DNA of 64,000 nt from Prosthecobacter sp. (GCF_020439865.1 NZ_JAGRPF010000113.1:1-64000); one strand, 5' to 3'; shown: positions 1-64,000, counted from the first letter of the stretch. Numbers and translations are program-made. Notes: generated from the sequence alone by a model not told the origin.

Positions 1-11
1 ATTCGCATGCA

Positions 12-1436
12 ATGAACCTCCGCACTGAACTTCAGGCCGAATACGCCCGCTACCGCACCCGCCGCTGGTTTTTCAAAGACTGCGGCGTGGGCCTGGCGAG
101 CATTGCGGCGATGGATCTGATGCGTGGCAACGCCGCCGCGGCACCGGCCCGTCCGCTGGCGGTCAAGAAGCCGCATTACGGCGCGAAGGCGAAGCGTGTC
201 ATCTACCTCTTCATGGGCGGTGCGCCGAGCCATCTGGAGCTGTTCGACAACAAGCCGGAGCTCTCGAAATGGGACGGCAAGCTGCCGCCGCCCAACCTGC
301 TCGAAGGCTATCGTGCCGCGTTCATCAATCCGAACAGCAAGCTGCTCGGACCGAAGTTCAAATTCGCACGGCATGGTCAGAGCGGCGCGGAATTGAGCGA
401 ACTGCTGCCGCACCTCTCGAAGATCGCCGACGATCTCACGATCGTGCGCTCGATGAAGACGGACGCGTTTAATCATGCGCCCGGTCAAATTTTGATGAGC
501 ACCGGTTCGCAGATCTTCGGTCGTCCAAGCTTCGGCGCGTGGACGCTCTATGGCCTCGGCACGGAGAACGAAGACCTGCCCGGCTACGTCGTGATGCAAA
601 GCGGGCAGAAAGGTCCGAGCGGCGGCTTGAGCAACTTCGGCTGCGGTTTCCTGCCCACCGTGTATCAAGGCGTACCTTTCCGCAGCAGCGGCGAGCCTGT
701 GCTGTTCCTCAACAATCCCGAAGGCGTCGACGACGCGACGCAGCGTGACACGCTCGACGTGCTGAAGCAGCTCAACGAGGAGCGGCTCAACGTCGTGGGC
801 GATCCGGAGATCGCCAGCCGCATCAACAGCTTCGAGCTGGCCTATCGCATGCAGCAGACCGCGCCGGAGCTGATGGACATCTCGAAGGAGCCGAAGCACA
901 TCCTCGACATGTATGGCGCGAAACCCGGCGAGGCGTCCTTCGCGAACAACTGCCTGCTCGCGCGTCGTCTCATCGAAAGCGGCGTGCGTTTCGTGCAGCT
1001 CTTCCACGAGGCGTGGGATCATCACGGTGGCTTGGTGAAGGGTTTGAAGGATCAATGCGGTCTCACCGACCAGCCATGCGCCGCGCTGGTGCTCGACTTG
1101 AAGCAACGCGGACTGCTCGACGACACGCTCGTCATCTGGGGCGGTGAATTCGGTCGCACCCCGATGGTGCAGGGCGGCAACGACGGTCGCGATCATCATC
1201 CGAACTGCTTCAGCATGTGGTTCGCCGGCGGCGGCATGAAGCCGGGCCTCACGCTCGGCCAGAGCGACGAGTTCGGCTTCAATACGACCGAAGATCCCGT
1301 GCACGTGCACGATCTGCATGCCACACTGCTGCATCTGCTCGGTTTCGAACACACGAAGCTCAGCCAGCGCTTCCAGGGCCTCGACATGAGGCTCACGGGC
1401 GTCGCGGGCGAGCTGGTGACGAAGCTGTTGGCGTGA
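12..1436 (+). CDS. DUF1501 family secreted protein (Tat substrate)
   Basis: A 474-residue protein of the DUF1501 family, a sulfatase/alkaline-phosphatase-fold group abundant in Planctomycetes and Verrucomicrobia. The N-terminus has a twin-arginine motif (TRRWFFKD, residues 16-23), a short hydrophobic stretch and an Ala-rich cleavage region, so Tat export is likely. Family hallmarks seen are [11 protein letters not shown] near residue 70, the histidine-rich AWDHHGG near residue 336, and WGGEFGRTP near 376. In relatives the gene usually follows a DUF1553/cytochrome partner; any such gene would lie upstream of the window. The substrate is unknown. ATG at 12 is the natural start because it precedes the Tat motif. 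Confidence 0.9.
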
Positions 1437-1454
1437 TGATGCGGGTGCCTGGAG

Positions 1455-1847
1455 TCAGTCCACTCGCGTCATCCTCCTGAAAAAGCGCCGCAGCCAGGAT
1501 GCGCGTTCAGTTTCGATCGCAAGCCCCTCATAATCCGCAGCAGCAATGACCGCCTGTAATCTGGTGGCGAAACACCAAGGTCGAAAACGCATGACTCGTC
1601 CTTTTGACAACTGTGTTCGCTCGATCATTCTTGGATCATCAAGATCGCACAAGATGTAATCGGGTTGTTCGCTGACTGCCGAGAACTTGATTAGCTGCCC
1701 TGCGGGGAGGGTTCCCATTTCTGAGTCGTAATAATCGTCAAGGATAGCAGTCGTGTCGTAGGCCCATACATAAGTGACTGAAAGGTTGGCAAGGACTCGT
1801 CTCCAATGAGACGGTGTTTCGGAATCGCTTATGGCAAGGTCTTGCAT
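1455..1847 (-). CDS. Hypothetical protein, 130 aa
   Basis: I do not recognise this protein. It is 130 residues, without signal peptide or membrane segment, acidic in the middle (AILDDYYDSEMGT) and basic at the C-terminus (WLRRFFRRMTRVD). It ends 18 nt from the DUF1501 gene in convergent orientation and lies 27 nt upstream of the oxidoreductase gene on the same strand. Codon usage is less GC-rich than its neighbours, which could mean recent acquisition or weak expression. It is kept because no better ORF explains this stretch. Confidence 0.55.
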   Translation of the reverse strand: MQDLAISDSETPSHWRRVLANLSVTYVWAYDTTAILDDYYDSEMGTLPAGQLIKFSAVSEQPDYILCDLDDPRMIERTQLSKGRVMRFRPWCFATRLQAVIAAADYEGLAIETERASWLRRFFRRMTRVD

Positions 1848-1874
1848 GCTTGATGAGCACGGCTGAAATCTGCT

Positions 1875-3221
1875 TCAGATGCCGTATCCCGCGCGATAGG
1901 CCTTGTGGATGATCGCATCCGCCTCGGGCGTGTTTGGCGACTTGAGCGCGTTCGTGTCCCACTCAACGCGTTTGCCAAAGCGAACAGCGAGAAGACCGAC
2001 GAGCAGTGTTTCGGTGAAGGGCGCGGAATACCAGAAGCCGCTCTTCGCGTCCTGCGGGTTGCCGGTTTTACAGGCTTCGAGGAATTCGGCGCGGTGGCCG
2101 TTTTTGCAGCGTGGGATCGTCTTCGCGGGAATGACGAACTGCTGCATCTTGGATTCCGGAACGATGCGCGGCGTGCCGCTCCAACCGCCGGCGAGGATGC
2201 AGCCTTTGTCACCGACGAAATAGATGCCGTTGTCGCCGAGGTTGCGCGTTTCTTCGAGGCCTTCGGGACGGGGCGGAAGCTTGCCACCGTCATACCAGAC
2301 CATCTTCACCGGTCCGCGATCGCCTTTGGCGGGGAAGTGGTAGGTAATGATGCTCCACACGGGATACGATTCGTTGTTGTTCGGGCCGTTCTCGGCCTCC
2401 ACCCAGTTGGGCGCGTCGAGATCGAGCGCATAGAAGGCGGGATCGGCGTTGTGCACGGCCATGTCTCCCAGAGCACCGCAGCCGAAGTCCCACCAGCCGC
2501 GCCATTTGCGCGGACAGAAGTCAGGATGATACGGACGTTCCTTCGCAGGGCCGAGCCACAGGTTCCAATCGAGGTTCTTCGGCACGGGCGGTGTGTCGGT
2601 GGGATAGGCCTTGCCCTGCGTGTCCCAGAATTTGCCCGGACGATCCGACCACACATGCACCTCCGTCACCTTTCCGATGGCCCCGGCTTGAATCCACTCA
2701 CGCGTGAGGCGGATGCCTTCGTCGGCATGGCCTTGGTTGCCCATCTGCGTGACGCGGTTCGTCTCCTTCGCGACATCTCGCATCGCGCGAGCCTCGGCGA
2801 TGGTGTGAGCGAGCGGTTTCTCGACATAGACATGACGCCCGGCGCGCATGGCCATGATGCTCGCAGGCGCATGCACATGATCGGGCGTGGCGACGAGCAC
2901 GGCGTCGATGTCCTTCTGTTTGTCCAACAGCTCGCGGTAGTCGCGGTAGAGCTTCGCATTCGGATATTTCTTGATCGATCCTGCGGCGCGATCGAGATCG
3001 ACATCGCACAGCGCGACGAAATTGGCGATGCCCGAGGCGTCGAGATCGCGGATGTCACCACCGCCTTGTCCACCAATGCCGATACAGCCGAGATTCACCT
3101 TCTCACTCGGCGGCGTGAAGCCCGGGCCGCCAATCACATGGCGCTCAACGATTTGAAATCCGAAAGCCGTGGCAGCAGCGGTTTTGACGAACTGACGGCG
3201 GGAGGTGGCTGGGGTGCTCAT
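1875..3221 (-). CDS. Gfo/Idh/MocA family oxidoreductase, Tat-exported
   Basis: A 448-residue NAD(P)-dependent oxidoreductase-like protein. The start at 3221 gives a Tat signal (SRRQFVKTAAATAFG, residues 7-21); the open frame continues 112 codons upstream but that part is antisense to the cyclase gene. The Rossmann motif GIGGQGGGD lies near residue 44 and the family signature VEKPLAH near residue 130. The C-terminal half is the usual alpha/beta substrate-binding domain. Tat-exported members are very common in the PVC group and act on sugars or inositols, sometimes as glycoside-cleaving enzymes; the substrate here cannot be told. It is divergent from the cyclase gene with 69 nt between starts. 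Confidence 0.92.
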   Translation of the reverse strand: MSTPATSRRQFVKTAAATAFGFQIVERHVIGGPGFTPPSEKVNLGCIGIGGQGGGDIRDLDASGIANFVALCDVDLDRAAGSIKKYPNAKLYRDYRELLDKQKDIDAVLVATPDHVHAPASIMAMRAGRHVYVEKPLAHTIAEARAMRDVAKETNRVTQMGNQGHADEGIRLTREWIQAGAIGKVTEVHVWSDRPGKFWDTQGKAYPTDTPPVPKNLDWNLWLGPAKERPYHPDFCPRKWRGWWDFGCGALGDMAVHNADPAFYALDLDAPNWVEAENGPNNNESYPVWSIITYHFPAKGDRGPVKMVWYDGGKLPPRPEGLEETRNLGDNGIYFVGDKGCILAGGWSGTPRIVPESKMQQFVIPAKTIPRCKNGHRAEFLEACKTGNPQDAKSGFWYSAPFTETLLVGLLAVRFGKRVEWDTNALKSPNTPEADAIIHKAYRAGYGI

Positions 3222-3290
3222 GCGTTGAGCAAACGGGTTGCCTTCCGCGGGTCTTGCGCCTTGGTTCGTCCCTGTCACCCCTCTTTCACC

Positions 3291-3920
3291 ATGAAACGTC
3301 CTTGGAAAGATGTGTCCGTGCCGATACGCGACGGCATGGTGCACTGGCCCGGCGATCCCGAGTGCCACATCAAGCGCGTGAACCGCATGGAAGACGGTGC
3401 GGTGTGCAATCTCACCCACATCTCCATGAGCGCCCACACGGGCACGCACATGGATGCGCCGCGGCATTTCATCGCCGATGGCATGACGATGGAACAAATG
3501 CCGCTGGAGGCCGTGATCGGCCGATGTCGCGTGTTTGAACTCGACTGCGAAGATCAAATCACCGCCGATGACCTGAAAAAACTCAAGCTCATGCCCGGCC
3601 AGCGCGTGCTCTTCAAAACGCGCAACTCAGCGCGAAGCTGGAACTCGGACGAGTTCGACAAGGACTTCGTCTCCATCCGTCAGGACGCGGCGCAATATCT
3701 CGTCGAGCAGGAGGTCATGACCGTCGGCGTCGATTATTTGAGCATCGGCGGCTTCAACAAGGACGGCGTCGAGACGCATCAGATCATGCTCGGCGCCGGC
3801 ATCTGGGTGATCGAGGGCCTCAACCTCTCCGAAATCAAAGATGGCTACTACGAGCTGATCTGCCTGCCGCTGAAGATCGTGGGCGCGGACGGTGCGCCGT
3901 GCCGCGTGGTGTTGCGCTAG
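3291..3920 (+). CDS. Cyclase / kynurenine formamidase-like metal hydrolase
   Basis: A 209-residue member of the cyclase family (Pfam Cyclase, KynB-like). The signature HTGTHMDAPRHF near residue 48 supplies the metal-binding His and Asp residues. Further family landmarks are PGDPE near residue 18 and VGVDYLSI near 144. Enzymes of this family hydrolyse cyclic or amide bonds such as N-formylkynurenine. No other tryptophan-catabolism gene is adjacent, so the substrate remains open. No signal peptide is seen, so it is cytoplasmic. ATG at 3291 begins the conserved domain; a longer frame upstream is antisense to the Gfo/Idh gene. Confidence 0.9.
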   Translation: MKRPWKDVSVPIRDGMVHWPGDPECHIKRVNRMEDGAVCNLTHISMSAHTGTHMDAPRHFIADGMTMEQMPLEAVIGRCRVFELDCEDQITADDLKKLKLMPGQRVLFKTRNSARSWNSDEFDKDFVSIRQDAAQYLVEQEVMTVGVDYLSIGGFNKDGVETHQIMLGAGIWVIEGLNLSEIKDGYYELICLPLKIVGADGAPCRVVLR

Positions 3921-3926
3921 CCTGTC

Positions 3927-4538
3927 TCAAAGTGGCCCCAGCCTTGAAGGTGCACGATGCGCCTCGTGGTGAACTCGGATTCGAGTGCCCACGCGGCAAA
4001 GTTCCCAGCACTTCTTTTGTGGTTCCTCAGGGCAACGGATGCAGCCATGACTGGTGCATTGACCACGCTCAAAGCCGCCCACATGCATGCCCACGCCGTG
4101 ATCGGTCAATCGCAGCCAGAACGGCATGGCAATGCCGAGATACTCGGTGCCTGCGGGCTTCGGCCCCTCGTGTTCCCAGGTGCGTGCGACCACGACTTCG
4201 CCGGTCTTTGGCTTCACATACTGGCCGTATAGGTTCGAGCGCTTGAGCGGAAGTTTTTCCCGCACGTTGAACTCGCCCGCCGGCGTCTCGTGTCCGGGCA
4301 GCCCAGGAGACACATCCATCTCCACAAGAACATTGCCGCCTTCGTCGAGCAACTGAGCCGTCTGGCTCGCCAGCGAGACATCCACATTCACTTTTCCAGG
4401 CTTCGCTGCAGCGCAACGTTCCTCATCGATATGCCAACGCGGATAGGCGAAAGACTGCGTGGGAGGTTGTTTCCGCCATCCCTGACACGAGATGAGACAA
4501 AGTGCGATCAGCAGGCAGAAGAGCTGTTGGAGTGACAT
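3927..4538 (-). CDS. L,D-transpeptidase (YkuD) lipoprotein
   Basis: A 203-residue protein with a lipoprotein signal (lipobox LISC, Cys18) and a YkuD domain. The catalytic motif is complete: His152 followed by SHGC with Cys166. YkuD enzymes crosslink peptidoglycan through the meso-diaminopimelate residue or attach proteins to it. The location is the outer face of the inner membrane or the inner face of the outer membrane. It is the last gene of a tightly spaced minus-strand group (gaps of 6 to 13 nt) with an SLBB lipoprotein, a rhomboid-like protein and an ABC permease, which suggests an envelope operon. It ends 6 nt from the convergent cyclase gene. Confidence 0.92.
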   Translation of the reverse strand: MSLQQLFCLLIALCLISCQGWRKQPPTQSFAYPRWHIDEERCAAAKPGKVNVDVSLASQTAQLLDEGGNVLVEMDVSPGLPGHETPAGEFNVREKLPLKRSNLYGQYVKPKTGEVVVARTWEHEGPKPAGTEYLGIAMPFWLRLTDHGVGMHVGGFERGQCTSHGCIRCPEEPQKKCWELCRVGTRIRVHHEAHRAPSRLGPL

Positions 4539-4550
4539 CAGAGCGAAAGA

Positions 4551-5132
4551 TCAATGTTTGGCAGATGAACGCCTGTCTCGTTCAAAGGATTCTGTCTCCT
4601 CCTTGGTCATGCCAAAGAGACGGAGCCTTTCGATGCCGTGCCAGCCTTTCGGTTCGACCCAGCGAACGGCCCAGCCTGCGAGATCCAGCGAGTTGCGCGA
4701 GGTGGTGACAAACAAGTCATCGCCTTTGATGAACTCGAAGTCCTCCCAGTGGTAGCGTTCATTGCGGCACATGCCGTTGCCCAGCATGCGCTGGGAGAAA
4801 ATCTGCTTGTTGAGATAGTCCAGGATGATGAGCTGGGCATGGCGGCCAGGAAGTGTGCGCTCGATCCACGCCACCGTGCTGGTTTTTTCTGAGGCAAACT
4901 CTGGCATCATGGGGCTGAAGCCGCCTGCTCTGTTGATGAGTTCTGACAGCGGCTCACGCAAAGTTCGCGATACCCGATATTTGCCTCCATTCTTCACGTG
5001 ACCCGTGATGTGGATCTCGACCTCGGGTGATTTTCCAGCACCGCCTTGTGGGTATGCCACCTTACGACCGGGCAGGATGGAACAACTGGCGATGAAAAGC
5101 AGACTGACGATGGTGGGAAAATGGTGGTGCAT
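4551..5132 (-). CDS. SLBB-domain lipoprotein, polysaccharide-export-like
   Basis: A 193-residue protein with a lipobox (FIASC, Cys17). Residues about 38-75 read like an SLBB (beta-grasp) repeat: ITGHVKNGGKYRV followed by LSELINRAGGFSP. SLBB domains occur in Wza-type export channels and in soluble ligand-binding proteins. The usual upstream Poly_export domain is absent, so this is not a full Wza. The C-terminal part contains a DDLFVTT strand like the end of an SLBB unit. It lies 12 nt upstream of the L,D-transpeptidase gene and 6 nt downstream of the rhomboid-like gene. Confidence 0.7.
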   Translation of the reverse strand: MHHHFPTIVSLLFIASCSILPGRKVAYPQGGAGKSPEVEIHITGHVKNGGKYRVSRTLREPLSELINRAGGFSPMMPEFASEKTSTVAWIERTLPGRHAQLIILDYLNKQIFSQRMLGNGMCRNERYHWEDFEFIKGDDLFVTTSRNSLDLAGWAVRWVEPKGWHGIERLRLFGMTKEETESFERDRRSSAKH

Positions 5133-5138
5133 AAAGTG

Positions 5139-5957
5139 TCAACCCGCGCGCCTCTTCATCTCATCGCTGGCCTTGTCGAGAATGCGGCGTTCGTCGGCGG
5201 TGAGGCTCTGCATGCCATGATGGCTGATCTTGTCGAGGATGTCATCGACGCTGGGTGTTTTGCTGGCCGCAGGCTTGGTCGGTCGTGTTTTTGAGCTCGT
5301 AGTGAAGACAACTTTGGGCAGCCTGGGTAGCTTCAGCTCGCCTTTCTCAAAGCGGATGAAGGCGTAGGCGGTGCCGACGTTGGCGGCGAGGAGGAACAAA
5401 GAGGCCCAGTCGCGGCCGGCGAGGCTGCCAAGGGCGTTCACGCCGACGAGAATCGCAGCGAGCACCCAGGCATCCAGCGTCAGGATGATGATGCAGATTT
5501 TCGCGCGCGGGTAGAGCGTGGCGAACGCGATGAAGACGCCGAATTCAAGCTGCGTGATTCCGGCACAGGCAAAACCGTGAATGCCGACGAGTCCAAACAG
5601 TGTGATGAGCAGCGGCGACACCAGCAACAGCAGCAGGAGCAGCCGCACAAAAGCACGGCGGCCCAGATGACGTTCGACCGCTTCGCCGAAGTTCCAGAGC
5701 AGGTAGCAGCCAAGGAGAATCCAGAGACTCGGTGGATTGACGAGCACGTAGGTCAGCGGCGTCCAGAGATGCCATTGACGGAAGGCGCTGTCGAAAGTGA
5801 AAACGAAATGTCCCATTACCTCGTAGCCGAGCAGGGCGGTGACGATCATGCTCGCCGCGCCGGCGAGCGCGATGATCGCGGCGAGATAGATGGGCTGCTG
5901 CTTCCACCATGTCAGCGGCAGATGGTCTTTGGATTCGGGGAGCCAGGAGTTGAGCAT
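5139..5957 (-). CDS. Rhomboid-like membrane protein lacking catalytic residues
   Basis: A 272-residue polytopic membrane protein with about six transmembrane segments and a cytoplasmic tail. The fold pattern matches rhomboids: a WRLLTYVF-like segment (HLWTPLTYVLVNP), a WNFGEAVER segment after TM2 and a C-terminal tail LTADERRILDKAS, common in bacterial rhomboid-family proteins. The catalytic GxSG is replaced by CAGITQ and the TM6 histidine is not found (AANVGTAYAF), so it is probably a proteolytically inactive pseudo-rhomboid. It is in an operon with envelope genes. Confidence 0.75.
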   Translation of the reverse strand: MLNSWLPESKDHLPLTWWKQQPIYLAAIIALAGAASMIVTALLGYEVMGHFVFTFDSAFRQWHLWTPLTYVLVNPPSLWILLGCYLLWNFGEAVERHLGRRAFVRLLLLLLLVSPLLITLFGLVGIHGFACAGITQLEFGVFIAFATLYPRAKICIIILTLDAWVLAAILVGVNALGSLAGRDWASLFLLAANVGTAYAFIRFEKGELKLPRLPKVVFTTSSKTRPTKPAASKTPSVDDILDKISHHGMQSLTADERRILDKASDEMKRRAG

Positions 5958-5970
5958 GGGCGAAGGTGGT

Positions 5971-7269
5971 TCATTTCCGCAATCGGTCCACCAACACGGC
6001 GCCGAGAATGACGAGACCGAGGACGATTTTTTGCGTATTGCTTTCGACGTTGGTGAGGTTCATGCCGTTTTGAATCACGGCAATGATGAAGGCGCCGATC
6101 AAGGTGCCGGACATGGTGCCTTTGCCACCGCTGAGACTCGTGCCGCCGACCACGACCGCGGCGATGACATACAGCTCATACATCTGGCCGTAGGTGGGCG
6201 AGCCGCTTTTCAACAATGAAGCCGTCACCACACCTCCGAGCCCGGCGAGCAGACCGCAGAGGATGTAGGCAATGAGGATGACACGTTTGACAGGCACCCC
6301 GGAGACAAACGCGGCCTCGGTGTTGCCCCCGACGGCGTAGAGATGCCGACCGAAACTTGTCTGGGTCATCACGATGTGTGCAACAGCATAAAGCAGCAGC
6401 ATGAGCACGACGGCGTTGGGAAGGCCGAACAAGTCGGATCCACGTCCGAGCCAGACGAACGAATCGGGCACCTGATAGACGGACTGGTTTTCCGACAGCC
6501 GCCCGGCAAGACCACTGCACACCAGCATCATCGCCAGCGTGACAATGAACGGCGGCATGCGCAATCGTGTGACAAATGCGCCGGAGATCAAACCACAAGC
6601 ACCGCACAGAACGATGCCGCCGATTCCTGCGGCGAGCATTCCAACCGTTCCGGCACTCGTTCCGCCGCAGAAATCGCGCACGATCATTGCCGTGACGACG
6701 GCGGAGAGAGCGATGAGGCTGCCAACGCTCAAGTCGATGCCACCTGTGATGATGACGATCGTCATACCAATGGCGAGAATGGCGATGACCGCGATCTGGT
6801 TGGCGATGTTAAGCAGATTGTCGGCCTTGAGAAAAACCGGCCAGGACTGCGAACGCGGTTTGAGCACGCGCGTGTTTTTGAGCGCAGGGAAGTCGGTGGC
6901 GAGATCGCTGAAGACTAGCCACGACGCGGTAATTTGATTGCAGGCGATGACATCGAGGCCTCCGGAGTCTGCCGCGCGCAAGAGGGCGGCGCGGGCGTCT
7001 TTGGGTTCACCGCGAACGATTTCGGCACGGGAGCCGAGTGCGGTGTTCAACGCTTCGGCGAAAGCGATGTCTTCCGCCTGCGGACGCACGACGATGAGCA
7101 CTTTCTCATCTGGTTTGATGCGCGAGGCCAGTTCCTGAGCCGTCGCTGTGTCCTGCGGCTGCTGCTCGGTCCAGGTGACGATGCTGAAGAAGGCGCAGAG
7201 CAGCGCCAGTGCGGCGAACATGCCTGAGCCGGCGAGGTGATGGCGGATGAAGGCAGGAAGGCGGCTCAT
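5971..7269 (-). CDS. ABC sugar-type permease (RbsC-like) with inserted extracytoplasmic domain
   Basis: A 432-residue permease of the RbsC/BPD_transp_2 family. The core from about residue 145 contains ITGGIDLSVGS and GGTSLSGGKGT, both diagnostic. Unlike ordinary RbsC (about 320 residues), about 110 extra residues lie between the first membrane segment (about 15-33) and the core; they look soluble and alpha/beta (KVLIVV, LDVIACN). No ATPase or binding-protein gene is adjacent, so partners must be encoded elsewhere. ATG at 7269 is preferred; an in-frame GTG at 7299 would add ten residues. It is the first gene of the envelope operon running to 3927. Confidence 0.85.
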   Translation of the reverse strand: MSRLPAFIRHHLAGSGMFAALALLCAFFSIVTWTEQQPQDTATAQELASRIKPDEKVLIVVRPQAEDIAFAEALNTALGSRAEIVRGEPKDARAALLRAADSGGLDVIACNQITASWLVFSDLATDFPALKNTRVLKPRSQSWPVFLKADNLLNIANQIAVIAILAIGMTIVIITGGIDLSVGSLIALSAVVTAMIVRDFCGGTSAGTVGMLAAGIGGIVLCGACGLISGAFVTRLRMPPFIVTLAMMLVCSGLAGRLSENQSVYQVPDSFVWLGRGSDLFGLPNAVVLMLLLYAVAHIVMTQTSFGRHLYAVGGNTEAAFVSGVPVKRVILIAYILCGLLAGLGGVVTASLLKSGSPTYGQMYELYVIAAVVVGGTSLSGGKGTMSGTLIGAFIIAVIQNGMNLTNVESNTQKIVLGLVILGAVLVDRLRK

Positions 7270-7330
7270 GCGGAAGCAATGATCATGCGGGGCAGACACG
7301 GGCAGTTCAAGGCCGGAGACGTTCGCGATT

Positions 7331-7349
7331 GACCACCGGGGAGGTGGTC
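7331..7349 (+). other. Short hairpin in the 5' region of the DUF4412-like gene
   Basis: Perfect 7-bp arms GACCACC and GGTGGTC with a 5-nt loop, 18 nt before the ATG at 7368. No T-run follows, so it is not a terminator. It could be an operator or a translational control hairpin, or chance. The intergenic space between the divergent permease and DUF4412-like genes is only 98 nt. Confidence 0.25.
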
Positions 7350-7367
7350 GGTTACCGTCCGGACATC

Positions 7368-8033
7368 ATGAAAACGCTCGCCCGCTCGGTTGTTGCCCTT
7401 CTTTTTGCCGCCACGCTTGCCAGGGCCGACTGGGTGCTCGTTCAAAAGTCCGTCACGGACGGCAAGGAAAAGGAGGTGACGACCAAAATCAAAGGAGAGC
7501 AGGCGCGCGTGGACATGGGAACGCAGATGAGCGTGATCGTGGGAGAGCAGGGCATGGTGATGCTCATGCATGCTCAGAAGGTGATGATGAAGATGGATCT
7601 GGCGACGATGAAGACCGCGATGGAGATGGCGGGCAAGGCCTCCGCCGTGCTCGACAAGCAGCCCGCCGCCAAACCAGTGGCGACCGGAGAGAAGGATAAG
7701 GTCGGCCAATGGGATACGGAGATTTTCACGTGGGAAGGACAGATGGGGAAAGGCCGCTTCTGGGTGGCGAAAGATTTTCCGAAGCATGCCGAAATCAGCG
7801 CCATCAGTGACAAGCTTGGCCAGGTGGTGGGCAAGTCGATGGCGGGACTGGCACCGCAGGCGTCTGATTTCGACGGCATGGTGGTGAAGTCCGAAGTGAC
7901 GATGATGGGCAAGAAAGTCTCGTCGAGCCTGGTCTCTGCGAAGGAGGAGGATGTGGATCCGAAGGAGTTCGCCCCGCCAGACGGCTACAACGAGATGAAG
8001 ATGCCCATGCTGCAGGGTGCAGGGAAGCCGTGA
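7368..8033 (+). CDS. Secreted DUF4412-like protein
   Basis: A 221-residue protein with a clear Sec signal peptide (about residues 1-19, ending LARA). The mature part alternates beta strands with Met-rich segments (MVMLMHAQKVMMKMD near residue 65), which resembles the DUF4412/LolA-like fold found in Bacteroidetes and Verrucomicrobia. The role is unknown; LolA-like folds bind lipids. ATG at 7368 is selected because it begins the signal peptide; the frame is open 13 codons further upstream. It ends one base from the convergent ketosynthase-like gene. Confidence 0.7.
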   Translation: MKTLARSVVALLFAATLARADWVLVQKSVTDGKEKEVTTKIKGEQARVDMGTQMSVIVGEQGMVMLMHAQKVMMKMDLATMKTAMEMAGKASAVLDKQPAAKPVATGEKDKVGQWDTEIFTWEGQMGKGRFWVAKDFPKHAEISAISDKLGQVVGKSMAGLAPQASDFDGMVVKSEVTMMGKKVSSSLVSAKEEDVDPKEFAPPDGYNEMKMPMLQGAGKP

Positions 8034-8034
8034 T

Positions 8035-9060
8035 TCACGGCGTCAGCACGCATGCGTAGGCGGCGGTGTTGGTTCCGGGCATGGAGATGACCACAGGCTG
8101 CTGTGTTTCGCGCGCAGCAAGCGTTCCGAGCACGAGCTGCAGGGCGGATGCGGCTCCCATGCTCTCGCCCAAAACTTTTTTGGGGCTGAGCACGGCATTC
8201 CAAGACACTCCGGACCATGCGGCGGTTTCTGCGCGATCGAGTCGCACGATGCCACTGCGGTCGTCGATGAGCGTGGCGTTGCCGTTGAATTTCACGCGAG
8301 TTTCTGCCGCGAGTTCGGCGAGCAACGTGCCGCGTTCACTCCATGAGAGGTAGGACATCGGGCCGAGGATCTCGCTCATAAGCATTCCGTCACCAGTGGC
8401 GGATAGCAGGAGGGCTCCGGCGCCTTCTGACGCGATATGTTTGGGATGGTAGTAGGTAAGCGCTTCGGCGCTGAGCCAGTCACATTCTTCGGCGGCGATG
8501 ACGAGGCATTCTTCTACAACGCCGCTGCTAATCCAGAATGCGGCGGTGTCGAGGGCCTCCATGATCGAGTTCGGACTGCCCACCAGTGTGCTGACAGCAC
8601 CGTCGATTCCGAGAAACGAGGCAATGTGCGAGGCCGGCGCATTAAAGACGGTCTCGGGGAAGATGAGCGGGCTGGCCTGGGCGGGGTTTTGCAGCACTTC
8701 GTGATAAAAACGGCCCGTGTAGTTCACGCAGCCGTTCATCATGACAAAGAGAATGCCCAGTCCTCGCGGCGGGGCCGCCGGATTGTGTCCGGCATCGGCC
8801 AGTGCTTCCAAAGCTGCGGACACGGAGTAGCGGGTGATCGCACTGGAGCGGCGCAGACGTGGATGGCGGGTGATTTTTTCGGGCGGCACGGCGGGGACAA
8901 GGCGCGTTTCGCAGGGCCAGGTGCGGTCGTCGCCAGGACGCGTACATTTCGCGGAGGGCAGCGGTTTTCCAGCACGCACTGCCTGTTGCATGGCTGCAGC
9001 GCTCCATCCGGCGGCGCTCACGGCGCCGACGCCGCGGATGCGGATGTTCTGCGCGTTCAT
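8035..9060 (-). CDS. Ketosynthase-like protein without active site (chain-length-factor-like)
   Basis: A 341-residue thiolase-fold protein of the beta-ketoacyl-ACP synthase family. It lacks the catalytic residues: the nucleophile region reads STLVGSPNS, where active enzymes have a Cys in ACAS-type context. The first histidine motif (NSHGTGTP in its partner) is not found, and the second reads LGESMGAAS with Glu in place of His. Loss of all three residues beside a full ketosynthase is the pattern of chain-length factors in type II polyketide and aryl-polyene systems. Its start overlaps the end of the active ketosynthase by 4 nt (ATGA), so the two are translationally coupled and probably form a heterodimer. 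Confidence 0.85.
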   Translation of the reverse strand: MNAQNIRIRGVGAVSAAGWSAAAMQQAVRAGKPLPSAKCTRPGDDRTWPCETRLVPAVPPEKITRHPRLRRSSAITRYSVSAALEALADAGHNPAAPPRGLGILFVMMNGCVNYTGRFYHEVLQNPAQASPLIFPETVFNAPASHIASFLGIDGAVSTLVGSPNSIMEALDTAAFWISSGVVEECLVIAAEECDWLSAEALTYYHPKHIASEGAGALLLSATGDGMLMSEILGPMSYLSWSERGTLLAELAAETRVKFNGNATLIDDRSGIVRLDRAETAAWSGVSWNAVLSPKKVLGESMGAASALQLVLGTLAARETQQPVVISMPGTNTAAYACVLTP

Positions 9061-10280
9061 GCGGCCCTCCTTTCCATCACGAGCGTGGCGTTCGTGCCGC
9101 CAAAGCCGAATGAGTTGGTCAGCGCATATTGGAGACTGGCGCGTCGAAACTGCCGCACGAGATCAAAGTGCACGGCGGGATCCACCTCGCGCACGTTAAG
9201 GCTCGCCGGCAGCCACTGACCCTGCAGAGCCATCAGGCAGATCACGGCTTCGACGGCGCCCGCACCGCCGAGCAGGTGACCCATGGCAGACTTGGTGGAG
9301 CTGACCGGGATGTGTTTCACGGCATCTCCCGCCCATGCGGCTATGGCGGCGGCTTCGGCCACATCATTGAAAGGCGTGCCAGTACCGTGGGAGTTGATAT
9401 AGCCGATTTGGTCCGGTGAAACTCCCGCCTGGGCACAGGCGGCGGTCATGGTGCGAATGGCGGCCTTTCCTTCGGGATCGGGCTGCGTGAGATGATGGAG
9501 GTCGGTGGCGGTCGAGTAACCGGCCACGTCTCCCAGCGCATCGCTTCGACGCACGTCTTCCGCCTCGAGAAGCATGACGGCAGCTCCTTCACCGAGCGCC
9601 AGTCCGTCGCGCTGCGCGTCAAAGGGACGCGGGATGCCGCTGGGGGCGAGGGCATGCAGACTGTCGAACCCGGCGAACACGAGACGTGCGAGCGCATCGT
9701 AACCGCCGGCGAGCACGCGTTTGGCGCGTCCCGAACGGATCATGTCAGCCGCCCAGCCGATGGCGTTGGCACCGGAGGCGCAGGCGTTTGAAACGATGAC
9801 CACCGGTCCACGCCAGTCGAACTCGGTGGCGATGCTGGTCATCTGCCGCTGCTGCTGATAGTACTCCGCCCGCGAAAGCTGCGACGGTATGCGGCTCGTG
9901 CCGTGGCGTGCCTTTTCAAAGTAGGCTTCGCCCAGAGGCATCGCTCCGGCCGAGGTGCCGATGACCATGGCATCGATCCCCTGCATGTCATGACGACCCG
10001 CCTGGGCCAAAGCCTCACGGATCGCGATGAGGAGCATCTGTGTGCCGCGGTCGATGAAAGGCTGCTTGTGCGCAGGGACACGAAGAAATGGAGTTTCCTC
10101 CGGGAGATCGACCACGCCGGCGGTCTTGGCAATGAGGGCGCTCGTGTCAAACAGATCGACCGGCCTGAATGCGATGCGGTCCGCCGCCAGCGACTGCTCG
10201 TTCGCCTGCCAGCCGATGCCCAGCGGCGAGACGATCCCGGCTCCGGTGATGGCGATGCGCTGGCGAGAAGGGGAAGGCAC
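9057..10280 (-). CDS. Beta-ketoacyl-ACP synthase II family (FabF-like), active
   Basis: About 407 residues with a complete Cys-His-His site: NACASG (Cys near residue 167), NSHGTGTPFND and AMGHLLGGAGAVEA. It catalyses decarboxylative condensation of malonyl-ACP with an acyl primer. A second, typical fabF lies at 44177-45427, so this copy is probably dedicated to the surrounding cluster. The start is uncertain. GTG at 10280 puts the domain motif RIAITGAG at residue 7; a TTG at 10331 would add 17 residues and overlap the candidate 5' region of the divergent AMP ligase. Confidence 0.92.
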   Translation of the reverse strand: MPSPSRQRIAITGAGIVSPLGIGWQANEQSLAADRIAFRPVDLFDTSALIAKTAGVVDLPEETPFLRVPAHKQPFIDRGTQMLLIAIREALAQAGRHDMQGIDAMVIGTSAGAMPLGEAYFEKARHGTSRIPSQLSRAEYYQQQRQMTSIATEFDWRGPVVIVSNACASGANAIGWAADMIRSGRAKRVLAGGYDALARLVFAGFDSLHALAPSGIPRPFDAQRDGLALGEGAAVMLLEAEDVRRSDALGDVAGYSTATDLHHLTQPDPEGKAAIRTMTAACAQAGVSPDQIGYINSHGTGTPFNDVAEAAAIAAWAGDAVKHIPVSSTKSAMGHLLGGAGAVEAVICLMALQGQWLPASLNVREVDPAVHFDLVRQFRRASLQYALTNSFGFGGTNATLVMERRAA

Positions 10281-10359
10281 TGGGGAAACAGGATGAGATT
10301 CGTCGTGTGTAGGGTTGAACTGCCAACTCAAACGTTCATTCTACGACACGGCGCGGCGC

Positions 10360-11577
10360 ATGGTTTACGCTTCGTCGCCAGGACTGCAAATGTTTGGTGA
10401 ACGCTGGGATCGTATTGTGGCTGAGCGCGGCGCGCAGGCCGCCCTGTATCTGGCTGACGGCAGCGCCACGACCTTCCGCGAACTTGACGCCGAGGCGCGT
10501 GCGGCGAAGCCTGTGGGCGATCACGTTTTGGTTCAAGGTGATGCGCCGGCGATCATGCGTTCGCTGCTGGCCGGACTGCTTCACGGTGTGCCGGTGCAGC
10601 TGGTGGAAAAGGACCGTCAACGCCGGGTTCCCGTCATTCCTCCGCCTGCAGGCACAGCTTTGATCAAGCAAACCGTCGGCGGTTCAGGACTGCGCCGCTG
10701 CCAGTTTTTCACCCTCGATCAAGTCGCCGCCGATGTGGACCGCCTGCATGCAGCACTGGATCTCGGCACACTTGGTGTGGGCGTGGCGGCGATTTCATGC
10801 GCGCATTCATTTGGTCTGACGATGACCGTGCTGCAGACGCTGTTCAACGGCGTGCCGACCTGCTTTGCGCCGCAGCCATTCGCTCAGCCGCTGATGGAGG
10901 CGATGAGACATCACACACGCGTTTTTCTGCCCGGAGTTCCGGCTTTGTGGAAAGCCTGGCTTATGGGCGAGGTGCAGTTTGGGAACGTCAGCCTCGCGAT
11001 CTCGGCGGGATCTCCGCTCACGCTCAAACTGGAGCAAATGGCGATGGAGAAACACGGCCTGAAGATTCACAACCTGTATGGGACGAGCGAGTGCGGGGCC
11101 GTTTCGTGGGATGCCTCGGATTCGCTGCGCACCGACGCGCGCGATTTGGGCGCACTGCTGCCGGGGGTGGAGACACAGATCGATGGCTCCGGACGTCTCA
11201 TCGTCTCCAGCAGTTCGGTCGGGCTCGGCTACGACGAGATGATTCCGGGGGAACGCTATGGAGAGGGTGTGTTCGTCACGAGTGATCAGATCGACTCGAG
11301 CGGAGAACGTTTGATGTTCGAGCAGTGCATCGGAGGTGGCATCAATGTGGCCGGTCGCAAGTTGAGCCCGGCTGAGATTGGTGAAAAGATTCGACGTGCC
11401 GCAGGACTGACGGCAGTGACGATTCGCGGTGCGACGAGCCGCGATCCCGAGCGTTGCCAGGACATCGTGGCGGAGCTGGAGATGCCCAGGGCGGAAATTG
11501 ACGCGGCTTTTAAAGTCAGGGCCTGTTCTCTGCTGGCGCCATGGGAAGTGCCGCGTAGATGGACGGGCAAGCCATGA
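10360..11577 (+). CDS. Free-standing AMP ligase (acyl/aryl-CoA or -ACP synthetase-like)
   Basis: A short ANL-superfamily adenylating enzyme of 405 residues. The best motif is NLYGTSECGAVSWDA (A5 type). The phosphate loop is degenerate (KQTVGGSGLRR) and the usual YRTGD aspartate motif reads VTSDQIDSSG. The protein ends at the A10-like RRWTGKP, so the conserved C-terminal lysine is the second last residue. Such short ligases load aryl or fatty primers in aryl-polyene and flexirubin pathways. Starts at 10360 and 10390 (MFGERWDR) are both possible. It is divergent from the ketosynthase pair and overlaps the methyltransferase by 4 nt. Confidence 0.82.
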   Translation: MVYASSPGLQMFGERWDRIVAERGAQAALYLADGSATTFRELDAEARAAKPVGDHVLVQGDAPAIMRSLLAGLLHGVPVQLVEKDRQRRVPVIPPPAGTALIKQTVGGSGLRRCQFFTLDQVAADVDRLHAALDLGTLGVGVAAISCAHSFGLTMTVLQTLFNGVPTCFAPQPFAQPLMEAMRHHTRVFLPGVPALWKAWLMGEVQFGNVSLAISAGSPLTLKLEQMAMEKHGLKIHNLYGTSECGAVSWDASDSLRTDARDLGALLPGVETQIDGSGRLIVSSSSVGLGYDEMIPGERYGEGVFVTSDQIDSSGERLMFEQCIGGGINVAGRKLSPAEIGEKIRRAAGLTAVTIRGATSRDPERCQDIVAELEMPRAEIDAAFKVRACSLLAPWEVPRRWTGKP

Positions 11578-12236
11578 CTATGCCGTTGTCCGCAGCCATT
11601 CTGAAGCGCATCGCCTTTCTCTGTCCGAAGCGCTGGGATCGCTGTTACACGCTGATGAAGCTGGCGACGGACCCGGTCTATGCGGCCGTGGGGAAAGAAC
11701 TCGGTGGATCAACGCTGCCGGTGCTCGACGTCGGCTGCGGGATCGGTCTGCTGGCGTTTTACCTGCGTGAATCAGGATTCACGCAGGACATTTCAGGCTT
11801 CGACTATGACGAAAAAAAAATCTCCAGCGCGCGAGCGATGGCTGTGTCAGGCGGTTATGAAGGCCTGAGTTTTATGGCGGGTGACGCGCGCAGCGGGCTG
11901 CCGGAATTCAGCGGTCATGTGGTGATCCTCGACATCCTGCAGTTTTTCAAACGCGAGGAGCAGGCGGCGTTGCTGAAAGCGGCGGCGGCCCGGGTGGCGG
12001 AAGGGGGGCGGCTCATCATTCGCACCGGCTTGCAGGATGATTCGACACGTTTCCACGTCACCGTGATCGGAGACTGGGTCGCCAGGCTGACGCTTTGGAT
12101 GAAGGAGGCGCCGGTCTGCTATCCTGATGGCGAATTGTTCAGGTCCGTGCTCGGGAACGCCGGCCTGAAGGTTTGCGTGAAGCCGTTATGGGGCGGCACG
12201 CCGTTCAACAACCATCTCGTCGTCGCTGAACGATAG
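11574..12236 (+). CDS. Class I SAM-dependent methyltransferase
   Basis: A 220-residue methyltransferase with motif I VLDVGCGIGLLAF near residue 50, an acidic ribose-binding residue in GFDYDEKKI, and VVILDILQFF as motif IV. The start ATG at 11574 overlaps the ligase stop (ATGA), a strong sign of coupled translation; an in-frame upstream ATG at 11559 is less likely. The acceptor is unknown, but a methyltransferase is part of the usual aryl-polyene gene set (head-group or ring methylation). The last 51 nt overlap the 3' end of the convergent deacetylase gene. Confidence 0.88.
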   Translation: MTMPLSAAILKRIAFLCPKRWDRCYTLMKLATDPVYAAVGKELGGSTLPVLDVGCGIGLLAFYLRESGFTQDISGFDYDEKKISSARAMAVSGGYEGLSFMAGDARSGLPEFSGHVVILDILQFFKREEQAALLKAAAARVAEGGRLIIRTGLQDDSTRFHVTVIGDWVARLTLWMKEAPVCYPDGELFRSVLGNAGLKVCVKPLWGGTPFNNHLVVAER

Positions 12237-13013
12237 ATCAGCAGGCGGGGTGGAGCACTCGAGGCCGCTTTCGGCCATCATGGTGGCCACGGACCGGGCC
12301 ACTTCGACGGCAACGGGAGTGCCTTCGTGGATCAGGACGATGGAATCCGCCTTTAACCGGCGGCGGATACGACGCGTGATCAAATCCACGTTTTGAGCTA
12401 CGCCGTCGAAGCCCCGTGCACTCCAAATCAGCATCCGCAGGCCCAAAGCCTGCACGATGAGGGAGGTGAACATGTTGTGATGACCTGCCGGCGGACGGAA
12501 AAACCGCGGCGGATGTTCCGGGCAGATCGACATCAGCGTTTCCTGACAGCCTGAAATCTCGCGCCATAACTGCGGTGCCTGGAGCGACCAGAACATCGCG
12601 GCCGGATGCGTCTGCGTGTGATTGCCGATCTCATGACCACGGGCTACGATTTCACGCACGAGGTATGGGTGCTTTGCCGCGCGCTCGCCGACGAGAAAAA
12701 ACACGGCTTTGAGACGATGCTCGTCAAGGATGTCCAAAATGGCCGGAGTGTGCTGCGGATGAGGGCCGTCATCGATGGTCAGCAGCGTGCAGTTTCCACC
12801 GGACCGCAGTTGTTTGATCATCGGACCAAACAGCGCACAACGTGGCACCAGCGTGCCGATCATGACCGTGGCCATGACGCTGATGAACAGCGCACCCGCC
12901 GCCACAAACTGCCCGAACCAGACCAGCAAGCCGACGATCAACAAGGGAAGCAGCGAGAGGGCACGGCGAGCACGCGAGCGCCGCATACAGCGTGAGCGTA
13001 CTTCCGCATTCAT
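12186..13013 (-). CDS. Membrane-anchored polysaccharide deacetylase (NodB family)
   Basis: A 275-residue CE4 carbohydrate esterase with two hydrophobic segments near the N-terminus (about residues 18-58) and a NodB domain. Motifs: LTIDDGPHP (motif 1, Ile in place of the usual Phe), GNHTQTHP (metal-binding His pair), FFRPPAGHHN (motif 3) and VLIHEG near the end. It removes acetyl or similar groups from N-acetylated sugars. The start at 13013 overlaps the acyltransferase stop by 4 nt, so both are cotranscribed. The 3' end overlaps the methyltransferase by 51 nt on the other strand. Confidence 0.88.
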   Translation of the reverse strand: MNAEVRSRCMRRSRARRALSLLPLLIVGLLVWFGQFVAAGALFISVMATVMIGTLVPRCALFGPMIKQLRSGGNCTLLTIDDGPHPQHTPAILDILDEHRLKAVFFLVGERAAKHPYLVREIVARGHEIGNHTQTHPAAMFWSLQAPQLWREISGCQETLMSICPEHPPRFFRPPAGHHNMFTSLIVQALGLRMLIWSARGFDGVAQNVDLITRRIRRRLKADSIVLIHEGTPVAVEVARSVATMMAESGLECSTPPADLSFSDDEMVVERRAAP

Positions 13014-13945
13014 GCCGGATCGCGGGTGACGAGCGGTTCAAACACAAACCATTGATCCCAGTGCCGCAGCAGAAAACGATGCATCACCGGCAGCCACGCG
13101 GCGCCGATCTCTTCAGCCTTGGGCTTGCGTCCGCCCGGATGAAACGGTTTGCCGATTTCGATGCGGTAGGAGAGTCGTCCTCTGCGGCTCAGAAACACGG
13201 GATAGCATGGCACTCCCGTCACTTCGGCCAGCACGAGCGGTCCGCGCGGGATCTGATAGGTCAAGCCGTCGATGCTGGCCTGGGTAGGGGCCACTTCTCC
13301 CATCACGCGGTCGCCCTGAACGCAGACCACCTCACCCGCGAGCAGTTTTCGGCAGAGTTCGATGCCGAGGTGACTGTCGGGTTTGTTGTAGTGGATGTGC
13401 AGGTTCGGCTCGCGGCTTTCCTCTCCGCGCAGCTCCTTCTCACGCAGCTCTTGCAGCGACGCCGAGGACTCGGGCATGCGCACGGTGTGGATCGGGCGGC
13501 CAAACTTGCGTGCGAAGAGGCCGGCGCCGATGTCGTAGTTGCCCGAATGAAGGGTGAAGATCAGCGCGCCGATGGGTTCGTTCTGCAGCGCTTCGAACTC
13601 ACCCTTGCCGATGATTTCCCAGTCCACTTCGCGGTCGAAATGCAGGCACCACAACCGGTCGAGATAGGTCAGGGCGAACTGGAGGAACACCTGGAAGCCG
13701 GCGATGCAACTCGACCCTTTGCCGGGAATGAGAGCACTGAGATTGGCGCGCACCGCCTCACGCTGAGGCACCGCCAGCAGGTAGATCACCGCCGTCACCG
13801 GATAGGCGAGCAGAGTGAACACGGGAGCCGGAAGCCAGCGCATCCCTGACAGGAGCATCCGGGTCCAGAACGCATCATGCAGATCCATGCGGGCAGCAGG
13901 AGTTTCAGGCTGCGGCTGGTGGGTTGCAGTTTCGGCGGATGGCAT
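13010..13945 (-). CDS. LPLAT-family acyltransferase (LpxL/HtrB-like)
   Basis: A 311-residue acyltransferase related to lipid A late acyltransferases. The catalytic HX4D motif is seen as HSGNYD near residue 136 and the second block as VCVQGDRVMGE near residue 208; IPRGPLVLAEVTGVP supplies the substrate-binding part. One hydrophobic segment near residue 45 should anchor it to the inner membrane. In aryl-polyene clusters such enzymes attach the polyene acid to a lipid or sugar anchor; a lipid A role is the alternative. It forms a two-gene unit with the deacetylase and is divergent from the halogenase-like gene. Confidence 0.85.
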   Translation of the reverse strand: MPSAETATHQPQPETPAARMDLHDAFWTRMLLSGMRWLPAPVFTLLAYPVTAVIYLLAVPQREAVRANLSALIPGKGSSCIAGFQVFLQFALTYLDRLWCLHFDREVDWEIIGKGEFEALQNEPIGALIFTLHSGNYDIGAGLFARKFGRPIHTVRMPESSASLQELREKELRGEESREPNLHIHYNKPDSHLGIELCRKLLAGEVVCVQGDRVMGEVAPTQASIDGLTYQIPRGPLVLAEVTGVPCYPVFLSRRGRLSYRIEIGKPFHPGGRKPKAEEIGAAWLPVMHRFLLRHWDQWFVFEPLVTRDPA

Positions 13946-14034
13946 TATTTAGAGATGAGCGAATAGGGGCGGGAGACGATCTGTTTCGACCGTCACGACC
14001 CCTCCGACAACTGACTTTTTCACCGCACGCCCTC

Positions 14035-15585
14035 ATGATTTCTTCCACCGCTGAATATGACGTGGTCATCATGGGCGGCGCGTTTTCCGGTGCGGCCGCC
14101 GGGATGATGCTCAAGCGTGAGCACCCCGACATGCGCATTCTCATCGTGGAGCGCACGGTGCAATTTGACCGCAAGGTGGGGGAGAGCACCTCCGAGGTGG
14201 CGGGCTGCTTCCTGACCCGCGTGCTGCATCAGGGCGCGCACCTATGCGCACATCACTATCAGAAGCACGGGCTGCGTCTCTGGTTCTGCAAAACCCCGCA
14301 GGATTCCGTGGACGACCTTACCGAGATCGGTCCGCGCTATCAGTCACGTCTGCCGACTTTCCAGCTCGACCGTGCCCTGCTGGACGAGCATCTGCTCAAG
14401 GAAGCCTGTGATTTCGGCTGCGAGCTGATGCGTCCGGCCACGGTCAAAACGATCGCGCTTTCAGAAGACGCTGCGCCGCACACGCTCGAAATCACACCGA
14501 AGGAGGGGCCGATGCGCACGGTGACCGCACGCTGGCTCATCGACGCCTCCGGCAAGGCCGCCGTGCTCGCGAAAAAGCTCGGCCTGCAGAGCACCATCGA
14601 CGACGAGCATCCCACCTCGTCCATCTGGTGCCGCTTCCGCAACGTCAACGGGCTCGACAGCTTCAAGAGCCGCAGCATGCACCCTAAGCTCATGGAGAAT
14701 GTGCGAGGCCTTCGCACTTCATCCACCAACCACCTCATGGGCCGCGGTTGGTGGTGCTGGATCATTCCGCTGTCCGATGGCAGCTACAGCGTTGGCGTCA
14801 CGTGGGACCGCCGCTTTTTCTCGCTGCCGGAGGGACCTTCGCTCCTCGCGCGTCTGCAGGCACATTTGATGACACATCCTGTCGGCAGGCTGATGTTTGA
14901 AAACGCGGTGCCGGTCGAGAACGACACCTTCTACTACAAGAACCTCGCCTATCGCGCCGAGCGGGTTGCAGGTAACCGCTGGATCATCGTCGGGGATGCG
15001 GCTGGTTTCATGGACCCGATGTACAGCCACGGTCTCGACTTCTGCGGTCACACGGTTTACGCCGCATGCGAGCTGGTGAAGAAGAACCTGGCAGGCGAGG
15101 ACACACAGGCGATCACGGATTATCTGAACATGGCCTATCCGCGCAGCTGGCGCATCTGGTTCGAAGCGCTCTACAAGGACAAGTATGCCTACATGGGCGA
15201 TGCGGAGCTGATGAACGCTGCGTTCCTTCTGGACCTCGCCACGTACTTCATCGGTCCGGTGCGGCTGGTTTACGCACATCCGGACTACGAATGGACGCGC
15301 ATGCCCTACGACGGGCCAGCGGGCACGCTCTTCGGCAATTTCATGGCATTCTACAACCGCCGGCTCGCCTCACTCGCACAAGAGCGGATGCGCAAAGGCA
15401 TCTACGGCCGCTGCAACAACGGCCACGTCTGGCTGCCACGGCAGAGTTTCTCACCGGACACCAGCGCGGTCCGTCTCCTGTGGGATGGTCTCAAAGTCTG
15501 GCTCAAGGCGGAGATCACCACCTGGCTCGCGCCGACGCCCGCCACCTCACCGGCGATGATGGTGGAAAAACCGGCGGAGGCCTGA
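14035..15585 (+). CDS. Flavin-dependent halogenase-like FAD oxidoreductase
   Basis: A 516-residue FAD enzyme. The dinucleotide fold is near the N-terminus (MGGAFSGAAAG, with Ala at the middle Gly) and the second FAD motif is VGDAAGFMDPMYSHG near residue 321. Two halogenase signatures are present: WCWIIP (WxWxIP, W240) and a lysine, K77, in QKHGLRLWF, close to the catalytic lysine position of PrnA-type enzymes (about 79). GESTSE corresponds to the GEAT segment. The geranylgeranyl-reductase-like monooxygenase family is the alternative. ATG at 14035 is chosen because the FAD motif starts about 10 residues later. The neighbourhood suggests pigment biosynthesis. Confidence 0.82.
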   Translation: MISSTAEYDVVIMGGAFSGAAAGMMLKREHPDMRILIVERTVQFDRKVGESTSEVAGCFLTRVLHQGAHLCAHHYQKHGLRLWFCKTPQDSVDDLTEIGPRYQSRLPTFQLDRALLDEHLLKEACDFGCELMRPATVKTIALSEDAAPHTLEITPKEGPMRTVTARWLIDASGKAAVLAKKLGLQSTIDDEHPTSSIWCRFRNVNGLDSFKSRSMHPKLMENVRGLRTSSTNHLMGRGWWCWIIPLSDGSYSVGVTWDRRFFSLPEGPSLLARLQAHLMTHPVGRLMFENAVPVENDTFYYKNLAYRAERVAGNRWIIVGDAAGFMDPMYSHGLDFCGHTVYAACELVKKNLAGEDTQAITDYLNMAYPRSWRIWFEALYKDKYAYMGDAELMNAAFLLDLATYFIGPVRLVYAHPDYEWTRMPYDGPAGTLFGNFMAFYNRRLASLAQERMRKGIYGRCNNGHVWLPRQSFSPDTSAVRLLWDGLKVWLKAEITTWLAPTPATSPAMMVEKPAEA

Positions 15586-15588
15586 CCC

Positions 15589-16344
15589 TCATTCGGCCAC
15601 GAAAAACATGGCCGCGAAGGTGTTCGGCGTGAGCACGGCATCAGGTTTCGGATCCACCAGCATGCTGGAAATGTCGCCATCGAGGTAGAGCGCATCCTGG
15701 CAGCCGAGATGGAGAAAGAACCTGGTGAGCTGATGAGACGTCACACGTCCTTTCACCGAATCGTCGCGGTCGCTCATGGCAAAGATGATTTGTCCGTCCT
15801 TTTTGCGCACGCCAACCGCGTTGCGCAGGCGCCTGTTGGGTGAGTTCACGTTGAAGGCCGGGTGAATGACTCCGTTGCGGACCATGAGCGGTCCAGACTG
15901 GGTGGCGAGCCGCGGTTTGAGGCCGCTTTTCTCAAATTCCTCCGCCTCCATGACGCCGGGGCCGGTTTGGTCGTCGAGATAGAAGACACCGTTGGGCTTG
16001 AGATAAAAATTGCCCTCCCCGTCACGCAGGCTCAACGGCACCAGCTCGCGACCGGCGCAGATCGTCAGCCCGCAGGGCTTCGGGCCTCGCTCGAAGATGC
16101 CGGCGTTGGTGGCAAAGACGATCTGCTTTTTGCGGGAGTTGAGCTGTGTGCGCAGGCCGTTGAGATCACCCAGCGGTTTGTCGTTTTCATCCAGCCAGGC
16201 CAGCTGCAGCCGAGGCCAGTCGGCCCGGTCCACACGATAGAGGTGATAGCGGGCGCCTTCGTAGTCCACCGTCTCCGCGCCGTGAAGGTGCGAGGTGATC
16301 GAGGCGCAGCCAAAGGCCGCCAGCAACCAGTGTGGAAATCTCAT
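15589..16344 (-). CDS. Secreted phosphodiester glycosidase family protein (DUF2233/NAGPA)
   Basis: A 251-residue protein with a signal peptide from ATG 16344 (ending near HLHGAE). The NAGPA/DUF2233 fold is shown by ATNAGIFERG near residue 79, LKPNGVFYL near 116 and LYLDGDISSML near 222. The human homologue removes GlcNAc from mannose-6-phosphate; bacterial ones cleave phosphodiester-linked sugars on wall polymers or have unknown substrates. A second, divergent paralogue lies at 39148-39924. It is convergent with the halogenase-like gene, with 3 nt between stops. Confidence 0.85.
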   Translation of the reverse strand: MRFPHWLLAAFGCASITSHLHGAETVDYEGARYHLYRVDRADWPRLQLAWLDENDKPLGDLNGLRTQLNSRKKQIVFATNAGIFERGPKPCGLTICAGRELVPLSLRDGEGNFYLKPNGVFYLDDQTGPGVMEAEEFEKSGLKPRLATQSGPLMVRNGVIHPAFNVNSPNRRLRNAVGVRKKDGQIIFAMSDRDDSVKGRVTSHQLTRFFLHLGCQDALYLDGDISSMLVDPKPDAVLTPNTFAAMFFVAE

Positions 16345-16421
16345 GCCACAGGATGAATCATTGAGCGGATCGAGCACGAGATATTTGCAGCACGTTCCTC
16401 CCCGGGCCATGATGCGCCCTC

Positions 16422-17507
16422 ATGTCCAGCAGTCTCGGCACACTTTTCCGCATCAGCACCTGGGGCGAATCCCATGGCCCCGGCGTAGGCGTCGTCATCG
16501 ACGGTTGCCCGCCGCGCATTCCGCTCACGGTGGAAGACATTCAGGCCGAACTCGACCGCCGCCGTCCCGGCCAGAGCAAGATCGTGACACCACGTAAGGA
16601 AGAAGACAAGGCGGAGATCCTCTCCGGAGTGCTCGACGGCCTCACGCTCGGCACGCCGATCGGCATTTTCGTTCGGAACACAGACCAGCGCCCTTCGGCC
16701 TACACGGAAATGCAGCAGGCGTACCGTCCCAGCCACGCCGATTACACCTACGATGCCAAATACGGCATCCGCGCCGTCTCTGGAGGCGGGCGGTCGAGCG
16801 CAAGGGAAACGATCGGCCGAGTTGCCGCTGGTGCGATTGCCCGCAAAATGCTGCAGCAGTCGCTCGGCGGTTACGAGTGCCTCGCCTACGTTAAAACGGT
16901 GCAGCATATCCACGCTGAGGTGCCAGCAGGCGCAGCGCTGAATTCCTCCGTCATCGAGTCGAACATCGTCCGCACCTGCGACCCTGTGGCGGCGGAGAAG
17001 ATGATCGAACTCATCGAAAAAATTCGCAGCGAAGGCAACAGCGTCGGCGGCGTGATCGAATGTGTCGTGCGCGGCGTCCCGGCCGGGCTCGGTGAACCTG
17101 CGTTTGACCGCCTCGAGGCGGATCTAGCCAAGGCGATGCTCAGCCTGCCTGCAACGAAGGGGTTTGAGATCGGCAGCGGTTTCGGCGGCACCACGATGAC
17201 CGGCCTGGAGCACAACGACGAGTTTTACATGGACGGCGACAAGGTCCGCACCCGAACCAACCGCAGCGGTGGTGTCCAGGGGGGCATCAGCAATGGTGAG
17301 GAGATCGTTTTCCGAGTGGCCTTCAAACCCACGGCGACGGTGCTGCGCGAACAGAAGACCGTCACGAACACGGGTGAAGACACGACTTTGTCGGCCCGTG
17401 GTCGTCATGACCCCTGCGTGCTCCCGCGCGCTGTTCCGATGGTGGAGGCGATGGTGCATCTCGTCCTTGCCGATCACTTCCTGCGTCAGCGCGCGATGAG
17501 GGGGTGA
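16422..17507 (+). CDS. aroC: Chorismate synthase
   Basis: A 361-residue chorismate synthase, which converts EPSP to chorismate with reduced FMN. Family signatures are all present: the first one, [12 protein letters not shown], near residue 12; [14 protein letters not shown] near residue 124; and [17 protein letters not shown] near the C-terminus. The length is normal for the bacterial enzyme. It supplies the aromatic precursor pathway, but lies alone; no other aro gene is near. The stop overlaps a GTG start of the next gene. Confidence 0.98.
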
Positions 17508-18187
17508 GCATGCGCTGGCCGGTTCTGCTGCTGCTCTTGATGACGGCTGCGTTGGGAGCCGGCTCCGAGATCGTGGAGATTCCATGCACGACGTGGTTTG
17601 AGGGGGGCATCACGACGACTGATGTCATCGTGATTGCCGAAGTCGTGCAGACCGAGTCTGAAGTGGTTCCTCTGAATGGCCAGATGTTGTTGAAGGAGGC
17701 ATGCCTTGTTCGCATCGACAAGGTCATTGGGAACTGCCCGAAGCTTCAGCGTGCCAAAGCGGTGCTGCTGAAGAGGGAGTATCCGCACGATCCTTACGAG
17801 CAGATAGACCCGGACTGGGGACGCTATCGTCACCTCCGGCCCGGCTGGAAGACGGTCTTGTTGGTGCACTACTATGAGAACGATCTGGCTGTCGGCAGTG
17901 ATGCCGTGATCGGCTTGACCAATGACACCCAGTCGCTGCCCGAGATTCTGAGGCGCGCAGGTTTGAATTTCTCACTCTACACGGATGAGGATCTCGTCGT
18001 GTGGAAGGCTGCCAGTCCGAGGATGTATCCCGATCTCGTCGCACGTGTGGCCTATGAGCGCGAGTTGCTCGAAAAGGCGCGAAGCATGACCGGACTTTCT
18101 TGGGGCGAGCGGCTGCTGCTCGGGTGTGTCGTGCCAGGACTGATCTTCGTCGTTTCGCGGCTTTTGATTCGGATCAAACGGAGCTGA
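17504..18187 (+). CDS. Hypothetical secreted/membrane protein, 227 aa
   Basis: I do not recognise the family. A signal peptide ([13 protein letters not shown]) is followed by a beta-rich region ([13 protein letters not shown], a TonB-independent OB-like pattern at best) and a C-terminal transmembrane segment with a basic end ([19 protein letters not shown]). So it looks anchored at its C-terminus with the bulk outside the cytoplasm. The start is either GTG at 17504, overlapping the aroC stop by 4 nt, or ATG at 17510. The tight junction suggests cotranscription with aroC. Confidence 0.65.
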
Positions 18188-18217
18188 TGAAACGCTTCCA
18201 CCTTCGAGCGGTCATCC

Positions 18218-19687
18218 TCAGAACCCAACGACGTAGAACCGCTGCTGAGAGATTTGTTCCGCTTCAGGAAGCGTTATCCAGCGTTCCTTGAAGTTCTCAC
18301 CCCAGCTGTCGCTGAAGGCGATCTCGTTGGTGTCCTTGTTGTAGCCGATGATGAGAACGACGTGGGATGTTTCCTTGTCCTTCTCCATGAGATTGGAAGC
18401 CCCCTCGGCCGTGACCTTCGTCTTCCAGGCGGCCCAGTCGGTGACGTCTTTGCGTTCTTTGGTGCGTTTGTTCGCCGTGTTGTTGAACTCCTTGGTGCTG
18501 TATAGACACCACATCAACGGCACACCTTTGTCGATGTATTTGGCGATTTCCTTGAGCTTGAGTTCGCCCCTCCAGGAATCAAACGAGCGGCGTTTGCTGC
18601 GGATCTGACCTGCCATGCCTTCCAGCAGAAGGTCCACACTGGTGCCACCACCAAAGCCGGTCTGTCCGGCGTTGGCGAGAATGTACATGTCTGCCGGGAT
18701 GCCGAGATAACGCATGGCGCGCTCGGCGGTGGCGGGGGCGCAGTAGCCTTTGGGCCCCTGATCCACCATCGGGATGTCACCCACGATGACATCGCCATTG
18801 GGACGCTTTTCGAGATTGGCCAGAGCCCTTGCTTTGATCACCGAGTCCACGGTGTCCGCCACCGAACCGCCGGCGTCGGCAAAGGCTGAGGTGACGATCT
18901 GAACTCCCACATATTCCCCTTCGGCTTCGGCCAAGAGGATGGCATGGCCACGCCAGTCCCAGCGCTGCATGTTCATGCGTCCGGCTCGTTCGCCGAAGCG
19001 CTCTTTTTTGGGCGCCCCGAGCTTTTGGGTGAGTGTCTCTGCAATGGTGGCGACGTCCTTGTCCATGGCCGTCTTTACGATCTCCGCGGCCTTGGCTGGC
19101 GGCGTGTCCTTGTCGAAATGCAGTTCGCCGCCACCTTTGGAGCTAAAGAGATCACCCTTGTTGGCGAAGACGAGGGAGAAGTTGGTGATCTTGTCGTTTT
19201 CAGCATACATCGCCACGGAGTACGGATGCGCTCCGAACATCAAGTAATCGTCCTTCGTGTACGCCCGGTAGCTGCTGGCCGTCTTGGTCTTCGACTCTTG
19301 AGGAATCTTCAGCTTCTCTGCGATCTCAGTGGCAGACGAGGTCCAAAGCGGCGCTTCGTCAAACAGGGGCTGTCCGACGACTTCATTGACCACCGCAGGA
19401 TCAAGTTTGTCATTCGGGCCGGGCTTGAAGGTGAATTTGGCGGCAGCGGGTGCGGCTGGAGCAGTGGCGGGAGCCGACTGGAGGTACTGCTGGTCGGCGG
19501 CGGAGAGCGAGGCGATTGGAAGCGTGAATTGCTGACCGTTTGCCATCTCAATGGTCACATTCGGCCCACTGACCCCGACAAGTTTCGCCTGGATCGCCTT
19601 GCCTTGGGCATTGGTGAACGTGCGAAGCTCAGACGACTGGGCAAAAGCCGCGCCGACAATCAAAAAGACAAGGCATGCGTTTTTCAT
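18218..19687 (-). CDS. SHD1-C39-like secreted cysteine peptidase
   Basis: A 489-residue protein with a signal peptide, an SHD1 (SLA1 homology) domain at about residues 20-65 (FTNAQGKAIQAKLVGV, then LSAADQQYL) and a C-terminal papain-fold domain of the C39 type. Catalytic candidates are Cys in GPKGYCAPATAERAM (about residue 317), His in ETSHVVLIIGYN and Asp/Asn in FSDSWGENF. The central 200 residues are unassigned. SHD1 domains are expanded in Planctomycetes/Verrucomicrobia secreted proteins. The target is unknown, and no bacteriocin exporter is near, so this is probably not a leader peptidase. Confidence 0.82.
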   Translation of the reverse strand: MKNACLVFLIVGAAFAQSSELRTFTNAQGKAIQAKLVGVSGPNVTIEMANGQQFTLPIASLSAADQQYLQSAPATAPAAPAAAKFTFKPGPNDKLDPAVVNEVVGQPLFDEAPLWTSSATEIAEKLKIPQESKTKTASSYRAYTKDDYLMFGAHPYSVAMYAENDKITNFSLVFANKGDLFSSKGGGELHFDKDTPPAKAAEIVKTAMDKDVATIAETLTQKLGAPKKERFGERAGRMNMQRWDWRGHAILLAEAEGEYVGVQIVTSAFADAGGSVADTVDSVIKARALANLEKRPNGDVIVGDIPMVDQGPKGYCAPATAERAMRYLGIPADMYILANAGQTGFGGGTSVDLLLEGMAGQIRSKRRSFDSWRGELKLKEIAKYIDKGVPLMWCLYSTKEFNNTANKRTKERKDVTDWAAWKTKVTAEGASNLMEKDKETSHVVLIIGYNKDTNEIAFSDSWGENFKERWITLPEAEQISQQRFYVVGF

Positions 19688-19735
19688 GGTGGTAGTTCGA
19701 AACGCGACGGAGGCCCGAAAATTAGACCTGGGTCA

Positions 19736-21046
19736 TCAAATCCACGTGCCGGACGGGATGACGGCGTCTTTTGGAACGCAGATGATGCCGTCACGGATGT
19801 AGAAGTTTTCGCCGTCCATGTTGTCGGGCTTTCCTTCCGGGGTGATGACCACGTTGTCACCGATGTGAACGTTTTTGTCGATGATGGCGCGCTCGATCCG
19901 GCAGTTGCGGCCGATCCCGGGCGGCGGACGGTCGGGGTCGGTGCCAACCGCGCCGGCATAGTAATCGGCGCCCATGATGATGCAGTCACGAATGGTGGTG
20001 CCGGGCTCGATCTTGGCACGCAGGCCGATGACGGCCGTTTCGATGTGCGCGTCAGTGAGCACGCTTCCGTCTGCGATCAAAGCACCGCGGATGGTGGCAC
20101 CGTTGATCTTGGTCGCGGGCAGGAAGCGGGCGTGAGTGAAGATCGGAGCGGCGCTTTCGAAGAAGTCGAACTGCGGCACGAGACGGCAGAGGTCGAGGTT
20201 GGCGTCGAAGAAGTTGCGGATCGTGCCGATGTCTTCCCAATAGCCCTGGAAGTTGAAGTTGTGGACACGCTTGTTCTCGATCGCAGCGGGAATGATGTGT
20301 TTGCCGAAATCGTTAAGGGTGTTGTCGAGGCATTCGACGAGCACGTCGCGGTTGAACAAATAGATGCCCATGGAGGCCTGGAAACGCGCCTCCTTGGGAT
20401 CGATCCCCAGCGTCTTCAAAGTAGATGGCGGGATGCGCAGCTTGTCGAGCACCTTGGGGTCCTTGGGCTTCTCGACAAACTCATAGATCTGCCCGTTTTC
20501 GTTGGAGTGCATGATGCCAAAGGCCGTGGCGGCCTGCGCATCGACCGGGATGGTGGCGATGGTGATGTCCGCGTTGGTGGCGACGTGCTGGCGCATGATG
20601 GTGCGGTAGTCCATGCGGTAGAGCTGGTCACCGCTGAGGATGAGATAGTAATCGTAATCGCCCTCGAGGAAGTAGCGCAGGTTCTGCCGTACAGCGTCGG
20701 CAGTGCCCTGATACCAGCGCTCACCCTCAGGTGTCTGCTGGGCGGCGAGCACTTCCACGAAGCCGCGCGTGAACTGATCAAACCGATAGGTGCGGGCGAG
20801 GTGACGGTTCAACGAAGCACTGTTGTATTGGGTGAGGACGTAAACCTGACGCAGGCCAGAGTTGATGCAGTTGCTGATCGGAATGTCGACGATGCGGTAT
20901 TTGCCCGCGAGAGGAACGGCCGGCTTCGCGCGGTTTTCAGTCAGCGGAAAGAGACGCGTGCCGGCGCCACCTCCCATGACGATGGCCAGGGTGTTGCGGC
21001 GAAGAAGGGTGTCAGCCTCGATCCGGACATTGGATGGTGTGCTCAT
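19736..21046 (-). CDS. glgC: Glucose-1-phosphate adenylyltransferase
   Basis: A 436-residue ADP-glucose pyrophosphorylase, first step of glycogen synthesis from glucose-1-phosphate. The nucleotide motif [13 protein letters not shown] lies near residue 25, then [26 protein letters not shown] near 140, and EKPKDPK for glucose-1-phosphate binding. The C-terminal left-handed beta helix follows (repeats like [13 protein letters not shown]). The long form resembles plant and cyanobacterial GlgC more than the E. coli enzyme. No glgA or glgB is adjacent; a GlgE maltosyltransferase lies 19 kb away. Confidence 0.96.
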
Positions 21047-21171
21047 GGTTCAGGAGTCCTGTTGTACGCTATTTCTCTGAAACAAGGCGGACACGCAAGC
21101 GTTATCCCTGCCCCAATTCTGACGGGCAGACGCGCCCCGTAGTCGTTAGCTCTATCACCTTATCCCACCTC

Positions 21172-22137
21172 ATGTCCACCTCTGCGTATCGTTTCCCGTT
21201 TTTTGTCATTGCCTGCCTGGCCGCGTCCTCGGTTCATGCGGCGGTCAATTTCGAAAAGGAACTGCTCCCGGTCATCACTAAAAAGTGCGTGGACTGCCAC
21301 AAGGCCCCCGCCGTGGTCAACGGCCAGAAAAAAGAACCCAAGGCAGGTCTGCGCCTCGATGCATCCTGGGCCATCCTGAAAGGCAGTGAAAACGGCCCTG
21401 TGCTCACGCCAGGCGCTCCGGACAAGAGCGGCATCTATGAATCCGTCATCTTGCCGAAGGATGATGACGGCCACATGCCCTCCAAAGGCGAAGATTTGAC
21501 GAAGGAAGAGATCGCCCTCCTGAAAAAGTGGATCGAGGAAGGTGCGGAATTCGGCGGCTGGATCGGCAGCAAGGAAGGCATGCCTGCCGGTGCCCAGCTC
21601 GAAACGACCAAGCCTTACAAGCCCCGTCCCCATGACCTCTTCTACGCCGCTCTCGAAAAAGAGGTGAAACCGCTTTCAGACGCCGTGCTCGAAGCGGCCA
21701 AGCAAGCGGGAGCACAGGTGTCGCCCGTGAAGGTCGAAAGCCCGCTGCTGCGCGTTGATTTCCTCACCGGTGTCTCCAAGTGCGATGACGCCAAGGTCGC
21801 CGCCATTCTGCCGCTCAAGGAAAACATCGTTCAACTCGATCTCGGTCGCACCGTGATCACCGACGGCGCTCTGAAAACCGCTGCGCAGCTTCCGCGATTG
21901 GTCTCGCTCGACCTGCGTCAGACCAAGATCACCGATGCCGGCCTCGAGTCGCTCGTCGGCCTCAAAAAGCTCGAGTCGCTCAACCTCTATGGCACCGAGA
22001 TCACTGACGCAGGGCTGAAGCACCTCGCCAAGATCAAAAGCCTCAAACACGTCTATCTTTGGCAGTCCAAGGCGACCAAGGCCGGCGTAAAACAACTCGC
22101 CTCCGCCGTCCCCGGCATCAATGTCAGCATCGAATAG
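21172..22137 (+). CDS. Secreted Planctomycete-type cytochrome domain plus leucine-rich repeats
   Basis: A 321-residue protein with a signal peptide (cleavage near VHAAVNF). The N-terminal PSCyt1-type domain has one haem motif, CVDCH near residue 39 (as in KKCVDCHKAP), and the tail DKSGIYESVILPKDDDGHMP typical of the family. From about residue 215 there are leucine-rich repeats (LVSLDLRQTKITDAGL, LESLNLYGTEITDAGL). This architecture is characteristic of PVC bacteria; the domain is thought to bind haem c in the periplasm. ATG at 21172 is preferred because it begins the signal peptide. Confidence 0.88.
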   Translation: MSTSAYRFPFFVIACLAASSVHAAVNFEKELLPVITKKCVDCHKAPAVVNGQKKEPKAGLRLDASWAILKGSENGPVLTPGAPDKSGIYESVILPKDDDGHMPSKGEDLTKEEIALLKKWIEEGAEFGGWIGSKEGMPAGAQLETTKPYKPRPHDLFYAALEKEVKPLSDAVLEAAKQAGAQVSPVKVESPLLRVDFLTGVSKCDDAKVAAILPLKENIVQLDLGRTVITDGALKTAAQLPRLVSLDLRQTKITDAGLESLVGLKKLESLNLYGTEITDAGLKHLAKIKSLKHVYLWQSKATKAGVKQLASAVPGINVSIE

Positions 22138-22156
22138 TCTTCACCCCTCGTATCCC

Positions 22157-22681
22157 ATGAAAACGCGCCTCCTCATGCTCACCGCCATCTTCAACGCCTT
22201 GTTTGGCACCGCCATCGCCGGTCAGGGCGAGAAAGTCAGTTACGACGCTCCGGCCGTCTCCGGCGTCAATCAGGACGGAGCCACCGTGAACTTTGCCGAC
22301 GTGTACAAGAAGGGCCCCACGGTCGTCTTCTTCTATCCGAAGGCCGACACCCCGGGCTGCACGAAGCAGGCCTGCTCGCTGCGCGACGCCTTTGCGGATC
22401 TCTCCAAACAGGGAGTGCAGGTGCTCGGTGTGTCTTTCGACAAGCCCGACTCGCAGAAAGCTTTCAAAGACAAATTCACTCTGCCCTACGACCTCATCGC
22501 CGATCCTGAAGGCAAGATCGTCGCCGCCTTCAAGGTGGAGAAAATGGCCAAAGGGCTGCTCTCCCTCGCCAAGCGCAGCTGCTTCCTCATCAAAGACGGC
22601 AAGGTGGTGTGGCAGGACTATCAAGCCGCCACCGACCAGCAGGCCGAGGACATCAAGCGAGTGCTTGGCGAACTGAAGTAG
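22157..22681 (+). CDS. Exported peroxiredoxin, BCP/PrxQ type
   Basis: A 174-residue thiol peroxidase with a signal peptide, which is unusual for the mostly cytoplasmic BCP type. The peroxidatic motif is TPGCTKQAC near residue 70, with the second Cys five residues later as in atypical 2-Cys PrxQ. FFYPKADTPG and GVSFDKPDSQKAF are the usual surrounding blocks. It should reduce peroxides in the periplasm. It starts 19 nt after the cytochrome/LRR gene, so cotranscription is likely. A strong terminator follows at 22703. Confidence 0.93.
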   Translation: MKTRLLMLTAIFNALFGTAIAGQGEKVSYDAPAVSGVNQDGATVNFADVYKKGPTVVFFYPKADTPGCTKQACSLRDAFADLSKQGVQVLGVSFDKPDSQKAFKDKFTLPYDLIADPEGKIVAAFKVEKMAKGLLSLAKRSCFLIKDGKVVWQDYQAATDQQAEDIKRVLGELK

Positions 22682-22702
22682 CCGCTTCGAGACAAATCCA
22701 TG

Positions 22703-22736
22703 AAAGGCCGCGCCGGGACACTGGCGTGGCCTTTTT
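22703..22736 (+). terminator. Rho-independent terminator after the peroxiredoxin gene
   Basis: A 12-bp stem, AAAGGCCGCGCC pairing with GGCGTGGCCTTT (one G-T pair), an 8-nt loop and a run of T. It lies 21 nt after the peroxiredoxin stop and 30 nt before the end of the convergent lysC gene. The opposite strand also has A-run flanking, so it may act on both transcripts. Confidence 0.85.
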
Positions 22737-22765
22737 CGTGTAAATGCTTTGCGATTGTGATGAAG

Positions 22766-23986
22766 TCACGGCACCAACGGGTGTCCTGCTTCCAGAAACG
22801 TTTGATGCAATTGTCTCACGGCGTCATCCAAGGTGGACTGATGGAGGAGCCAGGTGATGCGAAAGGAAGATGTGGAGATGCCGACCACGTGATGGGCGGC
22901 CAGCGCTGAGGAACCGGCACGCAGGTTCTTGTAGCTGGTGTTGATCCCCGTGCCGATGACACTTGCCGCGCCGATGCGATCCATCAATCGCACTTGGTCT
23001 CCAAACTTTTCCGCCATCAGGCTCCGCACGCGGTCTTCGTCGTGCAGGTTTTCGCGTGACAGTACCATCGAGAGTCCGTCCGACGGACCATCCGCGGCGG
23101 CGAGGTGCAATTGTTTGCCGCACACCTGATGACTGTCGAGAAATGCGAGCAGCGCATCCAAATCAGCCGTGGACTGGAGGACGAACAGGTCTTTTTCGCT
23201 CGCGACGCCGACAACGGCGCCGGGCATGCGAGGTCCAAATTTTCGCACCACTGTGCCATCGGACAATGAGTCGCCTTCGGGTGGTGGCTTTGCCGTGGCG
23301 CGGGCATAGATGGAGATACCGCGCTCCTTCGCAAACTCGACCGCCTGCGCATTGAGCACCTTGGCGCCCGCCTCGGCCATCTCCTGCATTTCTTCATATG
23401 ACATCGCGGCGATGCGCTGAGCCTGTGGAACCACGCGGGGATCGGCGGAATAGACTCCGTCGACGTCGGAACAGATCTCACACCATTCCGCATCGAGCGC
23501 GGCGGCCATGGCCACGGCGGTGGTGTCGCTGCCGCCGCGGCCGAGCGTCGTCACCTCTTTGCGATACGAAACTCCCTGGTATCCGGCAATGATCACGATC
23601 TTTCCGAGGGCCAGCTCATCCTGAACGCGGAAGGGCCGCACCTCGACGATACGGGCGTCCACGTGTCGGTCGTTGGTGATGATGCCGGCCTGGCTCCCGG
23701 TGAAACTGATGGCGTCGCCGCCGAGATCCCGGATCGCCATCGAAAGCAGTGACATGGAGATGCGCTCACCGACCGACAGCAGCATGTCCAGTTCACGGCG
23801 TTCAGGATTGGGGGAGACCTTTTTTGCTGTTTGCAGCAGATCATCGGTCGTGTCCCCCATCGCTGATACAACGACGACCACCTGATGTCCGAGATCGCGG
23901 GTGCGGATGACCCGGCGGGCCACGGCACGAATCTTATCGGCATCAGCCACGCTGCTGCCGCCATACTTCTGAACGACGATCGCCAT
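22766..23986 (-). CDS. lysC: Aspartate kinase
   Basis: A 406-residue monofunctional aspartokinase, which phosphorylates L-aspartate at the head of the lysine, threonine, methionine and diaminopimelate pathways. The signature [13 protein letters not shown] lies at residues 7-19; [13 protein letters not shown] near residue 149 and [14 protein letters not shown] near 172 form the kinase site. Two ACT domains follow from about residue 265 and should give feedback inhibition by lysine and/or threonine. The length matches the single-polypeptide form. It is followed by the shared terminator. Confidence 0.97.
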
Positions 23987-24049
23987 GCGCCATCAGTTGC
24001 ACAGGTTGCCCGCTGAAACGAGCCAGGAATATCTTTCTTCAGCCGAAGA

Positions 24050-24559
24050 TCACAGCGGGACGGGAATGCCTCCGATCGCATTCAGTGAAATCTCCGGCTG
24101 CGCCTTCTTGATATCCGCAGTTCTGACGGGATCGAGTGTTGGCACGCTCGGAACGACCAGCACGGGGTGGGTTGCACGTTTGATGACGCCTTCCGTGATG
24201 CTTCCGACGATCAAATGGTACAGTGCACCGTGGCCATGTGATCCCATGATGACGGCATCCGGATCGATTCCGTCGATCTGAGTCAGGATCGTCTCCAGCA
24301 GGGGGCCGCCAAAGACTTGAGCTGTGGCGTTGACGCCTCGTGCTGCCAAGGAATCACGCATGGCGGACAAATCCTTCTGTCTTTCTTCAAACAGTTCGGG
24401 AGGAACGGCGGGAGGCGCGAAATCCACCACCAGCGGCTCCGGCGGCACCACATGGATGAGAACGATGTCGCTTCCAAAAGCCTCGGCAAACGCAAGGGCG
24501 TGCTCCAGGATTTTTGAGCTGACATCTGAGAAGTCGATAAGTGCCAGAATGGTTTTCAT
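24050..24559 (-). CDS. Universal stress protein family (UspA-like)
   Basis: A 169-residue single Usp domain. The N-terminus LALIDFSDVSSKIL and the ATP-binding loop GSHGHGALYHLIVGSIT (G-2x-G-9x-G-S/T pattern, near residue 117) mark an ATP-binding type; the final strand is HPVLVVPSV. Such proteins act in stress survival. It is upstream of lysC on the same strand with a 63-nt gap. An internal alternative start is not needed because ATG at 24559 begins the first beta strand. Confidence 0.93.
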   Translation of the reverse strand: MKTILALIDFSDVSSKILEHALAFAEAFGSDIVLIHVVPPEPLVVDFAPPAVPPELFEERQKDLSAMRDSLAARGVNATAQVFGGPLLETILTQIDGIDPDAVIMGSHGHGALYHLIVGSITEGVIKRATHPVLVVPSVPTLDPVRTADIKKAQPEISLNAIGGIPVPL

Positions 24560-24696
24560 AAGGCGGAAAAGGAGAGGGGGTTCGACCAGTCGAAATGCTT
24601 CCTGTTAAGATACGTTTCCCATCCCTTCTCAGGTGGGTAAAATGGGGTTTTTGGGTCAACATTTTGCCATCAAATACTGTCCATCTCCGGCGCCGT

Positions 24697-26274
24697 ATGC
24701 CACGACTCGAACTTGCCCGTGCACATCTTCTTCATCGCCTGCCTCTAAAAGGCGTCGTGGCATTTTCGTGGCTGGGGCTTGGCTGTTTCGTTCACGCCAC
24801 CTGGCAGGATGACATCGGGTACACCCAGCTCGCCAGCGAACTGGGCGCGTCGATGCCGACAGGCGCGGGCATCATCCTGCTGCAGACGGAGGCGGACAGC
24901 GGTGCATCGCCTCCCGATTATCTGCCGCAGGCCGGAGGGCCCGGCTCATTCAGCGGCACGAGCATCAATACCGGCAAGACATTCTATCCCGAATCCGGAC
25001 TGGGGGAGTATCGCAGCCATGCATTCACTGTCTCATCGTACCTCTATGCCAACGACATGGGGGTGGCTCGCGGGGTCACGGAAGTTCATTTTTACACGGC
25101 AAATGACTTTTTGAGCCGAGTATACAATGGGGTCACTCCAACGATCTTCCCCGGCCGGGTGCAAAACCATAGCTGGGTAGGCACCACGAACGATGCCACC
25201 ACTGATGCGCTTTTGCTTCGCCGTTTCGATTATATGCTTAATCGCGACGGTTGCATCGCGGCGGTTCCGTTGAACAACAACAGTGGCGCGATGCCTGCTC
25301 TGATGGGCAACAACTACCACGCGCTTACCGCCGGCGTGCTCTCAGGTGTCCACAGCCAGGGCGGCACCAACACTGACGGCAGCGGCCGCATGAAGCCGGA
25401 TCTAGTCGTGAATGAAGGGGAGACCAGCTACGCGTCACCGATCATCGCGGGCTGTGCGGCGGTGCTGCTGCAGACCGCCACTGCTTCCGGCAATGCCAGC
25501 GCCCAGAAGCCGCAGGTCATCAAGGCGCAGCTTCTCGCCGGGGCTTCGAAGAAAAATCTGCCCCAATGGCGGCGCACCGCTGACGCGAAGCCCTACGACG
25601 ACGTTTTCGGCGCGGGCGAGTTGAACCTGCGCAACGCCCATTACATCCAGCAAGGCGGCCAGTTCACCTTTTCCACCAGTGTGGAGCGTCCCTCGCGTGG
25701 CTGGGATTTCGCCAGCACTACCACCGGTGTGAGCGGGCGGCGCTATTTCTTCAGCATCCCGGTGGGACGCTACGCCCGCACGTTTTCCACCGCACTGACC
25801 TGGCACCGTTCTTTTTCCCTTCCTAGCTATTCTCCCACGCTCGCCAACCTCACCCTGCGCCTATATGCTGCAGCAGGTTTCGCCACGGTCGGCGGCGCGA
25901 TCAGCACCTCTGGCAGCAGTGTGGACAATGTGGAGCACCTCTTCCTCTACAATCTGCCATCGGGCCAGTATGTGATCGAAGTGACCTCGGACACCAGCAA
26001 CATTTCCTACGGTCTTGCCTGGGATGCTCAGCTTGGTGACGGCCCTTTGCTTGCACCGAGTTTCTCCGGTGAGCAGATTCAATTGGATGCCGTCAATCTT
26101 GATCCTCAGGCCACTTACACGATCGAAAGCTCACCGGATCTGGCCGACCCGTGGACGACCGAGCATACCTTCCGCACGGCGGACGGAACGCCTGCCTTTA
26201 TGCACAGTTGGCAGCCTTCCTCCCAACCCGCAGCACCGCACTTCTTTCGTATGCGCTGGACTCCGGTGCGTTGA
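24697..26274 (+). CDS. Secreted subtilisin-fold protein with degenerate catalytic triad
   Basis: A 525-residue protein with a hydrophobic N-terminal segment (GVVAFSWLGLGCFVHA). The Ser block is clear: GETSYASPIIAGCAAVLLQ near residue 245. A His candidate is in YRSHAFTVSSYLY and the oxyanion Asn in VQNHSWVG. The N-terminal Asp expected after a GvgVaviDtG strand is not evident; this stretch reads GAGIILLQTEADSG. So activity is uncertain. The C-terminal 150 residues form beta domains ending with TIESSPDLADPW, a motif frequent in verrucomicrobial secreted proteins. ATG at 24697 is preferred over 24595 because the signal segment follows it. Confidence 0.72.
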   Translation: MPRLELARAHLLHRLPLKGVVAFSWLGLGCFVHATWQDDIGYTQLASELGASMPTGAGIILLQTEADSGASPPDYLPQAGGPGSFSGTSINTGKTFYPESGLGEYRSHAFTVSSYLYANDMGVARGVTEVHFYTANDFLSRVYNGVTPTIFPGRVQNHSWVGTTNDATTDALLLRRFDYMLNRDGCIAAVPLNNNSGAMPALMGNNYHALTAGVLSGVHSQGGTNTDGSGRMKPDLVVNEGETSYASPIIAGCAAVLLQTATASGNASAQKPQVIKAQLLAGASKKNLPQWRRTADAKPYDDVFGAGELNLRNAHYIQQGGQFTFSTSVERPSRGWDFASTTTGVSGRRYFFSIPVGRYARTFSTALTWHRSFSLPSYSPTLANLTLRLYAAAGFATVGGAISTSGSSVDNVEHLFLYNLPSGQYVIEVTSDTSNISYGLAWDAQLGDGPLLAPSFSGEQIQLDAVNLDPQATYTIESSPDLADPWTTEHTFRTADGTPAFMHSWQPSSQPAAPHFFRMRWTPVR

Positions 26275-26291
26275 TCCTGTTTTCTAACAGC

Positions 26292-27143
26292 ATGCCGCTT
26301 TGGAAACGCCTGCTGCGTCTTGCTGCAATTCTGATTCTCACGCCCGTGATTTTTCTGCTCGGCTGCCAGTCAAAGCTCATCTACCACCCGAGTTCCTACC
26401 GGGCGGAAGATGAAACGATGCTGGGCAAAGCGCGGGGTGAACGTGTTCGTTTCACGACCTCCCAAGGCGCGCAGTCGGCCTTTTATGTTCCGCCAAGGTC
26501 TGACGCAGCGGGGCTGCCGCAGACGGTCTGGCTGTGCTTCGGCGGCAACGCTTCGCTGGCGCTCGACTGGCTGCGTTTCACCAATGATTGGGACGGTCGG
26601 TTTGCGTACCTGCTGCTCGATTATCCGGGTTATGGCGAGTGTTCCGGCAATCCGACACCGGCCACGATTCGCGAGAGCAGCAAGGCCGCTCTCGAGGCCT
26701 TGGCGAAGCATCTGAACACGACCCGGGCCGACCTGCAGCCACGTCTCGCACTTCTGGGCCACTCACTCGGGTGTGCTGCGGCTTTGATGGCGGCGGAGGA
26801 TCTTGACGTGCGGCGTGCGGTGCTGCTTTCTCCGTTTACCTCGATGACAGACATGGGGCGCATCGTCCTCGGCTGGCCGTTGTGCCATCTGAATCTCCAT
26901 CGGTTCGACAACCGCAAGGCGTTGTCCCGTGTCGCTTCGCACGAAGGCGTGCGCATCGTGATTTTTCACGGGACGGACGATGAAGTGATTCCTGCGCGCA
27001 TGGGGCGCGCGCTGGCGGAGGCGCATCCGCGTGAGGTCACCTTTTACGAGGTTCCAGGAGGGCATCACAACGACCTTTTGAGTCGTGTTTCGGACCGCGT
27101 TGGGGATGCCATGAGGGAGCTTGCGCATTCAGGGGTTCGGTGA
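26292..27143 (+). CDS. Alpha/beta hydrolase lipoprotein
   Basis: A 283-residue serine hydrolase anchored by a lipobox (LLGC, Cys25). The nucleophile elbow is LLGHSLGCAAALM (GHSLG), the Asp lies in FHGTDDEVIP and the catalytic His in VPGGHHNDLL. YLLLDYPGYGECSGNP is the oxyanion-side loop, as in the ABHD13/YfhR-like group. Its start lies 18 nt after the subtilase-like stop; the frame is open further upstream but there it overlaps that gene. The substrate is unknown. Confidence 0.9.
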   Translation: MPLWKRLLRLAAILILTPVIFLLGCQSKLIYHPSSYRAEDETMLGKARGERVRFTTSQGAQSAFYVPPRSDAAGLPQTVWLCFGGNASLALDWLRFTNDWDGRFAYLLLDYPGYGECSGNPTPATIRESSKAALEALAKHLNTTRADLQPRLALLGHSLGCAAALMAAEDLDVRRAVLLSPFTSMTDMGRIVLGWPLCHLNLHRFDNRKALSRVASHEGVRIVIFHGTDDEVIPARMGRALAEAHPREVTFYEVPGGHHNDLLSRVSDRVGDAMRELAHSGVR

Positions 27144-27181
27144 GGCACACGGCGGTTGCTTTCAGGTGATGCTGTGCTCTG

Positions 27182-27841
27182 ATGCGCGCTCAATCCCCAT
27201 CCCAAAAGCCCATGTCCGCGCCCTCTTCTTCGGAAAAATCCTCCATCTGGTCTCTTCTCAACGTCATCATCGGATCTGCCATCGGCGGTGTCGTGCTTCT
27301 TTGGGTGCTGGCCTTCGTCGTTGACGGTCTGGGCTCCCTACGTCCGAAAGCGAAGGCGGAGGCTCCTGCCGCCACAGCAGCAGCACCGGCGGCGGTAGCC
27401 GCTGCGCCTGCTGAAACTCCCGCTGCCGCCGCTGCAACCACGGCTGCTCCTGCTGCCGACCTCCCGGTGCTCGAAGTCCTTATCAAGCCCGATGCCGCTA
27501 ACCCGCTGGCCTATGACACCAAGACCATCAGCGCCAAGGTGGGCCAGAAGGTGAAAGTGACCTTCAACAACACCCATCCCACCCTGCCGCAGCCGCACAA
27601 TTTCGTGCTCGGCAAGCTCGGCACCAAGGACAAGATGATGGCCATCGCCATGAGCGGCATGACGCTGGTGGACAAAGGCTACATCCCGGACTCGCCGGAC
27701 ATCCTTGCCAACACCAAGCTCCTTCAGCCTGGTCAGAGCGAAACCATCGAGTTCACCCTGCCTGCCGCCGGTGAGTATCCCTACTTCTGCACCTTCCCCG
27801 GCCACGTCGCGATCATGAACGGTGTTCTCACTGTGCAGTAA
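27182..27841 (+). CDS. Membrane-anchored cupredoxin (azurin/auracyanin-like)
   Basis: A 219-residue blue copper protein. One transmembrane segment (about residues 24-46) is followed by an Ala/Pro-rich linker (about 55-92) and a cupredoxin domain. Type-1 copper ligands are visible: His in QPHNFVLG, Cys and His in YFCTFPGHVAIM, and Met in the same segment. It should shuttle electrons at the membrane, as auracyanin does. ATG at 27182 or 27212 (MSAPSSSEK) may start it. The next gene (OsmC) begins 18 nt downstream. Confidence 0.92.
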   Translation: MRAQSPSQKPMSAPSSSEKSSIWSLLNVIIGSAIGGVVLLWVLAFVVDGLGSLRPKAKAEAPAATAAAPAAVAAAPAETPAAAAATTAAPAADLPVLEVLIKPDAANPLAYDTKTISAKVGQKVKVTFNNTHPTLPQPHNFVLGKLGTKDKMMAIAMSGMTLVDKGYIPDSPDILANTKLLQPGQSETIEFTLPAAGEYPYFCTFPGHVAIMNGVLTVQ

Positions 27842-27859
27842 CCCCGTCCGCTCACCATC

Positions 27860-28276
27860 ATGGCCGTCTCCATCAGCGTCGATTATGAAGGCGGCCTGCG
27901 CTGTCGGGCCACGCACGGTCCTTCGCAGAATCAGATGGTCACCGACGCGCCGGTGGACAACCACGGCAAAGGCGAGTCATTCAGCCCCACCGATCTCGTC
28001 GCCACGGCGCTAGCCACGTGCATGGCGACAGTCATCGGCATCAAGGCGCAGCAGAAAGGCTATGACATAGCCGGCATGAAGGTGAGCGTGGAGAAGCACA
28101 TGAGCGCCGACAGTCCGCGCCGTATCGTGCGCCTGCCGATCACCATCGAAATTCCGTTACCTGCGGATCATCCCGATCGTCCGGTGCTGGAAGCCACCGC
28201 TCTTGGCTGCCCGGTGCATCACAGCGTTCATCCGGACATCGAAAAGCCGGTGACGTTTGTGTGGAGCGGCAAGTAG
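27860..28276 (+). CDS. OsmC family peroxide reductase
   Basis: A 138-residue OsmC/Ohr-fold protein. The two reactive cysteines are seen in LATCMATVIGIKA near residue 54 and LGCPVHHSVHP near residue 117. The family reduces organic hydroperoxides with thiol or lipoyl cofactors. No export signal is present. Closely follows the cupredoxin gene and is convergent with the next hypothetical gene. Confidence 0.92.
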   Translation: MAVSISVDYEGGLRCRATHGPSQNQMVTDAPVDNHGKGESFSPTDLVATALATCMATVIGIKAQQKGYDIAGMKVSVEKHMSADSPRRIVRLPITIEIPLPADHPDRPVLEATALGCPVHHSVHPDIEKPVTFVWSGK

Positions 28277-28307
28277 GCAGGCCTCTTTTACGCCAAGCGT
28301 CGTTGTA

Positions 28308-29027
28308 TCAGCGGTTCACCCAGCGTGAACCGGGCGAGAGTCCCACATGCCAGTCGCGCAGATGCATGTCTGAGTAATCCGTCTTGCCCTGTGCGCCCAC
28401 CATGAAAGTGCCGGTCGCACGTTTCCAGGCCTTGCTGAAGCTCTCCGCCGTGTGGCAGCCCCAGCTCTGGCAGTAGGCCTTTGAAGTGAACGCCCAGCGG
28501 CTGAGCTTGCGCAGGTCGTGTTCATGCAGCCAGGCAGTGGAGGTTGCATAAACCTCGGAGCTGTAGTCAAACATGAAGCTGTACTTGTTGGAGTGGCCGA
28601 AGTACTCGAAACCAGAAATCTTCATGCCGCCGCGGCCCGAGGCTCCGTGGTTGATGTAGTGGATGAGTTCGTCCGTGCTGCGGAACCATACCAGTTTGAC
28701 GAAAGGATAGGCCTTTGGCACTGACTCCACGTTCTGCGTCAGCGGCTGGTGCTCGGAGGCACCACGACGTACATACGCATCTCGATACACCAGCCAGGTG
28801 ATGTGCGTGCCGGGAGCCGCCGTGCGCTGGATCTCCTGCATGCGCACGCGGGCGGTGCGGATGAAATTGCCCCACCAGCGGTCGTGCTGCTCTCCGGGCC
28901 GGCGCAGATCCTCAAACTGCCGCACCGCCGGCCCGCCACTGACAATCAGGTATTCGGTGTCCGCGACGGACTTCGAAGCGAAGCCGCAGGTGAAGAGAAA
29001 AAGGGCGGAGAAGAGCAGTCGTGTCAT
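28308..29027 (-). CDS. Hypothetical secreted protein with a possible His-Cys dyad
   Basis: A 239-residue protein with a signal peptide (ending SKSVADTE). I do not recognise the family. The sequence has a beta-strand plus His motif, FEYFGHSNKYS (His145), and later CQSWGCHTAESF (Cys191), a spacing and order reminiscent of clan CD (caspase-like) peptidases, where HG and C motifs follow core strands. This is inference from pattern only. It could instead be a structural or carbohydrate-binding protein. It lies between OsmC and the DUF1080 gene, 21 nt after the latter on the same strand. Confidence 0.6.
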   Translation of the reverse strand: MTRLLFSALFLFTCGFASKSVADTEYLIVSGGPAVRQFEDLRRPGEQHDRWWGNFIRTARVRMQEIQRTAAPGTHITWLVYRDAYVRRGASEHQPLTQNVESVPKAYPFVKLVWFRSTDELIHYINHGASGRGGMKISGFEYFGHSNKYSFMFDYSSEVYATSTAWLHEHDLRKLSRWAFTSKAYCQSWGCHTAESFSKAWKRATGTFMVGAQGKTDYSDMHLRDWHVGLSPGSRWVNR

Positions 29028-29048
29028 GACGGCGGCAACAAAGCACGG

Positions 29049-29765
29049 CTACTTCGTCTCGACGAGCTTGAAGTTTTTGAACTGCACCACCATCGGCGGG
29101 CCTTGATGAATCTGCAGGGCCAGCAGGCCTTCCTTTGGTGCATTGGCGGTGTCGTCATCGGTCACATCGACGGTCTGCATGTTGTTGATGAAATGCTGCA
29201 CGTGATTGCCTTTGGCGACGATGCGGTACTCGTTCCAGTCTTCTTCCTTGATGGCGGCCTGAATCGCGGCGCTGTCTCCCACGCTGCCGGTCACTTCGAC
29301 AACGGGCTTTTTGCCGTCCGGGCCGGGCTTGATGACGGTCTTCTCCCCGCGTTTGGCGAGGATGCCGCGTCCCTTTTCTTCATAAAGAATGCCGCTGTAG
29401 GTTTTTCCTGCTTCAAAGTCCGCCTGATAGCCGCTGATGATGGGGCCGAATGGTCCGGGAGCCAGTTCCTTGCTCCGATACTGCACGCCTGAATTGCCCT
29501 TCTCGATCCGGTATTGGAAAGTCAGCTCGAAATCACCCACGGTGCCGCCCTTCCAGACGAGGAAGGTGTTGTGCTTGATGATACCCTTCTTGGGATCAGC
29601 CGGGTCGGGCGGAGTGATGCCGGTGATCGCGCCGTCCTTCACGCTCCAGAGGTCTTTGTTGCCCTCCCAGCCGGTGAGGTCTTTGCCATTGAAGATTTCT
29701 GTTTCTCCGGCGCTGGCGAGGGAGAGGACGGCGAAGAAGGAGGCGAGGGCGAGGTGAAGTTTCAT
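29049..29765 (-). CDS. Secreted DUF1080 (3-keto-disaccharide hydrolase-like) protein
   Basis: A 238-residue protein with a signal peptide and the DUF1080 concanavalin-like fold. Hallmarks are EIFNGKDLTGWEGNKDLW near residue 23, NTFLVWKGGTVGDFELTF near 66, and the closing LLALQIHQGPPMVVQFKNF. DUF1080 proteins hydrolyse 3-keto-glycosides in some characterised cases and are greatly expanded in the PVC group, often beside Gfo/Idh oxidases. Here the nearest Gfo/Idh gene is 26 kb away. Confidence 0.92.
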   Translation of the reverse strand: MKLHLALASFFAVLSLASAGETEIFNGKDLTGWEGNKDLWSVKDGAITGITPPDPADPKKGIIKHNTFLVWKGGTVGDFELTFQYRIEKGNSGVQYRSKELAPGPFGPIISGYQADFEAGKTYSGILYEEKGRGILAKRGEKTVIKPGPDGKKPVVEVTGSVGDSAAIQAAIKEEDWNEYRIVAKGNHVQHFINNMQTVDVTDDDTANAPKEGLLALQIHQGPPMVVQFKNFKLVETK

Positions 29766-29963
29766 GGTTGAGCAGGATTGGACGGGCGAGGGTTAACGCG
29801 CAGGCCTGCGCTTGTCTATCGCTTTGCGGGCGGCGGAACTCGCGATGGAAGACGCGTCCGAAAAGGTGGGGCGCATCGTGTCGTCGGACACCGTGTGTGA
29901 AATCGATGTGAACTGGGCAATCCGCGGTTGCGGTTCATCACGCAGATGGTAGTCCCCGCCTTC

Positions 29964-30383
29964 ATGAAACCGCCGCGCTTTTTGATGATTCCGCTGTTCT
30001 GGCGTCTGTTGGCCGTGGTCTGGGTTTTGGTGCTTTGGTGGCTGTCCTCACAAAGCAGCCTGCCCTCGCCCGCGAAGTTTGAAGGCGTGGACAAGCTCGA
30101 GCACGCGATCTATTTCGCCACGGGCGGTGTGTGCTTTCTCCTCGGCCTGCGTCTTGCCGGTTTCGCTCGCCAACCTGTCACTGCGATCGTTTTGACGGTG
30201 CTGTTCTGCGCGCTCGTGGGTGGTATCGACGAGTGGCATCAAACCTACACGCCAGGCCGCAGCGGCGGCGATGTGTGGGACTGGACCGCCGATACGCTGG
30301 GCGGCTTTGTCGGAGCACTTCTCGCCTTGGCGGGCGAAAGGTTTCTCACTTCAGCGGAAACCACCACATCAGCAGCGCGGTGA
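29964..30383 (+). CDS. VanZ-like membrane protein
   Basis: A 139-residue VanZ-family protein with four predicted membrane segments. The family pattern is VDKLEHAIYFATGG near residue 43 and DEWHQTYTPGRSGGDVWDWTADTLGG near residues 91-116, written here only as landmarks DEWHQ and WTADT. VanZ proteins confer low teicoplanin resistance in enterococci; in other bacteria the role is unknown. ATG at 29964 or 29928 may be used. The 3' end overlaps the nuoH 3' end by 38 nt on the other strand. Confidence 0.88.
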   Translation: MKPPRFLMIPLFWRLLAVVWVLVLWWLSSQSSLPSPAKFEGVDKLEHAIYFATGGVCFLLGLRLAGFARQPVTAIVLTVLFCALVGGIDEWHQTYTPGRSGGDVWDWTADTLGGFVGALLALAGERFLTSAETTTSAAR

Positions 30384-31554
30384 GGAATACGTTCGCGAGT
30401 GCGAGCTCGAAGAACACCTTCCAGCCCAAGGCCATGAGCTGATCGAAGCGGAAGCGTGGCAGCGTCCAGCGGATGACGATGAAGAACACGATGAAGCAGA
30501 ACACCTTCGCGAAGAAGGTCGCGATGTGCAGCAGCGCGGTGTAAAGCGGTGTGTCACCCGGGGTGAAGTGAAGCTTCAGCGGAATAATTTGCTCCAGCAG
30601 CGGCCAGCAGGGAATGCTCCAGCCGCCAAGGAACAGCGTTACTGCGAGTCCGGAGCCGATGATCATCGCCGCGTATTCGCCGAGGAAGAACAGCGCGAAC
30701 TTCATCGAGCTGTACTCGGTGTGGTAGCCGGCCACCAGTTCCGTTTCGCACTCGGCAAGGTCGAAGGGCAGGCGGTTTGTCTCGGCAAACATCGAGACGG
30801 TGAAAATGATGAACGAAATGAAGATCGGAATGAGCAGCACCCAGCGTGCGAGGCTCAGGCCTTCGCCCCACAGCGGCAGAAGGAGCCAGCCGTTCGCATC
30901 TTGGAAGGCGGACATTTTGGTGAGATTCAGTTCACCGAAGATCATGAACACGGGAACCACCGAAAGGCCCAGCGACATTTCATACGAGATCATCTGCGCG
31001 CTGGCGCGCACGCCGCCGAGGAAGGGATACTTGGAGTTCGATGACCAGCCTGCCAGCACGATGCCGTAAACACCGAGCGATGCGATGGCGAAGGTGAACA
31101 ACGGTCCGACACTGAGATCGGCGATGACCAGTTTGATTGGCTCTGCGAGTCCGAGGAAGGAAAGGTCCAGTTCGCTGCCGAACGGAATCACCACGCAGGT
31201 CAGCAGGGCCGGAACCATCGTGAGGCAGGGGGCCAGCCAGTAATAGAAGGTACGGACGTGCTTCGGCACGAAGTCTTCTTTCAAGATGAACTTCAGACCA
31301 TCCGCTACGGCCTGGGCCAGACCGCCGATGCCGAAAGGCTGCCAGTCGTTCTTGAAACCCAGCAGGGTGAGCGGTACGCCCACTCGATTCGGGCCCACCC
31401 GGTCCTGAATCACCGCCGAGATGCGTCGTTCGAAATAGACGGAGATCGAAACCAGCGGGAGGATGACCAGAAAGGTCAGGAAAACGATCTTCCCCACCGA
31501 GGCGGCGAGCGCAATGAGATCGAAGTTGGCGAGCAGGGGTGTGAACATCGGCAT
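30346..31554 (-). CDS. nuoH: NADH-quinone oxidoreductase subunit H
   Basis: A 402-residue complex I membrane subunit that forms part of the quinone-binding chamber. Diagnostic stretches are ERRISAVIQDRVGPNRVG near residue 26, LKEDFVPKH, and ETNRLPFDLAE followed by ELVAGYHTEYS near 265-285. About eight membrane segments are predicted. The gene is alone: no other nuo gene lies on either side, so the remaining complex I genes must be elsewhere. A perfect Rex-type operator sits 40 nt before the start. Confidence 0.96.
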   Translation of the reverse strand: MPMFTPLLANFDLIALAASVGKIVFLTFLVILPLVSISVYFERRISAVIQDRVGPNRVGVPLTLLGFKNDWQPFGIGGLAQAVADGLKFILKEDFVPKHVRTFYYWLAPCLTMVPALLTCVVIPFGSELDLSFLGLAEPIKLVIADLSVGPLFTFAIASLGVYGIVLAGWSSNSKYPFLGGVRASAQMISYEMSLGLSVVPVFMIFGELNLTKMSAFQDANGWLLLPLWGEGLSLARWVLLIPIFISFIIFTVSMFAETNRLPFDLAECETELVAGYHTEYSSMKFALFFLGEYAAMIIGSGLAVTLFLGGWSIPCWPLLEQIIPLKLHFTPGDTPLYTALLHIATFFAKVFCFIVFFIVIRWTLPRFRFDQLMALGWKVFFELALANVFLTALLMWWFPLK

Positions 31555-31593
31555 GTCGATTATCAGGGTGCAGCGAAGAGCGGCAACCCGATT

Positions 31594-31611
31594 TTGTGAA
31601 AAATTTCACAA
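31594..31611. promoter_or_regulatory. Rex-type operator (redox-sensing repressor box)
   Basis: The 18 bases TTGTGAA-AAAT-TTCACAA match the published Rex consensus TTGTGAA-N4-TTCACAA without mismatch; outer bases extend the symmetry to 9-bp arms. Rex is displaced by NADH and in other bacteria controls NADH dehydrogenase and fermentation genes. Here the site ends 40 nt upstream of the nuoH ATG. A possible promoter on the minus strand is TTGCCG (31586-31581), 16-nt spacer, GATAAT (31564-31559), which would start transcription almost at the ATG; I am less sure of that part. No rex gene is in the window. Confidence 0.75.
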
Positions 31612-31630
31612 AGTCCCCGGGATGGGGCAA

Positions 31631-31990
31631 TCAGGGCACGGGATCCGTGAGCGAGCCGGACTTCTGCGTCGACTTGGCTGCCGGCTCATCTGACATCGGG
31701 GCGATGTGGTCGGCGATGCGGAAGATCGCGAGAATCAATTCCACCGTCACCCGCGCGACGATCAACATCAGCAGGAAAACCATTGGGGCGGTAATGAATC
31801 CCCACAGTCCGTCCCACATCCATTTCCAGGCGAAATACACTGCCGCCAGCAGGCTCAAGACATAAAGCATGCGCACCAGACGCGGAGTGACGAAGCGTTT
31901 GAAGGAGAGGTCCAGCACCAGGTCGAGCACCGCGCGGATCTGCTGCCACAGGCTGGAAAGCACGGAACTGGAGGGTGGTTCAGCATTCAT
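31631..31990 (-). CDS. DUF4282-like small membrane protein
   Basis: A 119-residue protein with two membrane segments. The pattern of FKRFVTPRLVRMLYVLS, then a WKWMWDGLWGF loop, then a second hydrophobic helix ending ELILAIFRIADHI matches DUF4282. The function of that family is unknown. ATG at 31990 is preferred over 32026. The gene is upstream of nuoH on the same strand, with a 76-nt gap that holds the Rex-type box. Confidence 0.8.
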   Translation of the reverse strand: MNAEPPSSSVLSSLWQQIRAVLDLVLDLSFKRFVTPRLVRMLYVLSLLAAVYFAWKWMWDGLWGFITAPMVFLLMLIVARVTVELILAIFRIADHIAPMSDEPAAKSTQKSGSLTDPVP

Positions 31991-32148
31991 GGGTGCGGAG
32001 ATTAGACTGTCCGCAAACTGGCGCAACCCGCCAGATCAAGCATGGAGAGGACGTTGGAAAGGGCTTGGAATACTGGTTGCACGCTCTGACAACCACAGCC
32101 AGAATCCGCGCCTCTTTTTCCGCCCTGTGGCCAGGTGCGTTAACAGAG

Positions 32149-33267
32149 ATGCTCATCGATCAAACCAACACTGCCAAAGCCATGCCTGCGAAATCCAAGA
32201 AACCCGCAGTTAAAAAGCCTGCCGCCAAGCCCGTGAAAAAAGCTCCTGCCAAAGCAGCGAAGCCTGCGGCGAAGTCGAAGAGCAAGCCTGTGACGAAGAA
32301 AGCCCCCGCCAAAGCTGCCAAACCGGCTTCGAAGGCGAAGAGCAAGCCCATTTTGAAGAAGGCGGCGCCTAAAAAGCCCGCTCCGAAAAAATCCTCCCCC
32401 AAACCTGTGAAGAAAACCGTCCTGAAGAAAGCCCCTGCCAAGAAGTCTGCTCCCGCCAAGAAACCTGCCGCCAAGGCCGCGCCTGCCAAGAAGACTGCCG
32501 CAAAAGCCGCCGCGCCTGCCAAGAAGCCTGCTGCCAAAGCTGCCGCTCCTGCCAAGAAACCCGCAGCCAAGCCCGCCGCCAAAGAAGCCCCGGTGAAAGC
32601 CGTGGCTCCAGTCAAGGCTCCCAAAGCGTCCACGAAGGCCGCTCCGGCCCCGCTGGTCCCGAAAGGACGCACCTCGGTCTCGACCACTGGCACGCCACGC
32701 GCACGCGCAGGGCGTGAGGAAGAGGGCATCACCATTGAGATTGCCAAGGGGCCGGTGAAGATGACGCCTTTCCTCAAGAAGCAAAAGCAGCGCCTCGTCG
32801 AACTCCGCGACGCCTATCTGAACTCCATTGAAGGCGTCGCCAGCGAGACCATTCGCAATGAAAACGGCGACTCCTCCGCCTTCGGCATGCATCAGGCGGA
32901 TGCCGGCAGCGACGCCTACGACCGCGATTTCGCCCTCAGCCTCCTCGGCAAGGAACAGGACGCCCTCTATGAGATTAATGAGGCCCTCAAGCGCATCGAA
33001 ACCGGCACCTACGGCGTTTGTGAAGGCACCGGCACCAAGATTCCCGAGGAGCGCCTTGAGGCCATGCCCTTCGCCCGCTTCTCCGTCGCTTACCAGGAAA
33101 AGATCGAGCGCAGCCAGATGAGCGGCCGCTGGAGCCGCCCTGTCCATTCCCTCTTCGGCCTCGACAACGCGGACGATGCGGCTGACGACGACAAGGACGA
33201 GGATGATGCCGCTCCGGCCTCCAACAACAACAACTCAGGCGAATCGCTTGACTTCTCCAAGGAGTGA
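32149..33267 (+). CDS. DksA/TraR-family protein with Lys/Ala-rich histone-like tail
   Basis: A 372-residue protein (361 from ATG 32182). The N-terminal half is a basic low-complexity tail of KKPAAK-type repeats, like histone H1 or chlamydial Hc2. The C-terminal half is the DksA/TraR coiled-coil plus zinc-finger region: LLGKEQDALYEINEALKRI, then GTYGVCEGTGTKIPEERLEAMPF. Only one of the four zinc cysteines survives (Cys291), so zinc binding is lost or altered. The acidic end (DDADDDDKDEDDA type) is unusual. DksA proteins bind RNA polymerase; the tail suggests DNA binding. Directly upstream of rpmG and rpsR. Confidence 0.85.
   Translation: MLIDQTNTAKAMPAKSKKPAVKKPAAKPVKKAPAKAAKPAAKSKSKPVTKKAPAKAAKPASKAKSKPILKKAAPKKPAPKKSSPKPVKKTVLKKAPAKKSAPAKKPAAKAAPAKKTAAKAAAPAKKPAAKAAAPAKKPAAKPAAKEAPVKAVAPVKAPKASTKAAPAPLVPKGRTSVSTTGTPRARAGREEEGITIEIAKGPVKMTPFLKKQKQRLVELRDAYLNSIEGVASETIRNENGDSSAFGMHQADAGSDAYDRDFALSLLGKEQDALYEINEALKRIETGTYGVCEGTGTKIPEERLEAMPFARFSVAYQEKIERSQMSGRWSRPVHSLFGLDNADDAADDDKDEDDAAPASNNNNSGESLDFSKE
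32188..32640 (+). repeat. Tandem-like coding repeat: Lys-Lys-Pro-Ala-Ala-Lys units
   Basis: About 450 bases encode many imperfect copies of short units such as KKPAAK, APAKK and AKSK, encoded by repeated GCCAAGAAGCCTGC-type sequence. The repeat copy number probably varies between strains through slippage or recombination. The result is a long flexible positively charged arm on the DksA-like protein. The opposite strand is open over the same stretch, giving Gly/Ala-rich shadow ORFs. Confidence 0.8.
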
Positions 33268-33290
33268 CCTAGCCTCCGCGCCCCAAATTT

Positions 33291-33464
33291 ATGCCGCGAG
33301 AAATCATCACCCTTGAATGCACGGAAGCGAAGGCCGCAGGAATGCCGACCTCCCGCTACGTGACCACGCGCAACAAAAAGAGCGTTCGCACCCCGAACCG
33401 TCTTGAGAAGGTTAAGTTCAACCCTTTCATGAAGAAGCGCACCCTCCACCGCGAAATCCGCTAA
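33291..33464 (+). CDS. rpmG: 50S ribosomal protein bL33
   Basis: A 57-residue ribosomal protein. The sequence MPREIITLEC at the start, then TSRYVTTRNKKS and ending FNPFMKKRTLHREIR, matches bL33, which has the same RYVTTKNKRN and FDPF.KKHT blocks. Only one cysteine is present, so it is the zinc-free (C-minus) form. It lies 23 nt after the DksA-like gene and 18 nt before rpsR; an adjacent bL33-bS18 pair is common in bacteria. Confidence 0.93.
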   Translation: MPREIITLECTEAKAAGMPTSRYVTTRNKKSVRTPNRLEKVKFNPFMKKRTLHREIR

Positions 33465-33482
33465 TTTTTACCCAAGACCGCC

Positions 33483-33722
33483 ATGCAACCGAAGACCAAA
33501 GAACGCATGTCCAACTTCCGCCGCGCGAATCGCAAGATGCCGCGCCGCCGTGTGGACATCCCGGTGGAAAAGATCTGCTACACCAATCCTGAGCTGCTTT
33601 CCCGTTTCACCACAGAATCCGGCAAGCTCATTCCCCGCCGCATCACCGGTTTGCCCGCCTGGTTGCACCGCAAGGTTGTGCGTGAGATCAAGCGCTCCCG
33701 CGCTGTGAACCTCATGGCCTGA
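33483..33722 (+). CDS. rpsR: 30S ribosomal protein bS18
   Basis: A 79-residue small-subunit protein. The block NPELLSRFTTESGKLIPRR followed by ITGLPAWLHRKVVREIKRSRAVNLM matches the bS18 core, which binds 16S rRNA with bS6 on the platform. The partner rpsF (bS6), ssb and rplI, the usual neighbours, are not in this window. A hairpin with a T-rich end follows at 33761. Confidence 0.95.
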   Translation: MQPKTKERMSNFRRANRKMPRRRVDIPVEKICYTNPELLSRFTTESGKLIPRRITGLPAWLHRKVVREIKRSRAVNLMA

Positions 33723-33760
33723 TCGGTTCGTTCCGCCCGTGATGGGTTTCTTTTGATCCG

Positions 33761-33800
33761 CTTCCCACTGTTGCTTCTCGCGGCAGTGGGAAGTTTCATT
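33761..33800 (+). terminator. Probable terminator between rpsR and folE2
   Basis: Perfect 10-bp arms CTTCCCACTG and CAGTGGGAAG separated by 13 nt, followed by TTTCATTT. It separates the ribosomal pair from the folE2 operon, whose ATG is 8 nt further on. Because it is so close to folE2, it may also act as an attenuator or influence that start. Confidence 0.65.
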
Positions 33801-33807
33801 TCCAGCC

Positions 33808-34596
33808 ATGTCCACCCTCACCGACACGCAAAATGAACGCGACGACCGTCGCCTGCCGATCGACCGTGTCGGCGTGCGCAGCCTGCGCTTTCCCCTGAGC
33901 ATTCGTGATCGCGATGCCGCTGTGCAGCACACCGTCGCCACCGTCTCGCTCGCGGTCGACCTGCCGCATCACTTCAAGGGCACGCACATGAGCCGTTTCG
34001 TCGAGGTGTTGCACTCTCACGGCACCGAACTCACCGTCTCCAACATCGTCGCGATGCCGCGTGAGCTGATGAAAAGGCTTCATGCCGACAAGGCGCACGT
34101 TGAAATGCGTTTCCCCTACTTCCGTGCCAAGAAGGCCCCCGTGTCCGGTGCGGAAGGGCTTCTCGACTACGGCGTCGTGTTTGAAGTGAACGCCGACAAA
34201 TCCAAGACGGATTTCGTACTGACCGTCGAAGTGCCCGTCACCACGCTCTGCCCGTGCTCGAAGGCCATCAGCGCTCGTGGTGCCCACAACCAGCGCGGCA
34301 CCGTCACGCTCTCCGTCCGCTTCTCCGAGCCAGTCTGGATCGAAGATCTTCTCGAACTCGTCGAATCCAGCGCCAGCAGCGAGCTGTTCAGCATCCTCAA
34401 GCGCCCCGATGAAAAGCACGTCACCGAAGCAGCCTACGACAATCCTGTGTTCGTCGAGGACCTTGTGCGCAACATTGCGGTCAAAGCCAAGGCGCATCCG
34501 CGCATCACCTGGTTCCGCGTCGAAGCCGAAAACTACGAATCCATCCACAATCACAACGCATGGGCGGTGATTGAGAGCCTCACGTCGCCATCATGA
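33808..34596 (+). CDS. folE2: GTP cyclohydrolase FolE2 (type IB)
   Basis: A 262-residue GTP cyclohydrolase IB, the metal-flexible alternative to FolE that makes 7,8-dihydroneopterin triphosphate for folate or queuosine-type pathways. Family features are GVRSLRFPLSIRDRD near residue 20, YGVVFEVNADKSK near 122, and VPVTTLCPCSKAIS with the metal/catalytic Cys near 148. The T-fold end is WFRVEAENYESIHNHNAWA. No folE is in the window. Its stop overlaps the next start by 4 nt. Confidence 0.96.
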   Translation: MSTLTDTQNERDDRRLPIDRVGVRSLRFPLSIRDRDAAVQHTVATVSLAVDLPHHFKGTHMSRFVEVLHSHGTELTVSNIVAMPRELMKRLHADKAHVEMRFPYFRAKKAPVSGAEGLLDYGVVFEVNADKSKTDFVLTVEVPVTTLCPCSKAISARGAHNQRGTVTLSVRFSEPVWIEDLLELVESSASSELFSILKRPDEKHVTEAAYDNPVFVEDLVRNIAVKAKAHPRITWFRVEAENYESIHNHNAWAVIESLTSPS

Positions 34597-35636
34597 GTTA
34601 CGTCACCGCCGTCCTGCCCACCGACCAGCCACCGCTCATGCATCAGGCGGTCGAGGAGGCCGTCCGGTTGCTTCGCGAAGGCGAAGTCGTCGCGCTGCCG
34701 ACGGAAACGGTGTACGGCCTCGCCGCCAACGCGCTTGATGCGACCGCCGTCGCGAAAATCTTCGAGGCCAAGGAGCGGCCCACCTTTGATCCGCTCATCG
34801 TTCATCTGCCACACAAGGATCAGCTTGATCTCGTCGCGGACGTGCCACCGGAGATCTCGCTGACGCTAAAAAAATTGACGGAGCGTTTCTGGCCAGGTCC
34901 GCTCACGATCCTTCTGCCGAAGAAATCCGTCGTTCCTGATATCGTCACCGCCGGCCTGCCAACCGTCGCCGTACGCGTCAGTTCGAATCCCATTTTCCGC
35001 CGCGTCATCAGCGCGTTCGACAAACCGCTCGCGGCGCCCAGTGCGAACCGTTTTGGTTCCATCAGCCCCACCTCGGCCAGCGCCGTGCTCGCGGAGCTCG
35101 ACAGCCGCATTCATCTCATTGTCGATGGGGGTGCCTGCATGTTCGGCCTGGAGTCCACCATCATCAAAATCGAGCCCGGCAGCCCGAAGATGTTCATCAC
35201 CGTCGTGCGCCCGGGCCCGATCACCGTGGAGGACTTGAAGGCCTATGGCAAAGTCCGCCTTCAAACCCGAACGGTCGTCGATGAAGCCACCGAGGCCCCC
35301 GGACAGCTGGCCTCGCATTACGCGCCGAAGACTCCGCTGCGCCTGCTCGAACGTCCTTCGGATTTCATTCCCGAAGAAGGCAAACGCTACGCCCTCATGA
35401 GCTATCGTGGCGAGGAGAAGGACGGCTACCTCAACCTCACCGACTGGGAGGAGGTCATGATGCTCAGCCCCGGCAACGGCAAGCTGCCTGAAGCCGCCGT
35501 GCGTTTCTTTTACGTCCTGCGGGCTCTCGACAAGCTTGGCGTCGACGAAATCATTGCAGAACCGTTGCATGAACACGGCATGGGAATCGCCATGATGGAC
35601 AAACTGCGGCGTGCCAGCGTCCGCTTTGCATCATGA
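34593..35636 (+). CDS. Threonylcarbamoyl-AMP synthase, Sua5 form
   Basis: A 347-residue enzyme that makes threonylcarbamoyl-AMP for the universal t6A modification of ANN-decoding tRNAs. The YrdC domain (about residues 10-210) has PTETVYGLAANALDA and KIFEAKERPTFDPLIVH; a linker and a C-terminal Sua5 domain follow (APGQLASHYAPKTPLRL near 230). The length indicates the Sua5 rather than the short TsaC form. It overlaps folE2 and murJ by 4 nt each (ATGA), giving a coupled operon. Confidence 0.95.
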   Translation: MSYVTAVLPTDQPPLMHQAVEEAVRLLREGEVVALPTETVYGLAANALDATAVAKIFEAKERPTFDPLIVHLPHKDQLDLVADVPPEISLTLKKLTERFWPGPLTILLPKKSVVPDIVTAGLPTVAVRVSSNPIFRRVISAFDKPLAAPSANRFGSISPTSASAVLAELDSRIHLIVDGGACMFGLESTIIKIEPGSPKMFITVVRPGPITVEDLKAYGKVRLQTRTVVDEATEAPGQLASHYAPKTPLRLLERPSDFIPEEGKRYALMSYRGEEKDGYLNLTDWEEVMMLSPGNGKLPEAAVRFFYVLRALDKLGVDEIIAEPLHEHGMGIAMMDKLRRASVRFAS

Positions 35637-37249
35637 GCGACGAAAAGAAAGACCCCTCCTCTCAAGCACGATCCACCGGGGTCGTTTCCATCGCCATCCT
35701 TTGCAGCCGTGTCCTCGGGCTCGTGCGCGACCAGATGCTGAACGGCTTCTTCGGCTCCGCCTTCACCGGCATCTTCACCGCCGCATTTCGCACGCCGAAC
35801 ATGCTGCGCGATCTCTTTGCCGAAGGCGCGCTCTCCACCGCCTTCGTCACCACCTTCTCGAAGAAAATGAAGACCGAGGGCGACGAGGCCGCATGGGTGC
35901 TCGGTCGCAAGATGATTTCACTTTCGATGTGGTTCATGACCATCGTGGCCGTCGCCGGTGTGGCCCTTGCTCCGATTCTGTTTCGCATTCTCACGCCGGG
36001 GCTGAGCGAGGAGGCCAAGGTTCTCGGCACGTGGCTCGCGCAGATCATGTATCCCTTCATCGCGCTGGTATCCGTCACCGCGCTGGTCATGGGCATGCTG
36101 AATTCGAAGAAGGTCTTTTTCATTCCGGCCGTCGCCTCGGCGTTTTTCAATCTGGGTTGCATCGTGGGTGGCGTGGTGCTCGCCTGGATCATCGATCCGG
36201 GTTTCCGCGACGGGCATGTCAGCGAAAAGGGCCTCACCGGCTTCGCCATCGGCACCTTGATCGGCGGAGTGCTCCAACTTGCCGTGCAGCTTCCTTCACT
36301 GCGTCGCGTCGGTTTCCGTTTTCGTTTCGACTTCGGCTGCAAAGACCCTGCGGTGAAGGAAGTTCTGCACCTCATGTGGCCCTCGATGCTCGCCGCCAGC
36401 GGCACGCAGGTCGCGGTGCTGCTCAATTCCATTTTCGCCTCCTTCACGGACGGCCATGAACGATCGCTCGCCTGGCTCGCGAACGCCCAGCGCCTCCAGC
36501 AGCTTCCGCTGGGCCTGTTTGGAGTCGCCGTCGCGACCGTGACGCTGCCTATGCTCTCGAGGCTGGCGACGGAAGGCATGACACCCGCCTTTCGCAGTGC
36601 GCTCGCCAAAGGCCTGCGTCTGGTGCTGTTCCTTACACTTCCCTGCGCAGTCGGTCTCTCGCTGCTTTCGAAGGAGATCATCTCCATCATTTTCGAGCAC
36701 GGTAAATTCACGGCTCACGATGTGCAGATGACAGCCGCACCTCTGCAGGCCTATGCCTTTGGCCTCATTTTCTACGCCGCCATCAAGGTGCTCCAGCCCG
36801 CGTTCTACACCATCAACCGCCGCTTTATCCCGATGATGGTGAGTCTCGGCGTCATCGTGTTTACCGCTTCGGTGAACTCAATCACCGTCTTTGTGTTGAA
36901 GTGGGACCACACCGCGCTCGCCTGGGCCACGGCCGTCGGTCTTTCGCTCAATTTCCTGACGCTCTACCTTTGCATGCGCAAGTTTGCTTCGGGCCTCGAA
37001 ACCCGTTCTCTAACGCGGGCGCTCATCAAGCTCATCATTGGCATCGCCATCATGTCCGCCGTCTGCCTCGCGGCGCAATACACCGTCATGGCCGACTGGG
37101 AGCACCTGCGCTTCATTCCGCGTTGCGCAGTGCTGGGAGTGACCATCAGCGTCGCAGCAGCAGCCTACTTTGCCGTCACAAAGAAGCTCAAGGTCGAAGA
37201 GTCCGGCGAATTTCTCTCGTTGCTAGGACGTCGCTTTGGCAAAAAATAG
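35633..37249 (+). CDS. murJ: Lipid II flippase MurJ
   Basis: A 538-residue MOP-superfamily flippase with about 14 membrane segments, moving lipid II across the inner membrane for peptidoglycan synthesis. Family blocks are SRVLGLVRDQMLNGFFG near residue 23, AFRTPNMLRDLFAEGALSTAF near 47 (shown only partly), and FGVAVATVTLPMLSR near 297 with a late QPAFYTINR. Peptidoglycan genes in this lineage support a walled cell. It is third in the folE2 operon. Confidence 0.96.
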   Translation: MSDEKKDPSSQARSTGVVSIAILCSRVLGLVRDQMLNGFFGSAFTGIFTAAFRTPNMLRDLFAEGALSTAFVTTFSKKMKTEGDEAAWVLGRKMISLSMWFMTIVAVAGVALAPILFRILTPGLSEEAKVLGTWLAQIMYPFIALVSVTALVMGMLNSKKVFFIPAVASAFFNLGCIVGGVVLAWIIDPGFRDGHVSEKGLTGFAIGTLIGGVLQLAVQLPSLRRVGFRFRFDFGCKDPAVKEVLHLMWPSMLAASGTQVAVLLNSIFASFTDGHERSLAWLANAQRLQQLPLGLFGVAVATVTLPMLSRLATEGMTPAFRSALAKGLRLVLFLTLPCAVGLSLLSKEIISIIFEHGKFTAHDVQMTAAPLQAYAFGLIFYAAIKVLQPAFYTINRRFIPMMVSLGVIVFTASVNSITVFVLKWDHTALAWATAVGLSLNFLTLYLCMRKFASGLETRSLTRALIKLIIGIAIMSAVCLAAQYTVMADWEHLRFIPRCAVLGVTISVAAAAYFAVTKKLKVEESGEFLSLLGRRFGKK

Positions 37250-37253
37250 CCCC

Positions 37254-37853
37254 ATGCCGGTCCAACGTCTCTGGCTTCAAGTTGCCGCCTTCCTGGCCCT
37301 CGTCTGGGGCGCGGTGACCGTCGTCATGTGGGTCACCGAGGACTCGGTATTCTCACCGGAGAAGACGCTCTCGCTGATGGAGAACGCTCCTTGGTTCGCC
37401 GACGAGAGCCTCGGTGAAAAACAACGCCAGGAGCATCTCGACAAGGTGATCAACTCCGTCATCAAGCTCGACTTCAATCAGCGCGGCTCGATGCGCGAGG
37501 ATGGTTTGGAGACCATGGACCGCTTCTTCAAATCGCTAACCGATGAAGAAAAAGGGGAGTATGTGACCCGAACAGTGGAGGAGAACTTTAAGGCCGTGAT
37601 GAAGGGGCTCGAAAAACTGCCGCCCGATGACCGCCGGCGCATCATTGGAGGCATTCAGCGTGAGATGAAGAAACGGGCCACGAAGAATCCTGAAATGCAG
37701 ATGCTGTTGGATCAGGATGCCGCCAGTTTCGAAAAGTCATTCACCAAGGACATGGGACTCTTTTTCAAGGAGGCCCCGCTCTCCATGAAGCTCGAAATGG
37801 CGCCGATGCTCGAAGGCATGCAGGGACGCATGCAAGGCATGCGGATGCGTTGA
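37254..37853 (+). CDS. Hypothetical membrane-anchored protein, 199 aa
   Basis: I do not recognise this protein. One N-terminal membrane segment (LQVAAFLALVWGAVTVVMWV) is followed by a charged alpha-helical region rich in Met and Lys (GGIQREMKKRATKN, then MLEGMQGRMQGMRMR at the end). The bulk probably faces the periplasm or cytoplasm as a helical bundle. ATG at 37254 lies 4 nt after the murJ stop; a TTG at 37236 is possible but weaker. Position suggests a role with murJ or in envelope maintenance. Confidence 0.65.
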   Translation: MPVQRLWLQVAAFLALVWGAVTVVMWVTEDSVFSPEKTLSLMENAPWFADESLGEKQRQEHLDKVINSVIKLDFNQRGSMREDGLETMDRFFKSLTDEEKGEYVTRTVEENFKAVMKGLEKLPPDDRRRIIGGIQREMKKRATKNPEMQMLLDQDAASFEKSFTKDMGLFFKEAPLSMKLEMAPMLEGMQGRMQGMRMR

Positions 37854-37854
37854 T

Positions 37855-39117
37855 CTACTTCTTCCAGCCCATCGGCTGCGTCCAAGCCATCTCGGTCTGT
37901 CCTTCAAACGAAGGGTTCGCGTATGGCTTGGAGGACGTGATCACCGCCCGGAAATACAACTCCTTGCCCGACGGTTTCCAAACCACCTCCTCGCCCTCAA
38001 TCGTGGCGAGCGTCTTGCCCACATCGTCGGAGTAGAGCGGGCGCGGTGGATGCAGATCGCCTTTAACCACCGGTGCTTCGCGCGTCGTCGCGTCATAGCC
38101 CTGCAGCGTGCCGCGAATCTGCGTGGAATACTTCACACCGGGTTCAGCGTGGATCTTGATGCGCAATGTGCCGTCTTTAAAACTCACGTCGTCGAGCGTG
38201 ACGCCCGAGGAAGCGTAGAAGTCGCCTGCCTTCATCGCTTTCACGAGTTCGTCTGCGTCCAGCTTTGCAGCGCGCACCATCACCCAGCCGCGGCCGGGGC
38301 CGTTGTCTTCGCCGTGGTAGCGGTGGGAGTCATCCGTGCCCATTCCGTAAAGCGGTGGCGCCTTGAACTCGGCAATGCGCAGCGTGTTGGCGATGTCCCA
38401 CATCTTCTCATGGCCGATGCGCGTTCCGTCGCCCTGCCAGTTGATGCCCGGGTGGCCGTTGTAAATCTCCCAAAAGTTTTCTTCAAGCACCGCGGCCAGA
38501 TCCTCGGCGGATAGCGCCCAGCGGAAGTTGGGATGATTGATATGCGTGAGCATCGGCACGCCGAGGCGCTTCGACTGCTCTTTCACCAGCCGCAGATTCG
38601 CACGCATCACCTCCTGGATGCTGGTGAGATCCTTGATCGGCTTGATCTCCTCCTGCAAATTCACCGCGTTCATGTGGATCGGCACGTTGCCGATTCCTGC
38701 GCTGATTTCCTCCGCCTGCACGAGCAGGAATTTGCCGGGTTCTTCGAATTTGGGCCGGTATTCCTCCAGCTTCTTCAACCGCACCTCGGTCACTCCGTCC
38801 TTCTCCCGCGTGGTCACCCAATCGTCGCCGAAACGGGCGCGATATTTCTCCATCGTCGTTTTACCGAGCGCCTTGCGTCGTTTCTCGATCGCGGGCACGC
38901 TCATCCAGACCTCCTTCGCCTGCAGCACGTTGTGATCGGAGATGGCGAGGAAATCGTAGCCGTGCTGCTTGTACCAGTCCGTGATCATCTCCGGAAAGTC
39001 ATTCCCGTCGCTCCACAGCGAATGCGTGTGAGTGTTGCCCTTGAACCATTTCAGTTCATCAGCGGCGGCGGTGTGAATGATTCCAGGAATGAGAAGGCAG
39101 AGGAAGGCGATGCGCAT
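37855..39117 (-). CDS. Secreted PHP-domain (CehA/McbA-like) metallohydrolase
   Basis: A 420-residue protein with a signal peptide and a PHP metal-binding domain. Metal ligands are seen in NTHTHSLWSDGNDF near residue 27, AISDHNVL near 58, and PMLTHINHPNF; GTDDSHRYHG holds the C-terminal His/Asp pair. The CehA/McbA group hydrolyses esters and phosphoesters. It is last in a minus-strand run from 42907 to here that includes a phosphodiester glycosidase and GlgE. The convergent gene ends 1 nt away. Confidence 0.88.
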   Translation of the reverse strand: MRIAFLCLLIPGIIHTAAADELKWFKGNTHTHSLWSDGNDFPEMITDWYKQHGYDFLAISDHNVLQAKEVWMSVPAIEKRRKALGKTTMEKYRARFGDDWVTTREKDGVTEVRLKKLEEYRPKFEEPGKFLLVQAEEISAGIGNVPIHMNAVNLQEEIKPIKDLTSIQEVMRANLRLVKEQSKRLGVPMLTHINHPNFRWALSAEDLAAVLEENFWEIYNGHPGINWQGDGTRIGHEKMWDIANTLRIAEFKAPPLYGMGTDDSHRYHGEDNGPGRGWVMVRAAKLDADELVKAMKAGDFYASSGVTLDDVSFKDGTLRIKIHAEPGVKYSTQIRGTLQGYDATTREAPVVKGDLHPPRPLYSDDVGKTLATIEGEEVVWKPSGKELYFRAVITSSKPYANPSFEGQTEMAWTQPMGWKK

Positions 39118-39147
39118 CCTCTCCGAACGCGCTCATTCGAGCACATC

Positions 39148-39924
39148 TCACTCAGAATCTCTAGGGACGACGGCGATGACGTTACGGACGTCCCAGCCCG
39201 GCTTCTCAAATTGCGTTCGGCCATCGGCGCTGCGACACCACAGGCCGGTTGAAGGTCCGCCGTCGAGATTCAGCGCGCGTGTCACCTTCAATTCACTGAT
39301 GATGCCGGGAGTGATGAGGATGTGAGCGAGTTCAAGCAGACCGGTACGTTTGCAGGTGCCGATTGCCCAGCGGCCTTCCGTGTCAGTGATGATGAATGTG
39401 CGATGATTGCGCTGTTCAGGTTCCTTGGATGGGGGCGCAGGCCAGACCCGGCCTTCGCTGATCAACCACGGGCTGCATTGGAGAAATTCGGTGATGTCGG
39501 GCGAGTCGCGGAATTCGTTTTCCCAGACCAAGGATGCGTTGTCTTGCTTCACCATCAATCCGCCAACCCAAGGGCCTGCAGTGAACTTGTCTTGGCGCAC
39601 GCCGCCCGCGATCTCCAGTCCGGCAGGGCCAAAGTCACCACCGGCATGAAAGTATCCTCCGTTGCAGACCGCCAGCGCATTCTCTGCAAGTCCGAGCTCA
39701 TCAAGAGACAGGGCGGTTTTGCGATCTGAATTCACCACCACCCGCAGACGGCATTGCTTTTCATCGAAGACGACAAGCCTGATCTCCGCCTTGGCGGGTC
39801 CGCTGATCTGTTTGACGACATAAACCGCGCCGTGGCCGACGGACGCAGCCTTCGATGATGACTCAAGCCGCCACTGTCCCTGCGCGTGGCAAGTCAGCAT
39901 CAGCAGGCAGAGCAACCATTTCAT
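39148..39924 (-). CDS. Secreted phosphodiester glycosidase family protein (DUF2233), second copy
   Basis: A 258-residue secreted DUF2233/NAGPA-like protein. Diagnostic stretches are AVCNGGYFHAGGDFGPAG near residue 85 and RALNLDGGPSTGLWCRS near 220, which are closer to the family consensus than the first copy at 15589. A signal peptide is clear (LLMLTCHAQGQWR). It lies 6 nt downstream of glgE on the same strand, so both are probably cotranscribed; the functional link is not evident. Confidence 0.9.
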   Translation of the reverse strand: MKWLLCLLMLTCHAQGQWRLESSSKAASVGHGAVYVVKQISGPAKAEIRLVVFDEKQCRLRVVVNSDRKTALSLDELGLAENALAVCNGGYFHAGGDFGPAGLEIAGGVRQDKFTAGPWVGGLMVKQDNASLVWENEFRDSPDITEFLQCSPWLISEGRVWPAPPSKEPEQRNHRTFIITDTEGRWAIGTCKRTGLLELAHILITPGIISELKVTRALNLDGGPSTGLWCRSADGRTQFEKPGWDVRNVIAVVPRDSE

Positions 39925-39930
39925 CGCCCA

Positions 39931-41886
<1,956 letters not shown>

Positions 41887-41986
41887 GGGGGAAGCTCGGT
41901 TGTGATGAGGTTCGGGAGCAGCTTTGCGCCCAGAATCTCGTTCAACAACTGCAAACCACGGCAATCCGGTGCCATCAACCGCAAAC

Positions 41987-42907
41987 TCAGGCCAGCAACG
42001 GCCGCAGCATGTCGCAGATCTTCGGCACTTCGACGAAGGGATCGTCCTTCTTCTCGAACTCGAGCGTGAACCAGCCTTGGTAGTTCGCATCGCGGAGGAT
42101 TTGCAGGACCCGCTTCACATCGCTGGGCTCGCCCTCGCCCTTTTTCGAGCCTTTGCGGCTGATCTCCATCTTGAGCTGCACGTTCACAGCGTAGGGCGCG
42201 ATCTTCTCGAGGTCGGCGTAGGGATCTTCGGTGTGGAAGTTGCCGCTGTCGAAGTTGATGCCGGCCCACGGGCTCTTCGCCGCCTTCACCATCTTGATGA
42301 GGTTTTCGGGCTCGGCGACGATGCCGCCGTGGTTTTCGAGGCCGAGGAACACGCCCTTCTTGGCTGCGTAGTCGAGGCACTCCTGATACGATTCGAGGCA
42401 GTTCGCCACCGCCTGTTCCTCGGTGAGGTCTTTCGGCTGCGGACCGGCAAACACGCGGATATGCGGAGCACCCATGATCGCGGAGTAGTCGATCCACTTC
42501 TTCGTGTAGGCGATCTGCTCGTCGAGTTTTTCTCCTTTGGGCAGGGCGAAGTTATTGCCCACCGCGGTTCCGGCAATCTGCACGCCGCGGAGGTAGGCGC
42601 GACGCTTCAGTTCCAGAAGGAACGCCTCATCAACGTCCGGCGGGAAGAAGTAGCTCGTTACCTCGGCGCCGGGCACGTTGTTGTCGCCGCACCAGTCCAC
42701 GAAATCGAGGATGCTCCAAGGCTTGCGGTCGGTCTTCATTGTCTGCTCCTTGTCACGCATCCACTGGAAGTACTCGCGGAACGAATAAGCCGCGACACCG
42801 AGCTGCATGCGGCTTTTGCCGGGACGCTTGATGGGTTCGATCGCTGGCAGGGTGGAGACGCTGAGAGCACCGAGGCTCGTGGAGAGAAAATGACGGCGGG
42901 AGATCAT
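41987..42907 (-). CDS. Tat-exported sugar phosphate isomerase/epimerase-like TIM barrel
   Basis: A 306-residue AP-endonuclease-2-like TIM barrel (IolE/hydroxypyruvate isomerase superfamily). The Tat motif is SRRHFLSTSLGALS at residues 3-16. Metal-ligand-type blocks are LGLENHGGIVAEP near residue 172 and INFDSGNFHTED near residue 198, and ANYQGWFTLEFEKKDDP near the end. It is first in the minus-strand run leading to glgE, with a 100-nt gap. PVC genomes carry many such exported barrels whose substrates are unknown; a keto-sugar isomerase is plausible. Confidence 0.9.
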   Translation of the reverse strand: MISRRHFLSTSLGALSVSTLPAIEPIKRPGKSRMQLGVAAYSFREYFQWMRDKEQTMKTDRKPWSILDFVDWCGDNNVPGAEVTSYFFPPDVDEAFLLELKRRAYLRGVQIAGTAVGNNFALPKGEKLDEQIAYTKKWIDYSAIMGAPHIRVFAGPQPKDLTEEQAVANCLESYQECLDYAAKKGVFLGLENHGGIVAEPENLIKMVKAAKSPWAGINFDSGNFHTEDPYADLEKIAPYAVNVQLKMEISRKGSKKGEGEPSDVKRVLQILRDANYQGWFTLEFEKKDDPFVEVPKICDMLRPLLA

Positions 42908-42958
42908 GGCGGGTGAAAGAACGGGTTGGAATGGCAGGATTAACAGAACTCCCAACCC

Positions 42959-44155
42959 ATGAACAAGCTTTCTCTTTTCACCGCCGCCCTCTTTTTAGCC
43001 ACCCTCGCGCACGCCGAGCCCGCCAAGGTTCGTCTCTGGCCGGACGGCGCTCCGGGTGCGAAGGGAAACGAGGACAAGGACCAGCCGTTTGTCTATGTCT
43101 GGCCTGCGGCGAAGGAGAAGGCAAACGGCGCCGCCTTTGTCGTGTGTCCCGGCGGCGGTTACGGCGGCCTTGCCGCCGACCACGAAGGCACGCAGGTGGC
43201 GAAGTGGTTCAACGGCCTCGGCGTGTCCGCGTTTGTACTGCACTACCGTCTCGGCAGCCAGGGTTATCATTTTCCGACGCAGCTCATCGATGTGCAGCGT
43301 GCGATCCGGCACGTGCGCGCGAATGCAAAGCATTATGGCATCAATCCGAACCGCATCGGCATCATCGGCTTCTCTGCAGGCGGCCATCTCACCTCGATGG
43401 CGGCGACCATGTTTGATGAAAAGCCGGAAGGCATGACGAACGATGCGGTCGATCAGGTCAGCGCCCGTCCCGATGTGGCTGCGCCGACGTATCCGGTGAT
43501 CTCGATGATCGAGGACTTCGGCCACAAAGGCTCGCGCAAGAACCTCCTCGGTCCGAATGACAACGACGAGCTTGCGAAGCATGTCAGCACCGAGCGGCGC
43601 GTGACGGCGAACACGCCCCCGATCTTCATCTTCCAGACCGATGAAGACACCGTGGTGCCCGCGGAGAACGCTGTGAGCTTCTATCTGGCCTGCCGCCAAA
43701 ACAAGGTGCCAGCCGAACTGCACATCTATCGACCCGGCCCGCACGGCGTCGGGCTGTTCCTCGGTGATCCCGTGCTCGGCACGTGGAGCGGCCATCTGCG
43801 CGACTGGCTGCGCAATCAAGGCTTCCTCAAGCCAATGAAACGCACGGCCATCAACGGAAAAGTCACGATCAACGGCGCACCTGTGAGCTGGGGCAGCGTC
43901 ATCTTCACACCGGAAGATCCCTCCGCAGCCGTCGCCTGTGCACGCGTCATGCGCGGGAACTTCAAACTCGACGAAAAGACCGGTCCTGTGCTCGGCAAAG
44001 TGAAACTCACCGTCAGCTACAGCGCCGCCGACGTGCCCGGCCTTGAGACCGCTGACGGCACCGCGACGACACACGAGCAGAAGCCCGGTGCGGGAGACTG
44101 GAGCCTCGAGGTTGTCGAAGGCGCGAAGAACGTCGAGTTGATGGTTACGCGGTGA
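42959..44155 (+). CDS. Secreted esterase/lipase (acetyl-xylan-esterase-like) with C-terminal beta domain
   Basis: A 398-residue protein: signal peptide, alpha/beta hydrolase domain (about residues 25-290) and a C-terminal beta-sandwich. Hydrolase features are CPGGGYGGLAADHEG (oxyanion region), IIGFSAGGHLTSM (nucleophile Ser), QTDEDTVVPAENA (Asp) and GPHGVGLFL (His). The C-terminal part, NGKVTINGAPVSWGSVIFTP, is like the carboxypeptidase-regulatory domain of PVC proteins. It likely deacetylates plant or algal polysaccharides. The junction of two domains is unusual; a frameless fusion of two genes is possible. Confidence 0.88.
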   Translation: MNKLSLFTAALFLATLAHAEPAKVRLWPDGAPGAKGNEDKDQPFVYVWPAAKEKANGAAFVVCPGGGYGGLAADHEGTQVAKWFNGLGVSAFVLHYRLGSQGYHFPTQLIDVQRAIRHVRANAKHYGINPNRIGIIGFSAGGHLTSMAATMFDEKPEGMTNDAVDQVSARPDVAAPTYPVISMIEDFGHKGSRKNLLGPNDNDELAKHVSTERRVTANTPPIFIFQTDEDTVVPAENAVSFYLACRQNKVPAELHIYRPGPHGVGLFLGDPVLGTWSGHLRDWLRNQGFLKPMKRTAINGKVTINGAPVSWGSVIFTPEDPSAAVACARVMRGNFKLDEKTGPVLGKVKLTVSYSAADVPGLETADGTATTHEQKPGAGDWSLEVVEGAKNVELMVTR

Positions 44156-44169
44156 TGTTGATCACCGCG
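44148..44169. terminator. Symmetric hairpin between convergent genes
   Basis: Perfect 9-bp arms CGCGGTGAT and ATCACCGCG with a 4-nt loop, overlapping the esterase stop codon and ending 7 nt before the fabF stop. There is no long T-run, so termination strength is unclear, but the position between convergent genes fits a bidirectional terminator. Confidence 0.5.
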
Positions 44170-44176
44170 CGTTCGA

Positions 44177-45427
44177 TCAGCCTTCGAACTTCTTGATCAG
44201 CAGCGCGGCGTTGTGGCCGCCGAAACCGAAGGAGTTGCTCAGTGCGGCGTTCACTTTCGCCGGACGGGCGGTGTTTGGCACGATGTCCACGTCCACTTCC
44301 GGGTCGAGGTTTTCGACGTTGATGGTGGGCGGGATGACCTGTTCTTGGATCGCGTAAATGGAGGCAACGAGTTCGACGCCGCCAGCGGCGCCGAGAAGGT
44401 GACCGGTCATCGATTTCGTCCCGGAGACGAGCAGACCGTTGGTCGCATACTCACCGAAGGTGCGCTTGATGGCGCGCAGTTCGCACAGGTCACCGACTGG
44501 GGTCGAGGTGGCATGAGCGTTGATGTATTGGATGTCGGTTGTGTTGAGCTTGGCGTGGCGCAGGGCCATCTCCATGCACTTGCCGGCGCCGAGGCCTTCC
44601 GGATGCGGCGAGGTGAGGTGATAGGCGTCAGCCGTGGCGCCGTAACCGGCGAGTTCGGCGTAAATCGTCGCGCCGCGCTTCTTGGCGTGTTCGAGTTCTT
44701 CGATCACGACGACACCGGCACCTTCGCCCATGACGAAACCGTCGCGATCCTTGTCCCACGGGCGGGACGCCTTTTCAGGATCGTCGTTGCGAAGGCTGAG
44801 GGCCTTCATGTTGGCAAAGCCGGCCAGACCGCAAGGACGGATCGACGCTTCCGCACCACCTGCGATCATCACGTCGGCGTCACCGAATTTGATCATGCGC
44901 CAGGCTTCACCGATGTTGTTGTTGGAGGTCGCGCAGGCGGTCACGATGACCATGTTTGGTCCCATGAAGCCGTATTCCGCCGCGATCATGCCGCTGGCGA
45001 TGTTCGTGATCATCATTGGGATCAGGAACGGCGAGACACGGCCCGGGCCCTTGTTCAGAAGGATCTCATACTGGGTCTCGAGCGTGCCGAGACCGCCGAT
45101 ACCGCTGCCGACCATGACGCCGACGCGATGCGGGTCGAGGCTGTCAGGATTCAAGCCGGAGTCCTTGGCGGCCATTTTCGAGGCGGCCATCGCGAACTGG
45201 AAGTAGCGGTCAGCGCGGCGGGCGTCCTTGTGATTGTTGAAATACTGCGTGGGATCGAAGTCCACCACCTCGCCGGCGATTTTGCAGTCGTACTTTTCCG
45301 TGTCCATCGACTGGATGCGACGGATGCCGCTCTTGCCGGCCAGAAGGTTCTTCCAAAAATCGTCCTTGTTGTTGCCGTTTGGGGAAACGACTCCCATGCC
45401 GGTGATGACGACGCGACGCTCGCTCAT
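44177..45427 (-). CDS. fabF: Beta-ketoacyl-ACP synthase II
   Basis: A 416-residue housekeeping KAS II for fatty-acid elongation. It has VITGMGVVSPNGN at the N-terminus, the active Cys in VTACATSNNNIGEA, His in NAHATSTPVGD, and Lys/His in TKSMTGHLLGAAGGVE. It differs from the cluster copy at 9057, which has shifted motif spacing. acpP, its usual partner, is not adjacent. ATG at 45427 is selected because the frame, though open 173 codons upstream, is antisense to the LolA-like gene there. Confidence 0.96.
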   Translation of the reverse strand: MSERRVVITGMGVVSPNGNNKDDFWKNLLAGKSGIRRIQSMDTEKYDCKIAGEVVDFDPTQYFNNHKDARRADRYFQFAMAASKMAAKDSGLNPDSLDPHRVGVMVGSGIGGLGTLETQYEILLNKGPGRVSPFLIPMMITNIASGMIAAEYGFMGPNMVIVTACATSNNNIGEAWRMIKFGDADVMIAGGAEASIRPCGLAGFANMKALSLRNDDPEKASRPWDKDRDGFVMGEGAGVVVIEELEHAKKRGATIYAELAGYGATADAYHLTSPHPEGLGAGKCMEMALRHAKLNTTDIQYINAHATSTPVGDLCELRAIKRTFGEYATNGLLVSGTKSMTGHLLGAAGGVELVASIYAIQEQVIPPTINVENLDPEVDVDIVPNTARPAKVNAALSNSFGFGGHNAALLIKKFEG

Positions 45428-45496
45428 GTGTGTGTGTTTGGGGGGTTGAATTGGGGGGTGAGAGAACACGGTTTGCAGGGTGGGGCAAGGGAAAAC

Positions 45497-46180
45497 ATGG
45501 CCGCGAAGGGCTTGAGACAGGGGCGATTCTGGTGTCTGGCTGGAAGCGTGATTCGTCTGCCAACCGTTCCCGCCATCATGCTCTGTCTGACGCTGTCCGT
45601 TCAGGCGGCACCGGACGTTTCCTCCATTCCTCCTGTGTTTCGCGACTGGATGGTTGCTCAGAGAGACATCGGCAACATCAAGGTGGCTTTCGAACAGACG
45701 CGCACCACGCCGGCGCTCAAAGACCCCGTCCATGCCCGCGGCAGATTCTGGCGCATGGCCGACGGCCGATTTCGTCTGGAACTGGGGTCGCCCGCCACGA
45801 TGATCCTTGTCTTCGACAAGGAAACGGTGCGTCTCAAGGAAAGCGCGGACGCCCCCTGGCAGACCCTGAAGCCAGACGACAGCCGGGTGCGCATGTGGAT
45901 GAAGTTTCTCAGCGGGCGGGAGATGGACCCCGAATCGCTCACCCAAAACTTCGCCCTCAGGGTCACCCAGCAGGAGAAGACTTTCGTCACGGTGGCCATG
46001 ATTCCGCGTCCGCTGCTGATCAAAAAGTATCTCAGGCAGCTCGACATGCAGATCGAACCAGGCGGCAGGCGCCTCTTGGGATTCCGGGTGGTGCAGGGGG
46101 ATGGATCGACACTGCTGCTGAATTTTGGTCCCCCGGAGAAAGTCACGGGGGATCCCTCCTCGCTGTTCCAGCCCCAGTAG
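45497..46180 (+). CDS. LolA-like periplasmic lipoprotein carrier
   Basis: A 227-residue protein of the LolA fold (LolA-like/outer membrane lipoprotein carrier). The mature part has the family strands FEQTRTTPALKDPVHARGRFW and FRLELGSPATMILVFDKE near residues 65-115 (landmarks only), with LLLNFGPPEKV at the end. A signal region ends near SVQAAPD; either ATG 45497 or 45578 (MLCLTLSVQA) can be the start, and the second gives a classic signal peptide. It is divergent from fabF and 42 nt upstream of the VWA/TonB-like gene. Confidence 0.75.
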   Translation: MAAKGLRQGRFWCLAGSVIRLPTVPAIMLCLTLSVQAAPDVSSIPPVFRDWMVAQRDIGNIKVAFEQTRTTPALKDPVHARGRFWRMADGRFRLELGSPATMILVFDKETVRLKESADAPWQTLKPDDSRVRMWMKFLSGREMDPESLTQNFALRVTQQEKTFVTVAMIPRPLLIKKYLRQLDMQIEPGGRRLLGFRVVQGDGSTLLLNFGPPEKVTGDPSSLFQPQ

Positions 46181-46222
46181 GTCGGGCCGAAATCAGCACA
46201 AGAAACGGCCGCACTGGCCGTT

Positions 46223-47416
46223 ATGCCGTCACAACCAGCCATGGAACCTGCCGCCGACACTCCTGCCACATCGGACGCCTCTTCGGCCGTCCCCGTCGTG
46301 GTCTCCCATCTGGAAATCCAGCCACCCAGGCAGCCCAACCGTTTTGTGCGCATGTGGCGCTCGATTGGCGGCGGATCGTTGACGTTGAGCATCCTGATTC
46401 ACGCGGGATTGCTCGTGCTGGCGGGTTTTGTGGTGTTCGCCTCCCAAGTTTTCGAAAAGCAGGTCGATTTCCTTCCCGGTGGGGGAACGCAGCAGGGCGC
46501 GGAGGCCTCTGCGGATCTCGCGCAAAAGGTGCAGATGAAGCGACAGCAGGTGATCAAGAAGACACCGCCCATGCAGCGGCTCGTCTCCGCCAGTATCAAC
46601 GCCTCCCTCGTGCTGCCAGAAGCTCCGCCCGACATGCTGAACATGCCTGATGTCTCGTCGCTCGCGGGTGGTGGCAAGCTCGGCAGCGGCGGTTTTGGCA
46701 CCGGTGGCGCGGGCGGCGGCTTCGGCAACGGCCTTGGGATGGGCGGCATGTCCGGCATGACCTTCAAACCGCTCATGATGTTCGGCAAAGAACTCAAGGA
46801 CACGCGCAAGATCGCCGTGGTGATGGATGTCTCGCGCTCGATGACCAAATTCCTGCCGATCGTCACCAAGGAGTTGGACAAAGTCGCCTTCGGCAGCCCG
46901 CTCGTCCTCTATTTCGGCTGTGGTCTGGTCAAACCCAAGGGCAAGATCGACGACGACATCAATCCGACCAGCAGCGACAAATTCCGCACCTACTGGCAGG
47001 TCTGGGAGGGCAAAACGCCGCTCAACACCCCCGCAGACGAACGCAAAAAATTCAAATACAATCCCGCGCAGCCCATGCCTCTGGAGGCCATCTTTGACAT
47101 GATGGAGAAGCGCCGGAACACCTACTTCGTCGAATTCAACGGCATCACCTACGCATCGACCGCGCTGATGTCGAAGGAGGTCATGGAGGCGGACACGATC
47201 TACTGGTTCGCCGATTTCATGGACAAAGTGGACGAGGAGCAGATGGCGACCGTTCTCAAAACACTCAAGAAGCGCAAACAGAAGCTCTATATCCACGCCT
47301 CCCAGCAGGGCCGTTCCTTCGCCCAGGTGCGTGATGAACTCGTCATCCCCTCCGGCGGCGAAGTCATCGAGACGAAGTCCGAAGAGATGCCTCCGAAAAA
47401 GAAAAAGGCGAAGTAG
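46223..47416 (+). CDS. TonB-like membrane anchor fused to a von Willebrand A-like domain
   Basis: A 397-residue protein. A membrane segment (SLTLSILIHAGLLVLAGFVVF, near residue 55, the TonB/TolA-type anchor) is followed by a Gly-rich linker (GGGFGNGLGMGGM) and a VWA-like domain with a MIDAS-type DVSRS in VVMDVSRSMTKFL. The second MIDAS elements are less clear. Similar proteins occur with ExbB/ExbD-like proteins in the PVC group, but none is adjacent. It probably binds a metal-dependent partner in the periplasm. Confidence 0.7.
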   Translation: MPSQPAMEPAADTPATSDASSAVPVVVSHLEIQPPRQPNRFVRMWRSIGGGSLTLSILIHAGLLVLAGFVVFASQVFEKQVDFLPGGGTQQGAEASADLAQKVQMKRQQVIKKTPPMQRLVSASINASLVLPEAPPDMLNMPDVSSLAGGGKLGSGGFGTGGAGGGFGNGLGMGGMSGMTFKPLMMFGKELKDTRKIAVVMDVSRSMTKFLPIVTKELDKVAFGSPLVLYFGCGLVKPKGKIDDDINPTSSDKFRTYWQVWEGKTPLNTPADERKKFKYNPAQPMPLEAIFDMMEKRRNTYFVEFNGITYASTALMSKEVMEADTIYWFADFMDKVDEEQMATVLKTLKKRKQKLYIHASQQGRSFAQVRDELVIPSGGEVIETKSEEMPPKKKKAK

Positions 47417-47423
47417 CTGTGGC

Positions 47424-48308
47424 TCAATAGTCCCGGTTCAGCAGGTAGTCCGAAAGCTGGCGCAGCCGCGCGGACGCGTCGCCGAAAATGTCCAGCGCAC
47501 GATGGGAGACCTCGGTGAGACGACGTGCCTCCTCCCGCGAGGCCTCAAGGCCCATCAGTGCCGGATACGTGCTCTTCTCGGATGCGACGTCCTTTCCGGC
47601 GCTCTTGCCGAGTTTTTCGCTCGTCTGGGTCACATCGAGGATGTCGTCGATGATTTGAAAGGCCAGGCCTGTGGCCATGCCGAAATCGTGCAGCGCCTGC
47701 AACTGCTCCATGCTGGCATTCGCGCTCATGGCACCCAGTTTGACGCTCGTCGTGAGCAGGGCGGCGGTTTTCCCTTCGTGAATGAAGCGCAGGTCCTCCA
47801 GCGGCAGCTTTTTGCCCTCGCCCTCCAGATCCGCCACCTGTCCGCCGACGAGGTGCAGGCTGCCCGCCGTGCGCGCGAGTTCGAGCACCATCACCGCCGC
47901 GGGATGATTGGTGGTCATCGGGGTCTTGGTGACCAGTTCAAACGCCAGAGCCTGGAGCGCGTCACCTGCCAGCAGCGCCATCGCCTCGCCATAGACTTTG
48001 TGGCAGGTCGGCACGCCACGGCGCATGTCGTCGTCGTCCATGCAGGGCAGGTCATCGTGAATGAGCGAGTAGGTGTGCAGGCATTCGACCGCGCAGGCGT
48101 TGGGGATCGCGTCGTTCACTGCTCCGCCGCAGGCTTCGGCGGCCGTGAGGCAGAGGATGGGCCGCAGGCGCTTGCCGCCGGCGAACACGCTGTGCCGCAT
48201 GGCCTGATGCAGGTTGGTGGGCCGTGTCGCCGCGTCAGGAATGAAACGGTTCAGTGCCGCGTCCACCAACTGGCAGCGTTCGGCGAGGTGTTCTTTGAGG
48301 TCGGACAT
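47424..48308 (-). CDS. Polyprenyl (farnesyl-type) diphosphate synthase
   Basis: A 294-residue trans-prenyltransferase of the IspA type, condensing IPP with allylic diphosphates. The first Asp-rich motif DDLPCMDDDDMRRG lies near residue 84 and the second is IIDDILDVTQ near residue 226; KRLRPILCL and GKSAGKD (near the end) are also conserved. The length and motif fit FPP/GPP synthase. ATG at 48308 is better than a GTG at 48320. It supplies isoprenoids for quinones, undecaprenol or carotenoids; no other isoprenoid gene is here. Confidence 0.94.
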   Translation of the reverse strand: MSDLKEHLAERCQLVDAALNRFIPDAATRPTNLHQAMRHSVFAGGKRLRPILCLTAAEACGGAVNDAIPNACAVECLHTYSLIHDDLPCMDDDDMRRGVPTCHKVYGEAMALLAGDALQALAFELVTKTPMTTNHPAAVMVLELARTAGSLHLVGGQVADLEGEGKKLPLEDLRFIHEGKTAALLTTSVKLGAMSANASMEQLQALHDFGMATGLAFQIIDDILDVTQTSEKLGKSAGKDVASEKSTYPALMGLEASREEARRLTEVSHRALDIFGDASARLRQLSDYLLNRDY

Positions 48309-48442
48309 GGAGCGTGACACTTGGAGCCGACTTGGCCCTGTTCAACCTCATTTCGTGACCGGGAGGCGCCTGTCCCGGCCGTGGAACAAGGTGAACTCCC
48401 CCTTGCCAAGCCGGGAAGTGCCCCCATATTCGCGCCCCTTTT

Positions 48443-48964
48443 ATGGATATCTTCATTGGAATTCTCACCGCAGTCGAAGTCATCGTCTGCCTTCTGCTCA
48501 TCCTCGTCGTGCTCATGCAGCGTCCGCGCCAGGAAGGCCTCGGCGCCTCCTTTGGTGACGCCGCCGCCAGCCAGGTCTGGGGTGCCCAGACGACGAACGT
48601 GCTGCAGAAGTTCACGGTCTATCTGGCCATCATTCTATTCGCCCTCACCCTGCTTTTGGCGGTGCTTGTGAGCCGTCATCAGACCGGCAGCAAGAGTCCC
48701 AAGATCTTCGGCGACGCCAAGCCTGCTGCAGCAGCTCCTGCCGCTCACTCGGCGGAAGACGACGCCAAAGCCAAGATCATGGAAAAGATTCAAGACGCCG
48801 TGAAGGCTGAGACCGCGAAATCGGGTGAGCCTGCCAAGGCGACTCCCTCCGAGGCCTCCAAAGCTGCGGTTTCGGCCAAGTCGGAACCCGTCAAGGCCGC
48901 CGAACCAGCCAAGGCTCCGGCCCCTGCGGCTCCCGCGCCCGCTCCGGCTGGTCAGCCGAAGTAA
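48443..48964 (+). CDS. secG: Preprotein translocase subunit SecG
   Basis: A 173-residue SecG with two membrane segments (about residues 4-22 and 52-72). The loop signature is LMQRPRQEGLGASFGDAAASQVWG, of which QRPRQEGLG and GAQTTNVLQK are visible landmarks. The C-terminal 90 residues form a low-complexity Ala/Lys/Pro/Glu tail, absent from E. coli SecG. It supports protein export. The gene starts 135 nt from ispA-like on the other strand. Confidence 0.93.
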   Translation: MDIFIGILTAVEVIVCLLLILVVLMQRPRQEGLGASFGDAAASQVWGAQTTNVLQKFTVYLAIILFALTLLLAVLVSRHQTGSKSPKIFGDAKPAAAAPAAHSAEDDAKAKIMEKIQDAVKAETAKSGEPAKATPSEASKAAVSAKSEPVKAAEPAKAPAPAAPAPAPAGQPK

Positions 48965-48994
48965 CCGCCCACGTCGCGAGCAACAATCTATCAC

Positions 48995-49030
48995 AAAAAA
49001 CGTGCAGGCTGAGTCCGCGCACGTTTTTTT
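48995..49030 (+). terminator. Rho-independent terminator after secG
   Basis: Arms AAAAAACGTGC and GCACGTTTTTT form an 11-bp perfect stem with a 13-nt loop and a T-run on the plus strand. It lies 30 nt after the secG stop and about 100 nt before the giant ThuA gene, so secG is probably a monocistronic unit. Confidence 0.9.
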
Positions 49031-49131
49031 GTGCCGTGGCGCCTCGGCGGCTTCATGTGCATTTCCGATAGTGCACCGTGCGAAAACGGACTTCACAGCT
49101 TGCGTTGGTTCTGCCTACCATTGCGCCAACC

Positions 49132-52100
49132 ATGAAACGCCTCATCCTCGCTTCGCTCTGTCTCCTTGCCCTTAGCTCTTTGCCCTCTGCGTTTTCGGCG
49201 GAGCCTTTGCGCGTTTTCATCCGTGCCGGCGCGAAATCCCACGGCCCCGGCGCGCATGATTTCCCGCAGTTTCTGAAGGACTGGGTGCCGATGCTCAATG
49301 AACGTGGCGCCAAGGCCGACGGCGCGCTCGAATTTCCGACCAAGGAGCAGCTCGACAAGACGGACGTGCTCATCCTGCACGCGCAGGAGGCGGGGAACAT
49401 CAAGATCGGCGAGGAGCGCAAGAACCTGATGGAGTTCCTCAAGCGTGGCGGCGGCCTGGTGGTCATCCATGCGGCGGCGGTTTCGCGCGATCACGACTGG
49501 TTCAAGACGATCATCGGCGGCTCGTGGCATTTCGGACAAACGAAGTGGCTGGAGGCGCCCATGAGCCTCTACTTCACCGATCACGAAAACCCCATTACGA
49601 AGGACATCTCGAACTTCGACATCGACGACGAGATCTACTACGATATGGACCTGCTGCCCGAGGCCAAGATCCTAGCCGCGGCCTACACGCCGAACACACC
49701 GCAGGTCAAAGGCGGCAACAAGGAGGCGCAGGCCCGTGCCGCCGAAGCCGTCGCGAAAAAGAAGGGCGTGAACATCTACGACATCCAGCCGCAGATGTGG
49801 ACCTACGAGAAGGACAAGTATCGCGCCTTCACCTGCATCCCCGGCCACTGGTACAAGAACTTCGCGCACAACGGCGTCCGCACCGCCATCCTGCGCGGCA
49901 TCGCATGGGCCGGAAAGCGCGAGAACGTGGACGAGTTCTGCAAACCGAACGAACTCGGCGACGCGCTGCGCTACGTCGAAGGCGGCTGCCCCAGCCCGAA
50001 GGAACTGCCAAAGGCGCTCGAAGTGCATCCTGAGTTCAATCTCTCGCTTGTCGCCGCCGAGCCGCTCATCAACAACCCGATGAACATCGACTGGGATGAA
50101 AAAGGCCGCCTGTGGGTCGTCGAGACACCCGAGTATCCCAATGGTCTGCGTCAGGCGAATGTCGAGGCCTGGAAGGACAGCGGTTCGGTCGAACCCGGCA
50201 AATACAACCGTGATCCGATGGACCGCGTCTCCATTCTCACCGACACCGACGGCGACGGCGTCATGGACAAGAAGCAGGTCTTTGCCGACAAGATCGAGCT
50301 CGCCACCAGCAGTGTGTTTTACAAAAACGGCGTCATCGTCTGCGCCGCGCCGGACATCTGGTACTTCGAAGACACCAACGGCGACGACAAGGCCGACAAG
50401 CGCACCAAGCTCTACACGAACCTCGGCACGCGCGACACGCACGCCGTCATCAACAACATGCGCTGGGGCCTCGACGGCTGGGTGTATGCCACGCACGGTT
50501 ACTCCAGCACCGATGACGTGAAGTCCGGTGACGGCAGCAAGGGCTTCGGCCCCATCGGCGCCGGTGTGGTGCGCTTCAAGCCGGACGGCAGCGCCTTCGA
50601 GCAATACGCCTCGCGCGGTGGTAACACCTGGGGCCTCGACATCACCACCGACGGCCAGGTTTTCTATACGCAGCCCACGAGCGGCAATCACTTCATCCAT
50701 GTCGTCCTGCCGGAGTATGTGCTCGCGAAAGGCAAACTGCCCGGTGTCATGGGCACGAACGGCATGCTGCCAAAAGAGCCGACCTATCCGGCCATGCACT
50801 GGGAGCAGCAGGCCTACGTGCAGATCGACCAGGTCGGCAGTTTCACCGCCGGCGCCGGCTGCGCCATCTACGAAGGCGGCGCCTGGCCCAAGAAGTGGAA
50901 CTACGGCTACTTCGTCACCGAGCCCACGCTGAACATCGTCAGCCACTTCATGGTCGAGCCCGACGGCGTTACTTATAAAGCGCATCGCGAACCCGGCCGC
51001 GAGCAGACCGAGTTCATCCGCAGCAAGAACCTCTGGTTCCGTCCCATCGAAGTCCGTGTCGGTCCCGATGGCGCGCTGTATGTCGTCGATTTCTGCAATC
51101 AGGCCGTCATCCACAACGACACCCGCGGTCCCACGCACGGTCCCGCCAATGCCGCCGTTCGTCCCGACCGCGACCACTACTACGGCCGCATCTGGAAGGT
51201 GCAGCACAAGGAGGCGAAGCAAGTTTCGGCTCGCAACACTGCCGACACCAAAGGCACACAAGGCAGCGCCGCGTTGAAAACTTACGAAACCGCCAAGCAA
51301 GCCGTGCAAACCGATGCTGGTCGTCAGCAGGTGCTGAAAGATTTTGCCGCAGCCCAGGATGACTGGACGCGCAGCGCGCTCATCGCTGCTTGTGCTGAGC
51401 AGCCTGTCGCGTGCATTGAGTCTGCGCTTGCTACTGGTTCCGCAGAAGTTCTGGTCACCGCTCTGTTACCCTCCGCACTTCCCGCCAACGCGGACAAATT
51501 GGTCATCTCGTGCGCCAACGCCGATTCGAAGTCGGATGCGATCAAAGTCGTTATCCTGCGTGGAATTGCCCAACAGGTGAATGAAGCTCCTGTGCTCACT
51601 CCTGTGCTGACCAAGGCGTTGAAGAAGCTGCTGGCTGAGCCTGATCTTGCTTCCATCGCTTTCCCCATCGTAGCGCAGTGGGCGAAAACCGGCGAGCTTG
51701 CTGACGAGGTTCGTACACGCATCGTTGAGTGGAAGAAGATCGCCAGCGATCCCAGCCTTTCAGGTCCTCATGGAACGAGGGCTTCTGCCATCCTGCAGCT
51801 TCTACGCGTCAAGGCGTTGACCGCCGAACTCTATCCTAATGCTGCTTCTAGCTTGGTGGAGCCTGAAGTCGATGAAGCCGTGAAAAACGCCATCATTGCC
51901 GAACTGGCACAGCAGGGTGGTGAAGCTCATGCTCAAATCCTTAGCAAGGCTTATGGAGGGCTGATGCCTGAATCACGCAGCTGGGTATTTGACGAGATCC
52001 TCAAGCGCCCCGAAGCCACGAACGCCCTTCTGAATGCCGTAAAGTCCGGAGCCATTGATCCAAAGGGATTTGCCCCCGGCGATGTCGCGCGGCTGCGCTC

Positions 52101-54051
52101 GCATCCGAACAAGCAGATCGCCAAACGCGCGAACGATCTCTTCAAGATCAACAACGCCGCCAAGGACGCCATCATCGCCAAGCTCACGCCGGAAGTCGAG
52201 AAGCCGGGCAACGCGGCGAACGGCAAGATGCTCTTCACCGCCGCCTGCGCGGTCTGCCACAAGCTGGGCGACATCGGCGTGCTCGTCGGCCCGCCGCTCG
52301 ATGGCATGGGCGCGCACGGCCCGGCCGAACTGCTGGTTCACATCGTCGATCCGAACCGCGAGGTCGATCCGAGCTTCTGGGCCTTCAACATCACCACGAA
52401 GAAGGGCGAGACGCTTGCCGGCGTCGTCACCAGTGAAAACACCGCCACCGTCACGCTCGCAACGCAGGTCGGCGTGCGCGAGATCGCGAAGAGCGACATC
52501 GACAAGCGCGAGAACACCCGTCGCAGCCTGATGCCGGAAGGACTCGACGCGCTCGGTCCCGAGGCCTTGCGAGACATCCTCACCTTCATCTGCGGCGATG
52601 CGATGAAGCAGTTCCGCATCATCCACCTCGCCGATGCCTACACCGCCGACAGCCGTGGTGGCGTCTTCGCCGGTCCTGCGGCGAACCAAGGTCAGCTGCG
52701 TCTCGCCAAATTCGGTAATGTGCAAGTCGAAGGCGTGCCGTTCTTCATCCAGGACGCTGCGAAAGCCTCCAACGGCGCCAATTTGATCGTGCTCAAAGGC
52801 GGCCCGCCGAACAGCATGAGCGCCACCTTCCCCGCGAAAGTCGAAGTGGCCGTCAACGTGGCTGCGAAACGCATCCAGATGCTCAGCGGCATCTCCGGCT
52901 GGGGCTGGCCCGCCGTTCGCGATGAAGTGCCTGTTCTGAAAGCAACTGTCGTTTATGAAAACGGTGAGAAGGACGAGTTCACCTTCATCAACGGTGTTCA
53001 CTTCTCCGATTACATTCGCCCCGTCGAGGTGCCCGGCTCCAAATACGTCGAGGGCATCACCGACGGCCAGCAGATGCGCTTGCTCACGCTCGAACTCACT
53101 AAGAAGAGCGCCGCCAAAACGCTCATCCTCGAAAGTCCCGAAGGAAACGGCACCGCGCCAGTCATCGCGGCGATCACTGCCGACATCGAAGGCCGCGGAC
53201 CCGCCGCAGGAAGTGCCGATGTCTCCAAGCGTCCCGCTCCGCCTGCGCGTGGTAAGGGCAAGGGTAATGTAGTCCCGCCTTCAGGCGGTCCGGGAGATCC
53301 GGCTAAAGCCGGTACTACAGAACAAGGTCCCAAAGAAGGCGGCAAAGGCGATGGTCCGCTCGTTCCCGCCGCGCCCGTCGTGTGGGAAGCTGGCAAAACC
53401 AAGGTCCTCGTCATCGGCGGTGGTTCCTCGCACAACTTCGCCGAGTTCTTTGGCAAAACCGATGTCGCCACGCTCAAGGCCGCCGGATTCAGCGTGAACT
53501 ACACGGAAGATCGCGATCAGGCCGCCACGGAACTGAAGAACGCCGACGTCGCCATCATCAGCGTGAACCGGAAGTTCTTCGACACCGCCGCGTATCGTAA
53601 AGCGCTCTTCGATTTCGCCGCTGCTGGCAAAGGCATCATCATGCTGCATCCCGGCACCTGGTATGGCTTCGCCAACTGGCCCGAACTCAACGCGCAGATC
53701 GTTGGTGGCGGCGCTCGTGGTCACGACAAGATCCATCCCTTCGATGTGAAAGCCGTGAAGGCCGATCATCCGATCATGGCCGGCGTGCCCGCCAGCTTCA
53801 CCGTCGAGGACGAACTCTATTACGTGAACGCCGAGCCCGACAAAATCCCCGCAGGCACCGCCAAGATCACCGTTCTCGCCGAAACGAGCCCCAGTGACAA
53901 ATACAAGGCCTCGCATCCGAGCGTGTGGATCACCGAGCATCCGAAGGCAAAAGTCGTCGGCATTGCTCTCGGTCATGATCAGCGCGTCCACGATCTGAAG
54001 CCTTATCAGCAGATTCTCACCAACGCGGTGAAGTGGGCGTCAGGAAAATAG
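49132..54051 (+). CDS. Giant PVC-type protein: ThuA - beta-propeller dehydrogenase - HEAT - cytochrome c - ThuA
   Basis: A 1639-residue secreted protein with a clear signal peptide (ALSSLPSAFSA). Order: ThuA-like domain (about 24-260; FIRAGAKSHGPGAHDF), PVC-type membrane-bound dehydrogenase/beta-propeller (about 300-690; NNPMNIDWDEKGRLWVVE), helical repeats (about 700-1000), a PVC haem-binding domain with one CAVCH motif (1039-1043), a jelly-roll-like region, and a second ThuA domain (about 1415-1639; KTKVLVIGGGSSHNFAEFF). PVC genomes carry such proteins, thought to oxidise sugar-derived substrates. A palindromic repeat is translated in frame at residues 1380-1396. ATG at 49132 begins the signal peptide. 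Confidence 0.92.
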   Translation: MKRLILASLCLLALSSLPSAFSAEPLRVFIRAGAKSHGPGAHDFPQFLKDWVPMLNERGAKADGALEFPTKEQLDKTDVLILHAQEAGNIKIGEERKNLMEFLKRGGGLVVIHAAAVSRDHDWFKTIIGGSWHFGQTKWLEAPMSLYFTDHENPITKDISNFDIDDEIYYDMDLLPEAKILAAAYTPNTPQVKGGNKEAQARAAEAVAKKKGVNIYDIQPQMWTYEKDKYRAFTCIPGHWYKNFAHNGVRTAILRGIAWAGKRENVDEFCKPNELGDALRYVEGGCPSPKELPKALEVHPEFNLSLVAAEPLINNPMNIDWDEKGRLWVVETPEYPNGLRQANVEAWKDSGSVEPGKYNRDPMDRVSILTDTDGDGVMDKKQVFADKIELATSSVFYKNGVIVCAAPDIWYFEDTNGDDKADKRTKLYTNLGTRDTHAVINNMRWGLDGWVYATHGYSSTDDVKSGDGSKGFGPIGAGVVRFKPDGSAFEQYASRGGNTWGLDITTDGQVFYTQPTSGNHFIHVVLPEYVLAKGKLPGVMGTNGMLPKEPTYPAMHWEQQAYVQIDQVGSFTAGAGCAIYEGGAWPKKWNYGYFVTEPTLNIVSHFMVEPDGVTYKAHREPGREQTEFIRSKNLWFRPIEVRVGPDGALYVVDFCNQAVIHNDTRGPTHGPANAAVRPDRDHYYGRIWKVQHKEAKQVSARNTADTKGTQGSAALKTYETAKQAVQTDAGRQQVLKDFAAAQDDWTRSALIAACAEQPVACIESALATGSAEVLVTALLPSALPANADKLVISCANADSKSDAIKVVILRGIAQQVNEAPVLTPVLTKALKKLLAEPDLASIAFPIVAQWAKTGELADEVRTRIVEWKKIASDPSLSGPHGTRASAILQLLRVKALTAELYPNAASSLVEPEVDEAVKNAIIAELAQQGGEAHAQILSKAYGGLMPESRSWVFDEILKRPEATNALLNAVKSGAIDPKGFAPGDVARLRSHPNKQIAKRANDLFKINNAAKDAIIAKLTPEVEKPGNAANGKMLFTAACAVCHKLGDIGVLVGPPLDGMGAHGPAELLVHIVDPNREVDPSFWAFNITTKKGETLAGVVTSENTATVTLATQVGVREIAKSDIDKRENTRRSLMPEGLDALGPEALRDILTFICGDAMKQFRIIHLADAYTADSRGGVFAGPAANQGQLRLAKFGNVQVEGVPFFIQDAAKASNGANLIVLKGGPPNSMSATFPAKVEVAVNVAAKRIQMLSGISGWGWPAVRDEVPVLKATVVYENGEKDEFTFINGVHFSDYIRPVEVPGSKYVEGITDGQQMRLLTLELTKKSAAKTLILESPEGNGTAPVIAAITADIEGRGPAAGSADVSKRPAPPARGKGKGNVVPPSGGPGDPAKAGTTEQGPKEGGKGDGPLVPAAPVVWEAGKTKVLVIGGGSSHNFAEFFGKTDVATLKAAGFSVNYTEDRDQAATELKNADVAIISVNRKFFDTAAYRKALFDFAAAGKGIIMLHPGTWYGFANWPELNAQIVGGGARGHDKIHPFDVKAVKADHPIMAGVPASFTVEDELYYVNAEPDKIPAGTAKITVLAETSPSDKYKASHPSVWITEHPKAKVVGIALGHDQRVHDLKPYQQILTNAVKWASGK
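53269..53318. repeat. Two-hairpin palindromic (REP-like) element inside the ThuA gene
   Basis: Outer arms GTAGT (53269-53273) and ACTAC (53314-53318) enclose two hairpins: CCGCCT-TC-AGGCGG (53275-53288) and CCGGC-TAAA-GCCGG (53299-53312). The form matches a short interspersed REP-type element of some PVC genomes; I recall the CCGGCTAAAGCCGG core as common between genes. Here it lies in a coding region and reads VVPPSGGPGDPAKAG without breaking the frame. No second copy was noticed in this window, though I could not search every base. Confidence 0.75.
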
Positions 54052-54122
54052 TCGGGCCATTCCACGTGGCAGCTTCTGCGCTGGCGACGACACACACGTG
54101 TGGGTGCCGGCGTATGCAGTTC

Positions 54123-56552
54123 ATGTCTCGTGTGCTCTTAACCGCGTTGTTCGTCGGCGTTCTTCATGCCGAAACCGTCCAGCTTGCACAAAATGGCCGC
54201 GCTTTGATGCCGGTGGTGATTCAATCGGAGGAACTCAAGCCAGTCGCGGACGAGCTCGCTTCGATGCTGGCGCGCATCACGGGTTCGAAGTTTGAGATTC
54301 AGGTGTCGGCAGAGCAGCGGGGCCTGTTTCTCGGTCTCACAAGCGGGGAGGTGCCACCGACGGAACGCGAGGATTACACGATGCGTTCGGACAAGGAGCG
54401 TCTCGTAATCATCGGACGCACGCCACAGGCAGTAGAACATGCGGTGTGGGGTTGGCTGCACCGCTGCGGGTTCCGGCAGTTTTTTCCGGGCAAGACCTGG
54501 GAGATCGTGCCGCACTCGCCATCGCTGAGCATCGAAGTCGACGTGAAGGAGTCGCCGGACTATCACGCGCGGCGCATCTGGCCGGGATTTGGCTGGATGA
54601 AGGAGCGGCAGGAGGTTTGTGAGGAATGGAACCGGCGGAATCGCGCTACTTCGGGCATTCAACTGAGGTCGGGGCATTCGTATGACGGTGTGATGATCCG
54701 TCACGCGGCAGAGTTTGCCGCGCATCCGGAGTATCTGGCGTTGGTGAACGGCGAACGACGGAAACCGAAGTTCTGCATCGCGAACGCGGGGCTGCGGAAG
54801 CTGTTTGTGGCGGATGCCCTGGCGCAGTTTGAGGAGGATCCGGCGCTCGATTCGGTCTCGTGCGATCCGAGCGACGGCGGCGGTTGGTGTGAATGCGCGG
54901 AGTGCGCAAAGATCGGCAGTGTGACGGACCGTGCGTTGTTGCTGGCGAACGAAGTGGCGGAGGCGGTCAACAGGGCGCATCCGGGCCGCATCGTCGGCAT
55001 GTATGCCTACAACGAGCATTCGCCGCCACCATCCATCGAGGCACATCCGCAGGTGGTGATCAGCGTGGCGACGGGATTCATTCGCGGCGGTTACACGATC
55101 GACCAGTTGCTGGCGGGATGGAGCGCCAAGGTGCGCACGCTGGGCATCCGCGAATACTACAGCGTGAACACGTGGGACCGCGATCTGCCCGGAGCTGCAC
55201 GCGGCGGTAACTCGGAATATCTGCGCACGACGATTCCGCATTTCCATGCCGAGGGCGCACGATTCATGTCCGCGGAGGCGAGTGATAACTTCGGACCGAA
55301 CGGGCTCGGTTACTATTTGGCGTCGCGCATGCTGTGGGATGTGAACGAGGCGAAGAACATCGACGCGCTGGTCACGGACTTTCTCGACAAGAGCTTTGGT
55401 TCTTCGCGTGAGCCGATGCGGAAGTTCTATGCGTTGCTCGATGGCACGAAGAAATCGGCGCTGAGCGATGATCTCGTCGGTCGCATGTGGCGGCTGCTCG
55501 CGGAAGCACGCTGTTTGACGAACGATGAGGCAATTCTCGCGCGGCTCGACGATCTGGTGCTCTACACGCACTACTGCGGGCTTTACCTCGACTACAGCAG
55601 CACGGCCGGGAAGGAACGGCAGGCGGCGTTTGAAGCGCTGTTCCGTTTCATCTGGCGCATTCGTGACACGGGCATGCTGCACACGAAGGCGTTGTGGCGC
55701 GACATTCCCAACCGCGACAAGACGGTGCAGCTCCCGCCCCTTGGCAAATACAGCGATCCCGACGCCACGAACCCATGGAAAAGCGACGAGCGCTTCACGC
55801 GCGATCAAATCGCCGCGATGGTGCGGGATGGCGTCGAAAAGCGGAAGCTGCTCGATTTCGAACCGGTGTCCTTCAGCATGAATCTTGTGCCGGCGACGAA
55901 GTTGATGCTGCCACAAGTGCCGCGTGGCAATGCGGGCATCTACCTGCGTGCGGTGCGCGACTTTTGGACGTGGATCGACAAGGAACCCGCCACGCTCACG
56001 CTCGGCGGAACGGCGGGCATCATTTATCAGAGCCGTGGCACGGCGAAGTTGGAGCTTTATCCGATCGCCGAGGCGGAATCGAAGTCCGTGGCGCACGGCG
56101 AGATTGAACCCGACAAGCAACCGCACGAGTTGAAGCTCGAAACGAAGTTTCCCGGCCTGCATCGCCTCGAGGTGAGTGATTCCGGCCAAGGAACGCTCAT
56201 CACGTGGCCGGACGGCATGCCGATGACGGTCGTGAGCAGCATGGAGCAGCCTGCGAAGCTCTATGGGCGCTGGCATCTGTATTTCTATGTGCCAAAGGGC
56301 ACGCAGATCATCGGCGGCTTCGCTGAGGGCGAGGGCTTCATGCTCGATCCCGACGGCAAAACCGCGCACACGTTTTCCCAGAAGCCTGGCTACTTCAGCG
56401 TGAAGGTGCCGACAGGGCAGGATGGCAAACTCTGGAGCTTCAAGCACAGCGGCGGCAACCGCCAGCTCATGACCGTGCCGCCGTGCCTCGCCCGGGATGC
56501 GAGCGAGTTGTTGCTGCCGGAGGAAGTGGTGGCCAAAGATGCCGCACCATGA
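54123..56552 (+). CDS. DUF4838 domain secreted glycoside-hydrolase-like protein
   Basis: An 809-residue protein with a signal peptide (LLTALFVGVLHAE). The N-terminal part resembles the alpha-glucuronidase-like accessory domain (VIQSEELKPVADELASML near residue 35, GFRQFFPGKTWE near 118). The middle is DUF4838 (VSCDPSDGGGWCECAECAK near residue 250, SVNTWDRDLPGAARGG near 347, FMSAEASDNFGPNGLGYY near 380). DUF4838 proteins are thought to be TIM-barrel glycosidases of unknown substrate. ATG at 54114 adds three residues (MQF). It follows the giant ThuA gene by 71 nt. Confidence 0.88.
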   Translation: MSRVLLTALFVGVLHAETVQLAQNGRALMPVVIQSEELKPVADELASMLARITGSKFEIQVSAEQRGLFLGLTSGEVPPTEREDYTMRSDKERLVIIGRTPQAVEHAVWGWLHRCGFRQFFPGKTWEIVPHSPSLSIEVDVKESPDYHARRIWPGFGWMKERQEVCEEWNRRNRATSGIQLRSGHSYDGVMIRHAAEFAAHPEYLALVNGERRKPKFCIANAGLRKLFVADALAQFEEDPALDSVSCDPSDGGGWCECAECAKIGSVTDRALLLANEVAEAVNRAHPGRIVGMYAYNEHSPPPSIEAHPQVVISVATGFIRGGYTIDQLLAGWSAKVRTLGIREYYSVNTWDRDLPGAARGGNSEYLRTTIPHFHAEGARFMSAEASDNFGPNGLGYYLASRMLWDVNEAKNIDALVTDFLDKSFGSSREPMRKFYALLDGTKKSALSDDLVGRMWRLLAEARCLTNDEAILARLDDLVLYTHYCGLYLDYSSTAGKERQAAFEALFRFIWRIRDTGMLHTKALWRDIPNRDKTVQLPPLGKYSDPDATNPWKSDERFTRDQIAAMVRDGVEKRKLLDFEPVSFSMNLVPATKLMLPQVPRGNAGIYLRAVRDFWTWIDKEPATLTLGGTAGIIYQSRGTAKLELYPIAEAESKSVAHGEIEPDKQPHELKLETKFPGLHRLEVSDSGQGTLITWPDGMPMTVVSSMEQPAKLYGRWHLYFYVPKGTQIIGGFAEGEGFMLDPDGKTAHTFSQKPGYFSVKVPTGQDGKLWSFKHSGGNRQLMTVPPCLARDASELLLPEEVVAKDAAP

Positions 56553-56959
56553 AGTCCACGATCATCCAGCAAGCGCCGTTGCGTCTCATCACCGTGAAGG
56601 CGAAGAGTTTTCCGGAGGGCATCCGTGCCGCGTGGCAGGACATCGAATCCAGGCGGAAAATCAAAGGCCGCAAGGCTTACGGATTGATCTATGACAACGA
56701 ATATTTCGCCGGACTGGTGTCGGACGGCGAACTCGAGGAACGCGTGACGGGACTGCAGGTCGTTGAAGTGCGGGGCGGTCCTTGCGCTCGCATCAAAGCA
56801 GAGGATTGGAACCAGCGGACGGGTGAAATCGGATCGTTGTTCGCACATATGGCGGCTGAGCATGAAGTTGATCCGTCACGACCGGCGATGGAGTTTTATC
56901 GCAGCTTCACGGAACTGCATCTGCTGCTGCCGGTGAAGATGAAATCCGGCAGGAATTGA
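56549..56959 (+). CDS. GyrI-like / effector-binding domain protein
   Basis: A 136-residue stand-alone effector-binding domain of the GyrI/AraC_E_bind type. Strands PLRLITVKAKSFPEGI and the charged RKAYGLIYDNEYFAG, with a final LHLLLPVKMK, fit the family, which binds small hydrophobic effectors or, in E. coli, inhibits gyrase. No DNA-binding domain is attached. The start ATG at 56549 overlaps the DUF4838 stop (ATGA), so the genes are translationally coupled. Confidence 0.72.
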   Translation: MKSTIIQQAPLRLITVKAKSFPEGIRAAWQDIESRRKIKGRKAYGLIYDNEYFAGLVSDGELEERVTGLQVVEVRGGPCARIKAEDWNQRTGEIGSLFAHMAAEHEVDPSRPAMEFYRSFTELHLLLPVKMKSGRN

Positions 56960-57004
56960 ATTGCAGAGAAGCTGGGATGCGGGTCATCATGGAACGAAAC
57001 CCGC

Positions 57005-57724
57005 ATGTCGAACTATTCCCAGCTCAATCCTGAACTGCTTGTCGCCACCGTTGAAAAACTCTCCACGCGCATCGGCGAGCGCTTTCCGAAGGCGGGATTG
57101 TTCCGCGTGTCAAAACACTTGTGTAACATCGCCGCTGAGTCCCGTCGGCGTGTTACCGAGACAGGGCGGCGTTCCCTGTGGATTCGTGCGGCGATCGTCC
57201 TGCTGCTCATTCTGATGGTGGCGGGCGTCGTGATGAGCGTGTCCGCTTTCCGGATTCAGCCGAAGACAGACGATGTGACGTGGGTGGAGCTGGTGCAGGC
57301 GATGGAGTCCGGCATCAATGACATCGTGTTCGTCGGAATCGGGGTGTTCTTCCTCGCAAGCCTCGAGACCCGGATGCGGCGGCGGCGCATTTTGAAGGCG
57401 CTGCATGAACTGCGCTCGCTGGCGCATGTGATCGACATGCACCAGCTCACGAAGGATCCTCAGCGCGCCGCGGGCGTGCTGGTGGCGACGCCCTCTTCGC
57501 CAACGAGTGACATGTCGCCCGACCAGCTCATCCGTTATCTCGATTACTGCAGCGAGATGCTGTCGTTGGTGGGAAAACTCGCGGCGCTCTATTTGCAGCG
57601 CTCGGACGACGAAGTGGTGCTGAGCACGGTGGACGAGATCGAGGGCCTGACGACCGGCCTCGCACGAAAGATCTGGCAGAAGCTCATGATCATTCATGCC
57701 AGCCATCCTGCTGGCGCCAAATAA
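57005..57724 (+). CDS. Hypothetical membrane protein, 239 aa
   Basis: I do not recognise the family. Two membrane segments (about residues 60-80, AAIVLLLILMVAGVVMSV, and about 107-120, DIVFVGIGVFFLASL) are followed by a soluble helical C-terminal half with the landmark RMRRRRILKALHELRSLAHVID. This is like a small membrane sensor without an obvious catalytic or DNA-binding domain. It is 46 nt after the GyrI-like gene and followed by a strong terminator shared with the convergent FKBP gene. Confidence 0.65.
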   Translation: MSNYSQLNPELLVATVEKLSTRIGERFPKAGLFRVSKHLCNIAAESRRRVTETGRRSLWIRAAIVLLLILMVAGVVMSVSAFRIQPKTDDVTWVELVQAMESGINDIVFVGIGVFFLASLETRMRRRRILKALHELRSLAHVIDMHQLTKDPQRAAGVLVATPSSPTSDMSPDQLIRYLDYCSEMLSLVGKLAALYLQRSDDEVVLSTVDEIEGLTTGLARKIWQKLMIIHASHPAGAK

Positions 57725-57752
57725 AAGAGGCAGGTCCGGAGACCTGCCTCTT
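57725..57752. terminator. Strong bidirectional terminator
   Basis: Perfect 12-bp arms AAGAGGCAGGTC and GACCTGCCTCTT around a 4-nt CGGA loop. It sits between the convergent hypothetical membrane protein and the FKBP isomerase, beginning right after the plus-strand stop codon and ending 22 nt before the minus-strand one. A-rich and T-rich flanks are present on both sides, so it can act on both transcripts. Confidence 0.85.
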
Positions 57753-57774
57753 GGAAAAGTTTGGGTTGGATGAA

Positions 57775-58488
57775 TTACTTCACGATGCCGAGCAGCTCGA
57801 CTTCGAATACGAGAGCTTCGTTCGGGCCGATGTCGCCGCCAGCGCCGTTTTCACCGTAAGCGAGCTGAGAAGGAATGAAGATCTTCCACTTCGAACCGAC
57901 GGGCATGAGCTGGAGGGCTTCCGTCCAGCCTTTGATGACTTCCTGCACGCCGAAGGTGATCGGCTGGCCACGCTCGACGGAGCTGTCGAAGACTTTGCCG
58001 TCGATGAGGGTGCCGTGGTAGTGGACGTTCACCTTGTCGGTGGCGACGGGCTTGGGTCCGTCACCGGCCTTGATCACTTCATACTGCAGGCCGCTGGCGG
58101 TGGTGGTCACTCCTTTGCGCTTGCCGTTGTCCGCGAGAAACTTGTCCCCCACTGCCTTGGCTTCCTGACCACGCATGGCGGCCTTGGCCTGCATGCTGGC
58201 TTCAAAGGCCTGCATGGCGGCGATGAGCTCTTCCTGGGTGTACTTGGGCTTGTCGCCGGAGAGGCCGGACTTGATGCCTTCGTTGAGGGCGGCCAGATCG
58301 ATGTCGATTCCCTGGCCTTTGAACTGTTCGCCGAAGTTGCGGCCGATGAAGTAGCTGACTTTGTCCATGGGAACGGAGGTGGGGGCGGAGGCGGAGGGTT
58401 CGGCCAGCTGTGCGGGCTTGACTTCCTGGGCTTGGGTGGCGGAGGCGACCGCAAGCGCGGCGCAGAGCATGGCGATGGTGGATTTCAT
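57775..58488 (-). CDS. FKBP-type peptidyl-prolyl isomerase (Mip/FkpA-like)
   Basis: A 237-residue exported foldase: signal peptide, an N-terminal FKBP_N helical dimerisation part (about residues 40-120, e.g. KVSYFIGRNFGEQFKGQ) and a C-terminal FKBP domain (about 145-237) with VHYHGTLIDGKVFDSS, ITFGVQEVIKGWTEAL and LAYGENGAGG. It assists proline-limited folding in the periplasm. ATG at 58488 begins the signal peptide; a longer start at 58512 is in frame. Transcription is divergent from ilvC with 127 nt between starts. Confidence 0.95.
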   Translation of the reverse strand: MKSTIAMLCAALAVASATQAQEVKPAQLAEPSASAPTSVPMDKVSYFIGRNFGEQFKGQGIDIDLAALNEGIKSGLSGDKPKYTQEELIAAMQAFEASMQAKAAMRGQEAKAVGDKFLADNGKRKGVTTTASGLQYEVIKAGDGPKPVATDKVNVHYHGTLIDGKVFDSSVERGQPITFGVQEVIKGWTEALQLMPVGSKWKIFIPSQLAYGENGAGGDIGPNEALVFEVELLGIVK

Positions 58489-58615
58489 ATTGGAGGCGCG
58501 GAGACTACCCATTGCCCCGTTGCGGTCAATGAAAGCCTTGGAGGGCCGGGAAAAAGCCGTTTGACCCCGTCCCCCGCTTGAACCACTATCGCCGCCCTCC
58601 TAAACCAGAACCTAT

Positions 58616-59644
58616 ATGCCCGCGAAAATCTACACTGAAAAAGACGCCAGCCTTGCACCTCTCAAAGGCAAGACCTGCGCTGTGATCGGCTTTGGCTCCC
58701 AAGGCCACGCCCACGCCCTGAACCTCAAAGAGAGCGGCGTCAATGTCATCATCGGCCTCTACCCCGGCAGCAAGAGCCGTGCGGTGGCTGAAGAAAAGGG
58801 CCTGAAGGTCTATGACACCGCTGAAGCCGTGAAGAAGGCCGACGTCATCTTCGTTGCCGTTCCCGACACTAAAATCCCCGACGTCTTCAACAAGGACATC
58901 AAGCCGAACCTCGTCAAAGGCAAGACCCTGCTGTTCAGCCACGGCTTCGCGATTCACTTCAAGACGATCACCGTTCCTGCCGACGTGAACGTCATCATGG
59001 TGGCTCCGAAAGGCCCCGGCCACATCGTCCGCCGTCAGTACACCGAAGGCAAAGGCGTTCCCGCCCTCATCGCCATCTATCAGAACGCCGACAAGCAGGC
59101 CAAGAAGATCGCCCTCGCCTGGGCGCACGGCATCGGTGGCACCCGCGGTGGTGTCCTCGAAACCACCTTCAAGGAAGAAACCGAAACCGACCTGTTCGGC
59201 GAGCAGACCGTTCTTTGCGGTGGCGCCAGCGCCCTCGTGCAGGCCGGATTCGAAGTGCTGGTGGAAGCCGGCTACTCCCCTGAGATGGCCTACTTCGAGT
59301 GCTTGCATGAGCTGAAGCTCATCGTCGACCTCATGAACGAGTCCGGCATCGCCGGCATGCGTTTCTCCATCTCTGAAACCGCCAAGTGGGGCGACGTCAA
59401 AGTCGGTCCGAAGATCATCGACAAGTCGGTGAAGAAGCGCATGAAGGAAGCCCTCAAGGACATCCAGACCGGCAAGTTTGCCAAGGAGTGGGTTCGCGAG
59501 ACGAAGACCGGCTACAAGAAGTTCAACAAGCTGCTCAAGGACGGCGAGAAGCACCCGATCGAGAAGACCGGCGCCCGCCTCCGCAACCTGATGCCGTGGA
59601 TCAAGAAGCGCGACATCAAGGGCCAGCAGGCCAGCTACTCGTAA
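58616..59644 (+). CDS. ilvC: Ketol-acid reductoisomerase
   Basis: A 342-residue class I enzyme that converts acetolactate and acetohydroxybutyrate to the dihydroxy acids of the valine, leucine and isoleucine pathway. The NADPH motif is [18 protein letters not shown] (landmark [10 protein letters not shown]) near residue 22, and the metal and catalytic cluster is [16 protein letters not shown] near residue 182 with SDTAEYG-type VLCGG. The length is the short class I type. It is the only branched-chain pathway gene here. A strong terminator follows. Confidence 0.97.
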
Positions 59645-59668
59645 GAGCGGCTCAAAAAATCAAGCAGG

Positions 59669-59699
59669 GCGCGGACCGGCAACGGTCCGCGCTTTTTTT
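59669..59699 (+). terminator. Rho-independent terminator after ilvC
   Basis: Perfect 10-bp arms GCGCGGACCG and CGGTCCGCGC with a GCAA loop, then seven T. It lies 24 nt downstream of the ilvC stop and touches the 3' end of the convergent symporter gene. Confidence 0.92.
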
Positions 59700-59702
59700 G
59701 TC

Positions 59703-61334
59703 TCAGGTTCCCGCCTGAACGACCTTCGAGTGACCGAGTTTGTCCTCAGGTGTCTTGAAGCACATGGCGATGGCAAACGTGACCACGGTGCCGAAGAGAA
59801 TGCGCCACGGGAACTCGATTTCCACCATCCACTCGGGGCGCGGAATGCCGCCCTCCATGCCGAGCGAGGCCATGAGGCCTTTGTCGAGCCCGCTGAGGTA
59901 ACCGACGACGATGAATCCGGCGAGCATGGCGATGCCGTTGCCGAGATCGTTCCCACGCGTGTTCGTGAACAGCCCGACCATGAACACACCGAGGAGCGAG
60001 CCGTAGGTGTAGCCGAACACGCCGAGGATGATCGGAATGATGCGCAGCGAGGGATTGTGCGCCTTCACCCATGCTGTGCCGAGCGCGACGGAGATCAGCA
60101 GGATCGCGAACAGCACCGTTCCGAAGCGCAGCACGCGCACCTTGCCCTTTTCAGTGTCTGGTTCGCCGAACCACCGGAAGTGAAAGTCGCGCACGTAGCT
60201 CGTCGCGAGCGAGTTCAATGCGGTGCTCAGCGATCCCATCGCCGTGGCGAGCACGCCGGCCACCACGAGCCCGCGCAGGCCGGTCGGCATCGAGGTGAGG
60301 ATGAAAAACGGAAACACCTGGCTGCTGTCGGGTGCGCCTTTGGCATTCTTTGGCAGGAGGATCTCCGGATGCTGCTGGTAAAAAACGAAGAGCAGGATGC
60401 CGATGCTCAGCACCATGAAGTTCACCGGGATGTCGGCCACGCCGGAGAGAATCGTTGCCTTGGCGCTCTGGCGTTTGTCCTTCGCCGTGAGCATGCGCTG
60501 CACCATGTCCTGATCGGTGCCGTGGGTGGCCAGCGTGACAAAGGTGGAGCCGAGAAAGGCCGTCCACATCGTGTATTCCGTCTCGAGGATGCCTTTGATC
60601 CAGCCCCACGCACCGGGATGCGCCGGATCCGGCCGGCCCCAGTCAATGACCGCCGGTTTCAAGATGGCGTCATTCAACGCCGACCATCCGCCGGTGTGCT
60701 CGAGCAGATGCCACAGCGCAAATCCGAGCGCGGAAAACAGGATCACCACCTGGATCACATCCGTCCAGATCACCGCACGGATGCCGCCGAGCGCGGTGTA
60801 GATCGAGGTCAGCACCGTGATCCCGACAAGCGCCACGGCATAGAGCCAGAACTCCTGCATCGGCGTGATGCTTGGATTCATAAAAACCTTCCACCCCAGA
60901 ACCAGAAGCACCGTGGGCACCCAAAGACGTGAACCGCTTGCCAGCAGGCGTGTCACCAAAAACACCGCCGAGGCGCGTCGGCGCGTCTTCGGTCCGAAGC
61001 GAGCTTCGAGGAACTCATATACGCTGACCACACCGTGGCGGTAGTAGGCAGGAATGAAAACGGCGCTCACCACCACGCGGGCGAGCAGATAGCCCGCCAT
61101 GAGCTGGATGTAGGTGTAATTGCGCAGCGCAAAGCCCTCGCCGGGTGCGCCAAAGAACGTCCCCGCGCTGATCTCCGCGGCCAAAATCGATGCCAGCACC
61201 GCCCACCACGCGATCTGACGATCGCCCAGTGTGAAGCCTTCCATGCTGCCGCTCTTGCTGCGCTGCGACAGACCAATGCCGATGATGAGCGCGAAGTATC
61301 CGAATATGACCGTGGCGTCGAGGAGATAAGGCAT
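59703..61334 (-). CDS. Sodium:solute symporter (SSS family)
   Basis: A 543-residue polytopic transporter with about 13 membrane segments. Landmarks are GFTLGDRQIAWWAVLASILAAEISAGTFFGAPG near residue 33 (shown as AWWAVLASILAAE), GGIRAVIWTDVIQVVI near 182, and ATAMGSLSTALNSLATSYV near 360, typical of SSS members. The family couples Na+ to uptake of sugars, inositol, sialic acid or amino acids; this subgroup is not clear. It is downstream of a small lipoprotein gene with a 46-nt gap. Confidence 0.92.
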   Translation of the reverse strand: MPYLLDATVIFGYFALIIGIGLSQRSKSGSMEGFTLGDRQIAWWAVLASILAAEISAGTFFGAPGEGFALRNYTYIQLMAGYLLARVVVSAVFIPAYYRHGVVSVYEFLEARFGPKTRRRASAVFLVTRLLASGSRLWVPTVLLVLGWKVFMNPSITPMQEFWLYAVALVGITVLTSIYTALGGIRAVIWTDVIQVVILFSALGFALWHLLEHTGGWSALNDAILKPAVIDWGRPDPAHPGAWGWIKGILETEYTMWTAFLGSTFVTLATHGTDQDMVQRMLTAKDKRQSAKATILSGVADIPVNFMVLSIGILLFVFYQQHPEILLPKNAKGAPDSSQVFPFFILTSMPTGLRGLVVAGVLATAMGSLSTALNSLATSYVRDFHFRWFGEPDTEKGKVRVLRFGTVLFAILLISVALGTAWVKAHNPSLRIIPIILGVFGYTYGSLLGVFMVGLFTNTRGNDLGNGIAMLAGFIVVGYLSGLDKGLMASLGMEGGIPRPEWMVEIEFPWRILFGTVVTFAIAMCFKTPEDKLGHSKVVQAGT

Positions 61335-61380
61335 GGTGCGAAGTGTCGCCGCTAGGCACCATGCCCGTCAAGCCTTCCGC

Positions 61381-61713
61381 CTACTTCTTCGTCACGTTCT
61401 CCAGTTCCAGACGAGGCAGGGCACGTATGATGATCCGCTGTTGAACCGATGTGCCGCGTGGTGAGACGACGGTGACCTCCTCATACACCTTGCCGCAGTC
61501 CGCATTGGTCAGCGGACGATTGATCAGGCGGCGGGTCATTACCGTGGTGTCTCCCAGTTGTTGCCGCGTCACATTACCCGTCGGCGTGCTCAGAGCAGTG
61601 GCCACGGGCACACCGCTCTTGTTGTAGATGGTCTGCGGTTTGGCGCATTGCGTCAGGGGCAGGGACATGGTGAGAAGCAAGGTACAGACGGCGATGTTTT
61701 TCGTGCGGGGCAT
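61381..61713 (-). CDS. Small hypothetical lipoprotein, 110 aa
   Basis: A 110-residue protein with a lipoprotein signal (lipobox LTQC near residue 23) from ATG 61713; a longer ATG at 61746 would add 11 residues. The mature part is beta-rich (GNVTRQQLGDTTVMTRRLI, with TQQR-type strands to the end) and unrecognised. It lies upstream of the symporter gene on the same strand. Confidence 0.6.
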   Translation of the reverse strand: MPRTKNIAVCTLLLTMSLPLTQCAKPQTIYNKSGVPVATALSTPTGNVTRQQLGDTTVMTRRLINRPLTNADCGKVYEEVTVVSPRGTSVQQRIIIRALPRLELENVTKK

Positions 61714-61741
61714 GGGTTGGTATCGTGTGTGTTTGGTTGGT

Positions 61742-61760
61742 TCCACGTCGATGACGTGGA
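61742..61760. other. Palindrome upstream of the small lipoprotein
   Basis: Perfect 8-bp arms TCCACGTC and GACGTGGA separated by GAT, centred on a CACGTC/GACGTG pattern, 29 nt before the lipoprotein ATG on the minus strand and about 180 nt before the methyltransferase on the plus strand. It could be an operator of a dimeric regulator; no motif match is known to me. The rest of the 225-nt intergenic stretch shows nothing else. Confidence 0.3.
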
Positions 61761-61938
61761 CTGCCTTGGATCATGTTCCGGCCATGGCGTTCAATCGTTT
61801 GCAATGATCTCGCGACCAACGCCTTATGCCGCAAATACCCTCGTTGCATTTTCTTCACTCCACGGTAGGGGATCAGTCCAATCTATTGCTGTAAAAGCTC
61901 TGGCAAGTCCGTGTCCGCCCGCTAGCATCCGGCCCCGA

Positions 61939-62517
61939 ATGTCCGCCGCCACCTTCATCAAAGAACTCCGCCACAACTGGAAGACCATCGGCGCGGTCGT
62001 GCCTTCCAGTCCTGCCCTCGCGGAGCGCATGATGGAGGCCGCCGGTGTGTGGCAGGCTCGCCGGATCCTTGAACTTGGTCCCGGCACCGGCGCCTTCACC
62101 GAGGCCATCGCCGATGCCATGCCGCACGGTTCGGATTACGTCGGCATCGAGCTCAACGACACCTTCGTGCAGCAGTTGCGGCCACGTTTCCCGAAGCTCC
62201 GCTTTGAGTGCGCCGACGCCCAGCACTTCGATTTCTCCCAAGTGCTGCCCGAGGGTGAAAAGTTCGACTCCATCATCAGCGGTCTGCCATGGACCTATTT
62301 TCCGCGTTCGCTGCAGGAGTCGATTCTCGGCAACGTGCTCAAGCATCTCGCGCCCGGCGGCTGTTTTGCGACCTTCGCCTACTGGGGCTTCCACAAGCTT
62401 CCCGGCGGCCAGCAGTTTCGTTCATTGCTCCATGACATGACGCATGGCGTAGAGACGACCCGCATCGTCTGGGGCAACGTGCCGCCCGCCTTCGTGTATC
62501 TGGCGCGCATGGCGTGA
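61939..62517 (+). CDS. Phospholipid N-methyltransferase-like SAM methyltransferase
   Basis: A 192-residue methyltransferase. N-terminal FIKELRHNWKTIGAVVPSSPALAERM and motif I ILELGPGTGAFTEA near residue 42 resemble PmtA/KsgA-related phospholipid methyltransferases; motif IV is IISGLPWTYFPRSL (the GLPW pattern). It may methylate phosphatidylethanolamine to make phosphatidylcholine. The substrate is inferred. ATG at 61939 is chosen because it starts the conserved FIKELRHNW segment. Confidence 0.8.
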   Translation: MSAATFIKELRHNWKTIGAVVPSSPALAERMMEAAGVWQARRILELGPGTGAFTEAIADAMPHGSDYVGIELNDTFVQQLRPRFPKLRFECADAQHFDFSQVLPEGEKFDSIISGLPWTYFPRSLQESILGNVLKHLAPGGCFATFAYWGFHKLPGGQQFRSLLHDMTHGVETTRIVWGNVPPAFVYLARMA

Positions 62518-62596
62518 GGTCTGCGCCCGGCCTTTCCGCCAGATCGCCGCATTTCAGCATCGACAGCCGCAATCCGAGCCGCTTTGATCTCGGCCC

Positions 62597-63436
62597 ATGT
62601 CCCGGTTCTTCCTGCTCCTCCCTTTCCTGGCCTCGCTCGCCCTTGCTGCCGACTCGAAAAAGAAGTCGGACGACGCCATCAAGCCCGGCGTTCGTTCCCC
62701 CATCACGTTCCAAGTCTCACCACCGGTCTCCGACAATGCGCAGCTCAAAATGCGCATGCATGCCCTGGAGACGCCGCCGCCCTTCAGCATTAGCATGGAG
62801 AAATTCGACATCATCGTACCGAAGAAGTACAAGAAGGGCGATCCGCATGGCCTCTTCATCTGGGTCAGCCCCAGCAATGCTCCGTCTCTCTCACCCGAAT
62901 GGGAGGCAGTGCTGGCGGAAAAGAAACTCATCTTTGTCGGCGCACACAACTCCGGCAACAATCGCGAGGTCTTTGCCCGCATGCGCATGGCCGTCGATGC
63001 GAACGACAACATGCGCGACCTCTACGACATCGACGATGCTCGCGTGTATGTCTCCGGCTTTTCCGGCGGCGGCCGCGTCGCCAGCATGCTCGGCGTGACC
63101 TATGCCGACATGTTCACCGGCACCATCGCCTTCATGGGCACCAACTTTTACACGGACATAGTCACGCTAGACAAGACCGAGGTCTTTGAAGCCCGCTACA
63201 TTCCGCACGAAGAAATCGTCGCCATGGCAAAGACTGACTGCCGCTACGTCCTCGTCACCGGGGATAAGGACTTCAACCTCAAGAACACCAGCGCCGTCTA
63301 TGAAAACGGCTTTCTCAAAGAAGGCTTCAAGTCCGTCGAGCTCATGAACATTCCCGGCCAAGGTCATTCACCGCCGAAAGCCGAATGGCTCAAGAAGGCG
63401 ATCGAGTTCCTGGACGAGGGAAAGGGGAAGAAATGA
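62597..63436 (+). CDS. Secreted alpha/beta hydrolase (esterase/PHB-depolymerase-like)
   Basis: A 279-residue protein with a signal peptide (LLPFLASLALAADS). The nucleophile elbow is YVSGFSGGGRVASM (GFSGG) near residue 151; Asp candidates are in LVTGDKDFNLKN and a His in IPGQGHSPPKAEWLKKA, giving a Ser-Asp-His triad. The lid-like region and FIWVSPSNAPSLSPEWE resemble feruloyl esterase/PHB depolymerase-like families. It ends directly against the convergent serpin gene. Substrate unknown. Confidence 0.85.
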   Translation: MSRFFLLLPFLASLALAADSKKKSDDAIKPGVRSPITFQVSPPVSDNAQLKMRMHALETPPPFSISMEKFDIIVPKKYKKGDPHGLFIWVSPSNAPSLSPEWEAVLAEKKLIFVGAHNSGNNREVFARMRMAVDANDNMRDLYDIDDARVYVSGFSGGGRVASMLGVTYADMFTGTIAFMGTNFYTDIVTLDKTEVFEARYIPHEEIVAMAKTDCRYVLVTGDKDFNLKNTSAVYENGFLKEGFKSVELMNIPGQGHSPPKAEWLKKAIEFLDEGKGKK

Positions 63437-64000
63437 TCACCGTGGATCGCTCACGCGACCAAGGAACAGGCACGCACCGCTCGCAGCGTGCTGGATCGCA
63501 AAAAGGAACGGGCGGTCGGCATTGATCTCTATGGGCTTTTCTGGTGGCGGAGCGATGCCCGTGGCACGCACCATGACCACAGCCGTCGCCGCCGCTGCCT
63601 CGGTGCCCTTCTCGTCCAGCTCAAGGAAGGTCTTGTGGAACACCGCCGAGATGTACAGGTAGTCGTCAGGTTTCTTTGGTGCCATCGCATCGAAGTCTGC
63701 GCTGCCCTGTGGTTTGTCGAAGGCGGTGGTCATGCCCATCTTTTGCAGAACATCTCCCAAGAGCATGGTTGGCGGTGTGATTTTGAATTTTGGCAGATGC
63801 AGAATCACTTCACGTGAGTCAGCTCCAGAACAGGCGAGCAGCACTTCCGGTGTCAGCTTTGTCTCCACATCGGTCACGCCTTTCACGTCGTCCGGCACGA
63901 TCAGCAGGAAGTGCAGCTGGTTGCCTGCATACGGCAGTGCCACCGTCTGAAAACCATTACCGCGATGGTACCGCATGTGTGTCTTCTTGAACATGGTAGG
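63437..64000 (-). CDS. Serpin, C-terminal part (gene runs off the window)
   Basis: The last 187 or so residues of a bacterial serpin. The reactive-centre hinge reads LDEKGTEAAAATAVV, with small residues as in inhibitory serpins, and the terminus is RPFLFAIQHAASGACLFLGRV. The preceding VALPYAGNQLHFLLIVPDD block is also typical. The N-terminal half, including any signal peptide, lies beyond 64000, so the start cannot be given; the ATG at 63994 is internal. Bacterial serpins may protect against host or self proteases. Confidence 0.9.
   Translation of the reverse strand, partial: PTMFKKTHMRYHRGNGFQTVALPYAGNQLHFLLIVPDDVKGVTDVETKLTPEVLLACSGADSREVILHLPKFKITPPTMLLGDVLQKMGMTTAFDKPQGSADFDAMAPKKPDDYLYISAVFHKTFLELDEKGTEAAAATAVVMVRATGIAPPPEKPIEINADRPFLFAIQHAASGACLFLGRVSDPR

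Follow-up and report, generated by a model that had tools for sequence, protein, structure and literature searches.

The closest described counterparts of the locus reported here are the gene sets for aryl polyenes and related pigments. The arcuflavin genes arcA-X of Azoarcus sp. BH72, which specify a xanthomonadin-dialkylresorcinol hybrid, include, as counterparts of the genes reported here, a halogenase, a methyltransferase, a polysaccharide deacetylase, acyltransferases, an AMP ligase and a ketosynthase (KS) with a KS-like partner, and further an ACP, a reductase, a dehydratase, a GT, LolA, an exporter and a XanB2-type chorismatase (PMC3949708). The xanthomonadin genes of Xanthomonas and the pigment cluster of Lysobacter enzymogenes likewise contain a KS with a partner resembling a chain-length factor (CLF) and a dolichyl-phosphate-mannose-synthase-like GT (PMC3691225). 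The APE cluster of E. coli CFT073, apeA-R (L088), shares ACPs, KR, DH, ligase, methyltransferase, the KS-CLF principle, GT and acyltransferase, and has MMPL and LolA genes (PMC8253772); the flexirubin flx/dar genes of Chitinophaga pinensis share type II polyene synthesis, a deacetylase, an acyltransferase and a GT, and include LolA and an exporter (PMC3992019). A single cluster is usual, but not required, for aryl polyenes, since the arcuflavin loci are split (PMC3949708). In a soil survey, arylpolyene clusters ranked second in frequency among the BGC types of Verrucomicrobiota (PMC8692599), and one is reported from Oceaniferula flavus (PMC9865893), whereas no experimentally characterised cluster of this type from the phylum was found in the literature searched. 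Hence the kind of pathway considered below is already known, and what is new is the variant, that is its dispersal, a gene fusion and its partner genes.

The window analysed here is a stretch of 64,000 nucleotides from a Prosthecobacter-like Verrucomicrobia genome, whose assembly of 242 contigs is about 94% complete. Below, labels in C denote places in this genome, those in L compared loci and those in G genomes. At 8035-15585 an earlier note had recognised seven neighbouring genes of named enzyme types, and all seven ORFs were recovered in place with their domains. Given that the parts apparently missing from this block lie elsewhere in the same genome, the pathway would be of a known kind but unusually scattered, and we consider it very probable that the seven genes are one block of a dispersed aryl-polyene-lipid (yellow-pigment) pathway. 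The block and the gene preceding it are as follows:

7329-8033 (likely start ATG 7368), + strand: DUF4412 secreted protein with a predicted LolA/LolB/LprG-like fold (PF14371)
8035-9060, - strand: KS2, ketosynthase-like protein lacking the active site, CLF-like (PF00109 only, 26.6 bits)
9057-10331 (start TTG 10331 or GTG 10280), - strand: KS1, active-type ketosynthase (PF00109 and PF02801)
10315-11577 (likely start ATG 10360 or 10390), + strand: AMP-dependent acyl/aryl ligase, ApeH-like (PF00501)
11559-12236, + strand: SAM methyltransferase (Methyltransf_31/25)
12186-13013, - strand: NodB/CE4 deacetylase with N-terminal hydrophobic segments (PF01522, 109 bits)
13010-13945, - strand: LpxL-type acyltransferase, LPLAT (PF03279)
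14035-15585 (the ORF, 13924-15585, starts at a spurious TTG), + strand: halogenase-like flavoenzyme (PF04820)

The layout is that of two divergent gene pairs, one facing the other: KS1-KS2 and AMP ligase-methyltransferase diverge near 10.3 kb, and LPLAT-NodB and the halogenase-like gene at 13.95-14.03 kb. The earlier claim that ATGA junctions tie the genes in pairs holds for KS1/KS2 (TCAT on the + strand at 9057-9060) and LPLAT/NodB (13010-13013), but not for AMP ligase/methyltransferase, which overlap by 19 bp without ATGA, for methyltransferase/NodB, whose converging 3' ends share 51 bp, or for the halogenase-like gene, which has no real overlap with LPLAT and, from its likely start, leaves an 89-bp divergent gap. 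No sigma-70-like promoters were seen in the block, a pattern that is uninformative for this phylum.

That the genes might be neighbours by chance had been tied in the earlier note to a lack of synteny in relatives; instead, synteny of the block is conserved in about eleven close relatives. Order and orientation of the seven genes are unchanged in the congener loci L056-L062, with identities of 66-87% (tblastn against 20-kb regions), apart from an insertion between the methyltransferase and NodB genes in L061 and partial matches to the halogenase-like and LPLAT genes in L062. The same seven-gene order recurs in L064 (61-75% identity), and three further genomes carry the block (L093, L095, L096). 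In other families of the order (L078, L086 and L077/L145) the seven genes stand together with ACP1, KR, DH and GT, the L078 stretch compared ending before any halogenase-like gene; these larger clusters also encode a PlsC-like acyltransferase, MMPL, LolA, an LPG-synthase-type membrane protein and further flavoenzymes. L165 carries a subset of the whole gene set. Gene calls in these other loci came from a simple codon model. More distant loci keep a core of KS1, KS2 and AMP ligase, often followed by KR and ACP1, the pairs KS2-KR and KR-ACP1 being adjacent 26 and 25 times over L056-L168 (some genomes counted twice), and in several relatives the methyltransferase adjoins the GT. The clustering of the block is thus beyond chance.

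KS1 has the catalytic residues Cys184, His315, Lys347 and His352, while in KS2 (341 aa) Pro163 replaces the Cys and a Glu the last His; most of the KS2 family has Ala-Gln at the Cys position, and the window's clade Pro-Asn. The active KS is thereby paired with a Cys-less partner, as expected of aryl-polyene systems. In 18 loci KS1 and KS2 form a single ORF (L109, L112 and L167 among them start at contig ends), and this natural fusion indicates that the two predicted proteins function as a pair. The earlier note had also tied a chance grouping to enzymes that fall into unrelated housekeeping clades: in a maximum-likelihood tree KS1 belongs to a Verrucomicrobiota clade (97/99) apart from FabF and FabB, and the FabF of this genome, encoded at about 44.2-45.4 kb of the window, is placed with its E. 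coli counterpart (98/97). ApeO joins KS1 weakly (85/76) on a long branch, and E. coli FabF and FabG outscore ApeO and ApeQ against the KS1 and KR family models, so that the Ape link of KS1 and KR rests on genomic context. A profile comparison of KS2 with the half-size E. coli ApeC was not significant (probability 1.5%).

It had been noted earlier that the block lacks ACP, KR, DH and transporter genes, which is correct for 8035-15585, and from this a dilemma was drawn, namely that the absent functions are provided by fatty-acid synthesis or that the product is new. This dilemma falls, given that the genome has dedicated ACP, KR, DH, GT and MMPL genes outside the block, and that these belong to single clusters in relatives. 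Contig C229 carries orthologues of KR (63%), ACP1 (60%), the membrane protein and a patatin; C233 those of DH (46%), PlsC and GT (58%); and C49 an MMPL match (30%) at the contig end. Pfam agrees for all eight of these. A second module on C128 comprises ACP2, a 444-aa protein, FADx, AMP2 and FAD2. A KAS and ACP locus on C133 was considered as the missing partner and rejected, its KAS grouping with FabB-type enzymes and its neighbours being different. The scattering is real, since pathway parts also lie far apart in single-contig relatives (G101: KS2 1.553, KR 0.993, GT 1.634 Mb; G104: KS2 2.860, GT 2.916, KR 4.562 Mb; G124: GT 0.837, KR 3.608, KS2 3.828 Mb); in G049 KR adjoins KS2 and the GT is 0.5 Mb away.

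These dispersed genes nonetheless travel together across the order. Of 190 genomes, 89 have KS2 orthologues, 88 the specific KR and 85 both; the GT is found in 77, in 73 of them together with KS2 (cuts, set by eye: KS2 about E<=1e-20, KR E<=1e-65, GT E<=1e-20 with a weak G112 match left out). The corresponding Fisher p-values, 7.5e-45 (KS2/KR) and 2.8e-31 (KS2/GT), ignore shared ancestry. The GT is lacking, however, in nine close congeners that have retained both the block and KR.

As to the starter unit, neither UbiC nor an aromatic amino-acid lyase (PF00221) was found in the about 94% complete genome, and both were set aside as sources. The genome has one FkbO/Hyg5-type chorismatase, on C51 (PF21168, 33 bits against a cut-off of 27), with best matches to PDB 5ag3 (2e-31) and FkbO (5e-28); no such enzyme was detected in 14 control genomes. 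Its neighbours are PSD1- and DUF1501-like genes, unrelated to the pathway, so that any link to it is by function and not by position. The arcuflavin loci encode an enzyme of XanB2 type that makes 3- and 4-hydroxybenzoate (PMC3949708). The AMP ligase, whose family HMM shows a weak link to E. coli ApeH (2e-8), may be an ApeH-like loader of an aromatic acid, its predicted substrate, on ACP. As a separate lead, a gene named chorismate synthase aroC from a sequence match adjoins the block at 16422-17507 and is conserved there in congeners.

The flavoenzyme has a WCWIIP motif at 277-282 and the Lys of KHG (ORF numbering), corresponding to the WxWxIP and catalytic KxG motifs of halogenases and conserved in its family; an Arg in place of this Lys in a first HMMER alignment was dismissed, the family alignment showing an invariant Lys. 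The canonical GxGxxG FAD motif is replaced by GGAFSG, the third Gly being Ala or Ser family-wide. Its AlphaFold model (pLDDT 85) has the phenol halogenases PltM and CtcP as top PDB folds (E 4e-28, TM about 0.65-0.70) and also matches the Cytophaga flavoprotein 3nix well. From its fold the enzyme would act like a halogenase, and it is classed here as halogenase-like; monooxygenase action is possible. In a plasmid collection its closest kin reach about 30% identity at best. The methyltransferase is predicted to act, probably, in head-group methylation.

A GT and an acyltransferase for a lipid anchor are both present. In the LPLAT family HMM ApeJ scores 66 bits and LpxL 20 bits, placing LPLAT by sequence as a relative of the acyltransferase part of ApeJ, and the GT and LPLAT match ApeJ at about 3e-58 and 3e-21, respectively. 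ACP1 is closer to ApeE than to AcpP, and the links of AMP ligase, methyltransferase and DH to Ape proteins are weak. NodB has the full CE4 motifs (TIDDG 79, HTQTH 132, RPPAG 173, IHEG 228), with the Asp, HxxxH, RPP and C-terminal His of the family. The best NCBIfam match of the GT is polyprenyl-phospho-GalNAc synthase, at 56 bits far under the cut-off of 370. The APE lipid of Xenorhabdus reportedly bears galactosamine-phosphate-glycerol, and by analogy NodB could provide the amine of a galactosamine-type head. For export, the candidates are the weak MMPL match on C49 and the DUF4412 protein, which in at least 8 of the congener loci adjoins KS2 and whose model (pLDDT 71) has, at modest confidence, the LolA family as best PDB folds (E 1.7e-5, TM 0.4-0.5); it is possibly a periplasmic lipid carrier, a tentative member of the pathway. 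The only PF03548 LolA lies in the window at 45674-46171.

A putative route can be assembled from these parts. The chorismatase would convert chorismate to hydroxybenzoate, which the AMP ligase would load on the dedicated ACP of C229; the KS1-KS2 heterodimer, with KR (C229) and DH (C233), would extend it to a conjugated polyene, and the methyltransferase and halogenase-like enzyme may decorate the phenol ring. The GT of C233 and NodB would furnish a lipid with a head of deacetylated amino sugar, to be acylated with polyene and fatty acid by LPLAT and the PlsC-like enzyme (C233), and the MMPL protein and LolA-like carrier would deliver the product to the outer membrane.

Several other explanations have to be weighed. 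The view that housekeeping enzymes for fatty acids and the envelope simply happen to be neighbours could draw on the large superfamilies to which several block proteins belong and on NCBIfam scores that mostly fall under cut-offs, but the cross-family synteny, KS1-KS2 fusions, co-occurrence and clear separation of KS1 from the FabF of the same window make it exceedingly improbable. Type II KS-CLF systems using aliphatic starters exist, and from such a starter the pathway might make a fatty-acyl lipid, polyunsaturated or cyclised, that is non-aryl and devoid of an aromatic head, as the tenuous ApeH link of the ligase and the position of the chorismatase away from the block would allow. This is very unlikely in view of the ring-directed enzymes, that is the flavoenzyme of phenol-halogenase fold and the methyltransferase, and of the resemblance of GT and LPLAT to ApeJ.

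The earlier note had also named flexirubin, in which a tyrosine-derived 4-coumarate starter yields a polyene esterified with dialkylresorcinol. Flexirubin clusters, too, have genes for KS, a deacetylase, an acyltransferase, LolA, a GT and an exporter (PMC3992019), and the genome's KR matches FlxB with 203 bits, under the cut-off of 340. However, a chorismatase and no aromatic ammonia-lyase was found in the about 94% complete genome, which disfavours flexirubin-type initiation and leaves this reading very unlikely. The aryl-polyene or xanthomonadin-like reading, also entertained at the outset, is the one that gene set, synteny, co-occurrence and chorismatase favour.

Given the co-occurrence and the single-contig genomes, a full set can be scattered, and cluster-based genome mining will misjudge such sets: scans of the antiSMASH type go by co-localisation and would score this genome's set as incomplete (cf. 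PMC8692599, PMC9865893). Natural KS-CLF fusions are ready-made single-chain heterodimers, useful for studies of chain-length control, and the pigment chemistry of Verrucomicrobiota is now directly testable. More speculatively, and with the odds against it, chorismate may be the source, in Verrucomicrobiota, of a distinct class of aryl-polyene lipids that are halogenated and anchored by an amino sugar, with the KS-CLF fusion in one lineage and a further acyl or aryl unit added by the second module (ACP2, AMP2, FADx, FAD2 and the 444-aa protein), the whole being functional though spread over at least five loci.

Set against the known systems, the E. coli CFT073 ape cluster lacks both the NodB and halogenase genes of the block, combines in the single protein ApeJ the GT and LPLAT that are two proteins here, and has a half-size ApeC where KS2 is of 341 aa. 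Chitinophaga pinensis uses a tyrosine ammonia-lyase for flexirubin, which is absent here. A halogenase, matching the halogenase-like gene here, is present in Xanthomonas but absent from Lysobacter, whose pigment genes form a single cluster and whose CLF-like protein needs a Gln (PMC3691225); KS2 of the window has Asn where a Gln beside the Cys position is the rule in its own family. The arcuflavin system of Azoarcus, compared by gene description, contains the same seven gene types as the block and is also split, over two polyene loci as against at least five here (PMC3949708).

The pathway protein GT had no match at 1e-20 in nine close congeners (genomes G037, G045, G069, G077, G088, G094, G097, G111 and G152), all of which retain the seven-gene block together with KR; judging from sequence, the sugar step would have been lost or replaced in them. 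The active ketosynthase KS1 and its active-site-less partner KS2 are fused in a single ORF, mostly of 740-840 aa, in loci L067, L068, L070, L111, L113-L118 and others, the fusion being distributed in one lineage within the genus and a few other lineages.

Features in the window and in compared loci (L; G000, the window's own genome; C, contig)
Window 15589-17507: NAGPA-domain protein and aroC, adjoining the block
L240 9058-10278 (G000:C51): FkbO/Hyg5-type chorismatase, neighboured by PSD1/PSCyt2 and DUF1501-like genes
Window 44177-46180: LolA gene, adjoining the housekeeping FabF gene
L047 9564-14364 (G000:C133): additional small cluster, in which a protein judged by eye to be type III PKS-like is joined by an FAD monooxygenase-like protein, a methyltransferase, an ACP and a FabB-like KAS
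L146 5298-6341: radical SAM protein, adjoining halogenase-like gene
L165 6039-7061: radical SAM protein, adjoining halogenase-like gene
L051 9326-14854 (G000:C128): ACP2 then acyltransferase/condensation-like protein, together with FADx, AMP2, FAD2
L055 9676-11225 (G000:C67): shorter module, ACP2 then acyltransferase/condensation-like protein

The enzyme encoded by aroC forms chorismate, the putative precursor, and most congeners keep this gene and the NAGPA-domain gene adjacent to the block. The LolA gene is the sole PF03548 member in the genome. Radical SAM pairing with the halogenase-like gene was seen at two loci, both distant.

The C128 copy of the acyltransferase/condensation-like protein gave no Pfam matches. 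Parts of the ACP2 module seen on C128 and C67 are contained in L086, the full cluster of another family.
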